Positions 1-64,000 of a stretch of 64,000 bases of DNA are shown piece after piece. Position numbers and translations under genes: made by a program. How positions within the stretch are numbered: the first letter of the stretch is position 1; each line of letters opens with the position of its first letter. This DNA is from an uncultured Bacteroidota bacterium (lineage in GTDB: Bacteria; Bacteroidota; Bacteroidia; JABEUT01). The stretch covers positions 1 through 64,000 of the forward strand of contig CAIWVW010000121.1 in NCBI GenBank assembly GCA_903916255.1. Direction: 5' to 3'. The notes beneath the pieces were generated by a model. It searched no databases. It was not told where the DNA came from and was given only the letters and a program-made list of their open reading frames with translations.

Positions 1-31
1 ATTTATATCTGCCAGTCGGGCTCCGACCTAA

Positions 32-302
32 TTCGGTACCACTAAATAGTGTCTTTGCCTAAAGAACCCACTAATCTGTGAAATCTGTGGCATATCCCAT
101 GTATTTATTTGTTATGCTGCCCAAAGTCAATGACCGCTTTTTGCGTAGCATTTGCAGTTCACTGAAAATGTCCAGAATTACTGTTATATATGGACATAGC
201 CTCAAAGCCACAACGGGCATGGGCCGGCAGCCAAATATCCGGATTCCAAATACGCGAAAAACCCGGACATTTCACTCGCAAGAATTTTGCAGGAAGATTT
301 AA
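32..302 (+). repeat. Dispersed repeat copy A (~270 bp), homologous in inverted orientation to ~12957-13232
   Basis: TTCGGTACC...TTTGCCTA...CATATCC.ATGTATTTATT.GTTATG..CCCAAAGTCA.TGACCG... is shared with the reverse complement of 12957-13232. The 74-aa ORF here and the 67-aa ORF at 12955-13158(-) are translations of the same repeat. Confidence 0.8.
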
Positions 303-314
303 TATCGGAAACTG

Positions 315-388
315 AACTATAAACGATGAACTATGAACGGAACGCCCTTGTATTTCCTTTCATAGTTTATAGTTCATGGTTTACAGTT
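315..388. repeat. Degenerate 7-bp-period tandem repeats forming an imperfect hairpin at the 3' end of the rng gene
   Basis: AACTATA/AACGATG/AACTATG/AACGGAA then CATAGTT/TATAGTT/CATGGTT/TACAGTT; the two arms are near reverse complements. Confidence 0.7.
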
Positions 389-1943
389 ATTTAAGTGTAA
401 TTTCTTCGCCTCGTTTGTTGAGTATTTTATACTCGAGTAAATGTAAAGAAGCCTGTTCTTTTATTTTAAGCCCGTTTTTGTATTTGCTTATCCATTTTCG
501 TTTAATAGAACTGAATAATCCCTTATTAATATAGGCATAAATAAAGGGGTTGAGTAATAGGGTAACGTTCTTTTCATTTTGCCCGGTAACTATAAAGCGC
601 AGGGTATTTTCAATCTTATCGGTAATAAGGAAAGAAGGTTCCACTTCGCCTGTACCGCCACAAGTGGGGCACTTTTCCATCGTGTCAATAACAGTCTGGG
701 GCCTTACGCGCTCCCGTGTAATCTGAATTAATCCGAATTTGCTTGGCGGCAAAATATGATGTTTGGCCTTATCGGGCTTCATCATATCTTTAAACAGCTT
801 GAAAAGTTTGGCGCGGTTTTCTGCATTATACATGTCAATAAAATCGACCACTATAATACCACCAATATCCCGAAGCCTTAACTGGCGGGCTATTTCGGCA
901 GCAGCCTCCAGGTTCACATCAAGGGCATTGGTCTCCTGGTCATTCTTCGATTTGATACGGGTACCACTGTTTACGTCAATAACATGCAAGGCCTCAGTAT
1001 GCTCGATAATCAGGTAAGCACCGCTGGAAAGCCCTACTGTTCTTCCGAAGGAAGCCTTTATCTGGCGGTCGATTCCATAATGGTCGAAAATAGGGGCAGA
1101 GCCTTTATAAAGCTTTACGATGTTTTCTTTTTCAGGGGCAATAGTATGGACGTATTCCTTAATTTCTTCATACAATACTTCATCATCCACAGCTATATTA
1201 CTGAAAGAAGCATTTACGGTATCCCTTATGGCTACCGAGGTACGGCCCATTTCGCCCAACACTTTTTTAGGAGCATGAGCGCCTTTCAGGTTATTGAAGC
1301 ATTCTTCCCATTTTTTTACAAGCGAGTCAAGGTCGGCGCTGATTTCTTCAACGCTTTTTTCTTCGGCTACTGTGCGGACAATAAGCCCGAATCCTTTTGG
1401 TTTAATATTATCGAGCAGTTTTCGAAGCCTTTCCCTTTCTTCAGGAGTCCTGATTTTTTGTGAAACGGCAATCTTTTCGGCAAATGGTATCAGCACCAAA
1501 AACCTTCCGGGAAAAGTAATTTGCGAAGTAATGCGGGGACCTTTGGTAGATATAGGTTCTTTAGCAATCTGAACCAGCACGTTCTGGCCCTGTTGAAGCT
1601 GTTCCTGAATTTTCCCGTTTTTAGGAATATCGGCAAGGGTTTTAAAATACATAAGGGAAGATACCTTTGACTTGCCTGAAATAGCCCCTTGGGTATAATT
1701 GTTTAAAGAGGCAAACTGCGGGCCTAAGTCGTAATAGTGCAGAAAGGCGTCCTTTTCGTAGCCTACATTAATAAAGGCCGCATTAAGACTGCCGGCTATT
1801 TTACTTACCTTACCAAGATAAATATCGCCGACTGAAAATTGAGAATCGTTTCTTTCCCTCATGATTTCCACCAGCTTCTTGTCGCTGACAAGCGCGGTGA
1901 CCACCTCTGTAGGAGTAGAATTGATTATAAGCTCGTTGCTCAT
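387..1943 (-). CDS. rng: Ribonuclease E/G family protein (Rne/Rng)
   Basis: S1-like N-terminus (GDIYLGKV..I.GSLNAAFINVGYEKDAFLHYYDLGP), LLLNPFIYAYI, CPTCGGTG zinc motif, VVDFIDMYNAENR. Confidence 0.95.
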   Translation of the reverse strand: MSNELIINSTPTEVVTALVSDKKLVEIMRERNDSQFSVGDIYLGKVSKIAGSLNAAFINVGYEKDAFLHYYDLGPQFASLNNYTQGAISGKSKVSSLMYFKTLADIPKNGKIQEQLQQGQNVLVQIAKEPISTKGPRITSQITFPGRFLVLIPFAEKIAVSQKIRTPEERERLRKLLDNIKPKGFGLIVRTVAEEKSVEEISADLDSLVKKWEECFNNLKGAHAPKKVLGEMGRTSVAIRDTVNASFSNIAVDDEVLYEEIKEYVHTIAPEKENIVKLYKGSAPIFDHYGIDRQIKASFGRTVGLSSGAYLIIEHTEALHVIDVNSGTRIKSKNDQETNALDVNLEAAAEIARQLRLRDIGGIIVVDFIDMYNAENRAKLFKLFKDMMKPDKAKHHILPPSKFGLIQITRERVRPQTVIDTMEKCPTCGGTGEVEPSFLITDKIENTLRFIVTGQNEKNVTLLLNPFIYAYINKGLFSSIKRKWISKYKNGLKIKEQASLHLLEYKILNKRGEEITLK

Positions 1944-1988
1944 AAATTAAGTTTTTTATTTGTATAAATTTGTTTAGGCTAATAATTT

Positions 1989-2004
1989 CCCGATAGCTAT
2001 CGGG
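1989..2004. repeat. Perfect 16-bp palindrome CCCGATAGCTATCGGG followed by further hairpin sequence to ~2065
   Basis: Self-complementary; followed by CATTCCTCTGTGTCACAGGAATG and GCCCGCCCGGATGAATCGTTCGGACGAGGC. Confidence 0.7.
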
Positions 2005-2194
2005 ATGTTCATTCCTCTGTGTCACAGGAATGCCCGCCCGGATGAATCGTTCGGACGAGGCTATTAATGAACTATACTGGTAGTTCCTAACATTTCCGGG
2101 TTTCATCATTAGCCGATTGATAAAGCCCAATAAGGTTGTGGTTATTCGTGACAATAACCCAATAAGATTTTTGTTGCCTGATTGCATTAAATAG

Positions 2195-2307
2195 TAGCTG
2201 TAAGCTATGAACTGTAAGACAATATAATAAATAACAAACTATAAGACATGAACTATAGGATACCCGGTAATTACCTATATCTTATAGCTCATATCTCATA
2301 GCTAATT
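2195..2307. repeat. Degenerate 7-bp-period tandem repeats, hairpin-like
   Basis: TAGCTGT/AAGCTAT/GAACTGT/AAGACAA ... AACTATA/AGACATG/AACTATA ... TATATCT/TATAGCT/CATATCT/CATAGCT/AATTATT. Confidence 0.65.
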
Positions 2308-2308
2308 A

Positions 2309-2404
2309 TTATCTAAGTCTCTTTTTATGCCTGTTTTTACGTAAGCGTTTCTTTCTTTTGTGGGTGGCCATTTTATGGCGTTTTCTTTTCTTTCCGCAAG
2401 GCAT
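2309..2404 (-). CDS. Small very basic protein (31 aa), AURKAIP1/COX24 (mS38)-like ribosome-associated protein
   Basis: Reverse strand translates to MPCGKKRKRHKMATHKRKKRLRKNRHKKRLR*; below the ORF-track length cutoff. Confidence 0.8.
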   Translation of the reverse strand: MPCGKKRKRHKMATHKRKKRLRKNRHKKRLR

Positions 2405-2439
2405 GATAGAATAAAATTTATAAGTTTATAATTTGATTA

Positions 2440-3291
2440 TTATTTGGTTGTATCGTTTTCCAGTTTCTCTTTTATATATCTGTCAATATCTGCTTTTATG
2501 GCAGAATCGGGCGCGAAGATACGGTATTTTTTCAGATTAGCTATGGCTTCCTGTTTATTTCCATTTTCTTCATAGCATTGTGCCAGGAATAAATAGGCTT
2601 CTTTGTAGTTTGGGTCTATCTGTAAAACCCTCTTAAACCGATAGATAGCCTTTGGTAATTGGTTGGAACGGATAGAGAATTTGCCCAATGCAATTTGTGC
2701 ATTCATGTTATTAGAATCTTTTCGGAGGACACTTTCAATAGTCTTTATTCCTTCCATTGGGTTATTGCCATCCACCAAACATTCGCCTAAACCAACCTGG
2801 GCATCAGCATATGCAGAATCTATTTTAATGGAATTTGCAAAACACTTCTGGGCTTGTTCTATTAATACATCTTTCAGGTTTGTTTTACCTAAAGATGAAT
2901 AATCGTAAAACTCCTGGCCCGCATGGGTCCATAAACCGGCAGAGTTTTTTATGGCTGCCAGTTTTTCCGTATAATAAGCAGCAATTATAGGCTGCCCAAT
3001 ACTATCGAGGGTTTGAGCAAGGTGGGCTAAAATATGTGGCTTGGCACTATCAGGTGAGCCGGATAAGGCGTTTTTTAAGCCATTGACTAATTTTTTTTCA
3101 GCAGGTGGTATGGAATCTTCCGAGGCTGTAATGACCTGGTCGAAATCTACCGTATTACCTGCATGGGCAGAAGACTGCGGACCCATAGGGCTATCGGAGG
3201 GTGGAGCTTTTCTGTTAATGAAGAAAAGCGCAGCAAATAAAAGAAAACCCCCGACAACGGCAAGCCACTGTCGGGAGGTAAATTTAGACAT
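2440..3291 (-). CDS. Tetratricopeptide repeat protein, membrane-anchored
   Basis: N-terminal TM, TPR-like repeats (AYADAQVGLGECLVDGNNPMEGI; PNYKEAYLFLAQCYEENGNKQEAI). Confidence 0.85.
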   Translation of the reverse strand: MSKFTSRQWLAVVGGFLLFAALFFINRKAPPSDSPMGPQSSAHAGNTVDFDQVITASEDSIPPAEKKLVNGLKNALSGSPDSAKPHILAHLAQTLDSIGQPIIAAYYTEKLAAIKNSAGLWTHAGQEFYDYSSLGKTNLKDVLIEQAQKCFANSIKIDSAYADAQVGLGECLVDGNNPMEGIKTIESVLRKDSNNMNAQIALGKFSIRSNQLPKAIYRFKRVLQIDPNYKEAYLFLAQCYEENGNKQEAIANLKKYRIFAPDSAIKADIDRYIKEKLENDTTK

Positions 3292-3303
3292 TGAGTAATT
3301 TTG

Positions 3304-3588
3304 TTACTTTACAGCTTTCTTTACTTTTTCAGAGAACTTCTTGGAAGGTCTGAAAGCCGGAATGTAGTGCGCCGGAAGGTTAATGGCAGTGTTTTTAGAA
3401 ATGTTTCTAGCTACTTTTGCCGCTCTTCTTTTGATGATAAAATTACCAAATCCCCGTAATGAAACGGTTTCTTTGTGGATGATGTGTTCTTTAACCGAGG
3501 TCATAAAGGCTTCAACGGTGGCTTCTACCATTGCCCTTTCAATGCCGGTTTTTTCGGAAATCTCCTTTACAATTTCTGCTTTTGTCAT
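3304..3588 (-). CDS. HU/IHF family DNA-binding protein
   Basis: MTKAEIVKEISEKTGIERAMVEA...VSLRGFGNFIIKRRAAKVARNI. Confidence 0.92.
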   Translation of the reverse strand: MTKAEIVKEISEKTGIERAMVEATVEAFMTSVKEHIIHKETVSLRGFGNFIIKRRAAKVARNISKNTAINLPAHYIPAFRPSKKFSEKVKKAVK

Positions 3589-3655
3589 GACATTTTGAAT
3601 TAAGGTTTACGCAAAAGTATAAAAAATGTAATTCGGAGGCTAATTATTTCCCTCT

Positions 3656-4141
3656 TTATTTTTTTATATACTCAAGAAAAGCAAAAGGATAGGGGTTCTT
3701 TTCGTCGGCAGGATGCTCTGCAATCCTTGTTTGCAACCACTTTTCCTGATTTATGTCGGGGAAATAGGCATCGCCTTCAAAATCACCATAAATTCGGGTC
3801 AAATATATTTTATTGGCTATACTCATAGATTGACGGTAAATTTCCGCACCTCCAATAATAAATACTTCTTCTTCTCCCTTAACAAGCAATAAGGCTTCAT
3901 CCAGTGAATGTACAACCTCACAACCCTCAATTAAAAGAGTTTTATCTCTTGTAATAATAATGTTTTTCCTGTTTTTTAAAGGCTTTCCAAACGATTCGTA
4001 TGTTTTTCTGCCCATAATAACGGAATGGTTCATGGTTAAGTTCATAAAGAACTTCATGTCGGTAGGCATTTTCCATAAAAGCCTATTATTGCCGCCAATA
4101 ACGTTGTTGTTTCCTGCTGCGGCAACTAGTGATATAATCAT
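3656..4141 (-). CDS. folA: Dihydrofolate reductase
   Basis: MIISLVAAAGNNNVIGGNNRLLWKMPTDMKFF; MGRKTYESFGKPL; adjacent to thyA. Confidence 0.95.
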   Translation of the reverse strand: MIISLVAAAGNNNVIGGNNRLLWKMPTDMKFFMNLTMNHSVIMGRKTYESFGKPLKNRKNIIITRDKTLLIEGCEVVHSLDEALLLVKGEEEVFIIGGAEIYRQSMSIANKIYLTRIYGDFEGDAYFPDINQEKWLQTRIAEHPADEKNPYPFAFLEYIKK

Positions 4142-4144
4142 AGT

Positions 4145-4939
4145 TTAAACGGCTATTGGTGCTTTAATAGTAGGATGCGGGTCATATCCTTCCAATTTGA
4201 AATCGGAATATTGGAACCCGAAAATATCTTTTATTTCAGGATTGATAAGCATTTCAGGCAGTTTTCGTGTTTCCCTTGAAAGTTGAAGTTTGGTTTGTTC
4301 CAAATGATTCAAATATAAATGAGCATCGCCGAAGGTGTGAATAAATTCCCCCGGCTTTAAATCGCAAACCTGCGCTATCATCAGTGTTAATAAAGCGTAG
4401 GATGCAATATTGAAAGGCACTCCCAGAAATACATCGGCGCTGCGCTGGTATAACTGGCACGATAATCTGCCATCGCTTACATAAAACTGAAATAACACAT
4501 GGCAGGGCGGAAGTTTCATTTTATCTACTTCGCCCACGTTCCAGGCATTCACAATAAGCCTTCTTGAATCAGGGTTCTTTTTTATCTGGTTAATAAGGTT
4601 TGTAATCTGGTCAATGTGCCTGCCATCAGCAGTGGGCCAGCTTCTCCATTGGTAGCCATATACAGGGCCAAGGTTCCCTTCGGCATCGGCCCATTCATCC
4701 CAAATAGTAACTCCGTTTTCCTTTAAGTATTTGATGTTTGTATCGCCTTTCAAAAACCAGAGCAGTTCATAAATAATTGAGCGTAAATGCAGTTTTTTGG
4801 TTGTAAGGGCGGGAAACCCTTTTGATAGGTCGAAGCGCATTTGGTAGCCAAAAACACTTAATGTTCCCGTTCCGGTTCGGTCTTGTTTTTTTACTCCTTT
4901 TTCAAGGATATGTTCAAGTAAATCTAAATACTGCTTCAA
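4145..4939 (-). CDS. thyA: Thymidylate synthase
   Basis: [46 protein letters not shown]. Confidence 0.97.
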
Positions 4940-5018
4940 TGGGATTGCTTGATTTTATGCCATCCAAAATTATAAAAGAAATGCGCCCCGTCAGTTGAAA
5001 GTTTAAACAAGTTATTCA

Positions 5019-5654
5019 CTACTTAGTGGCTTCCATGGCAAGGCTATTTAAAAATCTTTCCCGGTCTTCCACATGGCTGAACATGGGGTCAGGGTTATCA
5101 TTAAACTGGCATCTGCGGATATTTCTGAATCCTGCTTTTGATAATTCTGCGGCCAAGGAATAGTAATCCCACATCCATAAATGATGGGAGTTTCCGAAAA
5201 AACCTTTGATAAATGCTTTTGTGCCATACTGTCTTTTGGTAACACCCATTAATGTATTACCAATAAATGATACTGCGGCATCCGGGTTATGATTATTGAG
5301 GTCTTGAACATATATTCTGGCCAAGTATTCCAAATCCGGCAGTACAAATCGAAAAGTACCGCCGGTCTTTAGCATTGAATACGTGTTATTCAGTGCAGTT
5401 CTTAAATCCTGCAATGCCAAATGTTCCAATGTATGTGAACAATATGCTGCGTCCACTCCTCCTCGTTTTTCAGGCAACCCTTTTACAATGTCTCCATACA
5501 TAATGTTAGCTGGGAAATGAATGTCCTGATTGAATATTTTTGTGATTACTTTTCCAACAATAGGAATTTTCCTGATTCGCAGGGTAGGTGAAATATCATA
5601 ATTTACCCATTCCTTTGGTGCGCATAATCCACAACCATATTGTACGTATCTCAT
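5019..5654 (-). CDS. Class I SAM-dependent methyltransferase-like protein
   Basis: YVQYGCGLCAPKEWVNYDISP; VDAAYCSHTLEHLALQDLRTALNNTYSMLKTGGTFRFVLPDL. Confidence 0.75.
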   Translation of the reverse strand: MRYVQYGCGLCAPKEWVNYDISPTLRIRKIPIVGKVITKIFNQDIHFPANIMYGDIVKGLPEKRGGVDAAYCSHTLEHLALQDLRTALNNTYSMLKTGGTFRFVLPDLEYLARIYVQDLNNHNPDAAVSFIGNTLMGVTKRQYGTKAFIKGFFGNSHHLWMWDYYSLAAELSKAGFRNIRRCQFNDNPDPMFSHVEDRERFLNSLAMEATK

Positions 5655-5703
5655 ATTTTATAGTTTAAATTGCTTTAAAATTGTAAGGAATAGAGGTGTG
5701 TTT

Positions 5704-6858
5704 TTATTTTTTGCCTTTTATTTTTTGCTTCAAAAGAAGGCTTGGCCTGTATCGTTCCTCATTATAATCAGAACGAAGGGATTCCATTGCTTTTAAAATA
5801 TTTTCCAATCCGATATCATCGCCCCATTGTAGCAGGCCTTTGGGGTAATTAACACCTTTTGTCATGGCTGTTTCCAGATCTGCGCGTGTTGCAATTTGGC
5901 ATGAAAGAGCTTCGTATGCTTCATTAATAAGCATAGCCATAATGCGCATAAATATTTGTTTGCCCAATGTTTCATTCTTTACAGGTTCGGGTTTTAGGGC
6001 TCCTTCAGCGTAATCATAATACCCTTTGCCGGTTTTTTTACCCCAAAAGCCTGCTTCAAATAATCTTTTTTGTGTAATAGAGGGTTTATATCTGGCATCA
6101 TAAAAGAATTGCTGCCAAACGGTTTCCGTTACTTTGTAGTTAACATCATTGCCGATAAAATCCATCAACTCGAAGGGCCCCATTTTAAAACCACCCATTT
6201 CTTTCATTACCCAGTCAATAGTCGCAAAATCAGCAAGTCCTTCTTCGTATATCCGGATGGCTTCGCCATAATATGAACGCGCCACCCTGTTAACGATAAA
6301 GCCTGGAGTATCCTTTGCCAGAACAGTGGTTTTACCCCACGACTGTATAGTTTCGATTGCAATCTGAGCAACTCCATTATCGGTAGCCAGTCCCGGAATA
6401 ATTTCCACCAGCGGCATAATGGGTGCGGGATTGAAAAAATGAATACCTATAAAGCGAGATGGGTTTTTGCACGCTGAAGCAATAGAAGTAACCGAAATAG
6501 ACGATGTATTTGTAGCAAGTATACAAGTAGTTGTGCAAACTGCTTCCAGGTTTTTAAAAAGTTCTTTTTTTATTGCAAGGTCTTCGATAATAGCTTCGAT
6601 TACCATGCCGCAATCTTTAAAATCATGAATGCCGGTGGCCATTGTAATTCGGGCGACTGCTTCGTTGGCTTTTTCAGGAGTAATCTTACCTTTTTCGGCA
6701 AGATTTTCTAACATTTTTTTTAGTTTGACATAAGCCGTTTTAAGGGCTGTTTCATTTGTATCGAACATTATTACATCGCAACCGGAAACTGCCGCCAATT
6801 GAACAATTCCGCTACCCATAGTGCCCGAGCCAATTACGCCAATTATTTTTGCATTCAT
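5704..6858 (-). CDS. 3-hydroxyacyl-CoA dehydrogenase family protein
   Basis: IGVIGSGTMGSGIVQLAAVSG NAD motif; IHFFNPAPIMPLVEII; NRVARSYYGEA. Confidence 0.93.
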   Translation of the reverse strand: MNAKIIGVIGSGTMGSGIVQLAAVSGCDVIMFDTNETALKTAYVKLKKMLENLAEKGKITPEKANEAVARITMATGIHDFKDCGMVIEAIIEDLAIKKELFKNLEAVCTTTCILATNTSSISVTSIASACKNPSRFIGIHFFNPAPIMPLVEIIPGLATDNGVAQIAIETIQSWGKTTVLAKDTPGFIVNRVARSYYGEAIRIYEEGLADFATIDWVMKEMGGFKMGPFELMDFIGNDVNYKVTETVWQQFFYDARYKPSITQKRLFEAGFWGKKTGKGYYDYAEGALKPEPVKNETLGKQIFMRIMAMLINEAYEALSCQIATRADLETAMTKGVNYPKGLLQWGDDIGLENILKAMESLRSDYNEERYRPSLLLKQKIKGKK

Positions 6859-6869
6859 TGTTTGTTGGT

Positions 6870-7934
6870 TTATTGCAATGTATTCATTAATGTTTCAGCC
6901 CATTTTTCAGGGGTAATAGTGAAGGCTTTTTCCCTGCTTATAGCACCCATCCGTAGTAGTTCATCATCGCTCAAAGATGCAATTTTCTTTAATAGGGCCT
7001 TTATGCTTTCCTTGTTTCCGGGTTTAAAAGTAAAGCCGTTATCTCCTTCTTTAATAAAAAATTCTGTTGAGCCAACTGCATCAGAAGCAATTAAAGGAAA
7101 ACCGGCTGCGGCAAATTCATGCAGCACAACACCCCATGGCTCAAAATGACTTGGAAGCATAAATACCCCTCCGTTTTCAATTAACGTTGCAAAGTTTTCT
7201 GGCTGAATAAATCCCAAGTGCTTTATTTTAGGGTGAATGGCAGGTTGTTCAGCGCCAGTGCCTGCACACCATAGTTCCCATCTGTTTGGTTCTTCTTCCT
7301 GCCATTCTATAAAGGCTTCCCATAAATCCAATATTCCTTTGAACTTATAATATCTTCCTGCAAAAATAATGCGGTGTGGATAGCTATTTCTTTTTGCCGG
7401 CAGAAACGTGTCTCCCATGGATATAAATAAATCGACATCAGCCGCATAAAAGCCCATCAGGATTTCACTGTTTTTGAATCCTAAATTGAGAGCGTATTGC
7501 CTTTGCTTACTGCCGGGAACCCAGCAATGGGTAAATATTTGTTTTATGGTGAATCTGCTTAATATGCAAGCCAGGTATTGTTTAGCAGAGCCATTCCACT
7601 GGTTATCTAGCCCGATAACTAAGGGTATTTTTTTTTTGAATTTCTTTGCCTGTGTAAGATATTCTTTATCAATCCAGCCACTGCAATAGATAAAATCAGG
7701 TTTTATGGCGTCTATTTTTTCTTGCAATAATTTCCCCGGCAAATTCTTTTTCTCTATAAAAGTTACATTCTCACTGAATTTAAAATCGAAAGGAGCTTCC
7801 TTATTTACAGGCCAGTGAATTACATAAATATCAACGGCATGTAATTCGCTTAATTTTTTCAAACAGGCGATAAAATAACCAGCAAGCTCAGTGTACAGGA
7901 ATAATAGCTTGGGCTTTGTTTGGTATGATTTCAT
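6870..7934 (-). CDS. Glycosyltransferase (group 1/GT4-like)
   Basis: IIFAGRYYKFKGILDLWEA; GVFMLPSHFEPWGVVLHEFAAAGFPLIASDAVGSTEFF. Confidence 0.9.
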   Translation of the reverse strand: MKSYQTKPKLLFLYTELAGYFIACLKKLSELHAVDIYVIHWPVNKEAPFDFKFSENVTFIEKKNLPGKLLQEKIDAIKPDFIYCSGWIDKEYLTQAKKFKKKIPLVIGLDNQWNGSAKQYLACILSRFTIKQIFTHCWVPGSKQRQYALNLGFKNSEILMGFYAADVDLFISMGDTFLPAKRNSYPHRIIFAGRYYKFKGILDLWEAFIEWQEEEPNRWELWCAGTGAEQPAIHPKIKHLGFIQPENFATLIENGGVFMLPSHFEPWGVVLHEFAAAGFPLIASDAVGSTEFFIKEGDNGFTFKPGNKESIKALLKKIASLSDDELLRMGAISREKAFTITPEKWAETLMNTLQ

Positions 7935-9192
7935 CGCTGGTGTAAACGGTTAAAAACAGGACAATAATAAGCGTGTATGGGTTCAAAGATGAGGTTAAAT
8001 ACGATTCGAAAAAGGCCGAGAAAAAGATGGCAAACATAGCTGCTATAATTACTTTTTGCTTTCGTGCAGCTTTAATAAATGAACCAACCATTGCAAACAG
8101 ATATAACAGGAGGCCAATGAGCCCTGTATCGAGCCAAAAAGTAAGAAAAGAATTATGCGCATTACCCTGGTGTCCAAAATCATTCAGTGTTTTTTGGTTT
8201 AAGTCAAACAGATAATTAGTATACTCAAACCCGCGGCCAAGGAATATATCTTTAGTAATATTATCCCATGCAAGCTTCCAGGCAACATACCTTCCAGCTG
8301 CATTCGACAGCGTTTCTGTTCTGAAATAGCTTTCGGCGCCTATGGATTTTACAATAGATACAATATTAATGTTAATATATTCATAACCGGTAAGGATAAA
8401 CAGAAGCAACAGGAATCCCAGAAGCGGCGAAATACGGGTGAGGTAAGAAAACATAATGTAAATCATTATGGCTACAATGGTATTTCGGGAGCCGCATAAG
8501 AAAACAGAAACTAAAATTAAGAAGTATACAATTATTTTTTCCTGGCGGTGGAACAAATCCGGCAGTGACCTGTTAATTAAGGCAAACATTAAAAAGAACA
8601 CAAGGCAGTAAAGTCCCAGTCCGTTTGGATTCCCAAGCAAACCCCGGAACCGCGCCTCGAATGATACAGGCAATGGAAGGAACACTTTTAATAACAAACC
8701 AATTAATAGTACAAAAACACCTACATATACAAGCAGTTTTATGAAATCATAGCCGTCATCGCGGTAGCTCTTATTTATATAGTTTGGAGCAGTGAACAGG
8801 AGCAGAAAATAGGATAATGTTTTTGCGAGGCCTGTTAATATCACCGGAGAATGGATTAAACAATAAAAAGATACTATGATAAATGGCATAAAGAGCAGAT
8901 AGAAACGACTTAGCGGATAAAACTTTTTTGCGTTTAGAAAAATAAATAAAGTCATTAAAATAATGTAGACATATTTAGCCGATTCAAAACTTGAAAATAT
9001 GGTTAAGCGGCTATCCGACATGGTACATACAAACCAAAGCCCGGCAAGCAGTTCGGTATCTTTGTTTCGCAGTTTTAAAAGTAATACACACAAGGCAACA
9101 AATGCAATGTTAACGGGTCCGCCTGCTATAGAAATAAGCATCCATAGGCTTATCATTACAAAAAATTGCCGGTATTTAATAATTGTCTCCAC
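7888..9192 (-). CDS. O-antigen ligase family/polysaccharide polymerase membrane protein
   Basis: Polytopic; RFRGLLGNPNGLGLYCL; LGRGFEYTNYL..GHQGNAHNSFLTFWLDTGLIGLLLY. Confidence 0.85.
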   Translation of the reverse strand: METIIKYRQFFVMISLWMLISIAGGPVNIAFVALCVLLLKLRNKDTELLAGLWFVCTMSDSRLTIFSSFESAKYVYIILMTLFIFLNAKKFYPLSRFYLLFMPFIIVSFYCLIHSPVILTGLAKTLSYFLLLFTAPNYINKSYRDDGYDFIKLLVYVGVFVLLIGLLLKVFLPLPVSFEARFRGLLGNPNGLGLYCLVFFLMFALINRSLPDLFHRQEKIIVYFLILVSVFLCGSRNTIVAIMIYIMFSYLTRISPLLGFLLLLFILTGYEYININIVSIVKSIGAESYFRTETLSNAAGRYVAWKLAWDNITKDIFLGRGFEYTNYLFDLNQKTLNDFGHQGNAHNSFLTFWLDTGLIGLLLYLFAMVGSFIKAARKQKVIIAAMFAIFFSAFFESYLTSSLNPYTLIIVLFLTVYTSDEIIPNKAQAIIPVH

Positions 9193-9398
9193 GCTTATCT
9201 GATAGAGTCTTTGCCTTAAACTGTTTATTTTTCTGCACCAAATGGTGTGATGCTATTTCCAAAAATTTTTGCAAATCTACCAATGTTCCCATAACTTATT
9301 GCATCTGTTGATGCAGGATTTTACAGGGATTGTTTTTTTTATTTCTTGCTTTATCCCAAATTATGTAAGTTTGCCAACATTACAACAAGCCTTTATTT

Positions 9399-11825
9399 AT
9401 GTCTAATAAAGAGGAAATAAGCGGAATATCAGAAAAAAAGGAAATATCTTTTTCTGAATTTAAAAATATAGTTCTACGGGACTACCGAATTGCCGTGGAA
9501 AGCAGGGAAGCAAGCCTGCTCGGCCGCAAAGAGGTTTTGCAGGGGAAAGCCAAGTTCGGCATTTTTGGCGATGGCAAAGAAATAGCCCAAATAGCCATGG
9601 CTAAAGTATTTCAACACGGCGATTTTCGTTCAGGCTACTACCGCGACCAGACGTTTATGTTCGCTAAAGAATTGCTTACAGTTCAGGAATGGTTTGCAGG
9701 CCTTTATGCACATGCTGATTTAAAAGCAGAACCAAGTTCCGCCGGAAGGCAAATGGGTGGGCACTATTCCACACATTCCATTAATCCGGATAGTAGTTGG
9801 GCCAACCTGACAGAACAGTTTAATTCCTCCTCTGATGTATCGCCAACAGGCAGCCAAATGCCCCGATTACTGGGGTTGGCTATGGCATCCAAGCAATATA
9901 GGAATACACCTGTACTCCAAAACTCCGATTCAGGGAAATTTAGTAAGAATGGAAACGAAATAGCTTTTGGAACCATTGGCGATGCAAGCACTTCCGAAGG
10001 CATGTTTTGGGAAACCATTAATGCCGCCGGTGTAATGCAAGTACCTATGCTGGTTTCCGTTTGGGATGACGGCTATGGAATATCAGTTCCTAAAGATTAC
10101 CAAACCACTAAAAATAGTATTTCCGAAGCCCTTAAAGGAATGCAAAGGGATAAAAACAGCAAAGGATACGAGATACTTAAAGCAAAGGCCTGGGATTATT
10201 CCGCCCTATGCGAAACATATGAAAAGGCGGCTATTTTATGCAGAACAGAACATGTACCTGTATTGCTGCATATAGAAGAATGCACCCAACCACAGGGGCA
10301 CTCCACTTCCGGTTCGCACGAGCGTTATAAAACTCCCGAAAGGCTTCAATGGGAAAAGGACTTTGATGGCATTAAGAAAATGCGCGAGTGGGTATTAAAG
10401 TTTGCCATTGCCACTGATGCTGAACTTAATGCTATTGATGAACAAGCCAAAACCGATGTAAAGGATGCCAAAAACAGGGCATGGAAAGAATATCTGGATG
10501 AAATAAAGCAAGAACAAGCAACTGTAATTGGTTTATTGCAAAATGTTTCTGCTACTTCAACTGAACAAACATCTATCTCAAAGATAATAGATGATTTAAA
10601 AACAATAAAAGACCCGTTAAGGAGAGATTTGGTATCTGCTATAAAGAATGTTTTACGGATTACCCGGAACGAAAAAACGGCAGAAAGACAAGAATTGTTG
10701 AATTTTAATAATGAGTTCCTTGCTAAAAATAATGAGAAGTATGATTCACTGCTTTATACTTCGGATGCATTAAAAGTTACCGAGGAGAACCCTGTTTACG
10801 ATGCCGAAGAAACGCAAGTAAACGGGCATGAGGTATTAAGGGACAATTTTGATGCCATACTTGCCAAATACCCGAATGTATTAGTATTTGGAGAAGATGT
10901 AGGTAAATTGGGTGATGTGAACCAAGGCTTGGAGAACCTCCAAAAGAAATATGGGGAAGAGCGTGTTTTCGATACGGGTATTCGAGAGGTAACCATTGTA
11001 GGCCAAGCCATAGGTATGGCCATGCGCGGACTTCGCCCGATAGCTGAAATAGAATACCTCGACTATTTATTATATGCTCTCCAAATAATGAGCGATGACC
11101 TTGCTACCCTTGCTTATCGCACCGTTGGAACCCAGCGTGCCCCTGTTATAGTCCGTACCCGTGGGCACAGGCTGGAGGGTATTTGGCACAGTGGGTCACC
11201 CATGGGCATGGTATTAAATGCTTTGAGGGGCATGTATGTATGTGTACCCCGCAATATGACCCATGCAGCCGGAATGTATAACACGTTGCTTGCTTCGAAT
11301 GAGCCGGCTTTAATGATTGAGCCGCTAAACAGCTATCGCTTAAAAGAAAAGCGGCCGACCAATATGGGTGATTTTAAAATCCCTTTGGGTGTGCCTGAAA
11401 TTATAAAAGAAGGCCGGGATGTAACCATTGTTACCTATGGCCCGCTTTGCCGCATGGCTGTGGAGGCTGCACAACAATTGGAGTCTTACAATATTTCAGT
11501 GGAGGTGATAGACATAAGGACATTATTGCCATTCGACCTTCCAAAGATGATTGTAAACTCCATCAAAAAGACCAATCGAGTATTGTTCCTTGATGAGGAT
11601 GTGCCCGGAGGAGCTACTGCGTATATGATGCAAAAGGCATTGGAAGAACAAGGTGGCTATGCTTATCTTGATTCTCCGCCTAAAACCCTGACAGCTAAAG
11701 AACACCGCCCTGCTTATGGCTCCGATGGCGATTACTTCTCGAAACCCAGTGTTGATGATATTTTTGATGCCGTTTACAGTATTATGAATGAAGTTAACCC
11801 GTCAACATATCCCGAAATTTATTAA
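9399..11825 (+). CDS. Fused alpha-ketoacid dehydrogenase E1 alpha/beta subunit
   Basis: Alpha TPP region (GDASTSEGMFWETINAAGVMQVPMLVSVWDDGYGISV) and beta region (VFGEDVGKLGDVNQGLENLQKKYGEERVFDTGIREVTIVGQAIGMAMRG) in one ORF. Confidence 0.92.
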   Translation: MSNKEEISGISEKKEISFSEFKNIVLRDYRIAVESREASLLGRKEVLQGKAKFGIFGDGKEIAQIAMAKVFQHGDFRSGYYRDQTFMFAKELLTVQEWFAGLYAHADLKAEPSSAGRQMGGHYSTHSINPDSSWANLTEQFNSSSDVSPTGSQMPRLLGLAMASKQYRNTPVLQNSDSGKFSKNGNEIAFGTIGDASTSEGMFWETINAAGVMQVPMLVSVWDDGYGISVPKDYQTTKNSISEALKGMQRDKNSKGYEILKAKAWDYSALCETYEKAAILCRTEHVPVLLHIEECTQPQGHSTSGSHERYKTPERLQWEKDFDGIKKMREWVLKFAIATDAELNAIDEQAKTDVKDAKNRAWKEYLDEIKQEQATVIGLLQNVSATSTEQTSISKIIDDLKTIKDPLRRDLVSAIKNVLRITRNEKTAERQELLNFNNEFLAKNNEKYDSLLYTSDALKVTEENPVYDAEETQVNGHEVLRDNFDAILAKYPNVLVFGEDVGKLGDVNQGLENLQKKYGEERVFDTGIREVTIVGQAIGMAMRGLRPIAEIEYLDYLLYALQIMSDDLATLAYRTVGTQRAPVIVRTRGHRLEGIWHSGSPMGMVLNALRGMYVCVPRNMTHAAGMYNTLLASNEPALMIEPLNSYRLKEKRPTNMGDFKIPLGVPEIIKEGRDVTIVTYGPLCRMAVEAAQQLESYNISVEVIDIRTLLPFDLPKMIVNSIKKTNRVLFLDEDVPGGATAYMMQKALEEQGGYAYLDSPPKTLTAKEHRPAYGSDGDYFSKPSVDDIFDAVYSIMNEVNPSTYPEIY

Positions 11826-11843
11826 TTTTTTTATTACTTTCCC

Positions 11844-12939
11844 GTGATTACATACGAACAGATAAAGGAAGTGAAGGAGCGCTTTGACGCGTTGAGGGGG
11901 CATCTTTGACGTCGAGAAGAAGTTAACTAAAATAGCCGAATTAGAATCTACCACCCAAGCAGCCGACTTTTGGAACGACCCCAAAAAAGCCGAAAAGGTT
12001 TTACGCCAAATAAAAGGTATTAAGAGCTGGACAGACGCATTCGCCAACCTTCAAAAAAGCGTGGACGACCTTATGGTCATTTATGACTTTTTTAAAGAAG
12101 AAGGTGCCACCGAAAAGGAAATGGATGCCCAATATAATACTACTCTAAAACCTTTACAGGATTTGGAGTTCCGGAATATGTTAGGCGCTCCGGAAGACCA
12201 CCTTGCTGCTGTAATGGAAATAAACTCCGGTGCCGGAGGAACCGAAAGCCAGGACTGGGCCTATATGCTTATGCGCATGTATATTATGTGGGCCGAAAAG
12301 CATGGCTATAAAGTAAAAGAACTGGATAAACAGGAAGGTGAAACGGCGGGAGTTAAGTCTGTAACGCTTGAAATTGAAGGGGAATATGCCTTTGGTTACC
12401 TGAAAGGCGAGAATGGGGTTCATCGGTTGGTGCGTATTTCACCTTTTGATTCCAATGCCCGAAGGCATACATCCTTTGCAGGGGTATATGTTTACCCTTT
12501 GATTGATGACACGATTGAAATTGAAATCAGCCCGAGTGATATAGAATGGGAAACCTTCCGTTCGGGTGGCAAAGGCGGGCAGAACGTAAATAAGGTGGAA
12601 ACCGCAGTACGCTTATATCATAAACCTTCGGGCATTATTATTAAAAACCAGGAGAGCCGCTCCCAGATGATGAATAAGGATACCGCCCTCAAAATGCTGA
12701 AATCGCAGCTATATGAGCGCGAACTGCGCAAAAAAATGGAGGCTGTTGCTGTTATTGAAAGCGGTAAAAAGGCCATAGAGTGGGGGTCCCAAATACGTAA
12801 CTATGTAATGCATCCATATAAGTTAGTAAAAGACCTTCGCACTGATTACGAAACATCTGATGTGCAATCGGTAATGGATGGGGAACTGGATGACTTCATT
12901 AAAAGCTATTTGATGGAGTTTGGCGGAGGGAAGAAATAA
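11844..12939 (+). CDS. prfB: Peptide chain release factor 2, with programmed +1 frameshift at 11904-11910
   Basis: GTG ATT ACA TAC GAA... AGG GGG CAT CTT TGA C; after slipping one nucleotide the frame continues [32 protein letters not shown] into the ORF-track CDS with [14 protein letters not shown]. Confidence 0.93.
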
Positions 12940-12956
12940 CTTTGTTTTGCACTATT

Positions 12957-13232
12957 AATTTTTACCGGAAAATTTATGCGAGTGAAATGTCCGGGTTTTA
13001 CACGTATTTGAAATTTGGACATTTGGCATATAACCCATACCGGGAGTGGCTTTGAGGGCATGTCCACATGAAACAACATTTCTGGACATTTTTAGTGATA
13101 TGCAAATGCCAGGCAAAAACCGGTCAATGACTTTGGGATACATAACTAATAAATACATGGATATGCTATATGTTGCTCAAATTAGGGAGCCATTATAGGC
13201 AAAGATACTAATTAGAGGTACCGAATAAGTGT
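12957..13232 (-). repeat. Dispersed repeat copy B, inverted relative to ~32-302
   Basis: Reverse complement aligns to copy A over most of its length; contains internal AAATGTCC / GGACATTT arms. Confidence 0.8.
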
Positions 13233-13378
13233 CATTTGAATAAGCAATTTTTTTAAATTATGGTTAATTAATTTAAAAGCATTGTTAATAAAATATTTTT
13301 ACTCTTTTTCGTCAGGCATATAATAAAGTTATTAAATTTGTGTCAGTTAAAATAAAAAAAACTCTAATTCATTGAAGC

Positions 13379-13743
13379 ATGAAAAAACTTACAGGCCTCT
13401 TATTATTTTCGATTTTAGTATCGAATGTAGTTGCGATGAACATGGCCCTGTTAAGCGAAATGAAAATGGTGAAAGTACTACACCGTTATACATTGATGAG
13501 AATATTGTCTACCCTAACCCAACAACTAAAAATATTACCATTGGGTTAGAGACAATTTACAGTAATAAAGAAAATTATTTTTATTTGTACGATGAAATTG
13601 GTCAATTAATTGAAAAATATTTAATAACTAATAATTTAACAACTATATCATTAAATAATATTGCAGCTGGAATCTATTATTACAGGATAGTAGACGATAA
13701 GCAAAATCTTATTAAATCGGATAAGTTGTTGATAATTAATTAA
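13379..13743 (+). pseudogene. Short T9SS type A sorting-domain protein, frameshifted after the signal peptide
   Basis: Signal peptide MKKLTGLLLFSILVSNVVA reads in the frame starting at 13379, whereas YPNPTTKNITIGLETIYSNKENYFYLYDEIGQLIEKY...AAGIYYYRIVD reads in the frame of the 13372 ORF. Confidence 0.65.
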
Positions 13744-13791
13744 TCAAGCCAAAAATAGCGATTCTACTAAATAATTTGCTAATTTTGGCTT

Positions 13792-14930
13792 ATGAAAAGG
13801 TGTATAGTTTACCTGTTTATAATGGCGGGAGTAATCGGGATTCATTCTTCATTATTATGCCAAAATGCTCCGGTAGTTATAAACTATTCCTTCGAAGCTG
13901 CGGTGCAACACTTTAACATTCCACCTGGTGTTAATGCCATTACTGTAACCATAGCTGGTGCCAAAGGTGGAGGTGCATTAGGGGGAAAAGGAGCCTCCTT
14001 TACAGGAATATGTAATGTTATTTCACCTCATGTTCTATCTGTAACGGTTGGACAGGAAGGAGAAGCTCCCATTGCAGACACAGGTGCTGGGAGCGGCGGA
14101 GGCGGAGGCGGAGCAAGTTGGGTATATGATTCCAATGTAGTTCTATATAACCCCATAGATAATACTGGATTGATAGCTGTTGCAGCCGGTGGGGGGGGGC
14201 AGGTTGTTACGCGTTTTTTAGTGTTCCCTTTCAGGGATGGCAATTCTATTCAGGAGGGGATGGAGGAATTGACCTTGCTACCAACGTTGCAACAATAGGT
14301 ACACATAGCGATGCCGGAGGAACAGGTGGCAATGGTGGAGATAATGGTGAAGGCAACCAATTTTATATATATGCTGCTAGCGGGGCTGGGTGGCGCAGTA
14401 ATGGCATAGGAGGAGGAGTTTGTTATTCGGGTATGGATGAGGCAAATCACTTTAAAAATCTAATAGTTGGTTGCAATATTCACGGAACATTTGGCGGCGG
14501 GGGCGGGAGTTGTGAATACAATGAGGCAGGAAATGATGGCATTAATGGCGGCGGCGGCGGCGGGTATAATGGTGGCGGTGCCGGTTCCGGCGGCGGCGGC
14601 GGCGGCTCATACTTAAACGGTACTTTGGTGGGTATGGCTACAGCATCCGATACTGGTAATGGCTTTGTTACTATTTCATACATACCTCCTTCATCGGAAA
14701 TCATAGCTATTTATCCTAATCCTACTCCCGCAGTATTTACCGTTAACGGTATCAGGCAAGAGCAATTAATAGAAATTTATAATTGCTTAGGGCAAAAATT
14801 ACAAACTTTCCAAGCAAGCAATACAGTCATGCAGGTTGATTTATCTACTTATGCCAGTGGTGTGTATATTGCAGTGGTTCGCAATGCAGATGGCAGTAAA
14901 GTTTGGCAGAGTAAAGTGGTGAAATTGTAG
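13792..14930 (+). pseudogene. Glycine-rich secreted protein with T9SS C-terminal sorting domain, frame interrupted at a G9 tract
   Basis: ORFs 13792-14298 and 14433-14930 are joined by GCYAFFSVPFQGWQFYSGGDGGIDLATNVATIGTHSDAGGTGGNGG in the second frame, which starts right after G9 at 14191-14199. Confidence 0.8.
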
Positions 14931-14952
14931 GAAATATGTGCAGATAAGCTTA

Positions 14953-15483
14953 TTAATACCCGCACGTAGTGCGGGGCGGAGTAACCAGCACATTGCTTTT
15001 GTTGCCGGCGCGGTCATAAATCCAAACCTGAAATTCCAAATACGTGAAATTAATATTGGGAATAGAGAGGCTGGAAATGGTTTGGATTGCGTTTTCAAGG
15101 TTAATCTGAATAATGCCATTCAATTCTTTGTCACTCCCGGTTGGAGTTATGTCGGGTATTTGATAATCAAATGTAAAAACAGTATCATGCCCTGTATAGG
15201 GAGAAGTGTATTGCAGTGGTTTGAAAGTGCCTGCACTATCTACCATAGGTATAATATAAAAATCAGGCGTAATGCCCGATTCTCCGGCAGGATAGCCTAT
15301 ATCTCCATTACCATCCGTAAAATTAACCCGTAAATACGCTGAATCGGTTTTATTCCCCGTACAAAAAGGAGTGAAACTGTTAAAGGTAATAACAGGGTAA
15401 TCGGGATAGTTTTCTTTTTTCACACAGGATGTGTAAAACAAGCCGAGAATACAAATAAAGAAGAAAGTTCTGAAATATTTCAT
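14953..15483 (-). CDS. Lipoprotein of unknown function
   Basis: MKYFRTFFFICILGLFYTSCVKKENYPDYPVITF lipobox; residues upstream of MKYF unlikely to be translated. Confidence 0.75.
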   Translation of the reverse strand: MKYFRTFFFICILGLFYTSCVKKENYPDYPVITFNSFTPFCTGNKTDSAYLRVNFTDGNGDIGYPAGESGITPDFYIIPMVDSAGTFKPLQYTSPYTGHDTVFTFDYQIPDITPTGSDKELNGIIQINLENAIQTISSLSIPNINFTYLEFQVWIYDRAGNKSNVLVTPPRTTCGY

Positions 15484-15530
15484 GCCGGATATATACCAAT
15501 GCAAATATAGGTATTAATTTTGAACCGATT

Positions 15531-16571
15531 ATGGAGAAGGACTTGGTAAATATCGAAAAGTTTATTGAAGGCGCTATTTTTCAAAAACCAACTGAGGCGG
15601 AATTTGAAAAACTGGCCTTGGAAATATTCCGGTATCAGTTTCAAAACAATAAAGTTTACCAAGAATATGTAAAGGCTTTAGGGATTGATATTTCCAAAAT
15701 AAAGGCATTAAGCGCGATACCTTTTTTACCTATTTCATTTTTCAAATCGCATAAAGTTATATGTGGGGAAGTTAAGAAAAATAAAACTATATTTCAAAGC
15801 AGTTCAACTACTTCTGATATTCCATCTAAACATATAGTTGAAGATGTTGAAATCTATAAAACCAGTTTCCGGAAGGGGTTTGAATTATTTTATGGGGATA
15901 TAAATGAGTATTGCCTTTTGGCTCTTTTGCCATCTTATCTGGAAAGGGGTAATTCATCCCTTGTCTATATGGTGAACGACCTTATAAAAGACAGCCAAAA
16001 TCCCGATAGCGGTTTTTATATGGATAACTATGAGGAGTTAGTTGCAAAACTGAAAGAAAATGAAGTAAAAGGCAAAAAAACGTTGCTTATTGGGGTTACA
16101 TATGCTTTACTAAAACTTGCGGAGGGCTATCCCATGGATCTTAAAAATACCATTATAATGGAAACGGGAGGCATGAAGGGCAGGAGGGAAGAACTTACCC
16201 GGACAGAAGTACATAAAAAATTAGCTGATAGTTTTCAGCTAATGGCTGATAGCATCCATTCGGAATATGGTATGACTGAACTACTTTCACAGGCTTATTC
16301 CAAAGGGAAAGGGGTTTTTCAGTGTGTGCCTTGGATGAAGGTGCTGGTAAGGGATATATATGACCCGTTTTCAATAGTTGGCAGTGGTCAGTGGTCAGTC
16401 GTCAGTCAGAGTGGCGCAATTAATATAGTAGACCTTGCCAATATCAATTCCTGCTCGTTTATTGCAACCGATGATTTGGGCGTTCTTTATCAAAATGGAG
16501 ATTTTGAAGTTGCTGGTAGGTTGGATAGCAGCGATATACGCGGTTGCAACATAATGGCATCTGAACTATAG
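15531..16571 (+). CDS. LuxE-like acyl-protein synthetase/acyltransferase family protein
   Basis: ISFFKSHKV; FQSSSTTSDIPSKH; METGGMKGRREELTRTEVH; IHSEYGMTELLSQAYS; DLANINSCSFIATDDLG. Confidence 0.85.
   Translation: MEKDLVNIEKFIEGAIFQKPTEAEFEKLALEIFRYQFQNNKVYQEYVKALGIDISKIKALSAIPFLPISFFKSHKVICGEVKKNKTIFQSSSTTSDIPSKHIVEDVEIYKTSFRKGFELFYGDINEYCLLALLPSYLERGNSSLVYMVNDLIKDSQNPDSGFYMDNYEELVAKLKENEVKGKKTLLIGVTYALLKLAEGYPMDLKNTIIMETGGMKGRREELTRTEVHKKLADSFQLMADSIHSEYGMTELLSQAYSKGKGVFQCVPWMKVLVRDIYDPFSIVGSGQWSVVSQSGAINIVDLANINSCSFIATDDLGVLYQNGDFEVAGRLDSSDIRGCNIMASEL
16222..16256 (+). repeat. Coding 7-bp-period degenerate tandem repeat
   Basis: TAGCTGA/TAGTTTT/CAGCTAA/TGGCTGA/TAGCATC. Confidence 0.6.
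16382..16409 (+). repeat. Coding 7-bp tandem repeat (CAGTGGT)n
   Basis: CAGTGGT/CAGTGGT/CAGTCGT/CAGTCAG. Confidence 0.8.
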
Positions 16572-16574
16572 AAT

Positions 16575-17528
16575 ATGAACCGAATAGACAGGCTAACGGC
16601 TATTTTAATCCAGTTACAATCTAAAAGGGTTGTAAAGGCGCAGGATATTGCCGAGCGGTTTAGTATCAGTTTGCGGACCGTTTACAGGGATATCAGAACA
16701 TTGGAAGAAGGCGGAATACCTATAATTGGTGAAGCAGGCGTAGGCTATTCTATTATGGATGGGTACAGGCTGCCTCCGGTAATGTTTACGTTGGAAGAAG
16801 CTACAGCCTTTTTAACCGCCGAAAAGCTGATTGAAAAACTTACAGATACCTCTACGGAAGAAAGCTATAAATCGGCCATGTATAAGGTGAAAGCAGTTTT
16901 GAAGGCCACTGAAAAGGAATATCTTGAAACAATAGATGAGCGCATAGAAGTGCTTAATAACCAGCATATACCTAAGCCTAAAAACCTACCCAACCCATTG
17001 CAGGTTATTTTGCGGAGCATCTCGGAAAAGAAGGTAGTGTGTATTGAATATACCTCCAATTCGGCGCAGGAAAAAACAATAAGGAATATCGAACCTGTTG
17101 GTGTGTTTTATGCCGGGCACTATTGGCATATCATAGCTTTTTGCCGCTTACGGAATGATTATCGTGATTTCCGAACTGACCGGATTTCCCATATAGCACC
17201 TATTAATGAGCGTTTTGATAAGGAGCATCCTTCTTTAAAGGTCTATTTAAAGCAATTATCGAAGGAGCAGAAACTTGAAACTGTGGTAATGCATGTGGAT
17301 AGAAAGATTTTGCGGCATTTTGGCGACCAGGCGTTTTATAATGGGTTTGTTTCCCAAAAGGAGACGAAAGATAAAAATGTAGTCGAAATGACCTTTTTGT
17401 CAGCTTCGCTGGAAGGTTTTGCCCGTTGGTATATGATGTTTGGCGACCATGCGGATATTATCAGTCCTGATAAACTGAAGGATATTATCCGGAAAATAGC
17501 GGGGGAAATCGAGAAAAAATTGAAATAG
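16575..17528 (+). CDS. YafY-like transcriptional regulator (HTH_11 + WYL domain)
   Basis: MNRIDRLTAILIQLQSKRVVKAQDIAERFSISLRTVYRDIRTLEEGGIPI; IEPVGVFYAGHYWHIIAFCRLRNDYRDFRTDRI. Confidence 0.93.
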   Translation: MNRIDRLTAILIQLQSKRVVKAQDIAERFSISLRTVYRDIRTLEEGGIPIIGEAGVGYSIMDGYRLPPVMFTLEEATAFLTAEKLIEKLTDTSTEESYKSAMYKVKAVLKATEKEYLETIDERIEVLNNQHIPKPKNLPNPLQVILRSISEKKVVCIEYTSNSAQEKTIRNIEPVGVFYAGHYWHIIAFCRLRNDYRDFRTDRISHIAPINERFDKEHPSLKVYLKQLSKEQKLETVVMHVDRKILRHFGDQAFYNGFVSQKETKDKNVVEMTFLSASLEGFARWYMMFGDHADIISPDKLKDIIRKIAGEIEKKLK

Positions 17529-17617
17529 CCGGAGTCCGACAGGCAATTATTTTTCCCTACTGACATACTGTTGTCACTTGCGGGTTGTTGGTTTGCATAA
17601 AAATTAAAACAAACACT

Positions 17618-17971
17618 ATGCAAACACAAACAATCATCACCATCGTATTCTGGGCTTTAACTGCAGGTTTTCTTGCTATTACCTACCTCCACGGGTTTCA
17701 AAAGATTTTTGCCACAAAACAAAAGGTGCAAATGTTTAACAAACTGGGCTATTCAATACCTGCCATGCGTTTTATCGGCATTGTGGAAGTTGTCGGGGCC
17801 TCTTTTATATTATTTCCGCAGACAAGGCTATTCGTTCTGCCCATTTATGCCATATTGCTATGCGGGGCCGTATATACGCACGTAACAAAGGACGATAAGA
17901 AAGAAGCCATTGGCCCTGTTATTGCAGGCACTTGGCTGGCTGTTATTTTAGTAATTAATATCTGGATGTAA
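17618..17971 (+). CDS. DoxX-like membrane protein
   Basis: MQTQTIITIVFWALTAGFLAITYLHGFQKIF; four-TM small protein. Confidence 0.8.
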   Translation: MQTQTIITIVFWALTAGFLAITYLHGFQKIFATKQKVQMFNKLGYSIPAMRFIGIVEVVGASFILFPQTRLFVLPIYAILLCGAVYTHVTKDDKKEAIGPVIAGTWLAVILVINIWM

Positions 17972-17991
17972 TCATCAAAAAATATAAAATC

Positions 17992-18360
17992 ATGAACAAC
18001 AAAACTGAACTGCCGGGTGTAATCAATACATTCATTAAAGCCATCAATAAACATGATGGTGAGGCTTTTATATCCTGCTTTGCCAAAGATGCCCTTTGTA
18101 ACGATTTTCAACGCAATTTTTTGGGAACGGATGAAATAAAAAAGTGGAGCGACAAGGAAATGATAGGGGATAAGGTAACCTTTAAAGCCGATAAGGTGGT
18201 GGAACATTACGGTGAATACTTTATAACCGCTTTAACAGATGGTAATTACGATAAATCAAAAGCGCCAGACCCTACTTACCTTGATTATTTCTTTACCCTA
18301 AGGGAAGATAAAATAGTACGGTTAATCATCACTAAAAACAAAGAAAAAAGTGCTAAATAA
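17992..18360 (+). CDS. SnoaL/NTF2-like protein
   Basis: INTFIKAINKHDGEAFISCFAKDALCND...YFFTLREDKIVRLIITKN. Confidence 0.8.
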   Translation: MNNKTELPGVINTFIKAINKHDGEAFISCFAKDALCNDFQRNFLGTDEIKKWSDKEMIGDKVTFKADKVVEHYGEYFITALTDGNYDKSKAPDPTYLDYFFTLREDKIVRLIITKNKEKSAK

Positions 18361-18391
18361 AAATCAAATAATAACCTTAAATTTTAAAACT

Positions 18392-18889
18392 ATGACAATG
18401 ATTGAGATGTTCCTGAAAGAAATGAATGAAGAAGCCCAAACAACCCGCAAAATGCTGGAACGCATACCGGAAGATAAATATGACTGGAAGCCTCATGCCA
18501 AAAGTATGACCATTCAAAGATTGGCTACCCACTTGGCGGAGTTGCCGGGGTGGGTGAAGATGGCGCTGGAAACGGATGAATTGGATTTTAATGCAAGTGC
18601 GTATGTTCCCAAATTGATTAAAAGCAACAAAGAGCTGCTGGAATTACACGAAAAGTCGTTGGAGGAGGGGCGTTCAAGCCTGAAAAAAGCTAACGACGAT
18701 GTTTTAACAAAAATATGGACAATGCGTAACGGAGATATTATATACAGCAAGCGCACCAAAGCGGAGGTAATACGAATGACTTTTAGCCAGATTGTACACC
18801 ACAGGGCACAGTTGGGTGTGTTTCTAAGGTTATTGGATATACCAATACCCGGTAGCTATGGGCCAAGTGCCGATGAAGGCAATATGTAA
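18392..18889 (+). CDS. DinB family protein
   Basis: EMFLKEMNEEAQTTRKMLERIPEDKYDWKPHAKSMTIQRLATHLAEL; IVHHRAQLGVFLRLLDIPIPGSYGPSADE. Confidence 0.92.
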   Translation: MTMIEMFLKEMNEEAQTTRKMLERIPEDKYDWKPHAKSMTIQRLATHLAELPGWVKMALETDELDFNASAYVPKLIKSNKELLELHEKSLEEGRSSLKKANDDVLTKIWTMRNGDIIYSKRTKAEVIRMTFSQIVHHRAQLGVFLRLLDIPIPGSYGPSADEGNM

Positions 18890-18906
18890 GCCTGTTTTGA
18901 TTGTAG

Positions 18907-18940
18907 AAAAGCCGTACTTTAGTAACAGTACGGCTTTTTT
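18907..18940 (+). terminator. Rho-independent terminator
   Basis: AAAAGCCGTACT-ttagtaac-AGTACGGCTTTTTT. Confidence 0.9.
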
Positions 18941-19061
18941 AGTCTGTGCCTTGAAGAAATAAGCACCCATAACTCCCTTTATATAAGCCACTAATAAACA
19001 CGGTGATATATTTCTATTCCGTTAGTTGGATTATTTCCTTTATATTTGCAAAAGTCTATTT

Positions 19062-20531
19062 GTGAAAACATACGATGATAAATTTACCGAAGAAGGTCTC
19101 ACTTATGATGACGTTCTTTTGGTTCCAGCCTATTCCGACGTACTTCCGCGCGAAACAAATATAGTTTCCCACTTTACCCGGAATATCCCCATTAATGCTC
19201 CAATTATCAGTGCCGCTATGGATACGGTTACTGAATACAAAATGGCTATTGCCATTGCCGGCGAAGGCGGTATAGGAGTATTGCATAAAAACATGACCAT
19301 AGCCCAACAGGCAGAGCAGGTTAGGCGCGTAAAACGCTATGAAAGCGGCATGATTCAGGACCCTATTACGGTGCTTGAAAACGCAAAAGTAGGCGATGCA
19401 CTTAAACTGATGAAGGCCAATAAAATTGGTGGGATTCCGGTGGTTACCACTAAACACAGGTTGGTAGGTATTGTTACCAACCGCGATTTGCGCTTTGAAA
19501 AAAGCATGAACCGCCCTATCAGCGAGGTAATGACCAAGGACCATATTATTACTGCCAAAGCCGGAACTGATTTAAGTAAAGCCGAAGCTATCCTTCAAAA
19601 ATATAAGATTGAAAAGCTGCCTGTTATTGATAATGATGGAAAACTTGTGGGGCTTATTACCTACAAAGACATCATGAAAATACACCTCCACCCATTTGCC
19701 TGTAAGGATAAATTTGGAAGGTTGCGGGTTGCTGCCGCGGTCGGCATTACTGCCGATATGGTGGAAAGGGCGGAAGCGCTTGTGAAAGCCGGAGTAGATG
19801 CCATAGTTGTAGATACCGCACACGGGCATTCCAAGCGTGTGTTGGAGGAAGTTAAGAAACTAAAGAAAAAATTCCCTGAACTGGATATTGTTGCCGGAAA
19901 CGTAGCAACCGGAGAAGCTGCCATTGCTCTGGCTAAAGCAGGAGTGGATGGTATTAAAGTTGGAATAGGCCCCGGTTCTATATGTACCACCCGTATTATT
20001 GCCGGTATTGGTGTACCTCAATTGACAGCTGTTTATAATGTGGCACAAGCTTTAAAGAATTATAAAATACCAATTATTGCCGATGGCGGAATTCGTTATA
20101 CGGGTGATATTGCTAAAGCTATTGCAGCCGGTGCAGCCTCGGTTATGATTGGTTCTTTATTTGCGGGAGTTGAAGAATCTCCGGGTGAGACCATCATTTA
20201 TGAAGGAAGAAGGTTCAAAACCTATCGTGGAATGGGTTCATTGGAGGCTATGCAGCATGGTTCCAAGGACCGCTACTTCCAGGATGCTGAAGATGATATA
20301 AAGAAACTCGTTCCCGAAGGTATTTCAGGCCGTGTGCCTTACAAAGGCACTATGGCGGAGGTGATTTACCAATTAGTTGGCGGATTACGGGCCGGTATGG
20401 GTTATTGCGGTGCAAAGGATATAAAAGCATTACAACAGGCTAAGTTCATACGCATTTCCCCTGCGGGTATGTCGGAAAGCCATCCGCATGATATATTTAT
20501 TACGAGTGAGGCCCCGAATTATTCAAGGTAA
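19062..20531 (+). CDS. guaB: IMP dehydrogenase
   Basis: [21 protein letters not shown] domains; [20 protein letters not shown]. The ORF-track TTG start at 19026 is probably upstream of the real start; GTG at 19062 is a candidate. Confidence 0.96.
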
Positions 20532-20564
20532 GAACAAAGAGCCAAGAGGTAAGAGTTGAAAGGA
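20530..20564. repeat. 7-bp-period tandem repeat
   Basis: AAGAACA/AAGAGCC/AAGAGGT/AAGAGTT/GAAAGGA. Confidence 0.75.
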
Positions 20565-20592
20565 TTTGGAAATCAGTGGTAATTAAATTTTT

Positions 20593-20620
20593 AATTACTA
20601 ATTACTAATTGCTAATTATT
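20593..20620. repeat. 7-bp-period tandem repeat
   Basis: AATTACT/AATTACT/AATTGCT/AATTATT. Confidence 0.8.
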
Positions 20621-20658
20621 TTCTATCTTTGCAGCCCTTTTAAAAAATAAAACAGAAG

Positions 20659-21189
20659 ATGCCATTAAAAATTCGCTTACAAAGACAAGGAAAAAAGAAA
20701 CAACCTTTCTATCATATTGTAGTTGCCGATTCACGTTCTCCACGCGATGGAAGATACGTTGAAAGGCTTGGAACCTACGACCCGAAGTTTGACCACGATG
20801 GTGTTGTAATTAACAGCGAAAAGGCTTTAGAGTGGATGGAAAAGGGTGCAACCCCAACTGATACCTGCCGTAACATCCTTTCCGATAAAGGCATTATGTT
20901 TAAAAAACACTTGAACAGAGGCGTAAAGAAAGGCTTATTCTCAAAAGAAGATGCCGATTTGAAGTATGCCAAATGGGAAAGCGAAAAGGGCGCATTGATT
21001 ACCGCACATAAAGAGAAGAAAGAAAACGCGCACAAAGACGCTTACAAACAACGTTTTGAAGCTGAAAAGGCTGTCCGTGAGGCAAAAGCAAAAGCAATTG
21101 CCGATAAAAGAGCCGCTGCTGATGCCGCTACGGTTGAAAGCGTAAAAGAGGCTATCAACGAAGCACCGGAAGCTCCTGCTGCTGAATAA
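20659..21189 (+). CDS. rpsP: 30S ribosomal protein S16 with long C-terminal extension
   Basis: MPLKIRLQRQGKKKQPFYHIVVADSRSPRDGRYVERLGTYDP; Lys/Ala/Glu-rich tail. Confidence 0.95.
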   Translation: MPLKIRLQRQGKKKQPFYHIVVADSRSPRDGRYVERLGTYDPKFDHDGVVINSEKALEWMEKGATPTDTCRNILSDKGIMFKKHLNRGVKKGLFSKEDADLKYAKWESEKGALITAHKEKKENAHKDAYKQRFEAEKAVREAKAKAIADKRAAADAATVESVKEAINEAPEAPAAE

Positions 21190-21210
21190 ATACTGATTTT
21201 TTAAATTATC

Positions 21211-21246
21211 AAAGGGTTGAAACTTAATTGTTTCAACCTTTTTTGT
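21211..21246 (+). terminator. Rho-independent terminator
   Basis: AAAGGGTTGAAAC-ttaatt-GTTTCAACCTTTTTT. Confidence 0.9.
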
Positions 21247-21264
21247 TTTTTCTATTTTTGCAAC

Positions 21265-22065
21265 ATGCTTAAACAAAAAATAAGAAAGGCCTTTGGGCTT
21301 GCGATAGCGCTTATCGTCTGTTGTCAGTACGTTTCAGCACAAAGCAAGTTCAGTTTAATAAATGAAATTCCTTTCTATAAATATACTATCCCCCATAAAG
21401 TTAAATACTTGCATTCGGGGGATGAAATAAAAGTTCATCTTTATATATTGCCTAATCGAGGCAACAAAACTGTGGTTAAAGATTTGTACGGCAACTACGT
21501 TAAACCGGATTCCGGCAGTAAGGATATAACCTATTCCGGTACTATAAAAACTAAAAACGACTCTGTCTTGAGTATTGCTTATGATGGTGAAGAAATTGAA
21601 ACTGACCTTTATTGTAAATACAAGAATTGCCAACCTTTTAATACCCGGGGCGATTCTTTAAATGATTCCATTGTAAAGATACATAACGATGTAATAGATA
21701 CCTCTCTCGATACAACAAACAACCCGGAACCGGATTATTACCTATGTGAGTCCGAAACAAAAAACTTTAATTTTTATGGAGATTCCATTATAAACATCCA
21801 TTTAAATAAGATAGATTACGTGACCTTTGATAATTCAGGGAATTTCCCCGACAATACCTTTAACTATGTATTAATATGCACTTCATTTGCAGCAGCCTTT
21901 ATTGCAGCGCCTGCCGCATCTTTCAACTATTCCAACGATGCATTTAACACACACCGTTATTTTAATATTATGGTTCCTTCTTTGTCCTTTTTTGCGGTTG
22001 ACCTTACTTTAAACCTCGTGCTTACCCACGAAAGAAAATACAAAGTGAAGTTAGGGCTAAAGTAA
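21265..22065 (+). CDS. Secreted protein of unknown function
   Basis: Start at MLKQKIRKAFGLAIALIVCCQYVSAQSKF (signal peptide). Confidence 0.7.
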   Translation: MLKQKIRKAFGLAIALIVCCQYVSAQSKFSLINEIPFYKYTIPHKVKYLHSGDEIKVHLYILPNRGNKTVVKDLYGNYVKPDSGSKDITYSGTIKTKNDSVLSIAYDGEEIETDLYCKYKNCQPFNTRGDSLNDSIVKIHNDVIDTSLDTTNNPEPDYYLCESETKNFNFYGDSIINIHLNKIDYVTFDNSGNFPDNTFNYVLICTSFAAAFIAAPAASFNYSNDAFNTHRYFNIMVPSLSFFAVDLTLNLVLTHERKYKVKLGLK

Positions 22066-22222
22066 AAAGTTTTCTTCGGACTACTTCCTATGGTTCCTTT
22101 GCCGTCTGCTTTACGTGACGTTGCCTTTTTCCCAACTGGCTATTACAGTTCCAAAACCTATTGAGTTTAGGCGTAATAAAGATAGACAAATTACTGAAAT
22201 TCAAATGGTATAGATTAATTCT

Positions 22223-22256
22223 AAAGGAGAATCCTCAAAAGTTCTCCTTTTTATTT
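22223..22256 (+). terminator. Probable rho-independent terminator
   Basis: AAAGGAGAA-tcctcaaaag-TTCTCCTTTTTATTT. Confidence 0.8.
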
Positions 22257-22346
22257 TTGTGGTGTTGCCAGTTATTACACAAGAAACTTGAGTAAATAGA
22301 ATTCAGTTTCAGAGTATTTATTGCAGTTTTATATTACAAAGGAACA

Positions 22347-23588
22347 TTATTCTAGCTGCGTACCATCACTAACCTTAGCTTGATAGTTACTTATTAAACC
22401 ATTAAGTTTAGTGACAATTTCTGTTTTTGTCGCATTTGTAGGCGTTTTCAGTAGGCTTGTATTATTGAGTTTCAAAGTAGAATTTATCAAGTTTTCGGCA
22501 TCCTGATTAGTGGTAGCATTTTGAACCGCTACCTTTTGCTTTTCCAAATAATCTCTTGCGGCCTGTACTAATAGATAGGTCACATCCTTTGAACTCCAAA
22601 CATTTAAAGCTGTTGTGGTTGCATTAATATTAAAAGATTCTCCGTCTTCCTTCTTAAAAGAAGTATTATTTGAAAAGAATACCGGGACTGAGGCATCAAT
22701 AACTGTTGAAGTCCTTTTTAATCTATCAACACTAATTGTCATTGTTTTGAATAGATAAATATTGTCATACTGGCACATTCTAAGTGTAGTATCTGCAATG
22801 TAGCGTTTAACCCATCCTTCCTTATCAACTTCATCCAATTCATTAAATAACTGCGCAATTGATTTTCCATTAGGGGGAGACCATACTAATGTTCCAATAT
22901 CATTGACACTATAAGAAAGTTTGTATAATTCATCACTTTGAGCAGTGGCACTAACACTTGCAATTCCGGGTGCCGCCGCTTTTGTACTTGTCAGGAAACT
23001 TCCTGACAAGTACAAATCTATAGTTCTATTTATAGAACCATATTGTATCGGATTCATCTCTGCTTTTAGTACAGTCGGCTCTAATCTGTCAATTACGCTG
23101 CTATCCTTTTTAAGAAATAACCCTCCGAAAAAACTTTTAAATGCAACATCACTTGACATTACCTTTTCAGATTTGCTTGGTGGGCTGTAATTTAAAGCAT
23201 CAATCAAATTTTGATAAGAAGTATTATCTGATGGTAATGTTTCAACATTATTAAGTGTTAATGGAACAGTGAAGTGCAAATTTTTATCATATATAGTCTG
23301 CTGAAAAAATTTAAAAGTGCCTGTCATTCCAACAGCAGTACCCTCGACAACTATATTATCACCCTTTTTAACATTTTTTATTTTCGGCGATTCAGGTGGG
23401 TTTGCATTTGCAGGGATTGTTGTGGAGTAAATCTCAGTATAAGATGTTATAGGTGAAGCTTGATTCCCTGTAAGTACGTGTATGCTAATAATTTTAGCAG
23501 TCTGATTGTCAAACCTTAAAAATACTTGTCCAAATGAGGAAAAGGATACAGTGGTTAACAAACCAAAAATTACTGACTTTGTATTCAT
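22347..23588 (-). CDS. Secreted protein of unknown function
   Basis: MNTKSVIFGLLTTVSFSSFGQVFLRFDNQTAKIISIHV signal peptide; no family recognised. Confidence 0.65.
   Translation of the reverse strand: MNTKSVIFGLLTTVSFSSFGQVFLRFDNQTAKIISIHVLTGNQASPITSYTEIYSTTIPANANPPESPKIKNVKKGDNIVVEGTAVGMTGTFKFFQQTIYDKNLHFTVPLTLNNVETLPSDNTSYQNLIDALNYSPPSKSEKVMSSDVAFKSFFGGLFLKKDSSVIDRLEPTVLKAEMNPIQYGSINRTIDLYLSGSFLTSTKAAAPGIASVSATAQSDELYKLSYSVNDIGTLVWSPPNGKSIAQLFNELDEVDKEGWVKRYIADTTLRMCQYDNIYLFKTMTISVDRLKRTSTVIDASVPVFFSNNTSFKKEDGESFNINATTTALNVWSSKDVTYLLVQAARDYLEKQKVAVQNATTNQDAENLINSTLKLNNTSLLKTPTNATKTEIVTKLNGLISNYQAKVSDGTQLE
22981..23016. repeat. 36-nt inverted repeat with 17-bp perfect arms and 2-nt centre, inside a CDS
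   Basis: TTTGTACTTGTCAGGAA-AC-TTCCTGACAAGTACAAA. Confidence 0.9.
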
Positions 23589-23937
23589 TTTGTAGATATT
23601 AGTTATTAATATGTTTTATTTTCTATTCTCAAATTATGTACAAAAGCTTTCAACCCCTTAACACTCTCTGTTACGTGTACTTTACGAATTAAATTTACAG
23701 ATTTGCCCCCTCTGTTTCCTTGCTTCTGACGACAAACATAGAAATGTTTCCAATTGGTTTAACATAGAAGGTAAAAATATTTTAGTACAATAGAATAAAA
23801 TGTATGATTATAAGCACATTGACATTAGATTAATGTAATATTATTTTTTGATTTACTTTTAAATTCAAAAATATTCATCGTTCTGAAAATATTATTTATA
23901 CATTTGTCGTAATATTAACCCAAAATTATCGTTAAAG

Positions 23938-24465
23938 ATGGGCATACTACTAGTTCTTATTATCGTCGCAGTCATTTTCTTTGCCCTGCGTAATAAAGCA
24001 AAGACTCCAATCGCAGTTGCTTCCCATTGGTCGCACTACTTTGAATCATTCCAATACACTCCCCAGGATTTTTATTCTAAAGTGGAAGAGACTTGTAAGC
24101 AGTTTGAAATTCCCAATGCCAAGTATTCAAAAGTCACCTATGCCCAATCCGGCATCTTTTCCGCACGGAGAGAATACCTGCGGGTTGCACGGAATGAATT
24201 TGTTTTTGACATTTGCGCCGCTCCTTTTGGCAAAGGCTTTTTTGTTTCATCGTGGCTGGGAGAAACAGATATTGGAATCATTGGCAAGATTCCAATATTA
24301 AATCAATTATTTGGGAAAGATCCGGCGCGCAAGTCATACTATCAGGCCGACACCGAGGCTATGTTTCGCCAGTGTGTTCATTCAGCAGTGCTTACGGTAG
24401 TTGATGAAATTATCAAAGGTAAAGGAGTTCGTGGCATGACCGAACTTGAGCGGCAATCAAAATAG
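23938..24465 (+). CDS. Small membrane-anchored protein of unknown function, paired with the following ATPase
   Basis: N-terminal TM (MGILLVLIIVAVIFFALRNK); 23 bp upstream of the 24489 ORF on the same strand. Confidence 0.65.
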   Translation: MGILLVLIIVAVIFFALRNKAKTPIAVASHWSHYFESFQYTPQDFYSKVEETCKQFEIPNAKYSKVTYAQSGIFSARREYLRVARNEFVFDICAAPFGKGFFVSSWLGETDIGIIGKIPILNQLFGKDPARKSYYQADTEAMFRQCVHSAVLTVVDEIIKGKGVRGMTELERQSK

Positions 24466-24488
24466 CAGTTCCGTAAAAATCATTTCTC

Positions 24489-27400
24489 ATGTACACGCCC
24501 CTCTCCGATGCCCTAACCAAACAGTTTTACGATTGGGAAAAGAGAGGGAGAGGTTGGCACATATTTGATAATGCGGTTGACCTTGAGCCTGACTTTTATC
24601 CCTTCTTTGGGCATTATGTATCGCCAAAGACTTTTATTGACGACAGTAAAAGAAACACTTTGTTCTCAAAGATTGGCGACTTTTTTAAAAGTACCAGTGA
24701 ACCGCAAAGGAATTCGGAAGCAACAATAGATGAAATTCCCGTAACTGGATTTCCATTCCAAGACGATTCACCGATACATACTTTCATAATCTCACTACCT
24801 AAAGGTGCAAAAATTGATACTACCGAATCTCTGCAACTTTTACTCATGCTCTCCTACACCAAGTGCCCAATTAGTTTTGAGGTTATTGGTACGGATAAGG
24901 ATATTACCATTCAATTGGCCTGCCGTGAGCCTGATGCAGAACATTTATATACACAATTAAAAGCATATTTTCCACTGGCGCTCATTCAGGAATCAGAAGA
25001 CCTCATTGAAGAAATTATAGATGATAAGACCTATTTCTATCTTGTAGATTTTGGGCTTCGGGATGAATTTATGCGCCCCCTTGCTACCTATGATTCATCA
25101 AACATTGATTCTTTTGTCGGCTTGTTTGCCACTTTTGAAAAATTAAAGGAGGGTGAGTGCGGAATTATCCAAGTGTTGTTTAAAGGAGCACTCAATCCGT
25201 GGTCGGAAAGTATCATTCGCTCCGTAAGTGATAACGAAGGAAAATCATTTTTTGAAGATGCTCCCGATATGCTGCCACTTGCAAAAGAAAAAGTTTCCTC
25301 ACCCCTCTATGGTGTTACCATTCGGGCGGTCAGCGGCAGTTCAACACAAGAAAGGTCAGCCGCTATTATTGAGAATATCTCCAATACGCTCATTCATCTA
25401 TATACTTCCCCCGGCAATACACTCATTCCTTTAACTGCTGAAACATATACTTTTGGTAAACGAGTATATGATGTGTGCGAAAGAGAATCGCACCGCTTGG
25501 GAATGTTATTAAACAGTCAGGAACTGGCAACCTTAGTGCATCTTCCTTCTGAAACTGTGCTGACAGAAAAATTAACCCGTGATATTAAAAAGACCAAAGC
25601 GGCACCAGACATTTCTAAAGAGCACGATACGGTACTTGGCATTAATCACCATCAGGGAATAGAAAATGAAGTTACCCTTAGTTCAGCACAGCGATTAAAG
25701 CATACGCATATCATAGGAGCTACTGGCACCGGCAAATCCACTTTTTTGGAATGCCTCATTATTCAGGATATATCGCATGGCAAGGGAATCGCTGTACTTG
25801 ACCCGCATGGTGACTTGATTGAAAATATCTTGGCATATATCCCCGAAAACCGATTAGATGATTGCATTGTGATTGACCCATCTGATGGAGAGTACCCAAT
25901 AGGGTTTAATATTCTTGAAGCCCATTCGGAAATAGAAAAGGATATTTTATCATCCGATTTAGTTTCTGTTTTTAGAAGGCTCTCCACTTCATGGGGCGAC
26001 CAAATGAATTCAGTTCTGGCAAATGCCATTTTAGCTTTTCTTGAAAGTAACAGTGGCGGCACATTGGCAGACTTGAGAAGGTTTTTAGTAGAGAAAGGTT
26101 TTAGGGATGCCTTTCTAAAATCAGTCAGCGACCCCAATATTACCTATTACTGGCAGAAAGAATATCCTTTGCTCCGCACCAATTCCATTGGCCCAATCCT
26201 TACACGGCTTGATACTTTTCTCCGTCCCAAACTTATCCGCAACATGGTTGCGCAGAAGAAAGGTTTGGACTTTGAAAACATTATTGATTCGGGAAAAATA
26301 CTGTTGGTAAAACTCTCACAGGGCCTGATTGGCAATGAGAACAGTTATCTCTTAGGTACAATTATTGTGTCTAAAATATACCAGGCTGCAATGGCAAGGC
26401 AAGCCAAATTAAAAGAGAACCGCAATGATTTTTTCCTGTATATAGACGAATTCCAAAACTTCATTTGCCCTTCCATGTCTGGCATACTTTCAGGCGCAAG
26501 GAAATATCACTTGGGCTTAATACTGGCTCACCAAGACATGCAACAGTTGCAAAAGAATGACAGCGAACTTGCCAGTTCCGTAATTTCCAACGCCGGAACA
26601 AGAGTTTGTTTCAGAATTGGCGATATGGATGCCAAGAAATTTGAAGACGGGTTCACCCACTTTGAAGCCAAAGACTTGCAAACCCTATCCACCGGAGAGG
26701 CCATAGTACGCATAGACAGACCGGACAATGACTTTAATCTTGAAACGATTCCGCTACCTCCGCCTGATATTGTTATTGCAGAAACAGTTAAAAATACGGT
26801 TATGTCACGCTCAAGAAAAAAGTATGGCACACCGAAAGATGAAGTTGAGAAATCTTTATTAGCCCTTCATGGATTACAAGAGCCTGAGGTGAAGGAAGAT
26901 AATATAGTTATTCCTCCAAAAGAACAAGAAAATATACCACCTGTTAAATCTACGAAAGTTGAACCATTAACCGAGGTACAAGAAATAGCTACCAAAGAAA
27001 ACCTTGTTAAACAACAAGAGCAAACTCAGCACCGCTATTTGCAAACTCTCATTAAACGCATGGCAGAATCTAGGGGGTACAAAGCACTCATTGAAAAGCC
27101 GACACCAGACGGAAAAGGCAGGGTTGATGTATCTCTGGAACGGAACGGAAAACAGGTTGCGGTTGAAATTTCTGTTACAACAACTGATGAATGGGAGTTA
27201 CATAATATTGAAAAGTGCCTAAGTGCAGGATATGACACGGTTATTGTATGCTCCAACGACAAAAAGGCTTTGGATAAAATATCAAAGCAGGTAAAGGAAA
27301 AGATAGATGCCACTTTGCAAGCAAAGGTATTTCTGTTTGAGCCGGAATCCTTTTTCCTTTATATGGACAAGCAAGTTGCTCAGGAAACCAGCACCGAGGA

Positions 27401-27518
27401 AAGGATAAAAGGTTACAGGGTCAAAGTGGAATACAATGCGCTGCCGGAAAATGAAGCATCCCAAAAGAGAGAGCATATTATTCGGGCGGTGAGTGATTCG
27501 GTGAAGAAGAAAAAATAA
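24489..27518 (+). CDS. VirD4/TraG-like (HerA-FtsK superfamily) ATPase with C-terminal PD-(D/E)XK-like domain
   Basis: Walker A HIIGATGTGKSTFLE; AVLDPHGDLIENIL; IYIDEFQNF-like LYIDEFQNF; C-terminus SRGYKALIEKPTPDGKGRVDVSLERNGKQVAVEISVTTTDEWELHNIEKCL. Confidence 0.85.
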   Translation: MYTPLSDALTKQFYDWEKRGRGWHIFDNAVDLEPDFYPFFGHYVSPKTFIDDSKRNTLFSKIGDFFKSTSEPQRNSEATIDEIPVTGFPFQDDSPIHTFIISLPKGAKIDTTESLQLLLMLSYTKCPISFEVIGTDKDITIQLACREPDAEHLYTQLKAYFPLALIQESEDLIEEIIDDKTYFYLVDFGLRDEFMRPLATYDSSNIDSFVGLFATFEKLKEGECGIIQVLFKGALNPWSESIIRSVSDNEGKSFFEDAPDMLPLAKEKVSSPLYGVTIRAVSGSSTQERSAAIIENISNTLIHLYTSPGNTLIPLTAETYTFGKRVYDVCERESHRLGMLLNSQELATLVHLPSETVLTEKLTRDIKKTKAAPDISKEHDTVLGINHHQGIENEVTLSSAQRLKHTHIIGATGTGKSTFLECLIIQDISHGKGIAVLDPHGDLIENILAYIPENRLDDCIVIDPSDGEYPIGFNILEAHSEIEKDILSSDLVSVFRRLSTSWGDQMNSVLANAILAFLESNSGGTLADLRRFLVEKGFRDAFLKSVSDPNITYYWQKEYPLLRTNSIGPILTRLDTFLRPKLIRNMVAQKKGLDFENIIDSGKILLVKLSQGLIGNENSYLLGTIIVSKIYQAAMARQAKLKENRNDFFLYIDEFQNFICPSMSGILSGARKYHLGLILAHQDMQQLQKNDSELASSVISNAGTRVCFRIGDMDAKKFEDGFTHFEAKDLQTLSTGEAIVRIDRPDNDFNLETIPLPPPDIVIAETVKNTVMSRSRKKYGTPKDEVEKSLLALHGLQEPEVKEDNIVIPPKEQENIPPVKSTKVEPLTEVQEIATKENLVKQQEQTQHRYLQTLIKRMAESRGYKALIEKPTPDGKGRVDVSLERNGKQVAVEISVTTTDEWELHNIEKCLSAGYDTVIVCSNDKKALDKISKQVKEKIDATLQAKVFLFEPESFFLYMDKQVAQETSTEERIKGYRVKVEYNALPENEASQKREHIIRAVSDSVKKKK

Positions 27519-27523
27519 ATTCT

Positions 27524-27748
27524 TCAGTATTTAAAATCGAAAATGATTTTCAAGGGTATTTCCAGCCCTTGCGAAATTTTGAAGAGTGTGAGGGAAGTAA
27601 TATTTTCACCTTGCGAGGTCATTTTAACAAGATTTGATTTTTCAATATCACAGCGATATGCCATTTCCTGAAAAGAAATACCTTTCGCTTTCCTGTGCTT
27701 GTCGATATTTTTTCCTAAGGCTTTTAGGAACTTTTTACTCTCTGACAT
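27524..27748 (-). CDS. XRE-family HTH transcriptional regulator
   Basis: LGKNIDKHRKAKGISFQEMAYRCDIEKSNLVKMTSQGENITSLTLFKISQGLEIPLKIIFDF. Confidence 0.85.
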   Translation of the reverse strand: MSESKKFLKALGKNIDKHRKAKGISFQEMAYRCDIEKSNLVKMTSQGENITSLTLFKISQGLEIPLKIIFDFKY

Positions 27749-27839
27749 ACTTCAAAATAGGTACTATTTCTTAAAAAAATCGGTAGTATATATACCACCA
27801 ATTGATTTTTTACCTATGTTTGTCCTAAAAACAAACAAT

Positions 27840-29042
27840 ATGAAAACAAAACTATTTCTCATCGGAATGCTCACCATTATTGGCTTGAGCGCAAATGCCC
27901 AATGGCAAACTACTAATGGCCCGTTTAGCGGAGGCATTGTTAAAACCCTCTGTTCAAATGGCTCAAATATTTTCTGTGGAACAGAAACCGGAGGAGCCTT
28001 TATTTATAATGGCACAAGCTGGACAGCCGTTAATACAGGATTAGGCGGTTCTTCTCCCGATATTTCTTGTATTACAAATAACGGAACAAACCTATACTGT
28101 ACCAATGTATTTAATGGCAAAGTTTTCTTCTCTACCAACAATGGCAGCAATTGGGACAGTATTAATACAGGACTAAACAATGAAGCCCAAAACATTGTTG
28201 TATATGGGCCATATCTTTTTGTTGGAACTTGGGGCGGAGCGACAGGTGGAATATTTGTATCAAATAATAATGGTGGTAATTGGTTTCAGATTGTCACAGG
28301 TTGGGGTAACGGAGGAGTATTGGGGATGGTTGTAGATAGTATAACTTCCATAGACAGTACAAATATTATGGCCTGTGTTTATGACGGAGCTGAAGTAACC
28401 AATGATCTTGGATATATTTGGACATCTCAAAATTTTCTCGGTGGGTATACATCAAAATGTATAGTGAGAAGCGGATTAAATGTATTTGTAGGAACTGAAC
28501 TTGGCGTGTTTTTAACACAGGACAATGGTGCTACCTTTAATCCGGTTAGCAGTAGTATGCCAGGAAACAATGTTGTTTACGCTTTAGCTGTGGATGGCTC
28601 AAATATTTTTGCTGGGTCTGATAGCGGGGTGTATGTAACTTCTAATAACGGTGGGCTTTGGACTGCGGTTAATACAGGATTGACCGACAGAGCAGTACAC
28701 TCATTGGCAATATATGGAACGGACTTGTATGCAGGAACAGCAACGCAAGGAGTTTGGAAACGCGCTCTTTCGCAGATGGTTTCAGGTATAAACGAGGTAA
28801 AGAATAATACAACAGTTAATGTATATCCTAACCCGACAAGCGGTAAGGTAACGATTGATTTTAGCCAGTCTGCTACTGGAAGAATTGAGATATATAATAT
28901 AGTTGGGGAGAAGATTTACGAATCAGCCATACAGGCAGAGAAAACCGAAATTGACTTAGGCAACCAAGCTAAAGGAATATATTTCTATCAGGTAATTTCG
29001 GAACGTAATCAAGTCGCTGTTGGTAAATTAGCAGTTCAATAA
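27840..29042 (+). CDS. T9SS-sorted secreted protein with repeated beta-propeller-like WTAVNTGL motifs
   Basis: MKTKLFLIGMLTIIGLSANA signal; C-terminal YPNPTSGKVTIDFSQSATGRIEIYNIVGEKIYES. Confidence 0.85.
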   Translation: MKTKLFLIGMLTIIGLSANAQWQTTNGPFSGGIVKTLCSNGSNIFCGTETGGAFIYNGTSWTAVNTGLGGSSPDISCITNNGTNLYCTNVFNGKVFFSTNNGSNWDSINTGLNNEAQNIVVYGPYLFVGTWGGATGGIFVSNNNGGNWFQIVTGWGNGGVLGMVVDSITSIDSTNIMACVYDGAEVTNDLGYIWTSQNFLGGYTSKCIVRSGLNVFVGTELGVFLTQDNGATFNPVSSSMPGNNVVYALAVDGSNIFAGSDSGVYVTSNNGGLWTAVNTGLTDRAVHSLAIYGTDLYAGTATQGVWKRALSQMVSGINEVKNNTTVNVYPNPTSGKVTIDFSQSATGRIEIYNIVGEKIYESAIQAEKTEIDLGNQAKGIYFYQVISERNQVAVGKLAVQ

Positions 29043-29052
29043 ATTATCATGG

Positions 29053-29322
29053 CTAAAATTCAAAGTCCAAGAGTTCACTCAATGGCATATCAAAGACCTT
29101 TGATAAAGCATAAAGGGTGTCTGCGCTTGGGCTTTGAATCCCTCTTTCAATACGCCCAATCTGGTCACGGTGTACGCCTGTTTCATAGGCTAGTTGAGAT
29201 TGGGAAATGTTTTCCTCCAAACGGAGAGTTTGAATCCGCTTACCAAGAACCTTTCGGAATCTTTTGTAGGGCTTTCTCCGTTTTCTTTCTTCCGTTTTCT
29301 TTTTGTTGGCTTTCCGTCTCAC
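29053..29322 (-). CDS. XRE-family HTH regulator
   Basis: LGKRIQTLRLEENISQSQLAYETGVHRDQIGRIERGIQSPSADTLYALSKVFDMPLSELLDF. Confidence 0.88.
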   Translation of the reverse strand: MRRKANKKKTEERKRRKPYKRFRKVLGKRIQTLRLEENISQSQLAYETGVHRDQIGRIERGIQSPSADTLYALSKVFDMPLSELLDFEF

Positions 29323-29664
29323 GTAAACAAAAATCCAACTATGACAAAAACAGATGCTGCTAATTAGCCGTAATAAAGCGTGATTCTAACCCCAAATATG
29401 TAATTATCAATATATCAATTATTTAGATTCATAATTTGTAATTGAAAGAAAATAAATAATGTTTACTTTACTTTGTATTCAAAAAATATTATTAGGTTTG
29501 CCTCAGTTTTGTCATACCGATTTTAAAACTGTGTAAGATGAAAACAAGGAAGCAAGCAAATATCATTCGTGTCTCACTGAACAGTATTGTGTTTTTACGA
29601 AGACTTGTTATTGCTATTCCCCAAGCCCCTACTTTAATTTTTTGAATCCTCAAACTCTCCTGCT

Positions 29665-32600
29665 ATGAATAGAAAATTACTTCCCCTACTTGGTTTGCTG
29701 CTTGTGCTTTTATTTAATCTGCAAAATGCCAAATCACAATCCTGCAATTTTAAAATTAATGAGACAATTTCAGATTCTCTTCCTGATACTTTACATTCCC
29801 TGATAACGTGTTATGTATATAATGTAAAATATACGATTAAAAATGAAGGCAGCAGTATGTCTTGCCCGGTTTCATTTTCCATTAATTTTCCCGACCAAAT
29901 CACTCTTGATAGTGCGGGGTTTCATTATATTTCATCAAATGGCGATACACTCAAATCCCATTCATTTGCTAATTCATCGGCGCCCCTTTTTATTGTTAAT
30001 GGTTCATCAAACTGGAATACATATGACAGCATAACAATTTGGTTTTCATTAAAAACTTCATGTTGCCTTCCTGCTTCTAATTCGCAGCGAACTTATCTTG
30101 CTGTGAATCCAAGTATGTGCATTGATTCCACTAGCACAAGCCTAACTGTAGTTTCGCCAATTTTAAATGCAACTTGTTCTTTTCCCGGAAATGATACCGA
30201 TGTTGCCGAAAATATAGGGAGCGTGGTGGATATGGTTTTTAAGGTAAAAAATGGTGGAACCTTGCCCATTAATCAATTCGTGGATGCAAAATGCCCAACG
30301 GTCAGTTCAATGGCTATGTTAGGCTATTTCTTCTCAGGAACCCAGGACACTACAACCGATACATACAGAAACTATTGTAATTATTATATGGGTCCGGGAT
30401 TTGTTTCGGGGAACTTTCCAATAATTGCTGCGGATACAAACGTATATAAGACCCTATTCGGTGTTAACTATTTTCCGATTGATAGTTTGTATTTTCATAT
30501 AATTTATAAAATTACCGGATGTCAGGACTCACTAGATAGATTGAACTTTGTCCTGTTTTGCTCTAATGGTTCAGGCAGTGATACGTGCTTCCCAGGTGTA
30601 CATATAAGTACTTCTGTTGCTGTTCTTGCCGGACAACCTGTTATAAACCCTTCCCTGCTGCTACCTCATTATTTAGATTCCCTTTCATATCATGCAAATT
30701 ATTGCAACGGTGCGGACACGCAATCAGTACAATTAGGATTAGTGTTTACCAATTCGGGAGTTGACGAAGTTGGGGGTGCCAAAGGAAACAGCAGAGCCGT
30801 AAACCTTAAGGTCTATTTAACATCCTCCAATGAGTTGGGCAAAATAGATACATCTTCGCTTCGAATAAATGGGTATCATTATTCTTGGCCCACAGGGTTT
30901 CTTACCAAAGTACCTGACCTAAATTATACTATGAATCCGTTGGGCTTTACCGAATGGAGAATTGATTTTACTAAATGGCTTTGGTCTTGCAGTGAGTCGC
31001 TTCCGTTTGGCCCAAATTCTTTAGCGGACTTGGATGGGAATGGAGAACTCGATGATTTATCAAATACACCTGGCCAAAACACTTTTACGATTACTGTTAA
31101 TTATATTTATCAGCCGGAAAGCAATCTGGCAGACACCGCACCATTTTGCCCTTTGACATTCTTTTCAACGTGCGGGCAAACGGATGACGAACTGCTGTAT
31201 GGGACTATAGGTTTTCAGAACCAATGCAATTCCCTACCGCTCAATTCCGATACTGCCGGAGTTGTTAACGGATATTCATACGGAGTAATATCAGGAGGAA
31301 CAGCACAATTAAATATACTTCCTACGCATGATGTTGTTTGGGATGCTACTTCATATTTTCAAATTTGTCCCGGTGAAAACAAACAAACATGGGCAGATAC
31401 GGGATATAGTTTTATTTGTAAACACCCCGACCACAGGATAGTTATGAATTTACCTGCTGGTTATAATGTAGATTTTTCTGACCCTTCTATAAATCCTGTA
31501 ACACATAGGCTATACAGTTATATTTTACTTACCTCGACTTGTGGCTGCATTGCTGACTCCATACAACCCTTGATTACACAGGTTAAACACGGCTGTGATA
31601 TCAATCAGGCTATTATTGATTTTGGCTTATTGCCAAAATGCAATTTCTGTAGTGGGAATTTTTCCGAAAGCTACAACATTTCCTGTTTTACAATTCCAAT
31701 TTCGCTTACGTGCGATTCCTGCACGAACAGCAGTCGGGGTTGGGATAATATCAACTATTCACTTGATTATTATTGCGACACCTCAACCTGTCTCAGTTGC
31801 GCCAGCGTTATTACGTGCGCATCCAATGTCGCCTTCCATCATTGTGAAGGAGGCTGTCTTGGTTCGGGAAATGATTTTGAATCATGGCCTCCCTTTACTT
31901 TCCGGCGACAAACGCTCGGATGGTTAAACACTCCGCCAAGCAATTATTATGATTGCAACAATCCGCCAACCATTAATGTGGATTCAGTTGCCAAAGTTGA
32001 CCCGTGGATTCATTTAGACCGCGCCTATCCTGGGGATGAAATATTGGCAGCAGATTCAGGAACGCTTGATAATTCCTTTAGTAACTACGACACTGTAATA
32101 TTCCAAGTTGATTACACAACATATTACTGGCTCCCAAATACTTTTGGCAATCCTAGTGTTTTTGATTTTGATGCTGATTCATCTTCGATAACCGTAATTT
32201 CTTCCAATCATAAAACAGCTATCCTAAAATACCCGACACTGCAACATCCCTCTGACGTAGTTTTACCCAATGGAAAAGTGCAAATGTCTTTTACTTTTTC
32301 AGCCGATTCCAATATGGGACATGACACAGCACTCAAAGGAATGCTGCCCCCATACAGTTTTTTATCACGCATTTATTTAATTGCTAAAACTACACCTTTC
32401 ACTCCAGGTGGAAATACCTTTTATACATCCGGAGCCTACCCATTGAATGACTTACAAGCGCAGTACAGAGGAACGTATGATACTGATTATCATGATACTG
32501 ATAACAGCTGTGATCCCTGGACAGCAAACTTTGAAATGCTCCAACCAAGTGTAGCAGTTTATCTTCAGCCATCAGGTGGCTATTGCGGAAATTTTGTTCA

Positions 32601-35600
32601 AAATTTAGTATTCAGAACAGTACCTGCACTTTGGCCTTTTGATGATTTCCCATACGAATTTCGCCCCTATGCAGCCCTCGACAGTAATTTCCGAATGTTA
32701 CTAAGTGCGGGATATATCTACGATTCGGCACAGTTCACCATTATTCAAGATAAGTATAGCGCAACTGACACTAATCACTTCGCCCTTAATGATGCTATTG
32801 TTCAGAACAATTATGAGGACACAGGTGTGATGAGTTTGGACAGCTTAAAGTTTAATGGGCCAACCCATCATTGCTGGCCGTTATTGGATTGCAAAGCAGG
32901 TGGTAATTGGGACTTTCCTTACTATCAACTTGCAATGTATTTCAATCCTTTATGCAGTGCTGCCGATACTGTTGCTTATACTGCATTTACAGGCTATACA
33001 ACTTCCATTCAGCAACCACGAATATCTTATCAAAATCATTTTTATGATACCTTGCATGATAATGCAATAAAAATTAGTCCCATACTTCAACTGATAACAC
33101 CAAGTTCATCGGACTTATGCACCGATACCGTACGATTTACAATTACACTTCAGAACAATAATACCAATCCGTATTCCGCTGCAACATACGCATGGGTGGC
33201 ACTTGAACAAACAAATACTTCAAGCCCTCCGGTAATTTTTACGAGTGCTACAAATGCTACATACTATAATCAGTTTGGAACTGACAATATGTTTATAATG
33301 CTGGGTTCAATAAGTCCATCAAATGACAAGGTTATTCAGATAACAGCGATTGTAGATACGTCAAATGGTTTTGGTTGTGTTGACTCTGCTCAAACATATC
33401 CGATTAAGATAGTTTACGGAAACGTATGCACAAATAGTCCTGCATTAACTCAGCCCGATACATTAAAAGGATGTGAGTATGGCAGTACCATTTATAATTT
33501 TAATTTAGATGCCTCTCTTCTTACCCTTCAAGAGATTGGTAGTTTGGAAGTGGATACGCTGCATTGTGGAAGTGATTTAAAATACACTTTTGAAGTAAGT
33601 AACTCCGGCGGCAACACACTTTATCAACCGTCCTTTTTGATGAACCTACCTTCCGGTGTTACTTTAGACACTGTAATCTTTAAATATCCTGACAATAGGA
33701 TTGGCGCATCTCATGTTTTTACTTCGGATGATTTTAACCATGTTACCGGAAATTTAACGTGGAATTTAACCAGCGATATTGGATTATCGAATGGGCTTTT
33801 TGGAACGTGTTTAGGTTCCGACAGCAATAATGATGTTTTAGAAACGGTTATTTTCCACACCAATTGCAATTTCAATAATTCAATTACACCGATTACATTT
33901 AAAGCAAGCGGAATTTCGCCGTGCGGTAAAGTGATTCTTGCTGACAGTATTTCTGATGCACCAGCGATTCCAAGTTCCAATTGCCCTTCTGTTACGATGA
34001 ACTCTACGAATGATTCATGTAACGGTCAGAGTAACGGTGCTGCCTCTGCCAGCGTTACAGGTGGTAGAAGCCCATATACTTATTTATGGAACGGCGGTTT
34101 AACAACCGATACTATTACCGGATTAAGTCCCGGAATATATACGGTTACAGTTACTGATAATAAAGGTTGTACTGTCATAGATTCTATTGCTATATACCAA
34201 CCTCAACCACTAAAGGATTCTATAAGCGTAGTCTCTAACATTAATTGCAATTTAGGTACTCTTGCAAGTGCAACTACTACTGTTAGCGGAGGTACACGCC
34301 CATATTTCTATACGTGGTCGCCTACTGCTCAAACTGGAGATACTGCGACAGGGCTATCCACAGGAACATACACGGTAACAGTAACCGATAAAAACGGTTG
34401 CAGTTTAGTTGATTCTATTTTTATTCAATCGTTAAGATTAACATTAAAAGATGATACTATTTCATGTGGTACAAGTAGCGGTGATGCAATTATAACTGGA
34501 ATTGGCGGAACACCTCCATATACTTATTTATGGAGCAATGGGCAAACTACCCAATCGATTAGTGGACTTTCCGCAGGTAGCTATTCAGTAGTGGTTACCG
34601 ATTCGTTGAGCTGTCGTGCAACAGATAGTTTAATAGTTACTGGCTGTGGTGCTTGTTATTTGCAAGCCAAATACGATTTAATCATTAATGATTCATCGGC
34701 AAGCTCTATCCATGCTGGGCCAATAACTTACACTTGCATGAATATATTGATAATTGGTATTTATACAGTTGATGAAGATGTTACTATTGCCAACTGTAAT
34801 GTGGCTTTCGCTCCTCATGCAATGATTAATGTGATTAACAATAAGACCTTGATAATTCATACTGCGGCATATTGTTCTGGCTTTAATTGCCCTCATTTAT
34901 ATGCCGCTTGCGATACCATGTGGCGTGGCATATTTATTAATCCGGGAAGTAATGTATTTATTAATAAAGTTGCATTAATAGAGGATGCCGATTCTGCACT
35001 TGTTTCAATTAATACCGGAACGGCACAGGGATTATACCATGCTTCCGGTGTAACATTTAATAGAAACTACAAGGATATTGTGGTGGAAACCTGCCCAGCA
35101 ACATATAATGGAGAGGCTAACGGTTGTCTATTTACCTGCCGTGATTTGAGCGCAATTACCCCTTGCAATTATTATTCTGATTATAATTCTGCACCCTTTG
35201 ATTCATTGATGCCTCCGTACCCTTTACCTTATTCTTATATGGGAATGGACATAGATACCGTAAGGAATATAACGGTAACTTACGGTGATATTTTTGATAA
35301 TAAACAGTATGGGATTTCTACTCATGCAAGCAGCCTTACTGTAATCAGTAATCTATTCAAAAATATTGGTTTTAAGGCTGGTTATGGTGCAGGGGTATTA
35401 GATAGTGGAATGTACGACCATTTGAACAAAGAGTTTTTAGTGGTAGATTCCAATAATTTTTATAACTGCTACAACGGAATAATAGCAAGTGATTGGTTTA
35501 CCAAAGTCACTATTTTGACTGACGTATTTATTGATTCGATTAGCCCACCGGGTGTTTATGGTATTTATGTAACCGATATGGGTTATCCTTACCCGAATCC

Positions 35601-37191
35601 TTTGAACATTCAGGAAAATACGATTTCAAATTTCAATACAGGTATTGAGGCGGACATAAATAACTATGTTAATGCAAACATTAATTATAACAACATTTCT
35701 GAAAGTAGTTGTGATGCTTCAATAACTTGGAAAGGCATTTCCATAAATGAGTTTCCACACTCTCCATGTCTCTACAATGTTGACGAAAACAATATTAGTT
35801 CTATTAACTATGGAATTGTGGCAGTCGGCGTACAAAACTCGGTTATTAATGATAACACGATAGCATTAGGGGCTGTTGGTTGCTCTGTTATAAATGGGGC
35901 TGGCATTGGAATGAAAGCAAATGGCAAAGCCTCTCAAATCGGTTGTAATTATATTAGCACTCCCGATACTATTAATTCTTACACGGGTATTGTGGAATCG
36001 CAAAGTATTAATACCACAATTATTAATAACACAACCATTCTTACTGACTTACACATTCGCTTTAATAGCACTCCCTTTAATGGTGATAATGCATTTGACA
36101 ATAATTTAAATGTAGGCAGTACTGGAATATTATGTAGTGCTGGTGCGATGGCATTTTATAATATAGGCACACCCGGTGACCCCGCAGATAATTCCTTTAA
36201 CTCTTTCTCAATTTGTCAAGTAACTGCACCTGCAAGTATGATATATTACTGGCACCTATATAACCCTACAAGTTGTCCAGGTTTCACGCATCATTTTTTA
36301 ACATTCCCCGATAGCAACCCATGTATTCTACCACCTTCGCCTCCAATAATTTTACGGAGAGATTCAATAGCCCAAACAGCCGATTCTCTTTCTAATACTG
36401 ATGATTCAGCTACCATAGTGGCAATGAAAAATACGGCATTATCCAAAGATACATTCACAGTATTGCAGGATACTAATATGCCACTTGCTAAAAAAGGTGT
36501 TGCAACGGCTTTAGCTCAAAACTCCTATTTATTAAGCGACCCCGTATTTCAACATTTTAATGACAGTATATCAAATGCACCTATGGGGCAAATACTAGCG
36601 ATAGATATAACAGCCGCTTCGGCTTCTTCAAGTATTGATTATTCAGGTCTTTTAAATAACTTGAGTGCTATTACTCCTGCCAGTAACATTGAAGCAAATA
36701 TGCAAATTTCCGGCATAGCATTCCTTAACTTTAAATTGAATCATACGCTTTCACTGAGTCAACTGGGAACATTAAGAACTCTTGCCAACAAATGCCCCGA
36801 TTGGGACGGTGTTGGTGTATATGAAGCCCGTGCCATACTTTCCCGTTTTGACCCACCCGGAACAGAATATTCCGATTCGTGCAACACAAGGGATGAGCAT
36901 AGCGTTCATAAAAAGACCAAAACAACACAAACCGTTTCCCAGCCTACTTTTAGTTTGTACCCTAACCCCAACAATGGAAACTTTACGCTGGAATACGATT
37001 TAGGAGAAGGTATTTTGGGTAAAGTGGTTCTTTATAATACCATTGGTGAACAAGTTGGCGAATATCAATTAAATGGTTCAAAGGGTAAACTAAACATATC
37101 TAATCCTGAACTCTCAAACGGGGTATATATATGGAAACTCTATTCAAACGCTCAAATTATCAAGTTCGGAAAGGTTATAGTTATTAAATAA
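29665..37191 (+). CDS. Giant (2508 aa) T9SS-secreted surface protein with SprB-like and parallel beta-helix-like regions
   Basis: Signal peptide MNRKLLPLLGLLLVLLFNLQNAKS; SprB-like GGRSPYTYLWNGGLTTDTITGLSPGIYTVTVTDNKGC; C-terminal YPNPNNGNFTLEYDLGEG..GVYIWKL. Confidence 0.85.
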   Translation: MNRKLLPLLGLLLVLLFNLQNAKSQSCNFKINETISDSLPDTLHSLITCYVYNVKYTIKNEGSSMSCPVSFSINFPDQITLDSAGFHYISSNGDTLKSHSFANSSAPLFIVNGSSNWNTYDSITIWFSLKTSCCLPASNSQRTYLAVNPSMCIDSTSTSLTVVSPILNATCSFPGNDTDVAENIGSVVDMVFKVKNGGTLPINQFVDAKCPTVSSMAMLGYFFSGTQDTTTDTYRNYCNYYMGPGFVSGNFPIIAADTNVYKTLFGVNYFPIDSLYFHIIYKITGCQDSLDRLNFVLFCSNGSGSDTCFPGVHISTSVAVLAGQPVINPSLLLPHYLDSLSYHANYCNGADTQSVQLGLVFTNSGVDEVGGAKGNSRAVNLKVYLTSSNELGKIDTSSLRINGYHYSWPTGFLTKVPDLNYTMNPLGFTEWRIDFTKWLWSCSESLPFGPNSLADLDGNGELDDLSNTPGQNTFTITVNYIYQPESNLADTAPFCPLTFFSTCGQTDDELLYGTIGFQNQCNSLPLNSDTAGVVNGYSYGVISGGTAQLNILPTHDVVWDATSYFQICPGENKQTWADTGYSFICKHPDHRIVMNLPAGYNVDFSDPSINPVTHRLYSYILLTSTCGCIADSIQPLITQVKHGCDINQAIIDFGLLPKCNFCSGNFSESYNISCFTIPISLTCDSCTNSSRGWDNINYSLDYYCDTSTCLSCASVITCASNVAFHHCEGGCLGSGNDFESWPPFTFRRQTLGWLNTPPSNYYDCNNPPTINVDSVAKVDPWIHLDRAYPGDEILAADSGTLDNSFSNYDTVIFQVDYTTYYWLPNTFGNPSVFDFDADSSSITVISSNHKTAILKYPTLQHPSDVVLPNGKVQMSFTFSADSNMGHDTALKGMLPPYSFLSRIYLIAKTTPFTPGGNTFYTSGAYPLNDLQAQYRGTYDTDYHDTDNSCDPWTANFEMLQPSVAVYLQPSGGYCGNFVQNLVFRTVPALWPFDDFPYEFRPYAALDSNFRMLLSAGYIYDSAQFTIIQDKYSATDTNHFALNDAIVQNNYEDTGVMSLDSLKFNGPTHHCWPLLDCKAGGNWDFPYYQLAMYFNPLCSAADTVAYTAFTGYTTSIQQPRISYQNHFYDTLHDNAIKISPILQLITPSSSDLCTDTVRFTITLQNNNTNPYSAATYAWVALEQTNTSSPPVIFTSATNATYYNQFGTDNMFIMLGSISPSNDKVIQITAIVDTSNGFGCVDSAQTYPIKIVYGNVCTNSPALTQPDTLKGCEYGSTIYNFNLDASLLTLQEIGSLEVDTLHCGSDLKYTFEVSNSGGNTLYQPSFLMNLPSGVTLDTVIFKYPDNRIGASHVFTSDDFNHVTGNLTWNLTSDIGLSNGLFGTCLGSDSNNDVLETVIFHTNCNFNNSITPITFKASGISPCGKVILADSISDAPAIPSSNCPSVTMNSTNDSCNGQSNGAASASVTGGRSPYTYLWNGGLTTDTITGLSPGIYTVTVTDNKGCTVIDSIAIYQPQPLKDSISVVSNINCNLGTLASATTTVSGGTRPYFYTWSPTAQTGDTATGLSTGTYTVTVTDKNGCSLVDSIFIQSLRLTLKDDTISCGTSSGDAIITGIGGTPPYTYLWSNGQTTQSISGLSAGSYSVVVTDSLSCRATDSLIVTGCGACYLQAKYDLIINDSSASSIHAGPITYTCMNILIIGIYTVDEDVTIANCNVAFAPHAMINVINNKTLIIHTAAYCSGFNCPHLYAACDTMWRGIFINPGSNVFINKVALIEDADSALVSINTGTAQGLYHASGVTFNRNYKDIVVETCPATYNGEANGCLFTCRDLSAITPCNYYSDYNSAPFDSLMPPYPLPYSYMGMDIDTVRNITVTYGDIFDNKQYGISTHASSLTVISNLFKNIGFKAGYGAGVLDSGMYDHLNKEFLVVDSNNFYNCYNGIIASDWFTKVTILTDVFIDSISPPGVYGIYVTDMGYPYPNPLNIQENTISNFNTGIEADINNYVNANINYNNISESSCDASITWKGISINEFPHSPCLYNVDENNISSINYGIVAVGVQNSVINDNTIALGAVGCSVINGAGIGMKANGKASQIGCNYISTPDTINSYTGIVESQSINTTIINNTTILTDLHIRFNSTPFNGDNAFDNNLNVGSTGILCSAGAMAFYNIGTPGDPADNSFNSFSICQVTAPASMIYYWHLYNPTSCPGFTHHFLTFPDSNPCILPPSPPIILRRDSIAQTADSLSNTDDSATIVAMKNTALSKDTFTVLQDTNMPLAKKGVATALAQNSYLLSDPVFQHFNDSISNAPMGQILAIDITAASASSSIDYSGLLNNLSAITPASNIEANMQISGIAFLNFKLNHTLSLSQLGTLRTLANKCPDWDGVGVYEARAILSRFDPPGTEYSDSCNTRDEHSVHKKTKTTQTVSQPTFSLYPNPNNGNFTLEYDLGEGILGKVVLYNTIGEQVGEYQLNGSKGKLNISNPELSNGVYIWKLYSNAQIIKFGKVIVIK

Positions 37192-37266
37192 TCGTGGCTT
37201 CTACAATATAGGGGAAATAAGGCATTTAGAGGAATATTCGTATATTTGCTAAGAAGTAACAAGATA

Positions 37267-39033
37267 ATGAAAAAGTTAATTATTGTATGTTTTTCACTTT
37301 TCATTTTTCATTTTTCATTTTCCCAATCTTGGCTATGGGGTAAAAATGGACTTGGTGCGGGCTATGGGTATTCAGCAAACTCCGATGGAAAAGGCAATTG
37401 TTATTTATCCGGCTATTATCTAAGTCAGGATTCAATAGATTTTTCCGGTAACATTTTAAGAAATCCTCAGGGTAATCCTTTTGGGAATAGTATGTATGTT
37501 ATAAAGTACGACCATTCCGGAAATGTATTGTGGGCAAATCAATCTATTAATTTTGGTAATACTAATGACAATAATGGAGGTATTGTAGCTCTCGATAATT
37601 TTGATAATGCTTATGTAGTTGCAACATATACAGATACGGTTATAGTTGGAACGGATACTTTTATGTTTCCGAAAATAAATAATGTGAGTTGTTATCTTGC
37701 AAAATATAGCTATAATGGAAATTTTCTTTGGGCTTCCACCCCCATTATTAGTACTAAAGGATACTGTAATATAGCATCTAATTACGTTTCAACGGATAAT
37801 AACGGAAACGCTTTTGTAACCGGATTATTTAATTCGGATACTCTTTATTTTGGTTCAAAATATGTTTTAGGTGATAGTCTTCTTACTCTTTCATTTCTTG
37901 TAAAATACGATTCCAATGGTAAAGTATTGTGGCTAAGTGCACCAACTGGACATACTAATGAATTTAATGATGCTGGAGGACTTTGTGTAACAAATGACCG
38001 ATATGGAAATGCTTATATTACTGGAGCATTTACAGACACGATATGGTTTTCATCATTTGAAATTCAGACTTTACTTCCACAATATACAGGTGATATGTTT
38101 CTTACAAAGTATGCGCCTGACGGAACTGTGCTTTGGGTAGAACAGGCTGTCTTAGCAAGTAAGTTTAGTTGCAGTCAGGGTGTTGCAGTAAAAACCGACC
38201 AAAGCGGAAATATTTACGTTGCTGGAGATTTTATAGATACCGTTACGTTTGGCTCTTATACATTGATAGCAACAAATCGAACTAATAATTTGTATAGCAT
38301 ATTCCTTGTTAAATACGATTCTAACGGAAATGTACTTTGGGCAAAACAGTCAAGTGATTTAGATAATAATGGTTGGGGTGTAGGAGGTATTTCAATTGAT
38401 AATTACAAGCACATTTATCTTTCAGGTGGTGGTGGGAAAGGGCAATCCAAAATAGCTTTCGGAACAGATACATTAAGTGTTAATGACACTGCAAAATACG
38501 ATGCCGCTTCCATTATTCTGAAATTTGATTCCAATGGCAATATGTTATGCGGTTCTATTCTACAAGGGGGCGCTCAATTTGGCAATAATATCGGTTCAGA
38601 CACATCGGGGAATTATGTGTATTATGCAAGTACCGCAGGAACTTTTATGACATTTGGGAAAGATACAATAGCTCCGTATGCCTATCCCGTAGAACCTGAT
38701 TTAGGTCTAAATTATTTTCCATTTGTAGCTCGTTGGGAGGCGTGTGATAGTAATGCAATTACCGCAGGCTCTTTAAGTCCCAAACTTACCGGGCAGGTTT
38801 TGGCTTACCCTAACCCAAATAACGGAAAATTTATTATTGCCTTGCAAAATGTAAATGAACCGGCACAGGTGGAGGTTTATAATGTGCTGGGAGAGGAAAT
38901 ATATCAGGGCAAATTGAATTTTAACAATACACAGGAAAATACAATATCACAGCCACAAGGTATTTATTTTTATAGAGTTATAACTGAAAGCGGGGAATTG
39001 GTCGGGAGCGGAAAATTGATAATTGAAAAGTAA
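37267..39033 (+). CDS. T9SS-secreted protein with SBBP-like repeats
   Basis: MKKLIIVCFSLFIFHFSFSQS; repeated DNNGNAFVTG..., YDSNGNVLWAKQS...; YPNPNNGKFIIALQNVNEPAQVEVYNVLGEEIYQG. Confidence 0.85.
   Translation: MKKLIIVCFSLFIFHFSFSQSWLWGKNGLGAGYGYSANSDGKGNCYLSGYYLSQDSIDFSGNILRNPQGNPFGNSMYVIKYDHSGNVLWANQSINFGNTNDNNGGIVALDNFDNAYVVATYTDTVIVGTDTFMFPKINNVSCYLAKYSYNGNFLWASTPIISTKGYCNIASNYVSTDNNGNAFVTGLFNSDTLYFGSKYVLGDSLLTLSFLVKYDSNGKVLWLSAPTGHTNEFNDAGGLCVTNDRYGNAYITGAFTDTIWFSSFEIQTLLPQYTGDMFLTKYAPDGTVLWVEQAVLASKFSCSQGVAVKTDQSGNIYVAGDFIDTVTFGSYTLIATNRTNNLYSIFLVKYDSNGNVLWAKQSSDLDNNGWGVGGISIDNYKHIYLSGGGGKGQSKIAFGTDTLSVNDTAKYDAASIILKFDSNGNMLCGSILQGGAQFGNNIGSDTSGNYVYYASTAGTFMTFGKDTIAPYAYPVEPDLGLNYFPFVARWEACDSNAITAGSLSPKLTGQVLAYPNPNNGKFIIALQNVNEPAQVEVYNVLGEEIYQGKLNFNNTQENTISQPQGIYFYRVITESGELVGSGKLIIEK
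37291..37324 (+). repeat. 7-bp tandem repeat (TTTTCAT)n inside a signal-peptide coding region
   Basis: TTTTCAC/TTTTCAT/TTTTCAT/TTTTCAT/TTTCCCA. Confidence 0.85.
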
Positions 39034-39043
39034 AAAAATAAGG

Positions 39044-42000
39044 ATGAAAAAAAAGTATCTTTTCTTTTTGCTTGGTTTAATATTTACATTTTTTCAGACA
39101 AGTTCTCAAAACAATGTGAATGGGGCTATAACCTTGCCTTCCGGTAATTTTCAGTCGGATTATTTTTTTGATTCAGCAAGCAATCAAATGTGGTTTTCAT
39201 TTATAGCAGATAAACCAAGAATGACTTTTTCATTAATGCATTCCGCAAACTACACGAAGTCTCAAAATATTACTTTAGATTCTTTAGTGCTTTATAGTGT
39301 AACTAATGCTGGAGGAATAAATTCTATTGCTTTTTCCTTAGCTCCTAATGCGAATAGCGATACGCTTTCCGCCATTCAAATATTGAATTTGGTTCCGGGA
39401 AATACCTATTATTTAAAGCCTACTAAATTCAATGCGGGTAGTTCTGGCTATTTTAATTTGTCGAAAATAGTGTTGCATCCTACTATCATCCCTCCATCCT
39501 GTAATGTATCCTGTCCATTAGGGGTTAATTTGGTTTGTAATGGAGATTTTGAGATTCTCCCTTCTTGGGTTTCACTTGATACTTATGTTGATTCTTCACC
39601 TACATACCCAAATGCGCCTCCACTACCTGCTGCAATCGGATATTGTATAAAATCGCCAAACATTAGAAGTGACTTTCGTAGTCTTGGAGATAGCACTGAT
39701 ACTTATTTAATTAGCAATTACATGAGTGGCTCTGACATGCAGAACACAGCCGAGCATGGAAGTTATTTTATGGGTGTTGATTGTCCTTCAGCTCTCTGCT
39801 CAGAATGTAGTCTTCATAATACTGCCGGGTATATATGGACTCCTAATTATACAGCTACTTCATGGGAAGAAAACATACCGATAGAGAATGGAGTAAAATA
39901 CATTTTTTCGTGCTGGTTGGAGGACTTAGATAATTATACCTATAGGAGTTTCCCGGGTGCTAATGTATTTATTGTTATCAATTCTGATACGCTCTTTTCA
40001 GATGTAATTAGTTATCCGAATAATTATGGAAGTTGGCAACAGGTTACTTTTTGTTGGAATGCAAACAGCTCGGTAGCAAATATTCAAATAATAGGTCAAG
40101 GTGCAGCAAATTCTCAAGGGTATGATTTTGGTTTAGATAATATATCATTTACCTCAACAAATAGTTTTACAATAACAACTAAAATTACCAGTATCAGTTG
40201 TAATGAGGATAGCACTGGCTCGGCAATGGTTGTTGCTTCGGGTGGTAGCTCACCATATACTTATTATTGGAGCACTTCCCCTGCACAAACCACACAACAA
40301 GCAACAGGACTTTCAGCAGGGACTTATACTGTCATAGTTTCTGATTCCACTTCATGTCAATCGGAAATAAGTGTTACTATCAGCCCTTTGGCAGATTCAC
40401 TTAAATCTACATGGTCAACCTGTTGTAATTGTAAAGGGGCTGCATGGGTTTATCCATACGCTGGAAATAGCCCTTATACTTTCCTATGGTCGAATGGCGC
40501 AACTACCGATACAGCTATTGGGCTCTCAAGCGGAACTTATACTGTTGCAATTACTGACTCAGCAGGATGTATTCATACAGATACTGTTTTTGTTCCGACT
40601 GGATTTTTTGCCCGTATTTCTCAGGACAATATAAGCTGCTACGGAGGCAGTAATGGAAGCGCCACAGTATTGCTAAGTGGTAATTATTCCTATAACTGGG
40701 CACCAAACGGAGGAACAGAAGCAACTATTAGTGGACTTTCTGCCGGAACTTATTCCGTTACCATTACGAATAATGACACATCGAATTGTTCTGTCACTTA
40801 TTTAGTTACAATTACACAACCAATTACTCCATTGTCAGTTATCTTAAGTAACCCATATTCTATTTGTACTATTTATCCGACCGTTTATGCCTCAGTATCT
40901 GGTGGAACTCCTGCTTATACTTATAATTGGGGTTATGGAAGTCATACGGATAGTGAGATGGTTAATAATGTTTGTCCGTATGGATACTCTTATGATAATT
41001 TGACAGTTAAGGATAGTAAAGGCTGTAGTGTATCAACATTTATTGATATAAATGAACCTATTGATTGGCCAACTTTTTATTATTACCCAACTGATAATAA
41101 TGTTAGTTGCCACGGAGGTAATGATGGAAGTATCACTGTTGCAACATGCATCTTTTCTGGAACCCCTCCTTTTTACTATAATATAAGTCCAGGCGGGTCT
41201 TATTATAGTTACAATACTAACTATACTTACTCTAATCTTATTTCCGGAACATATACGATTAGCGTAACAGATTATAACGGTTGCACAACACCTACAGTTA
41301 TAGTGACAATTACCGAACCGCCTGCAATAGTTGTTACAACAACAGTAACTGCTGCTACCTGCACAGCAAATGGTATAGCAACTGCATCTGCTTCAAATGG
41401 AGTTTCACCCTATACCTATATATGGAGCGGCGGTCATGGGAGCAATACCACTGCCAGCGGCTTGAGTGTCGGAACTTACACAATATCTGTCACTGACCAT
41501 AATGGTTGCACAGGTTCGGCTACGGCTATAGTTACCCAACCTACGCAATTAAATGTTTCGGCGAATACAAATAACAATGTTACTTGTTATGGAGACAGCA
41601 ATGGCAGTGCATCTTCCATTATTAGCGGTGGCACCTCACCTTATGCTTATTTATGGTCAAATAGCCAAACCAAATATAGTATTACTGGGCTGAGTAGTGG
41701 AACTTATTCCCTGACTGTAACAGATTTTTGTGGCAGTTCGGCAACTGTATCTATTATCATCACTCAGCCAACACAACTAAATGCCTCAGCCAATACTTTA
41801 GATAATGTCAATTGTTTTAGTGGCAATAACGGCAGTGCATCTTCAACTGTTAGCGGTGGAACACCGCCTTATACCTATCTGTGGTCAAATAGCCAAACCA
41901 CACCCACACTCAGCGGATTAAGTATGGGAACTTATACCGTTAATGTTACTGATAATAATGGCTGCACGGGTTCAGCTAATGTAATAATTACCCAACCCAA

Positions 42001-42955
42001 TCAATTAAATGTTTCAGCAAGCACGATAACAAATGTTAATTGCTTTGGAGGCAGCAATGGTAGTGCATCATCAACTGTAATTGGTGGTACACTACCATAC
42101 ACCTATTTGTGGGCAGGAGGAAATTCGCAAACTACAGTCAATGCAGGTGGGTTAAGCATGGGAACTTATACCGTTAATGTTACAGATAATAATGGATGTG
42201 CAAGTTCGGCTTCGACAAGTATTACCCAGCCAAATCAATTAAATGTTTCAGCAAATAGTGTGAACAATGTTAGTTGCAACGGAGATAGTAATGGCAGCGC
42301 ATCATCAAATATTAGCGGAGGCACATTGCCCTATACTTATGCGTGGTCAAATAGCCAAACTTTAGCTAATATAAATGGGCTTAGTTCCGGAACTTATACA
42401 CTTATAGTTGCTGATTCGTGCGGTAGTTCTGCTACCGCATCTACTATTATTACCCAACCTTCAGCAGTCAGCATTATCGCGGATTCACTACCTGATAATG
42501 GGAGTTGCACAGGCTCTGCATGGGCTATGGTAAGCGGCGGTAATAATCCGTACACTTATCTATGGACAGGGGGGCTAACAACAGATACTATCCAAAACCA
42601 ATGTGCCGGAAACTATTGTTGTGTTATTACCGATCTCAACCGGTGCATAGATAGTATTTGCGTTACAATACCCCTTATTATCACGACAGGAATAGAAGGG
42701 CTAAATAATTCATTCCCTATACAGATTATTCCCAATCCTAATGGTGGTGTATTTACCATTGTTTTTCTGAATACGCCAAATAACCTGCATGTGGAAATAT
42801 ACGATGTATTGGGAGAAGAAATTTATGCATCAAGATTAAATCTTAAAAGAACAGAAATAAACTTGAATAGTGAGCCTGATGGGGTTTATTTTTATAGAGT
42901 ATTAAAGGAAAACAGCGGATTTTTTGGAAGCGGAAAATTGATAATTGAGAGGTAA
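39044..42955 (+). CDS. T9SS-secreted SprB-repeat adhesin-like protein
   Basis: Multiple SprB-type repeats; C-terminal IIPNPNGGVFTIVFLNTPNNLHVEIYDVLGEEIYA. Confidence 0.87.
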   Translation: MKKKYLFFLLGLIFTFFQTSSQNNVNGAITLPSGNFQSDYFFDSASNQMWFSFIADKPRMTFSLMHSANYTKSQNITLDSLVLYSVTNAGGINSIAFSLAPNANSDTLSAIQILNLVPGNTYYLKPTKFNAGSSGYFNLSKIVLHPTIIPPSCNVSCPLGVNLVCNGDFEILPSWVSLDTYVDSSPTYPNAPPLPAAIGYCIKSPNIRSDFRSLGDSTDTYLISNYMSGSDMQNTAEHGSYFMGVDCPSALCSECSLHNTAGYIWTPNYTATSWEENIPIENGVKYIFSCWLEDLDNYTYRSFPGANVFIVINSDTLFSDVISYPNNYGSWQQVTFCWNANSSVANIQIIGQGAANSQGYDFGLDNISFTSTNSFTITTKITSISCNEDSTGSAMVVASGGSSPYTYYWSTSPAQTTQQATGLSAGTYTVIVSDSTSCQSEISVTISPLADSLKSTWSTCCNCKGAAWVYPYAGNSPYTFLWSNGATTDTAIGLSSGTYTVAITDSAGCIHTDTVFVPTGFFARISQDNISCYGGSNGSATVLLSGNYSYNWAPNGGTEATISGLSAGTYSVTITNNDTSNCSVTYLVTITQPITPLSVILSNPYSICTIYPTVYASVSGGTPAYTYNWGYGSHTDSEMVNNVCPYGYSYDNLTVKDSKGCSVSTFIDINEPIDWPTFYYYPTDNNVSCHGGNDGSITVATCIFSGTPPFYYNISPGGSYYSYNTNYTYSNLISGTYTISVTDYNGCTTPTVIVTITEPPAIVVTTTVTAATCTANGIATASASNGVSPYTYIWSGGHGSNTTASGLSVGTYTISVTDHNGCTGSATAIVTQPTQLNVSANTNNNVTCYGDSNGSASSIISGGTSPYAYLWSNSQTKYSITGLSSGTYSLTVTDFCGSSATVSIIITQPTQLNASANTLDNVNCFSGNNGSASSTVSGGTPPYTYLWSNSQTTPTLSGLSMGTYTVNVTDNNGCTGSANVIITQPNQLNVSASTITNVNCFGGSNGSASSTVIGGTLPYTYLWAGGNSQTTVNAGGLSMGTYTVNVTDNNGCASSASTSITQPNQLNVSANSVNNVSCNGDSNGSASSNISGGTLPYTYAWSNSQTLANINGLSSGTYTLIVADSCGSSATASTIITQPSAVSIIADSLPDNGSCTGSAWAMVSGGNNPYTYLWTGGLTTDTIQNQCAGNYCCVITDLNRCIDSICVTIPLIITTGIEGLNNSFPIQIIPNPNGGVFTIVFLNTPNNLHVEIYDVLGEEIYASRLNLKRTEINLNSEPDGVYFYRVLKENSGFFGSGKLIIER
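41549..42466 (+). repeat. Four in-frame tandem SprB-type repeats of ~76-78 aa
   Basis: Units LNVSAN...NV.C.G.SNGSASS.ISGGT.PYTYLWSNSQT...GLS.GTY...VTD..G...SA...ITQP repeated four times. Confidence 0.88.
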
Positions 42956-42957
42956 AA

Positions 42958-43284
42958 ATGGAGTTAAATTGGGAACGAATTTATGATGAATCAAAAAGAA
43001 CACTTATAGCCCTGCTTTATTATATTGGTGCAGGGGTGATAATTTTCGGTGCTATTTTATTGGCGTATTATACAAACAAGAACCAATACTTTGCCGAAAT
43101 TCATAATCGTTTTTGTGCATTAATTGGAGCAGGTTTAATGTTGGTAGGTACTTTGGGATATTTTGGGAACAAATTGAAATGGGAGCATAAAGCCTTTACA
43201 GACATTTTTGCAAAAACCCTGCTTGGACTCTTTTATTTTTCGGGAACCTTCTGTATAGCCTTATCAATTCTACGAAGTAATTAA
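42958..43284 (+). CDS. Small membrane protein of unknown function
   Basis: Several hydrophobic segments, starts 2 bp after the upstream stop. Confidence 0.6.
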   Translation: MELNWERIYDESKRTLIALLYYIGAGVIIFGAILLAYYTNKNQYFAEIHNRFCALIGAGLMLVGTLGYFGNKLKWEHKAFTDIFAKTLLGLFYFSGTFCIALSILRSN

Positions 43285-43357
43285 TTAATGAGAAATAAAT
43301 TATGTACAATGTAATTCAGTAGCTTTACAATTCTATTAACCCTAAAAATTAACTATT

Positions 43358-43633
43358 ATGAACAAAGCAGAATTAGTGGAAGCCATTGCGAAAGAAGCAA
43401 AAATCTCCAAAGCTGATGCTGAAAAAGCACTCAAAGCATTTACCAACCAAGCCACCAAAGCCCTGAAAGGTGGAGGTACAATTGCCTTAATAGGCTTCGG
43501 AACGTTTTCAGTTGTGAAAAGAGCAGCCCGTAACGGAAGAAATCCACAAACTGGAAAAGCGATTAAAATTGCCGCCAAGAAGGTAGCTAAGTTTAAAGCA
43601 GGTTCGGAACTAAAGAGCGCAGTAAACAAATAA
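43358..43633 (+). CDS. HU family DNA-binding protein
   Basis: MNKAELVEAIAKEAKISKADAEKALKAFTNQATKALKGGGTIALIGFGTFSVVKRAARNGRNPQTGKAI. Confidence 0.95.
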   Translation: MNKAELVEAIAKEAKISKADAEKALKAFTNQATKALKGGGTIALIGFGTFSVVKRAARNGRNPQTGKAIKIAAKKVAKFKAGSELKSAVNK

Positions 43634-43657
43634 GATGACTAAACCCTGCCGAAGTAT

Positions 43658-43680
43658 AGCCCTGCCAAATTGGCGGGGCT
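43658..43680. terminator. Inverted repeat, probable bidirectional terminator
   Basis: AGCCCTGCCAAATTGGCGGGGCT between convergent genes. Confidence 0.6.
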
Positions 43681-44444
43681 TATGCATTTTTTATAATATG
43701 TTTTATGAATTCAAAAATAATCTCAAGTCCCGTTGGAATGATAATTAGAGTCAAATAGAGCCACGCTAATTTTCTCTTTTTACTAGCATCTTGTTGATAG
43801 CCCTGACCTGTTTTTAATTCTACCGAAGGCCACAAAGACGCCGAAAGATCATTTAATCGGATACCAGCAAGTATTGATAGTATCGGAATAGCGAATACTA
43901 TAATGAGCCTGATTATTACATAAGGTATTGCTTGAATCCTAGTAATACACAAATCAAAGAACAAAATATTTGAAAGAACTACAATAGAAAATATAGAGGT
44001 TGAAACTAAATTACTTACTTTCCTTTGCTCTTCTGCGGAATCAATAATAGACCAAAGAATGCTCATTGTACCGTTTACCCATCGACTGTCATTGCCACTA
44101 ACCCAAATATAATTATTGGTATTTCCCTTAGTACCTATTTGATGGGTGATTTGGACTTCAATTTTCTTTGAGTCTTCAAATGAATCCAGTGCCATATATA
44201 TTTTATTAATAAAAATATCTTCCAACTTTCCTTCTTTTTCATCAAAGATTAGTGGGGATTCGCTCTCAAAAGATACATTCTTGTCATCTGCATCTATTGA
44301 GAAAATAACTTTCACTTTTTCATCTTTACCTTTTTTTGATGTGGCCTCATCAGATATAATTTTGGCAATATCTCTTATGATTTTTGGAGTGATTTTTTTA
44401 TGCTCAAAATTTCTTTTTTGTTTCTCCCTAATAACGCTTGTCAT
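43680..44444 (-). CDS. Membrane protein of unknown function
   Basis: Soluble N-terminus and TM segments (LVSTSIFSIVVLSNILFFDL; VIIRLIIVFAIPILSILAGI). Confidence 0.55.
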   Translation of the reverse strand: MTSVIREKQKRNFEHKKITPKIIRDIAKIISDEATSKKGKDEKVKVIFSIDADDKNVSFESESPLIFDEKEGKLEDIFINKIYMALDSFEDSKKIEVQITHQIGTKGNTNNYIWVSGNDSRWVNGTMSILWSIIDSAEEQRKVSNLVSTSIFSIVVLSNILFFDLCITRIQAIPYVIIRLIIVFAIPILSILAGIRLNDLSASLWPSVELKTGQGYQQDASKKRKLAWLYLTLIIIPTGLEIIFEFIKHIIKNA

Positions 44445-44514
44445 ATTTCCTTTTTTACTGACTTTTCGGTCATTTTATACTATGTATGTATCGGATATTA
44501 AGATGCGTAATGGT

Positions 44515-44799
44515 TTACTTTACAGCTTTTCTGACTTGTGTAGAAAACTTCTTTGAGGGCCTGAATGAAGGGATATAATGGGCAGGTAGATTTATTGCTG
44601 TATTCTTGGAAATATTCCGTGCAATTTTTGCAGCCCTTTTTTTTACAATAAAATTGCCGAACCCACGAAATGAAACGCTCTCTTTTCGAAGGATGTGTTC
44701 TTTAACTGAGGTCATATAGGCTTCAAGAATCACTTCAACTAATGCTCTTTCGATACCCGTTTTTTCAGATACCTCTTTAATAATCTTTGCTTTTGTCAT
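44515..44799 (-). CDS. HU/IHF family DNA-binding protein, close paralog of 3304-3588
   Basis: MTKAKIIKEVSEKTGIERALVEVILEAYMTSVKEHILRKESVSFRGFGNFIVKKRAAKIARNISKNTAINLPAHYIPSFRPSKKFS. Confidence 0.92.
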   Translation of the reverse strand: MTKAKIIKEVSEKTGIERALVEVILEAYMTSVKEHILRKESVSFRGFGNFIVKKRAAKIARNISKNTAINLPAHYIPSFRPSKKFSTQVRKAVK

Positions 44800-44927
44800 A
44801 CCAATTTTGTTTATGTTGGCTCAAAAATAGCAAAATTGTACTCAATGTACGGTCATTTTTAAATTTTATCTTTGAATCCTCAAATACCCCTATATCCCTG
44901 AATGAAAAAGGTGTCTTTCCGTTTTGG

Positions 44928-45287
44928 ATGGATGAAAAGGACATCATTAATAAAGTACTTAATGTTATTCTTAACAAAGGAGGCAAAGTACCGTACACTT
45001 TTGTTATTAATCCCGAACACGATTCCGACACCCAAGAAAGAATGAAAAAGATAGTTGAAAATATGCAACGAGAAAAACTGCTTATCATTCCGCCAGATGA
45101 ATACGGCGATTTTGAATTAGGGGTACATGGGAGCCAGGCCGCTTCTATCGGCTACAAAAAATTTAAAAGAATGAAGCGATGGAATTCACTCTCTCATAAT
45201 GCAACTGTGATATTTTTTATATTTATTTTGGCGGGAGGCGCTATTGGTCTATTATATCTGCTATTACATTATTTTAAAATAATATAA
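44928..45287 (+). CDS. Hypothetical protein with C-terminal TM
   Basis: Probable start MDEKDIINKVLNVILNKGG; C-terminal VIFFIFILAGGAIGLLYLLLHYF. Confidence 0.55.
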   Translation: MDEKDIINKVLNVILNKGGKVPYTFVINPEHDSDTQERMKKIVENMQREKLLIIPPDEYGDFELGVHGSQAASIGYKKFKRMKRWNSLSHNATVIFFIFILAGGAIGLLYLLLHYFKII

Positions 45288-45298
45288 AAGAGGCTTCT

Positions 45299-46147
45299 CT
45301 ATCTCTCAATCCCTCTCTCCTTCGATTTTTCATTTCCATTCTCTCTTAATCTCCTTAGTTCCTTCTCCCTCTCAATTGACTTATCGAGTTCCTTTAATTT
45401 TTCATCCGTGAATCCAAGCGTACTGAACCGGAACTTTCGGCCCTGATATAGTATTCCGGTAACCTTTCCGCCACGGGAATAACTGGAAAGCCCGGATTCA
45501 TTCAGTAGTTCAAAAAAGCTTTCTTTTGAGAAAACTTTTTTGTAGCATGTTTGGAGTGTTTCAATAATTTTTTCTTTTTCAGATTCCCTTCCGGTTCTAT
45601 GTTTGTGTTGGTACTCTTTTTCCGTGACAAGTGATTTATTTTTTCCTCCATGCTCTACTATTGAATGAGATAGTTCAGGATATTTTTCCACTTGGTAATT
45701 CTGAATATTCTTTTTTAATTTCTGCAATTCAGCTTTTGAAAGCCGCAGGGATTTGCCGTTGTGATATTCAATACCGGAAGCACAGACATGGACATGATAG
45801 TGTCCCTTGTCGAAGTGTGGAACGGCAATATACAGGCCGTTGGGATTTCGGAGCTTTATGTATTCCCGTGTCATTTCTTCCAACTTCTTAAGGGTAATAT
45901 CTTTTGCATCGTCCCGATGCCAGGAAAGAATTTCATGGGTGAGCAGTACGTTGTCTTTGCGCCGCTGTGTCCTATATGTTTCATTTTCCTTAAACTGCAT
46001 TTCCCATTCATTAATATTGTTGCCTTTTAAATTATAGGTAACGATAAAACTCTTACCCTCTCTATCAAACAGGCGGTCTTTATCGTGGAGCATATATTCA
46101 AGTAAATCATGAAAAGACTTCTTATGCGATTTAATTTTCAGTATCAT
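45299..46147 (-). CDS. Relaxase/mobilization nuclease
   Basis: GLYIAVPHFDKGHYHVHVCASGIEYHNGKSLRLSKAELQKLKK (HxHxH-like). Internal Met (MILKIKSHKKSFHDLLEYM) is preferred over the ORF-track start, which would overlap the upstream gene heavily. Confidence 0.82.
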   Translation of the reverse strand: MILKIKSHKKSFHDLLEYMLHDKDRLFDREGKSFIVTYNLKGNNINEWEMQFKENETYRTQRRKDNVLLTHEILSWHRDDAKDITLKKLEEMTREYIKLRNPNGLYIAVPHFDKGHYHVHVCASGIEYHNGKSLRLSKAELQKLKKNIQNYQVEKYPELSHSIVEHGGKNKSLVTEKEYQHKHRTGRESEKEKIIETLQTCYKKVFSKESFFELLNESGLSSYSRGGKVTGILYQGRKFRFSTLGFTDEKLKELDKSIEREKELRRLRENGNEKSKERGIER

Positions 46148-46634
46148 AGTTACCAAATAGCGGCGGATTCCGTAACGCTTCGCTGAGTTCTTTTTGAAGG
46201 TCAGTGATGCGTTTTTCAATCGCATTGTATTTTTCTTGTTCCCGTTCAGAGGAATATTTTTCTTTAGGTGGAGCAATACGCTGTACTTCATTCAGGTATT
46301 GCGCCAGTAACTGTTCTATTCTTGCCACCTGAAACCTGTCCGGCACGATGTAGGTTTTATTAATATATGCCAGTGTAGCATTTCTAATAAAGGCCGTGAT
46401 GGACATGGAATGCCCATGAGCGGCACGAGCCATAGTATTGAATTCCCCATTTTTTCGGGAAAGGTTAATAATATATTCCGGCTTTACTTTTCGCTCTCTT
46501 TTTCTGTAAGCAAGCATATAGTTTTTGCGGTACTGGCGTTTTGCAGTTTTAATTTGCTCGTCAGTCCCATGCTCAAGAACACCGCAAGCTTCCAGATATT
46601 TCCATAATGGACTTCCCTTTGGTGTCTTACGCAT
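46131..46634 (-). CDS. MobC-like mobilization accessory protein
   Basis: INLSRKNGEFNTMARAAHGHSMSITAFIRNATLAYI; directly upstream of the relaxase. Confidence 0.7.
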   Translation of the reverse strand: MRKTPKGSPLWKYLEACGVLEHGTDEQIKTAKRQYRKNYMLAYRKRERKVKPEYIINLSRKNGEFNTMARAAHGHSMSITAFIRNATLAYINKTYIVPDRFQVARIEQLLAQYLNEVQRIAPPKEKYSSEREQEKYNAIEKRITDLQKELSEALRNPPLFGNYDTEN

Positions 46635-48069
46635 TGGCTTCAGGAAGAGTTAATAAAGGAACTACTTCAGGAGCGGTGCTAAGAATTGGTGGCTGTGGAA
46701 TCAAACTATATTTCATGAATCTATTCCTTTTGTAATACGGCACGACCTTTGCCAAAATGGGAGGATAGAAACCACAGATAAGAAGGGCCTGTGTTGCGGG
46801 CATGGTGCGAATTTCATCGCTGGTCATAAGAGGTCGAACTACGGTTTTTTTCTTTTTATCTTCATACTGAAACCGCCCCAAGGTAAATTCAAGTTCTTTC
46901 GCAGTCTCTAAAGATTGCCCGGTGAAATACATTTTTGCAAAGCAGTTTGATTTTATGGATTCAGCATCGTATCTTCCGTAATGTTCCGTAATCTGAGCAA
47001 AATCTTGGACTATCAGCATAATGCCAGACCGATGTTTGCGAACATTGGCAACGGCCAGTGGCAGGGTTGGCAAGTTGAGTGAACTTGCTTCGTCAATGAG
47101 CAGAAATATATCCCTTTCATTTGCACCGGGAATTCTTCCCAATGCAAATGAAAAGAATTGCTCAAAGAAAAGTGAAGTTATTACGCTATAGTACCGTTGG
47201 TCAGCTACTGAATTTTGTATGTACAAAGCAACTGGCCTATTTCTAAAATTCTGCATTGAAATACTATCACTTGCCGTTACACGAGCCACTGATTCATCCG
47301 TGAAAATTTGAAGGGCGGCTTTGCACGTTGCAATTATTCCGCTCACTACTTTCTCATCATAAGAGACGAAGGATTTGTACTCTGCATACAAAATTTCATT
47401 CCCGGCGCGGGAAAAAAGCCTATCAATTTTTTCAGGTGAACTTCCCAATTGAGTAAGTAATTGCCGGAGGTTATACAAGTTTTGGAAGGAAGGGTCTTGT
47501 TTTTTCAGAACGGTTATGAGTATTGCAAGAAGCCCGACAGCTTGTGTGGTCCAAAACGGGTCTTTACTTTTTGCACCAAGAGAATTTGCCACCAAGAGCG
47601 AGGCCACCTTCTGAATATCCGAAGAGCTATTGGCACGGGCAAGCGGATTAAATGAAGATGAAGCGGCAGGGTTTGCAAAATTCAGTACCTTAATATCATA
47701 GCCTCGCTGTTTCAAGAACCCGGCGCTTTTTGTATAGAGTTCACCGGAAGGGTCATGGATAATGAAACTGGAATGCATGGTATAGAGGGACGGCAACAAC
47801 ACTATGCTCGACTTCCCCGCCCCCGTTCCGCCAATAATCAGCGCATTTTGATAGGAGTTGCGAACAGATAAATTCTTTCTTCCGGTAAGACAAAAGCCGT
47901 CATTTCTTTTTGATAACAGCGTTCTTACCGATGCAAAACGAGCTGTGTATTCCTCTTTTCTTTTAGGTATACCTGTAATAAGTTCTGCAATGTTTTCCCA
48001 CGCAAACGTAAAAATACCTTCAATTATTTCAGCACAAAGTTTTAAAACTTGTTCTATGAAATCTATCAT
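46627..48069 (-). CDS. TraG/VirD4-type conjugative coupling protein
   Basis: NALIIGGTGAGKSSIVLLPSLYTMHSSFIIHDPSGELYTKSAGFL; DIFLLIDEASSLNLPTLPLAVANVRKHRSGIMLIVQDFAQI. Confidence 0.9.
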   Translation of the reverse strand: MIDFIEQVLKLCAEIIEGIFTFAWENIAELITGIPKRKEEYTARFASVRTLLSKRNDGFCLTGRKNLSVRNSYQNALIIGGTGAGKSSIVLLPSLYTMHSSFIIHDPSGELYTKSAGFLKQRGYDIKVLNFANPAASSSFNPLARANSSSDIQKVASLLVANSLGAKSKDPFWTTQAVGLLAILITVLKKQDPSFQNLYNLRQLLTQLGSSPEKIDRLFSRAGNEILYAEYKSFVSYDEKVVSGIIATCKAALQIFTDESVARVTASDSISMQNFRNRPVALYIQNSVADQRYYSVITSLFFEQFFSFALGRIPGANERDIFLLIDEASSLNLPTLPLAVANVRKHRSGIMLIVQDFAQITEHYGRYDAESIKSNCFAKMYFTGQSLETAKELEFTLGRFQYEDKKKKTVVRPLMTSDEIRTMPATQALLICGFYPPILAKVVPYYKRNRFMKYSLIPQPPILSTAPEVVPLLTLPEANA

Positions 48070-48073
48070 TGTT

Positions 48074-48784
48074 TTATTGCAAATTAGCTTCTACCGTTAC
48101 AATTGCTCCTTTTTGTTCTAGGAGATTTTGATAAAATTTAGATACGATGCTGTATTGCCAATCGCTTATTGTTCCGGCAGGTTGGTAAATAAGATAAACT
48201 TGAATACCGTTAAGCTGACTAAGCGGCACTTCTTTTTCAAAATACTTTTCAATGACACCTGGATTAGATTGGAGCAAGCTAAATTCATTCGGATAGTAAA
48301 ATGAAACGGCTATATCATTTTCCATAAGGTCGCTGTATATTATCAGTATTCTATTTTGAGCCGGACTTTGCGCCATACGGTTAAGTTCTCTTGCGATGGG
48401 CGCATAAATTGAAGAATGCCATCTGCCGATTTTTTCCTTTTTGGCATCGGTAATAATACTTTCTACATCAGTGTTAAATTGGCTAACCTCACTATTTCGT
48501 TTCAACTCATTAGAGAGCCATTGGTTGGCTGTACTAACACTGGCCTCTTTCACCTGGGTATAACCCACATTGGAAATATCTGCGAACTGAAATTGCGCCC
48601 CGTTCCAGGCATAATTGGAAAGGTTAAATAACGGAAGAATAGTGTCCGTCTGTGGTTGTGCCAATTGTGGCGAGGTAATATCCCGAAGAACTGATACTTC
48701 TGTTGTTGTTTGTTTTGGTGTAGCATAAGCAACAGCAAAAACAGCCCCACCAATTATTAAAATGGTTCCGATTATATATTTCAT
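48074..48784 (-). CDS. Membrane-anchored protein of unknown function in the mobilization operon
   Basis: N-terminal TM; NRILIIYSDLMENDIAVSFYY; overlaps neighbours in an operon. Confidence 0.6.
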   Translation of the reverse strand: MKYIIGTILIIGGAVFAVAYATPKQTTTEVSVLRDITSPQLAQPQTDTILPLFNLSNYAWNGAQFQFADISNVGYTQVKEASVSTANQWLSNELKRNSEVSQFNTDVESIITDAKKEKIGRWHSSIYAPIARELNRMAQSPAQNRILIIYSDLMENDIAVSFYYPNEFSLLQSNPGVIEKYFEKEVPLSQLNGIQVYLIYQPAGTISDWQYSIVSKFYQNLLEQKGAIVTVEANLQ

Positions 48785-49863
48785 CGTATTTTGGAATTAG
48801 AACTAATTGCTTTGACCGTATCGTGGCTTATGTCCGCTTCCGGCAAATCGTCATAGAAACAGTCCGGGGTTTGGTTGTCCGTCCTAAATGAGAGGTTGGT
48901 ACTTTTAAATGTTTCCAATCCTTCCCGATACAGTTTTTTGCTTCGTTCAACAAGATACCTTGCATAATAAGCGGCCCGGATATGTTCTTTGGTACTTTGA
49001 AGAATATTATCTTTCAGTAATTCCAAATCCTTTTTTCGCCCTGAAATCTCATCGCTACGCTTGCTAATTGCCTTAGCAAGCTTTGTCATGGCAAAGTGTT
49101 CTTTGAGTTCATCTAACGTAGGGAAAATATAGTAGGAGAGCAAAGAAGCAACGACAAAGAAAAATACATTTATTACAACAAAATAAACTGGAGAAATAAC
49201 CACATTGAGTTGCTGTAAAAAAACAGAGCGCAGAATTGCCATTGCAGAAAAGAGAGTTGTGGCAAGTACGAGAGAACCTGAAATAATCAGTATCTTTTTT
49301 GTATGGCTTTCAGCCTCTTTGTAGAGAAGCGGCGTGAGGTGAGTTAAGATAAATTCCGCCACAGAAACAGAGATGGAAAGGATTAGCGAAAAGAGCATAT
49401 TTCCCCCGGTTACCTGAAACACTTGGGTATTAAAAATCACTTCTCCCATCCCAATGAGAGCCGTTACTATTACAGCCGTTCTTATTCGTGCAATAATATT
49501 GCTAGGAACATAGTTTCCGAGCGCATATTCATCATTATGATTTTGCCCTTCCAGTTTCTCAATTTCCGCTTCCAGTTCTTTTTTCTTACCCTTTGCCCAT
49601 TCAGCGTCCATGCGAAGTTCCGGCAAGTGGGTTATCGGTTGCAGGTATTGATGAATGTACGCAGCCAGTTCTTCATAGCCACTTTTTATATCCCCGATAT
49701 ATGGCTCAAGATTGTCGCCTTTTGGCAGTGGTCGGTTGGATTTCGCAAAATTAATTGCGTTTTTACGTGCCAGTTCTTTGAGGGCAGCATCTTTTTTACT
49801 GATGTTGTTTTCCAGTGCAGGGTCGCTATACCCAGCAGCTAAAATATTGCTGATGTGTTGCAT
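48781..49863 (-). CDS. Coiled-coil membrane protein of unknown function in the mobilization operon
   Basis: Coiled-coil EWAKGKKKELEAEIEKLEGQ, several TM segments; 4-nt overlap with next gene. Confidence 0.6.
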   Translation of the reverse strand: MQHISNILAAGYSDPALENNISKKDAALKELARKNAINFAKSNRPLPKGDNLEPYIGDIKSGYEELAAYIHQYLQPITHLPELRMDAEWAKGKKKELEAEIEKLEGQNHNDEYALGNYVPSNIIARIRTAVIVTALIGMGEVIFNTQVFQVTGGNMLFSLILSISVSVAEFILTHLTPLLYKEAESHTKKILIISGSLVLATTLFSAMAILRSVFLQQLNVVISPVYFVVINVFFFVVASLLSYYIFPTLDELKEHFAMTKLAKAISKRSDEISGRKKDLELLKDNILQSTKEHIRAAYYARYLVERSKKLYREGLETFKSTNLSFRTDNQTPDCFYDDLPEADISHDTVKAISSNSKIR

Positions 49864-49972
49864 GATATTTTTTAAGATTAAAACTGATAATGGAACAGGC
49901 GGAAGAATTGTCCTAATAAATCACTAAGCAAAGAGCCGCATTGCTGTGGCTCTTTGCTCAACGGATAATTCG

Positions 49973-50170
49973 CTAATCCTTTTCCCCATCAGGGGGTAAA
50001 GGTTCTTCATCTCTCTCAAAAACAAAGAAGGTAGTTTCCGGCTGATGGAACAGCCGGATGTATTGATTTCCATTTTCAGTTATTTTTAGAAATCCGACCC
50101 GATACCAACTGACCTTCTTTTCTCCGTTTACTTCATATACCCTTTGCGTACATATATTAAATATTTTCAT
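49973..50170 (-). CDS. Small protein of unknown function
   Basis: Probable start MKIFNICTQRVYEVNGEKKVSWYRVGFLK. Confidence 0.5.
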   Translation of the reverse strand: MKIFNICTQRVYEVNGEKKVSWYRVGFLKITENGNQYIRLFHQPETTFFVFERDEEPLPPDGEKD

Positions 50171-50202
50171 ATTGTTTTCTTTCTTACTGCTTACTAATAA
50201 TG

Positions 50203-50220
50203 GCTGTGTGCGCACACAGC
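50203..50220. repeat. Perfect 18-bp palindrome
   Basis: GCTGTGTGCGCACACAGC, ~33 bp upstream of the 50170 start codon. Confidence 0.85.
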
Positions 50221-50361
50221 TTTGATGAAGATGAACTTTTGCCACCGATTTGATTTACATGCTGTACCTCTAATGATAGATAGGTTACAGGCATAATTTT
50301 GCATCAATCATTGTGGGTTCTTCTTCATGCTCAAATAGGATAATTGAAAGAAGAAATTGCC

Positions 50362-50405
50362 GTAAGAATGAATAATTGCCGGGTACGGCAATTATTCATT
50401 CTTAC
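50362..50405. promoter_or_regulatory. 44-nt palindrome: two-sided version of the TTGCCG-N4-CGGCAA site (site 1)
   Basis: GTAAGAATGAATAATTGCCG-GGTA-CGGCAATTATTCATTCTTAC, 20-bp perfect arms, between divergent gene sets. Confidence 0.85.
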
Positions 50406-50465
50406 CAGGGTAGAGAAAGTGAGTAAGAATGTTGGAGATTCACAAAATAAAGCGAATCTGCTACT

Positions 50466-50738
50466 ATGAACTCACAACACAGAAGGTTAAAAAGCGATAA
50501 CAATAATTTTGTACCCGAAGAGGGGCAACGAGACCTTTTGTGTTGTAACAAGGAGTCGCTACGTTGCCCCTCTTTGGGCGTTGAAGAGGTTGAATTAACC
50601 GATGAAACAATACAAGCCATGAAAGAGTTAGGGGAAATATTAAGGGGAATTCATAATCGTCTTATTTCAGAGGGATACACAATACGTAAGGGTGTAATCA
50701 CAAAGCCAAATGCAAACACACAAAAACCAACTGAATAA
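50466..50738 (+). CDS. Small protein, paralog of 52896-53105, overlapping the recombinase start
   Basis: EVELTDETIQAMKELGEILRGIHNRLISEGYTI shared with the 52896 protein. Confidence 0.65.
   Translation: MNSQHRRLKSDNNNFVPEEGQRDLLCCNKESLRCPSLGVEEVELTDETIQAMKELGEILRGIHNRLISEGYTIRKGVITKPNANTQKPTE
50514..50578. repeat. Hairpin element with 17-nt arms (one mismatch), inside the small ORF
   Basis: CCCGAAGAGGGGCAACG ... CGTTGCCCCTCTTTGGG. Confidence 0.8.
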
Positions 50739-52494
50739 TGTGTCGGAGAAAGAAATCTTAAAGGAAATTTCCAGTGGAAGATATAAAGATTTTTACCTTA
50801 TTTATAATCGCAAAAGCACCGATGAACCGGAAAACCAAAAAAATTCTATCAAATATCAGAAGTCCGAAAATGTTCGTTTTGCATACAAAGAACATTTGCC
50901 AATCGCTTCTGTTAGCTTGCCGGGCTTTTGTATTGACGGAATAATTTCGGAAAAGCATTCCGGATTCAAAGAAGATACAGCTTTATTATTCGGAAAAGAA
51001 GGGACTGTACAATACCGAATTGACCGACCAAAATTTTACCAACTCGTCCAATTTTTAAGCGAGGGATATTTTAAAGGTGTCATATTTCTTTGTTGGGATA
51101 GAGCGAGCCGCAATCGTGGTGATGATACGGTAATACGTAAATTGATGAAGCAACGCATTGATTTCCGTTTCACCCTGGCAAGTTATGATAAAACCAGTTC
51201 AGGCGCACTCCACATGGACATTGATGGAATGTTTGCCGAGCATCATTCCAGGGTAACAAGCGAAAAGGTTTCTTTGAATATTAAATATAAGCGTGACCAG
51301 GGGTTTTGCACCCACAAAGCCCCGGTTGGCTATCAGAATCTTGGGAATATGGAACATAAGCCATTTGACCCAGTAAGAGCCCCGGTAGTAAAAAAAATGT
51401 TTGAACTTTATGCTACTGGCAACTGGAGCCTTGCTGATATTGTCCGTTATGCAATAGAACAAGGATTTACTATGACACCAACACGCAGACAAAAAACGAA
51501 AGAAGAACGTCAGATGGAGGAGGAAGATGATATTACAATTGAACCCGAAGCCGTATGTCGTATTCCAACTTTCAATAATATTCACAAAATCTTAGTTAAT
51601 CGATTTTATACCGGAGAAGTAATTAATAGTAACGGCGAATTTATTCCAAGCAAAAGCCACGAGGCCCTTGTTTCAAAGAAGTTGTTTGAACAAGTGCAAG
51701 GTTTGCTAAACAAGAAAAACAAAAGTGTACATTATATCGAAAGATTAGATTATCCCATGCGTGGCTTAGTGCATTGCAAAGTTTGCGGTCGAGTTTACAC
51801 GCCTTATGAAAAAAAAGGAATTACATATTTCGGTAGCCGTTGTGCAAGAGATTGCCCCAACAAGAAAAAGAATATTAATATAAGATATCTTTCGGAGCAA
51901 ATCGATGGCATTTTAAACGCCCTCTATTTTACAGAAAAAGAACTTGCCCGACTTGCTGCTACTGAAAGTACGGATATAGCACTCTTTGAAATCAAAAGGC
52001 ATTCACAGCTTGAATTAAATGAGAACAAAAAGAAAAAGATACGGGAAGACCTTGCATATATTAATAGCAATAGGCTAACCTTGTTAAAAACAGGCGCATA
52101 TTCCCCCGAAACGATAGTAGCCGAAGAAAAAGACCTCAATGACAAATTGGCCGTCCTGCAAGATGAAGAAAGCACATCTGATGCATCAATGAGGGAAACA
52201 ATGAAAGAAATCATAAAACTTTCCGAACTCTTAGAAACCGTTTATTCATACTATGAAAACGCGAATCCCTATGAAAAGGAGATAATCATTAAAAAAATCT
52301 TTTCCGAACTCAAACTTGACGAAACCGGGTTGAAATATAAGGTTAAAAAAGAATTTGAACCCTTTGAAAAGCGTTTCATTGCCCCTTGGGTTCTCAAGGG
52401 TTGGCTTTCCGAAACAATACAATACGCCAACCTATTTAAATTAGTAATAAAAGACCTTGAAATATATATTCAAGATAAGGAATTGCATATATGA
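50710..52494 (+). CDS. Large serine recombinase (resolvase/invertase type with zinc ribbon)
   Basis: YLIYNRKSTDEPENQKNSIKYQ; GVIFLCWDRASRNRGD; MRGLVHCKVCGRVYTPYEKKGITYFGSRCARDC. Confidence 0.93.
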   Translation: MQTHKNQLNNVSEKEILKEISSGRYKDFYLIYNRKSTDEPENQKNSIKYQKSENVRFAYKEHLPIASVSLPGFCIDGIISEKHSGFKEDTALLFGKEGTVQYRIDRPKFYQLVQFLSEGYFKGVIFLCWDRASRNRGDDTVIRKLMKQRIDFRFTLASYDKTSSGALHMDIDGMFAEHHSRVTSEKVSLNIKYKRDQGFCTHKAPVGYQNLGNMEHKPFDPVRAPVVKKMFELYATGNWSLADIVRYAIEQGFTMTPTRRQKTKEERQMEEEDDITIEPEAVCRIPTFNNIHKILVNRFYTGEVINSNGEFIPSKSHEALVSKKLFEQVQGLLNKKNKSVHYIERLDYPMRGLVHCKVCGRVYTPYEKKGITYFGSRCARDCPNKKKNINIRYLSEQIDGILNALYFTEKELARLAATESTDIALFEIKRHSQLELNENKKKKIREDLAYINSNRLTLLKTGAYSPETIVAEEKDLNDKLAVLQDEESTSDASMRETMKEIIKLSELLETVYSYYENANPYEKEIIIKKIFSELKLDETGLKYKVKKEFEPFEKRFIAPWVLKGWLSETIQYANLFKLVIKDLEIYIQDKELHI

Positions 52495-52539
52495 GTTCCT
52501 TATCTTTTCATTTTAACAGAGCGCCTCCCTGATAGCGAG

Positions 52540-52569
52540 TTGCCGAAATCGGCAATTATTCACTCTTAC
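52540..52569 (+). promoter_or_regulatory. Palindromic site 2
   Basis: TTGCCG-AAAT-CGGCAATTATTCACTCTTAC, upstream of the 52629 XRE gene. Confidence 0.75.
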
Positions 52570-52628
52570 ATTAAAAGTCTAATTTATTTAATCTCTATTT
52601 ATTATTAGTTAATAACAATATTTAGTAT

Positions 52629-52895
52629 ATGAAAACACCAATACCAAATACATTAAAAGAACGTCGAAAACAAGCTGGCTTACGCCAGATGGATGTGGCT
52701 AATACCTTAGGATTCCATAGCATAGATAGAATATGCAGATGGGAGAAAGGTAGAGCATATCCTCATGTGCGTAATCTCTTTAAGCTCTCTAAACTCTATG
52801 GAGTTAAACCACATGAGTTGTATGCAGAACTCTTGGAGAATCTTCAGGTAGATGAAAGTCAGTTGCCGGAGGAGAAAAGGATTAAGTTTACTTAA
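52629..52895 (+). CDS. XRE-family HTH regulator
   Basis: LKERRKQAGLRQMDVANTLGFHSIDRICRWEKGRAYPHVRNLFKLSKLYGVKPHELY. Confidence 0.9.
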   Translation: MKTPIPNTLKERRKQAGLRQMDVANTLGFHSIDRICRWEKGRAYPHVRNLFKLSKLYGVKPHELYAELLENLQVDESQLPEEKRIKFT

Positions 52896-53105
52896 TTATT
52901 TTTTTCTCCTTTGATATGGTTTATATGGTTCTAAAGGAACATTTAATGTCCCATCAGGTTTATAAATTTTACCATCTTTGATTGTATAGCCTTCAGAGAT
53001 TAGTCTGTTGTGAATTCCTCGCAAGATTTCACCAAGCTCTTTCATGGCCTGGATTGTTTCCTCTGAAAGTTCCACTTCAGGAGTTTCATTGTTTTGGTTT
53101 TGCAT
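52896..53105 (-). CDS. Small protein, paralog of the 50466-50738 product
   Basis: MQNQNNETPEVELSEETIQAMKELGEILRGIHNRLISEGYTIKDGKIYKPDG. Confidence 0.75.
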   Translation of the reverse strand: MQNQNNETPEVELSEETIQAMKELGEILRGIHNRLISEGYTIKDGKIYKPDGTLNVPLEPYKPYQRRKK

Positions 53106-53131
53106 AAATGTTTGTGGTTAATAATAAAAAA

Positions 53132-53147
53132 TACCGCAGGAGCGGTA
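53132..53147 (-). terminator. Probable intrinsic terminator for the 53236-54657 gene
   Basis: Minus strand TACCGC-TCCT-GCGGTA followed by TTTTTTATT. Confidence 0.6.
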
Positions 53148-53235
53148 GAGTTGTATTATCCACTTGGAAAATAAAAGCACCATTTTTACATTGGTGTTTT
53201 TGTTTTACCTGTCTTCGTACTTTCAGGAAGGGGTT

Positions 53236-54657
53236 TTAGTATTTTGTACCAACGTAGAATCCATGCCTACCACCACACCTGTACCCATTTTTATCTTTAT
53301 GAACTCCAAGACTTCCATTATTTTTGGTCTTTGTGAATTTTCTGCCACAATAGGAACATTGATAAGTATATTTTGGACCAAAATGCTTCTTGCTATATGA
53401 ACTACCTATTCTTACTCTAGATATAGGTGAGCGTGTAGGTCTATTGGGATCAAAAAGATACGGATTTTCGGGTCTTTCACCTGCTTTAGATAATTCGATT
53501 GGGTATCGTGGGCTAAACTTTTCTTCGGTATTTTCAATAGATTGGAAATTCTCAGGAACAAAGCACCTGATGCCTGGCATACTTCTTCCTCCAACAGCAT
53601 TATAAACATATAAATATTCGCGCTCTGCTCCATCTTTCCGCTTAAGATATTTAAGGGAGTATGGTTCTATTATTCTCTCTTGATGATTGTATATTATCTT
53701 AAGAAGTGTTTGCTCACGACCTGCTTTCATTATTTTAACCCTTATGTCCGCATCAAAGTATGCAAATTGATAATAACTATTGTCTGGGTAGATTGAAAAA
53801 AGACCTTCTAAATCAGCTAAGAAAAAGGTAATTGCTTCTTCAACTCCAAAAATAGTCTGCTTTGCACAAATGATTGTCTTTACCCAAAATTCTTTAAAGA
53901 AATCAAAAGGTGTTTTGTGCAAAATCTCTTTAAGAACATGAGGGTTTCTTCCAAAGATGGTTTTTTGAACAAAAGTTTCCACAACTTCTTCCTTATTTAA
54001 ATTACCACCCAATAATTTTATTGAATATACATAATCAAATAGGTCGGGAGCATGTTGCCTTTGCAAGAGACATTTTAGTTTCGTTGCAATGATCTCTTCA
54101 AGTTTCATACATTGAATTTCGCAGGATACCTCAGAAGCATCAGAATATGGATGTATTAATTTTACCTTTTGAAGCGAAAGCAGTATCCTATCAAATCTTG
54201 TAATGTCCATTGAAATTTTTATCTTCAGATGATCTGGTTTTCCATAGAAGTCTTTGAAGTAAATTTTTGCTTCATAAACCTTTAGATCAGGTATTGGAGC
54301 TTCACTAGCAAGGAATTTTTCTTCTACTTTGTTATCCTCCTTAACAAAAGCTACCCCGGCCTTTTCTTGGATAAAATCACAAACTTTATTAATTTCTTCC
54401 AGTAAAATAGATTGCTCAATATCTCCAGGAATCCCAAAATCTAAATCGGATGAAAACCGAGTATTTTCAAAATACCCCTTTCTTAAAGCGTTACCGCCCT
54501 TTAAAAAAATGGAGTCCTTTAATTCACTAACAGTAAAGATTCCAGAAATAAACCAACCGAAAACGTAATCTCTTTCCACGTTGGCTATATGGATTTCAAA
54601 TTCCTTTGATTTGGCTTCTATTTCTTCACGAGTAATCACAAAGGCAATTATACTCAT
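53236..54657 (-). CDS. AbiEii/AbiGii-type nucleotidyltransferase with WYL-like and zinc-finger-like C-terminal regions
   Basis: FLKGGNALRKGYFENTRFSSDLDFGIP; IIEPYSLKYLKRKDGAEREYLYVYNAVGGRSMPGIRCFVPENF; YQCSYCGRKFTKTKNNGSLGVHKDKNGYRCGGRHG. Confidence 0.85.
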   Translation of the reverse strand: MSIIAFVITREEIEAKSKEFEIHIANVERDYVFGWFISGIFTVSELKDSIFLKGGNALRKGYFENTRFSSDLDFGIPGDIEQSILLEEINKVCDFIQEKAGVAFVKEDNKVEEKFLASEAPIPDLKVYEAKIYFKDFYGKPDHLKIKISMDITRFDRILLSLQKVKLIHPYSDASEVSCEIQCMKLEEIIATKLKCLLQRQHAPDLFDYVYSIKLLGGNLNKEEVVETFVQKTIFGRNPHVLKEILHKTPFDFFKEFWVKTIICAKQTIFGVEEAITFFLADLEGLFSIYPDNSYYQFAYFDADIRVKIMKAGREQTLLKIIYNHQERIIEPYSLKYLKRKDGAEREYLYVYNAVGGRSMPGIRCFVPENFQSIENTEEKFSPRYPIELSKAGERPENPYLFDPNRPTRSPISRVRIGSSYSKKHFGPKYTYQCSYCGRKFTKTKNNGSLGVHKDKNGYRCGGRHGFYVGTKY

Positions 54658-54760
54658 TTATCGTGAGTTCGGAAATCTTTATTTGGGTCTTTACATTCTA
54701 TAAATAATATTGTCCCAGAAGCCTTATGGAATATAGGAAATTGTTATTTATAACAATCGA

Positions 54761-54847
54761 TGGGTACTCAAGGGTTGGCTTTCCGAACTCCTTACATATT
54801 CATCTTATATAAAGAATGGTATTAAAGAACTGGAAATTTATCAATAA
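54761..54847 (+). pseudogene. 3' remnant of a second serine recombinase
   Basis: Translates to WVLKGWLSELLTYSSYIKNGIKELEIYQ*, matching the C-terminus of the intact recombinase (WVLKGWLSETIQYANLFKLVIKDLEIYIQ). Confidence 0.8.
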
Positions 54848-54854
54848 TGAAAAA

Positions 54855-54870
54855 TTGCCGGGTTCAGCAA
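54855..54870 (+). promoter_or_regulatory. Palindromic site 3
   Basis: TTGCCG-GGTT-CAGCAA, upstream of the PemK/MazF-like gene. Confidence 0.65.
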
Positions 54871-54910
54871 TTTTCAAAAATCAAAGAAAAGAGTATGATA
54901 TAATTTTATT

Positions 54911-55312
54911 ATGAAACCTGAAGAGAAAAACTATGATGATTGGAATATTGTTAAAAAACAAACCGATAGCATTAAAGCGGAAATTAAATTACGTGCTGGA
55001 GAAATTCGTTGGTGTAGATTTGGAATCAATATCGGTAATGAAATAATTGGGAAAGACAGTACTTTCCATAGACCTGTATTGATTTTAAAGAAATTTTCTG
55101 GTGATGTATTTTTTGGTTTACCGTTAACTACAAAATCACATAAGGGAGATTGGTATTATCAAATCATTCATAGCGATACAACCCAAACAATTATTTTAAA
55201 TCAGGGAAGAATTTTAGATAGAAAAAGACTTGAAGAAAAAATGTTTGAGGTGTCAGAAACTGAATTGGAAAAAATAAAGAAAGCGTACTGTACTCTAATA
55301 AGTAAGGCTTAA
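54911..55312 (+). CDS. PemK/MazF-like toxin family protein
   Basis: LRAGEIRWCRFGINIGNEIIGKDSTFHRPVLILKKFSGDVFFGLPLTTKSHKGDWYYQI...ILNQGRILDRKRL. Confidence 0.85.
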   Translation: MKPEEKNYDDWNIVKKQTDSIKAEIKLRAGEIRWCRFGINIGNEIIGKDSTFHRPVLILKKFSGDVFFGLPLTTKSHKGDWYYQIIHSDTTQTIILNQGRILDRKRLEEKMFEVSETELEKIKKAYCTLISKA

Positions 55313-55410
55313 AAATACCAAAGGCCGCCTTTCGTTTAGACGGCCCTTGAATGGGTTACCCCAACTTGTACTTGAAGTATATATAATCCCGTTGGAAAGT
55401 CAACTAGTTA

Positions 55411-55803
55411 TTATAAATTGCTAAATACCCCTTTTGTTGGTTTCTTTTCAGAGGCTTCCCTTTCCATCGCAACATGAATTCCCTTTATTTTCCGCTCATC
55501 CAGTTCCGGTGAATTCCAATTATTAGGCTTATAGAATGACCCAAACCCTTTTCCAAAAACAAAGTCGTGTTCTTTTTTAAATTTAGGATTTGTAAAAATT
55601 TCAAGATAGGTAAACAGATTATTCACCACTTCAATATTAAATGCCTTCATCTCTTTATCTGATATTTTTCCTTCTGCATGATAATTTTCAATAACGGTAT
55701 TGCGCACCCCATGAACTGCCAACCGAAGGGCTAATTCTTGGTTGCTTTTGCTGCATAATTCCTCTTTTATAGTGGGGTTTTTCTTCATAAACATATTAAG
55801 CAT
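55411..55803 (-). CDS. Hypothetical protein
   Basis: Long ORF with no overlapping competitor; no family recognised. Confidence 0.5.
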   Translation of the reverse strand: MLNMFMKKNPTIKEELCSKSNQELALRLAVHGVRNTVIENYHAEGKISDKEMKAFNIEVVNNLFTYLEIFTNPKFKKEHDFVFGKGFGSFYKPNNWNSPELDERKIKGIHVAMEREASEKKPTKGVFSNL

Positions 55804-55913
55804 ATACCGCCCACTCTTAGGAAGTCAATTAAATCTATAAACCTAAATATCCCTTATTTTATAGGGTAAAGGCCAACAAGTGTTGGAATAAGAGGCTTAT
55901 TTGTCTTAGGCAC

Positions 55914-55942
55914 TTGACATTTTATTAAATATGTGTTACTAT
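55914..55942 (+). promoter_or_regulatory. Sequence resembling a sigma70 promoter of the proteobacterial type
   Basis: TTGACA - 17 nt - TACTAT. Confidence 0.4.
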
Positions 55943-55974
55943 ATACGAGTATAGAGTTAAGTTATCCCCAAAAA

Positions 55975-55990
55975 TTGCCGAATCCGGCAA
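55975..55990 (+). promoter_or_regulatory. Palindromic site 4
   Basis: TTGCCG-AATC-CGGCAA, with arms extending to AAAAATTGCCG/CGGCAATTTTT; upstream of the 56041 XRE gene. Confidence 0.75.
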
Positions 55991-56040
55991 TTTTTCCCTT
56001 CTATGTTAACCCACCAGCAATTGGTAGGTTTATTTTAATT

Positions 56041-56337
56041 ATGGAACAGTTAATAGCAAAACTGAAGAAGTCCATCCGGTACAGGATGTATCGGAAGAAG
56101 AGACACTTTTCGCAAAAGGAGGCCGCCGGGAAGTTGGGGCTTAAATCTCCTGCCGAACTATCACGCTGGGAAAGCGGTACGCTGACACCACGACTTATTA
56201 ATATCTGTAAGCTTCTTTTGCTGTACGATGTTTCCTTTGAAGAACTTTTTCATGATTTCCTTGAAGTGGTGCGGGAGGAATATCCTGAATTAACGGAGAA
56301 CCCACATGTTGCAAGCAGTACAAATATTTATGAATAA
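56041..56337 (+). CDS. XRE-family HTH regulator
   Basis: MEQLIAKLKKSIRYRMYRKKRHFSQKEAAGKLGLKSPAELSRWESGTLTPRLINICKLLLLYDVSFEELF. Confidence 0.88.
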   Translation: MEQLIAKLKKSIRYRMYRKKRHFSQKEAAGKLGLKSPAELSRWESGTLTPRLINICKLLLLYDVSFEELFHDFLEVVREEYPELTENPHVASSTNIYE

Positions 56338-56824
56338 ATCTATTCCAAAATCAAAAACAGTTCTTGGGATTAGCCTAGGGACAAGGTACACGGGCGTGGC
56401 CGTTTTCCGGCACGGTGAACTTATAGAATACCAGACAAAGGTATTTAATGGAAAAATAACGAAAAAGAAATTGAAACGTATTCTTAATTCTTTGGAAAAA
56501 CAGATTGCATATTACACTGTAGATTCTATTGCAATGAAAATACCGGAAGGCGAAGCACGTTCAAAAGAAATACGGCAAATAATTTTAGATATAGAAAAAA
56601 TCGCAAAAGATAAAAAGCTGCAATTTTTCAGATATACTATTTCCGATTTAAAACAAACATGTTTCCCTGATGAAAAAGCGAACAGGCAAGACTTGGCGGA
56701 ATATTTGATGCAGAAATATCCTGAACTCTCCTTCGTGGAGAAGTGCGGTTTAAACCGGCACACATATTACGGGAAAATGTTTGAAGCGGTGGCTGCCGGA
56801 ATGCAGCATTGCATAAAACCATAA
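56330..56824 (+). CDS. RuvC/RNase H-fold-like protein
   Basis: VLGISLGTRYTGVAVFRHGELIEYQTKVF; DSIAMKIPEGEARSKEIRQI; KMFEAVAAGMQHC. Confidence 0.65.
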   Translation: MNKSIPKSKTVLGISLGTRYTGVAVFRHGELIEYQTKVFNGKITKKKLKRILNSLEKQIAYYTVDSIAMKIPEGEARSKEIRQIILDIEKIAKDKKLQFFRYTISDLKQTCFPDEKANRQDLAEYLMQKYPELSFVEKCGLNRHTYYGKMFEAVAAGMQHCIKP

Positions 56825-56840
56825 TTGCCGAAGTCGGCAA
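56825..56840 (+). promoter_or_regulatory. Palindromic site 5
   Basis: TTGCCG-AAGT-CGGCAA followed by TTATTCACTCTA, upstream of the methylase-like gene. Confidence 0.75.
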
Positions 56841-56897
56841 TTATTCACTCTATCTGTAACATTTCATCCCTGCTATTCTTTGCATAAAACAGTTCTT

Positions 56898-57680
56898 ATG
56901 CAACAAAAAAAAGAAACCTTTGAAAGTATTATTGAGTCGTTCCGATACAAGCACGACTTGCGTTCCGTCTTTGACGATTTCCTAACCATGACCCTGTGTG
57001 CTTTTTCATTTAACCCCGCAACGGGTAAATCCTACCAAGAGGAACTGTACTTGGAAACCATTGCCAAGTACAAAAAAGAGGAAGGGCTGAAATTTCCAAA
57101 TCTGCTTGCAACCCTCACAAATGAAATGGAAGAGAGATTAAGCGATAGCCAGGGCAATGATGTACTTGGAGATTACTACGGAAACTACCTATACAGGAAA
57201 GGGGCACAGCAATACTTCACTCCCTGGCATGTTTGCTTAATGATGGCAGAGTGCTCGTGCGGTGAAAGTAAAAAAGTGGAGCAAGAAAAACCGCTCCGCA
57301 TACTTGACCCCTGCTGTGGAAGTGGACGGATGCTTCTTGCTTCAGGTAGGGTAAATGGGCCTGGGCATGAATATTACGGAATAGATATTGACAGTACATG
57401 CGTAAAAATGACTGCCATTAACCTATTCTTAAACGGCATGTTTCATTCAGAGGTCATGTGCGCCGATGCTTTAGTCCCGGAAGATTTCAATTTCAGCTAC
57501 CGTATTTCATTTTTACCATTTGGAATATTCAAAGTTGAGAAAAAAGAAGATTCCCTACTATGGCATCTTAGCAAAGAGTCTTTCAAGAAACCCGCACCGG
57601 AAAACAATTTATTATTGCCTTCAGAGGAAAACAATCACAGTAAAAATTCGCAAGAAAGTACACAGCTTACTTTCTTTTAA
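56898..57680 (+). CDS. N-6 adenine DNA methylase-like protein with degenerate motif IV
   Basis: GAQQYFTPWHVCLMMAE; LRILDPCCGSGRMLLASGRVNGPGHEYYGIDIDSTCVKMTAINLFLNG; NPPY replaced by SYRISFLPFGIFKVEKKE. Confidence 0.8.
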   Translation: MQQKKETFESIIESFRYKHDLRSVFDDFLTMTLCAFSFNPATGKSYQEELYLETIAKYKKEEGLKFPNLLATLTNEMEERLSDSQGNDVLGDYYGNYLYRKGAQQYFTPWHVCLMMAECSCGESKKVEQEKPLRILDPCCGSGRMLLASGRVNGPGHEYYGIDIDSTCVKMTAINLFLNGMFHSEVMCADALVPEDFNFSYRISFLPFGIFKVEKKEDSLLWHLSKESFKKPAPENNLLLPSEENNHSKNSQESTQLTFF

Positions 57681-57687
57681 CGAATGC

Positions 57688-57719
57688 AAAGCAACCCCAA
57701 AAAAAGGGTTGCTTTTTTT
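57688..57719 (+). terminator. Rho-independent terminator
   Basis: AAAGCAACCC-caaaaaaa-GGGTTGCTTTTTTT. Confidence 0.9.
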
Positions 57720-57730
57720 CTTTTTACCAA

Positions 57731-57746
57731 TTGCTGACTTCGGCAT
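57731..57746 (+). promoter_or_regulatory. Palindromic site 6
   Basis: TTGCTG-ACTT-CGGCAT followed by TTTTTCACTCTTA. Confidence 0.7.
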
Positions 57747-57827
57747 TTTTTCACTCTTATTTCCCTTCGCTGTTTTACATAGACTGTTTTGGAACACTAA
57801 TTCCTTAACAATTTTAAAACAAAAAAC

Positions 57828-58310
57828 ATGTGTACAAGCAGAATTGCGGTATTGCAAAAAGAAGACGGTTCAGTAAAATCGGTTTACTGTCGTCATTCAG
57901 GAAATCTTTCAGGATTTGGAGCAGGTCAAACGCTATTAACGCATTACGACACTTATGAGAGAGCTAATGCATTGGTAGCATTGGGTAAATTACAGTGGGT
58001 TTGCCAATATCTTGACCCGTTACCGGAAGCACCACACGCTTATTCACTTAACCGAACGATCAAAACTCATTCCATGAGAAGCCCGCAATTAGATGTAACT
58101 ATTGCATACCACCGGGAGGGAAAAAGGAAATTTAGGCAACAAATAGACACATCCGTAGAAAGCTTCTATAAAAACGAACATTTTGAAGAATACAATTATC
58201 TTTTCATGAATGAACAATGGTACGTTAAAAATATAAACTTCACAGATGGAGAGTGGGTTGTATTAACTGAAGAGTTAATATCATTGGAAAATGAGCGGCC
58301 ATTTTCATAA
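57828..58310 (+). CDS. Hypothetical protein, tandem paralog of 58472-58930
   Basis: IAVLQKEDGSVKSVYCRHSG...LLTHYDTYERANALVALGKLQWV...LDPLPEAP...VTIAYHREGKRKF. Confidence 0.75.
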   Translation: MCTSRIAVLQKEDGSVKSVYCRHSGNLSGFGAGQTLLTHYDTYERANALVALGKLQWVCQYLDPLPEAPHAYSLNRTIKTHSMRSPQLDVTIAYHREGKRKFRQQIDTSVESFYKNEHFEEYNYLFMNEQWYVKNINFTDGEWVVLTEELISLENERPFS

Positions 58311-58333
58311 ATAAAAAGTGAACAATTCCCTCT

Positions 58334-58364
58334 AAAGTGGACACTCAAAATGTCCACTTTTTTT
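58334..58364 (+). terminator. Rho-independent terminator
   Basis: AAAGTGGACA-ctcaaaa-TGTCCACTTTTTTT. Confidence 0.9.
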
Positions 58365-58375
58365 ATTTTCAAGAG

Positions 58376-58391
58376 TTGCCGAATCCGGCAT
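58376..58391 (+). promoter_or_regulatory. Palindromic site 7
   Basis: TTGCCG-AATC-CGGCAT followed by TTTTTCACTCTTA. Confidence 0.75.
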
Positions 58392-58471
58392 TTTTTCACT
58401 CTTATTTCCCTTCGCTGTTTTACATAGACTGTTTTGGAATAATAATTCCTTAACAATTTAAAATCAAAAGC

Positions 58472-58930
58472 ATGTGGACACACAGCATAATTGCAGTATT
58501 GCAAAAAGAAGACGGTTCAGTAAAATCCATTTTTTGTCACCGACAAAGTAGGGTTTCAGAAGTCGGTAAAGTCCTTTTAACGTATTACAACACTTACGAG
58601 AAAGCCAATGCATTAATAGCATTAGGTAATGTGGAATGGCTCCGCCAGCGCCTTAATCCATTGCCGGAAGCACCGGAAGCGCATATGCTTGAACCGGAAA
58701 TTATCACAACCCATTCCTTTGAAAGGCCACAGGTAGGCGTTACCGTTGCATACCACAGGGACGGCGGAAAGAAATTTGTACAGAAAGTTGACCCTTCCAT
58801 TGACAGTTTTTATCAATCTCGATATTTACAGGACTACAGCTATCTTTTTATGGATGGCAAATGGTACGTTACTAGCATAACAATTAAACCTCATGAGTAT
58901 GAAGTCAGCAGACGTAAAAGTGCGGCCTGA
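58472..58930 (+). CDS. Hypothetical protein, tandem paralog of 57828-58310
   Basis: IAVLQKEDGSVKSIFCHRQ...LLTYYNTYEKANALIALGNVEWL...LNPLPEAPEAH...VTVAYHRDGGKKF. Confidence 0.75.
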   Translation: MWTHSIIAVLQKEDGSVKSIFCHRQSRVSEVGKVLLTYYNTYEKANALIALGNVEWLRQRLNPLPEAPEAHMLEPEIITTHSFERPQVGVTVAYHRDGGKKFVQKVDPSIDSFYQSRYLQDYSYLFMDGKWYVTSITIKPHEYEVSRRKSAA

Positions 58931-59171
58931 TTCCCTCACGGTTATCAGGAACGACAAGGATGAAATTATTGGCAGCATTTCAATTAATGGTGGTGGCGAA
59001 TTGCAACAGAACAGAACCAAGCTTATTGCAAAGGCCATTAACAGCTATGAATTACTCGTTGAGGCCTTAAAGATGATTCATGTTGAACTGGATAATGGGA
59101 GAGATGATAAGGCGAAAGAGTTAGCGTGTGATGCATACTACAAAGCCACAAAGGAGGTGAGCTATGGATAA
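58893..59171 (+). CDS. Small hypothetical protein
   Basis: Coding continuity with flanking genes; overlaps both neighbours. Confidence 0.6.
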   Translation: MSMKSADVKVRPDSLTVIRNDKDEIIGSISINGGGELQQNRTKLIAKAINSYELLVEALKMIHVELDNGRDDKAKELACDAYYKATKEVSYG

Positions 59172-59385
59172 TTCACCTGACGGGCCAAAACGCCGGAAGA
59201 AAGTATACTATTCTTTTCGTCCCTCAACTTCCCGAATTGCCAAAAAACCGCCGGGGAAACTGTATCCGGTAATTCATTTAGCGGGTAATTACCTTGCGGA
59301 ATCAGATTTTAAGATTGGCGATGTAATTGAAGTTTACATGAAACCGGGGAAAATTGTGATAACAAAAGCGCCATTGAAAGAATAA
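59164..59385 (+). CDS. SymE-like small protein
   Basis: YPVIHLAGNYLAESDFKIGDVIEVYMKPGKIVITKAP matches the SymE-type beta-barrel pattern. Confidence 0.7.
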   Translation: MDNSPDGPKRRKKVYYSFRPSTSRIAKKPPGKLYPVIHLAGNYLAESDFKIGDVIEVYMKPGKIVITKAPLKE

Positions 59386-59390
59386 AGACC

Positions 59391-59420
59391 AAGCCTGACG
59401 AAAATTCGTCAGGCTTTTTT
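59391..59420 (+). terminator. Rho-independent terminator
   Basis: AAGCCTGACGAA-aa-TTCGTCAGGCTTTTTT. Confidence 0.9.
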
Positions 59421-59523
59421 ATAATATTCACAAATCATTTATTATGAACATGTTTGGATTTAAATAAAAAAATGTAAATATGTGATAAATATCACTATAT
59501 TTGTTTCTTAAATTTATATGATT

Positions 59524-60519
59524 ATGCTAAAAAGAAATTTGATAATAATCAGCTTTGCTGCAATTGTAATCGCAAATGGTTGCAATTCTCCGAATAAAAA
59601 CAACAACTCAATTCAACTTAAAAAGGTTACTGTAAGTCAAGCTTTTCAACATTTACTTTATATTGGATTGTATGTAGCAAAGGATGGAGGATTTTTTCAA
59701 AATCAGGGATTAGATGTCAATATTCAAACAGCCGGAGGAGATGCGCAAGCGTTTGCTGCTCTTACAAGTGGAAGTGCAGATTTTGCTCAGGGTGACCCTG
59801 CATTTGTTGCAATTGGACATGAGAAAGGATGGGATGGAAGAGTCATAGTAATGGCCGTTGACAGAGTGGCAATTTGGGGAGTTACCTTCGATACTACAAT
59901 ACATCCTTTTACTGACCCAATTGGGTTTAAAGGAAAAACGGTTGCCACTTATCCTGACCCTAATACCTCGTATGTTGTGCAAAAGCAGTTGGCACAAAAA
60001 GCTGGACTAGAGTTGGGAAAAGATGTAAAAATCCTTCAAGTTCCTTTTGGAAGTGAACTTGCAACCCTTAAAAATGGTCAAGCAAATATTGCACAAACAG
60101 ATGAACCTAATGTAACACGAGTTGAATTGCAGGGCGGTAAAATTGTATTCTCATACCCTGACGCTTGGGGCCCGTTGGCATTTACAGGAGTAATGGTATC
60201 AAAAAAGATGATTGACAACGACCCTGAAACAGTTCAGAAATTTGTAAATGCATACGAGCAAGCACTTCAATATATTCAAACAAATCCTGATAGTGCCATT
60301 AAAATCGTGAAAAAATATTTACCTGATTTGCAAGAAGATATTATTCGTACTGCTTTAAAACGACTTACTAGTTCAAACTGTATACCTGCACATGCTGAGA
60401 TTAATCCCGTTTCTTGGGAGAATCTTTTGAAAATTAGAGTTGAAGTTGGTGATTTGAAGGCTATGCCAACGGAAATACTTTACGATAATTCTTTTGCTAT
60501 AAAAGCTAGAAATCATTAA
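59524..60519 (+). CDS. NitT/TauT-type (NMT1/SsuA-like) ABC substrate-binding lipoprotein
   Basis: Lipobox IANGC; VSQAFQHLLYIGLYVAKDGGFFQNQGLDVNIQTAGGDAQAFAALTSGSADFAQGDPAFVAIG. Confidence 0.88.
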   Translation: MLKRNLIIISFAAIVIANGCNSPNKNNNSIQLKKVTVSQAFQHLLYIGLYVAKDGGFFQNQGLDVNIQTAGGDAQAFAALTSGSADFAQGDPAFVAIGHEKGWDGRVIVMAVDRVAIWGVTFDTTIHPFTDPIGFKGKTVATYPDPNTSYVVQKQLAQKAGLELGKDVKILQVPFGSELATLKNGQANIAQTDEPNVTRVELQGGKIVFSYPDAWGPLAFTGVMVSKKMIDNDPETVQKFVNAYEQALQYIQTNPDSAIKIVKKYLPDLQEDIIRTALKRLTSSNCIPAHAEINPVSWENLLKIRVEVGDLKAMPTEILYDNSFAIKARNH

Positions 60520-60526
60520 ATGGTGA

Positions 60527-61915
60527 ATGAAAGGCAAAGAAATTAAAATATCATATGCTTACGATGGATTAATTTATTTGCCTTTAAAATTAGCCCAACA
60601 TCTAAAACTTTTTCCTGAAAATGTTACGCTAGTTTATGCTGATGGTGACGACCACGCACTTAAACAATTGTTACACTCACGGGATGAAGAAACTGCATCA
60701 GATATTGCAATTTGCGACCCCTTTTATATACCAGATGTGGGCAGTGAAAATCATGCAGGAAAACCGGCTCAAGGTGGAACAAATGATGATTTACCAGTAA
60801 TAGTTGGTTGTATGATTCATCGGACTCCTTTATGGATAATCGGAGCAACACCAGGATTAGGTAGAGACAATATTAGGGTTTCTCAACCTATTAATACTAT
60901 TGAATATATAAAATCATATAAATCACCAAATACTGGCTATCTATTTGGAGAAGAATTAGTTAAGGACTGGAAAAAACAGGGAAACTCAGTTTTTCGTAAG
61001 GATATAGAGAACTTTAGTCCAAAAAAGGAGGAGAACCTTAATGCAAATGAGATTATGTTGACTTCGAATCTTGTTCAAGCAGCAATTGCCGAAATGGAAA
61101 ACAAATTAATCCATTCTTACTGTGCTCAGTCTAATCATGAAAAGCATTTGCGAAATATGCTATTTACCGGAATCTCAACTAGGCGGAGTTTTCTTAAAAA
61201 TAATTTTCCCGACCTCTTTAAAATTTTAAATGCATTAAAAACAAGTATTGAAATAATTTACGATGAAACAACGGATTTTACAGAAGGTGAATTGTTTGAA
61301 TTTATGAAATCAGAATTGAGTGAGTATGACCATATAAAAAATAAAAGCCTTAATGACGAAGAATTTAAAAAAATTATTGCAAAAACTATATTTGCCATAA
61401 GAGGAGGACAGATTTATTCCCCGGATTTAAACTTTAGGTATTTGGAGTGGTTTAGAATGGCAAAGTTGCGAAAACGTTATATGAAGAAACAAAAAAATCA
61501 GCCATATCATTCTTCAACAGACAAAAGGATAATTAGATTACTTCAAAAGCCTTGGGATAAAGGGGTTTACCATAGTTTGCCATTTTGTTTGGGGAGAATT
61601 ATAGCTAGTTTCCCGATAAAATTTATTGCTCATCATGCAAGAACGATAAGTAATATCTTTGTTAATTTTGTAATTGCCTCTTTAATTACTTGGGGTATCT
61701 TTTTAATAAAACGTAAGGGCATTGATATTTCTGGATTTCCAATATGGTATATGATTATTATGTGGGTAATGAATATCGGTTATTTTTGTACTGTATTCTA
61801 TGCAATATGGAATAAACACAATACTGGAGAGGAATATAAACATAAACATGGGACGACATTTATTTTCGAAGCTCTTTGGATACTTGGTTTTACAATAATT
61901 CATTATTTTTATTAA
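60527..61915 (+). CDS. Unusual protein: SBP-like N-terminus without signal peptide, helical middle, TM C-terminus
   Basis: KISYAYDGLIYLPLKLAQHLKLFPENVTLVYADGDDHALKQLL...SDIAICDPFYI; C-terminal hydrophobic helices. Confidence 0.6.
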   Translation: MKGKEIKISYAYDGLIYLPLKLAQHLKLFPENVTLVYADGDDHALKQLLHSRDEETASDIAICDPFYIPDVGSENHAGKPAQGGTNDDLPVIVGCMIHRTPLWIIGATPGLGRDNIRVSQPINTIEYIKSYKSPNTGYLFGEELVKDWKKQGNSVFRKDIENFSPKKEENLNANEIMLTSNLVQAAIAEMENKLIHSYCAQSNHEKHLRNMLFTGISTRRSFLKNNFPDLFKILNALKTSIEIIYDETTDFTEGELFEFMKSELSEYDHIKNKSLNDEEFKKIIAKTIFAIRGGQIYSPDLNFRYLEWFRMAKLRKRYMKKQKNQPYHSSTDKRIIRLLQKPWDKGVYHSLPFCLGRIIASFPIKFIAHHARTISNIFVNFVIASLITWGIFLIKRKGIDISGFPIWYMIIMWVMNIGYFCTVFYAIWNKHNTGEEYKHKHGTTFIFEALWILGFTIIHYFY

Positions 61916-61917
61916 TA

Positions 61918-62643
61918 ATGAATGTTGAAATAAATGATATATCAATGAATTATGGAGGGCTGAGTATTTTTTCAGGTCTTAATTTAAAGTTGCTTGATGG
62001 CAAAAATTACTCCATCGTTGGCCCCACAGGATGTGGTAAGACAACGTTATTGAATATAATATCGGGTGTTGACAAGCCTTCCAGCGGTGAGTTAAAATTC
62101 TCAGGAGAGGAAAACAAAGGATATTTACTACAAGAAAATGTAATGCTCCCGTGGAGAACACTTTTAGAAAATATAGGATTGCCCTTTGAGATTAAGCAAA
62201 ATGTTAACGTAACAAATTACGGAGTAATATCCAACTTTCTAAAGCTTTTTGATTTAGAAGGTTTTGAGACCTATTATCCTGACGCTCTTTCCGGAGGAAT
62301 GAAGCAGAGGGCAGCACTTATAAGGTGTTTAATTACTGAACCAAATCTACTTTTATTAGATGAACCCTTCAGTAATCTTGATTTTGATATTAAACTAAAA
62401 ATCCAAAAAATTTTACTTGGGTATCAGAAACAAATACATTCTAGTATTGTTTTTGTTACACATGACATTGAAGATGCAATTGCATTATCAGATGAGGTAA
62501 TTATTTTCAGTAGTCGACCATCTAGTATAAAAGAGATTATTAAAATTGATTTAGGGCTCACGGAGAAAGATCCTATCTTGGCACGGAAATCAGATAAATT
62601 TCCTATCTACTTCGCGGAAATTTGGGATAAACTAAAGTATTAG
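61918..62643 (+). CDS. NitT/TauT-type ABC transporter ATP-binding protein
   Basis: SIVGPTGCGKTTLLNIISG; LSGGMKQRAALIRCLITEPNLLLLDEPFSNLD; start MNVEINDISMNYGG. Confidence 0.93.
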   Translation: MNVEINDISMNYGGLSIFSGLNLKLLDGKNYSIVGPTGCGKTTLLNIISGVDKPSSGELKFSGEENKGYLLQENVMLPWRTLLENIGLPFEIKQNVNVTNYGVISNFLKLFDLEGFETYYPDALSGGMKQRAALIRCLITEPNLLLLDEPFSNLDFDIKLKIQKILLGYQKQIHSSIVFVTHDIEDAIALSDEVIIFSSRPSSIKEIIKIDLGLTEKDPILARKSDKFPIYFAEIWDKLKY

Positions 62644-62655
62644 CATAATTATATT

Positions 62656-63234
62656 ATGAAATTGAACAATAAAGAAATGCTTAACTGCATTATTGCAGTT
62701 TTAAAAAATAAGAACATTGAAGTACACTTTATACAATCTGTTAAAGATGATATTGAGATTGGAGAATTGAAAAATGGGAGAATTACTTTAAATACTGACT
62801 CAAGAGATGATTTGAGCCTTGTGTTTACAATTGCGCATTTATTTGGACATTATATTCAATTCAGAAATTACTCAAAGTATAAACACTTGGTAGAAACGGT
62901 TGAACAGACTGTTCCACTTCAACTAAGTGAGAATTTTAAACAAGATTTTTTTAATTATGAAAAGGAAGCATATGGAATTGGCAAGAGCCTAATGAATGAT
63001 TCTTTCCCTGTAACAGAAGATATTGACCAGAAATATCAAAGTTTTATGATTACCGATTTTGAACATTTTTGGCACTATATTACAACCGGGCATCGTGCCG
63101 GTTTAAAGGAATTCAATAAGCTATTAAACATAAATTATGCAAATCATCCAAAGTTTGAAAATCCAATTAATCCAATTCTAGTTCCTGATTATTCAAAGGA
63201 AGAAACGATAACTGCACGCGTAACAATTTTTTAA
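62656..63234 (+). CDS. ImmA/IrrE-like protein with altered HExxH motif (HLFGH)
   Basis: DLSLVFTIAHLFGHYIQF followed by FNYEKEAYGIGKSLM. Confidence 0.6.
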   Translation: MKLNNKEMLNCIIAVLKNKNIEVHFIQSVKDDIEIGELKNGRITLNTDSRDDLSLVFTIAHLFGHYIQFRNYSKYKHLVETVEQTVPLQLSENFKQDFFNYEKEAYGIGKSLMNDSFPVTEDIDQKYQSFMITDFEHFWHYITTGHRAGLKEFNKLLNINYANHPKFENPINPILVPDYSKEETITARVTIF

Positions 63235-63235
63235 A

Positions 63236-64000
63236 TTGAAAAGTAGGGTCATATTGTTTTTGTTAAGATTATTACCTGGGGTATGTTTCGTTTTACTATG
63301 GCAAATATTATTGCGTGGAAATCCGCAATTAATTTTCTATTTCGGATTACCTTCTAAAATATTAGCATATATCATCGCCAAAACCGCTGACGGTACTCTA
63401 ATAAATGATACGTATATAACCCTAAGCGAAGCATTAATAGGGTTTTTAATCGGTAACATTATTGGAACCTCAATGGGATTGTCATTGTGGTTTTCAAACA
63501 AATTGTTTAAAATATATAAGCCCTATATAATCGCATTAGGTTCTGCTCCGATTTTCGCATTAGCCCCGTTATTAATTATTTGGTTTGGTACAGGTATGTT
63601 TTCAAAAGTTATGATTGCTGCGCTTTCCACTTTTTTCGTAGCATTATTTCAAGCTTATTCAGGTGCCGAACAAGTTGATAAAAATTATATAAAACTATTG
63701 AAAAGTATGAAGGCATCAAAAATGGAGGTTTTTAAGAAAGTAATTGCTCCTTCTTCTATAGTTTGGGTGAGTTCGGCTTTTAAAATAAACGTCGGATTTG
63801 CATTACTTGGCGCATTTGTCGGTGAATATATTTCATCTAATGCCGGGTTGGGGCACTTGATATTAGTTGCCAGTGGTTTGTTTGATATTTCATTAGTTCT
63901 TACCGGAGTGCTGATGTTTATGATTATTGCAATTGGATTTTCCTATTTAGTAAGTAGATTGGAAAGTCCAATTAAAAAATTAATTGTCAAAGTACTATGA
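63236..64000 (+). CDS. NitT/TauT-type ABC transporter permease
   Basis: ALGSAPIFALAPLLIIWFGTGMFSKVMIAALSTFFVALFQAYSGA; SAFKINVGFALLGAFVGEYISSNAGLGHLI; stop TGA at the window end. Confidence 0.92.
   Translation: MKSRVILFLLRLLPGVCFVLLWQILLRGNPQLIFYFGLPSKILAYIIAKTADGTLINDTYITLSEALIGFLIGNIIGTSMGLSLWFSNKLFKIYKPYIIALGSAPIFALAPLLIIWFGTGMFSKVMIAALSTFFVALFQAYSGAEQVDKNYIKLLKSMKASKMEVFKKVIAPSSIVWVSSAFKINVGFALLGAFVGEYISSNAGLGHLILVASGLFDISLVLTGVLMFMIIAIGFSYLVSRLESPIKKLIVKVL

Follow-up and report, generated by a model that had tools for sequence, protein, structure and literature searches.

The stretch of DNA analysed here (the window, 64,000 nucleotides of contig C121) belongs to a mobilizable element of an uncultured Bacteroidota bacterium that carries nine copies of one control sequence, through which a single regulator probably switches the genes together. 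Each copy is best read as a predicted operator-promoter module made up of a 16-bp palindrome (TTGCCG-N4-CGGCAA), a tail of 13 bp that covers the -33 region and, 33–35 bp past the palindrome, the weak -7 box TAnnCT. An earlier note on this DNA had listed seven palindromes with a constant 4-nt spacer; all seven are real, correctly placed and spaced as described, but the total is nine, with two copies lying past the window end. In the window there are 15 palindrome matches with up to two mismatches, against 1.83 expected from shuffled sequence (largest shuffle 6), and 8 matches to half of the palindrome plus the tail with up to three mismatches, against 0.04 expected. The tail, which the same note had placed after most copies, has the consensus TT[A/T]TTCAYTCTTA and is complete in sites 1, 2, 6, 7 and 8. 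Sites 4, 5 and 9 score 10–11 of 13, while site 3 lacks it on the right (7/13) and has a better version on the left (11/13). Conserved columns cover the palindrome and the tail, and there is a single additional one 39 nt past the palindrome; the four bases at the palindrome centre vary between copies.

The earlier note had suggested a motif scan of the complete genome as a check. This was carried out, and matches to the extended motif (palindrome plus tail) are confined to C121:50363-72749, apart from one non-palindromic match on contig C10. The bare palindrome also has chromosomal matches, and all those inspected lie inside a long open frame, while a tail that has a TTG suitably spaced from it but no palindrome occurs at chance level elsewhere in the genome. 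Palindrome plus tail is absent from 724 other Bacteroidota genomes, and a loose exact pattern of the motif finds no match in the GTDB contig collection. As expected of an element-wide operator regulon, one motif stands ahead of several distinct transcription units within the element and is not seen elsewhere in the genome. All nine sites are intergenic and lie 41–103 nt before a plus-strand start, in agreement with the claim that each copy is upstream of a gene. The probability of nine such positions is about 6e-12 under random placement, or about 1e-3 among noncoding placements only. The tail is directional, pointing at the gene start, and is doubled at the divergent site 1. The proposal of a shared promoter-proximal operator serving an element-wide regulon is thus upheld by the intergenic position, by the confinement to the element and by the recurrence of the module before orthologues elsewhere (see below).

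Site 1 (50362-50405, symmetric) is a perfect inverted repeat of 20+20 bp around the core TTGCCG-GGTA-CGGCAA (50376-50391), with a full tail on both sides and, 34 nt away from the palindrome, a left-facing box TATCCT. The most plausible reading is a candidate bidirectional operator-promoter, facing a small ORF and a large serine recombinase on the right (50466-52494, plus strand; PF00239, PF07508) and the mobilization operon on the left (45299-50171, minus strand), the candidate target of its left arm. Besides a small gene and two conserved ones, the latter operon encodes a coupling protein of the VirD4 type, a MobC-like protein and a relaxase of the MobA/VirD2 type. This mobilization core is kept as a block in 14 Bacteroidetes metagenome-assembled genomes (53–67% identity for the coupling protein); the relatives recovered through the coupling protein have the mobilization genes, and there is no CG-type motif in their DNA examined. 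Conserved noncoding DNA gave no usable lead to an oriT, and plasmid DNA gave no match to the 56.7-59.45 kb region.

Sites 2 and 4 to 7 and the genes behind them are all on the plus strand. Site 2 (52540-52568) has an exact tail, a box TAATCT at 52589-52594 and an XRE protein behind it (52629-52895). Site 3 (54842-54870, minus strand; palindrome 54855-54870 with one arm change) lies between divergent genes, is adjoined by the 3' remnant of a recombinase and has no TAnnCT box in either direction. The earlier note had assigned it to PemK, whose start is indeed 41 nt to the right, but PemK is doubtful as the target, with the better tail facing left towards AbiEii. Site 4 (55975-56003) stands 51 nt before a second XRE gene (56041-56337) that is followed by a RuvC-like gene (56306-56824), and has TAGGTT at 56025-56030. 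Site 5 (56825-56853; box TATTCT, 56874-56879) directly follows the RuvC-like stop, 58 nt before an N6-DNA methyltransferase-like protein (56898-57680, plus strand; PF02384). Sites 6 (57731-57759; box TAGACT, 57780-57785) and 7 (58376-58404; box TAGACT, 58425-58430) precede two tandem PHROG_1987 paralogues (57828-58930, plus strand) by 82 and 81 nt; they begin 12 and 11 nt after a strong terminator, and the earlier note too had placed both just after terminators. Past the window end, site 8 (C121:65854) is 78 nt before ardC, an ArdC-type anti-restriction gene, and site 9 (C121:72721) is 103 nt before a second large serine recombinase. The rightward part contains, besides the AbiEii and PemK-like genes, an NMT1-type ABC transporter operon after the PHROG_1987 paralogues, then ArdC, a STAND-type ATPase and the second recombinase. 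Units without a site are the NMT1-like operon (59518 on), a small gene (65081) and the STAND-type gene (67360). The sites had been described as lying before cargo genes; they do lie upstream of genes, but these are genes of mobility and establishment, and the metabolic cargo has no site.

A relaxed search found the module with TA instead of CG as its inner pair in two distant Bacteroidetes genomes, G141 and the L062 genome (G725 and G073, judged to be one genome from contig numbers and coordinates). The TA-type module stands before orthologues of three site-bearing genes, namely ardC, the N6-methyltransferase and XRE 56041. G141 belongs to the same class but another family, and has the gene order XRE, RuvC-like, ArdC, recombinase. 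Ahead of its XRE homologue (38% identity) stands GAGTTATCCACATAATTTGCTA-AATA-TAGCAATTTTTACTCCC, where site 4 reads AAGTTATCCCCAAAAATTGCCG-AATC-CGGCAATTTTTCCCTTC. In the L062 genome ardC has TTGCTA-CAAA-TAGCAA 81 nt ahead of it, and the orthologue of the methyltransferase (45% identity) has TTGCTA-TAAA-TAGCAA at 71 nt; each palindrome has TATACT 33-34 nt beyond it. The distance of the module to the ardC, methyltransferase and XRE starts is kept in unrelated contexts. These three are the only related sites found outside the element. In the 25-genome search, 14 relaxed inner-palindromic matches were inspected among the matches listed; 10 of the 14 are in long open frames, and two of the other four are the ardC and methyltransferase sites of the L062 genome. 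No comparable palindrome occurs upstream of the methyltransferases of G095 and G083, the second methyltransferase of G073 or other rec72839 homologues, and among homologues of XRE 56041 with up to 42% identity TTGCCG-type palindromes are at chance level only. Because TA-type sites stand before orthologues in both G141 and the L062 genome, the module is older than this element, goes with particular genes and differs in its inner base pair from element to element.

The known -7 box of Bacteroidota is TAnnTTTG. Among 185 upstream regions from the chromosome of this genome (statistics based on about 440 kb) it is found in 46% on the forward against 24% on the reverse strand, with a preference for 20-50 nt ahead of the start codon, while TATAAT is not enriched in these regions. 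TAnnTTTG is absent from all nine site-to-start intervals (3.6 expected, P about 0.01) and present in two of the three units without a site. TAnnCT was first noticed at the L062-genome sites and then sought at the nine sites here, where it occurs 33-35 nt beyond the palindrome at sites 2, 5, 6, 7, 8 and 9 and to the left of site 1; its final T is the conserved column 39 nt out. It is missing rightward of site 1, at site 3 and at the G141 site, and site 4 has TAGGTT in its place. TAnnCT has a background frequency of 0.4% per position, and in an unbiased scan of gapped hexamers and positions over eight sites the observed box count was reached in 7 of 300 random sets, so that the predicted box, taken on its own, is moderately supported. 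With the -7 box placed at -12 to -5, its position in Flavobacterium (PMC9723704), the palindrome would reach from about -61 to about -46, with the tail over the -33 region. The 29-bp block had also been considered as a core promoter in itself (TTG as -33, tail as -7); this was dropped in view of the near-fixed TAnnCT at the L062-genome sites and then here.

A dimeric DNA-binding protein, most likely the XRE protein from behind site 4, would bind TTGCCG-N4-CGGCAA at about 46-61 bp ahead of the point where transcription begins. The abutting core promoter would be poorly read by the host sigma factor, with the conserved tail replacing the -33 TTG and TAnnCT replacing TAnnTTTG. By recruiting RNA polymerase the bound protein would then switch on the recombinases, the mobilization operon, ArdC, the DNA methyltransferase and the accessory genes jointly, as well as control its own gene. 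We give this reading, of the operator as part of a self-contained operator-promoter module activated by the element's own XRE protein, about an even chance of being correct; the identity of the binding protein, its role as an activator and not a repressor, and the start points of transcription are all inferred. XRE 56041 is the favoured candidate for the regulator, since the module is found at its G141 homologue too; XRE 52629 comes second, and a regulator encoded by a helper element is less probable. Activation is favoured because the core promoters look weak and have a box upstream of them, as in the SetCD regulon. Against it counts the nature of the candidates, both XRE proteins being small and resembling phage repressors, which usually repress. 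The poor fit of site 3 with its neighbouring genes also counts against the favoured reading, as do the moderate significance of TAnnCT by itself, the sites that lack this box and the small number of related sites outside the element.

The same operator regulon could instead be governed by the XRE protein as an autoregulated repressor, with the genes off in the donor and transiently expressed in a repressor-free recipient, as in the establishment regulon of p576 (EGeRS2/Reg576), where a repressor acts on strong promoters (PMC8708921). The gene content (ArdC, methyltransferase, recombinases), the site before the candidate regulator's own gene, and the likeness of XRE 52629 to P22 C2 and to ImmR-type repressors of ICEBs1 all suit such a circuit, and the Reg576 operators, too, are found a short way ahead of the -35 box (PMC8708921). 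Yet the core promoters here look weak rather than strong, and the palindrome is upstream of the promoter and not over it, which leaves repression a tentative second choice. The modules might also answer in trans to the regulator of a helper conjugative element, much as mobilizable islands do to SetCD or AcaCD; the XRE proteins of the element itself would then have another task. Helper operators are copied by mobilizable islands (PMC4344509), and no full transfer apparatus was seen in the part of the window examined. This is improbable, as no motif-bearing helper was found among the 724 genomes and a copy of the module precedes the XRE gene of the element itself as well as the G141 homologue.

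The remaining explanations give the palindrome a different role. An RNA hairpin or attenuator in the 5' leader, which the earlier note had offered as its other option, accords with a T-rich tail and with predicted hairpins that fold better than shuffles at most sites. It is very improbable all the same, and that option is not supported: of four substitutions in the arms three unpair and none is compensatory, so the arms are conserved in sequence rather than in pairing, while at sites 6 and 7 there is no room for a promoter between the terminator and the site, and no Rfam family scores above its gathering score. Recombination sites that delimit gene cassettes and are handled by the serine recombinases would fit the position between genes, the recombinases after sites 1 and 9 and the recombinase 3' remnant abutting site 3. 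The central four bases differ between copies, however, and there is therefore no common crossover core as in an att site or cassette boundary; the distances to the ardC, methyltransferase and XRE starts are kept in unrelated contexts, and there is hardly any likelihood left for such sites. We regard as equally far-fetched the notion of Frpo-like promoters that would work in single-stranded DNA, on the strand that enters: although anti-restriction and methyltransferase genes are typical of a leading region (PMC11541004) and site 1 has a long stem, eight of the nine stems are of 5-11 bp, too short for a promoter in the duplex, and no oriT was located.

To our knowledge, the coordination of excision, transfer and escape from host defence has been worked out for few systems of mobile elements in Bacteroidota. 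The closest likeness to the favoured activator reading is the SetCD regulon of SXT/R391 ICEs and mobilizable islands, where an activator box makes up for a missing -35 (PMC4344509). In both, one box lies immediately upstream of many poor core promoters, recombination and mobilization genes are covered, and there is a divergent promoter pair. By analogy with a box directly upstream of, or overlapping, a poor -35, the tail here falls at the predicted -33 region and the host boxes are absent. AcaCD of IncA/C plasmids is similar to SetCD. The present element differs in its short 16-bp palindrome, its Bacteroidota promoter and the inclusion of ArdC and the methyltransferase, and no FlhDC-like SetCD pair was found among the element proteins scanned. 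With p576 it shares an operator upstream of several promoters, including those of ardC and of the candidate regulator's own gene, so that ardC and other establishment genes (sites before ardC, the methyltransferase and the candidate regulator) come under one shared operator. Reg576, by contrast, is a ribbon-helix-helix repressor of dual TTATCCC heptamers, while here there is a palindrome with weak promoters, and the regulators that bear a site are XRE proteins.

CUP elements and ArdK belong to the IncN plasmid pKM101; ArdK is mentioned in PMC6289460. CUP elements are likewise repeated upstream sequences in an anti-restriction gene region, but they are much longer. In Frpo/ssi single-stranded DNA promoters (PMC11541004), too, inverted repeats precede the methyltransferase and anti-defence genes that a transferable element carries; the difference is in the stem length noted above for all sites but the first. 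It is conceivable, though we advance it with reserve, that these modules represent an undescribed family of master-regulator circuits in Bacteroidota, in which a small XRE activator would act on recombinase, mobilization and anti-restriction genes by way of TTGC-XY-N4-Y'X'-GCAA modules with a non-host core promoter. If so, the inner CG or TA pair would keep the control of co-resident elements separate. The operator-promoter module as described is concrete enough to name the genes under candidate control, including the PHROG_1987 family. The pattern TTGCxyN4y'x'GCAA followed by TAnnCT 33-35 bp on offers a way of finding establishment and anti-defence genes in uncultured relatives.

The XRE and RuvC-like genes are a conserved pair, being adjacent in several Bacteroidota genomes (56041-56824 in the window; L172:420-1583 in G141, a genome of the same class and another family; L243:12633-13385; L244:15520-16297). 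Just left of site 4, the motif copy before this pair, TTATCCCCA occurs at 55962-55970, and just left of its G141 counterpart (L172 around 340) there is TTATCCACA, identical to the DnaA box.

Inside the element, and past the window end (locus L017), lies a gene for a STAND-type ATPase of 1671 aa (L017:3360-8375), which is without a site and carries a host-type -7 box (TAnnTTTG). It is possibly a defence gene; PADLOC gave no match for the protein. Two small proteins, directly after the genes behind site 7 (58893-59171) and site 8 (L017:2850-3143), are similar to each other as judged by eye. Another two, at 50466-50738 (+ strand, ahead of the recombinase) and 52896-53105 (- strand, behind XRE 52629), are paralogues with ETIQAMKELGEILRGIHNRLISEGYTI common to both.

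Adjoining site 3 on the left is a remnant of the 3' end of a second serine recombinase (54758-54847); across 30 residues it matches the end of recombinase 50710 at 57% identity. G010, a same-genus genome, contains a C-terminal piece, 160 residues long, of the recombinase behind site 9 (L166:112-591, on G010:C84; 91% identity), perhaps the scar of a related element.
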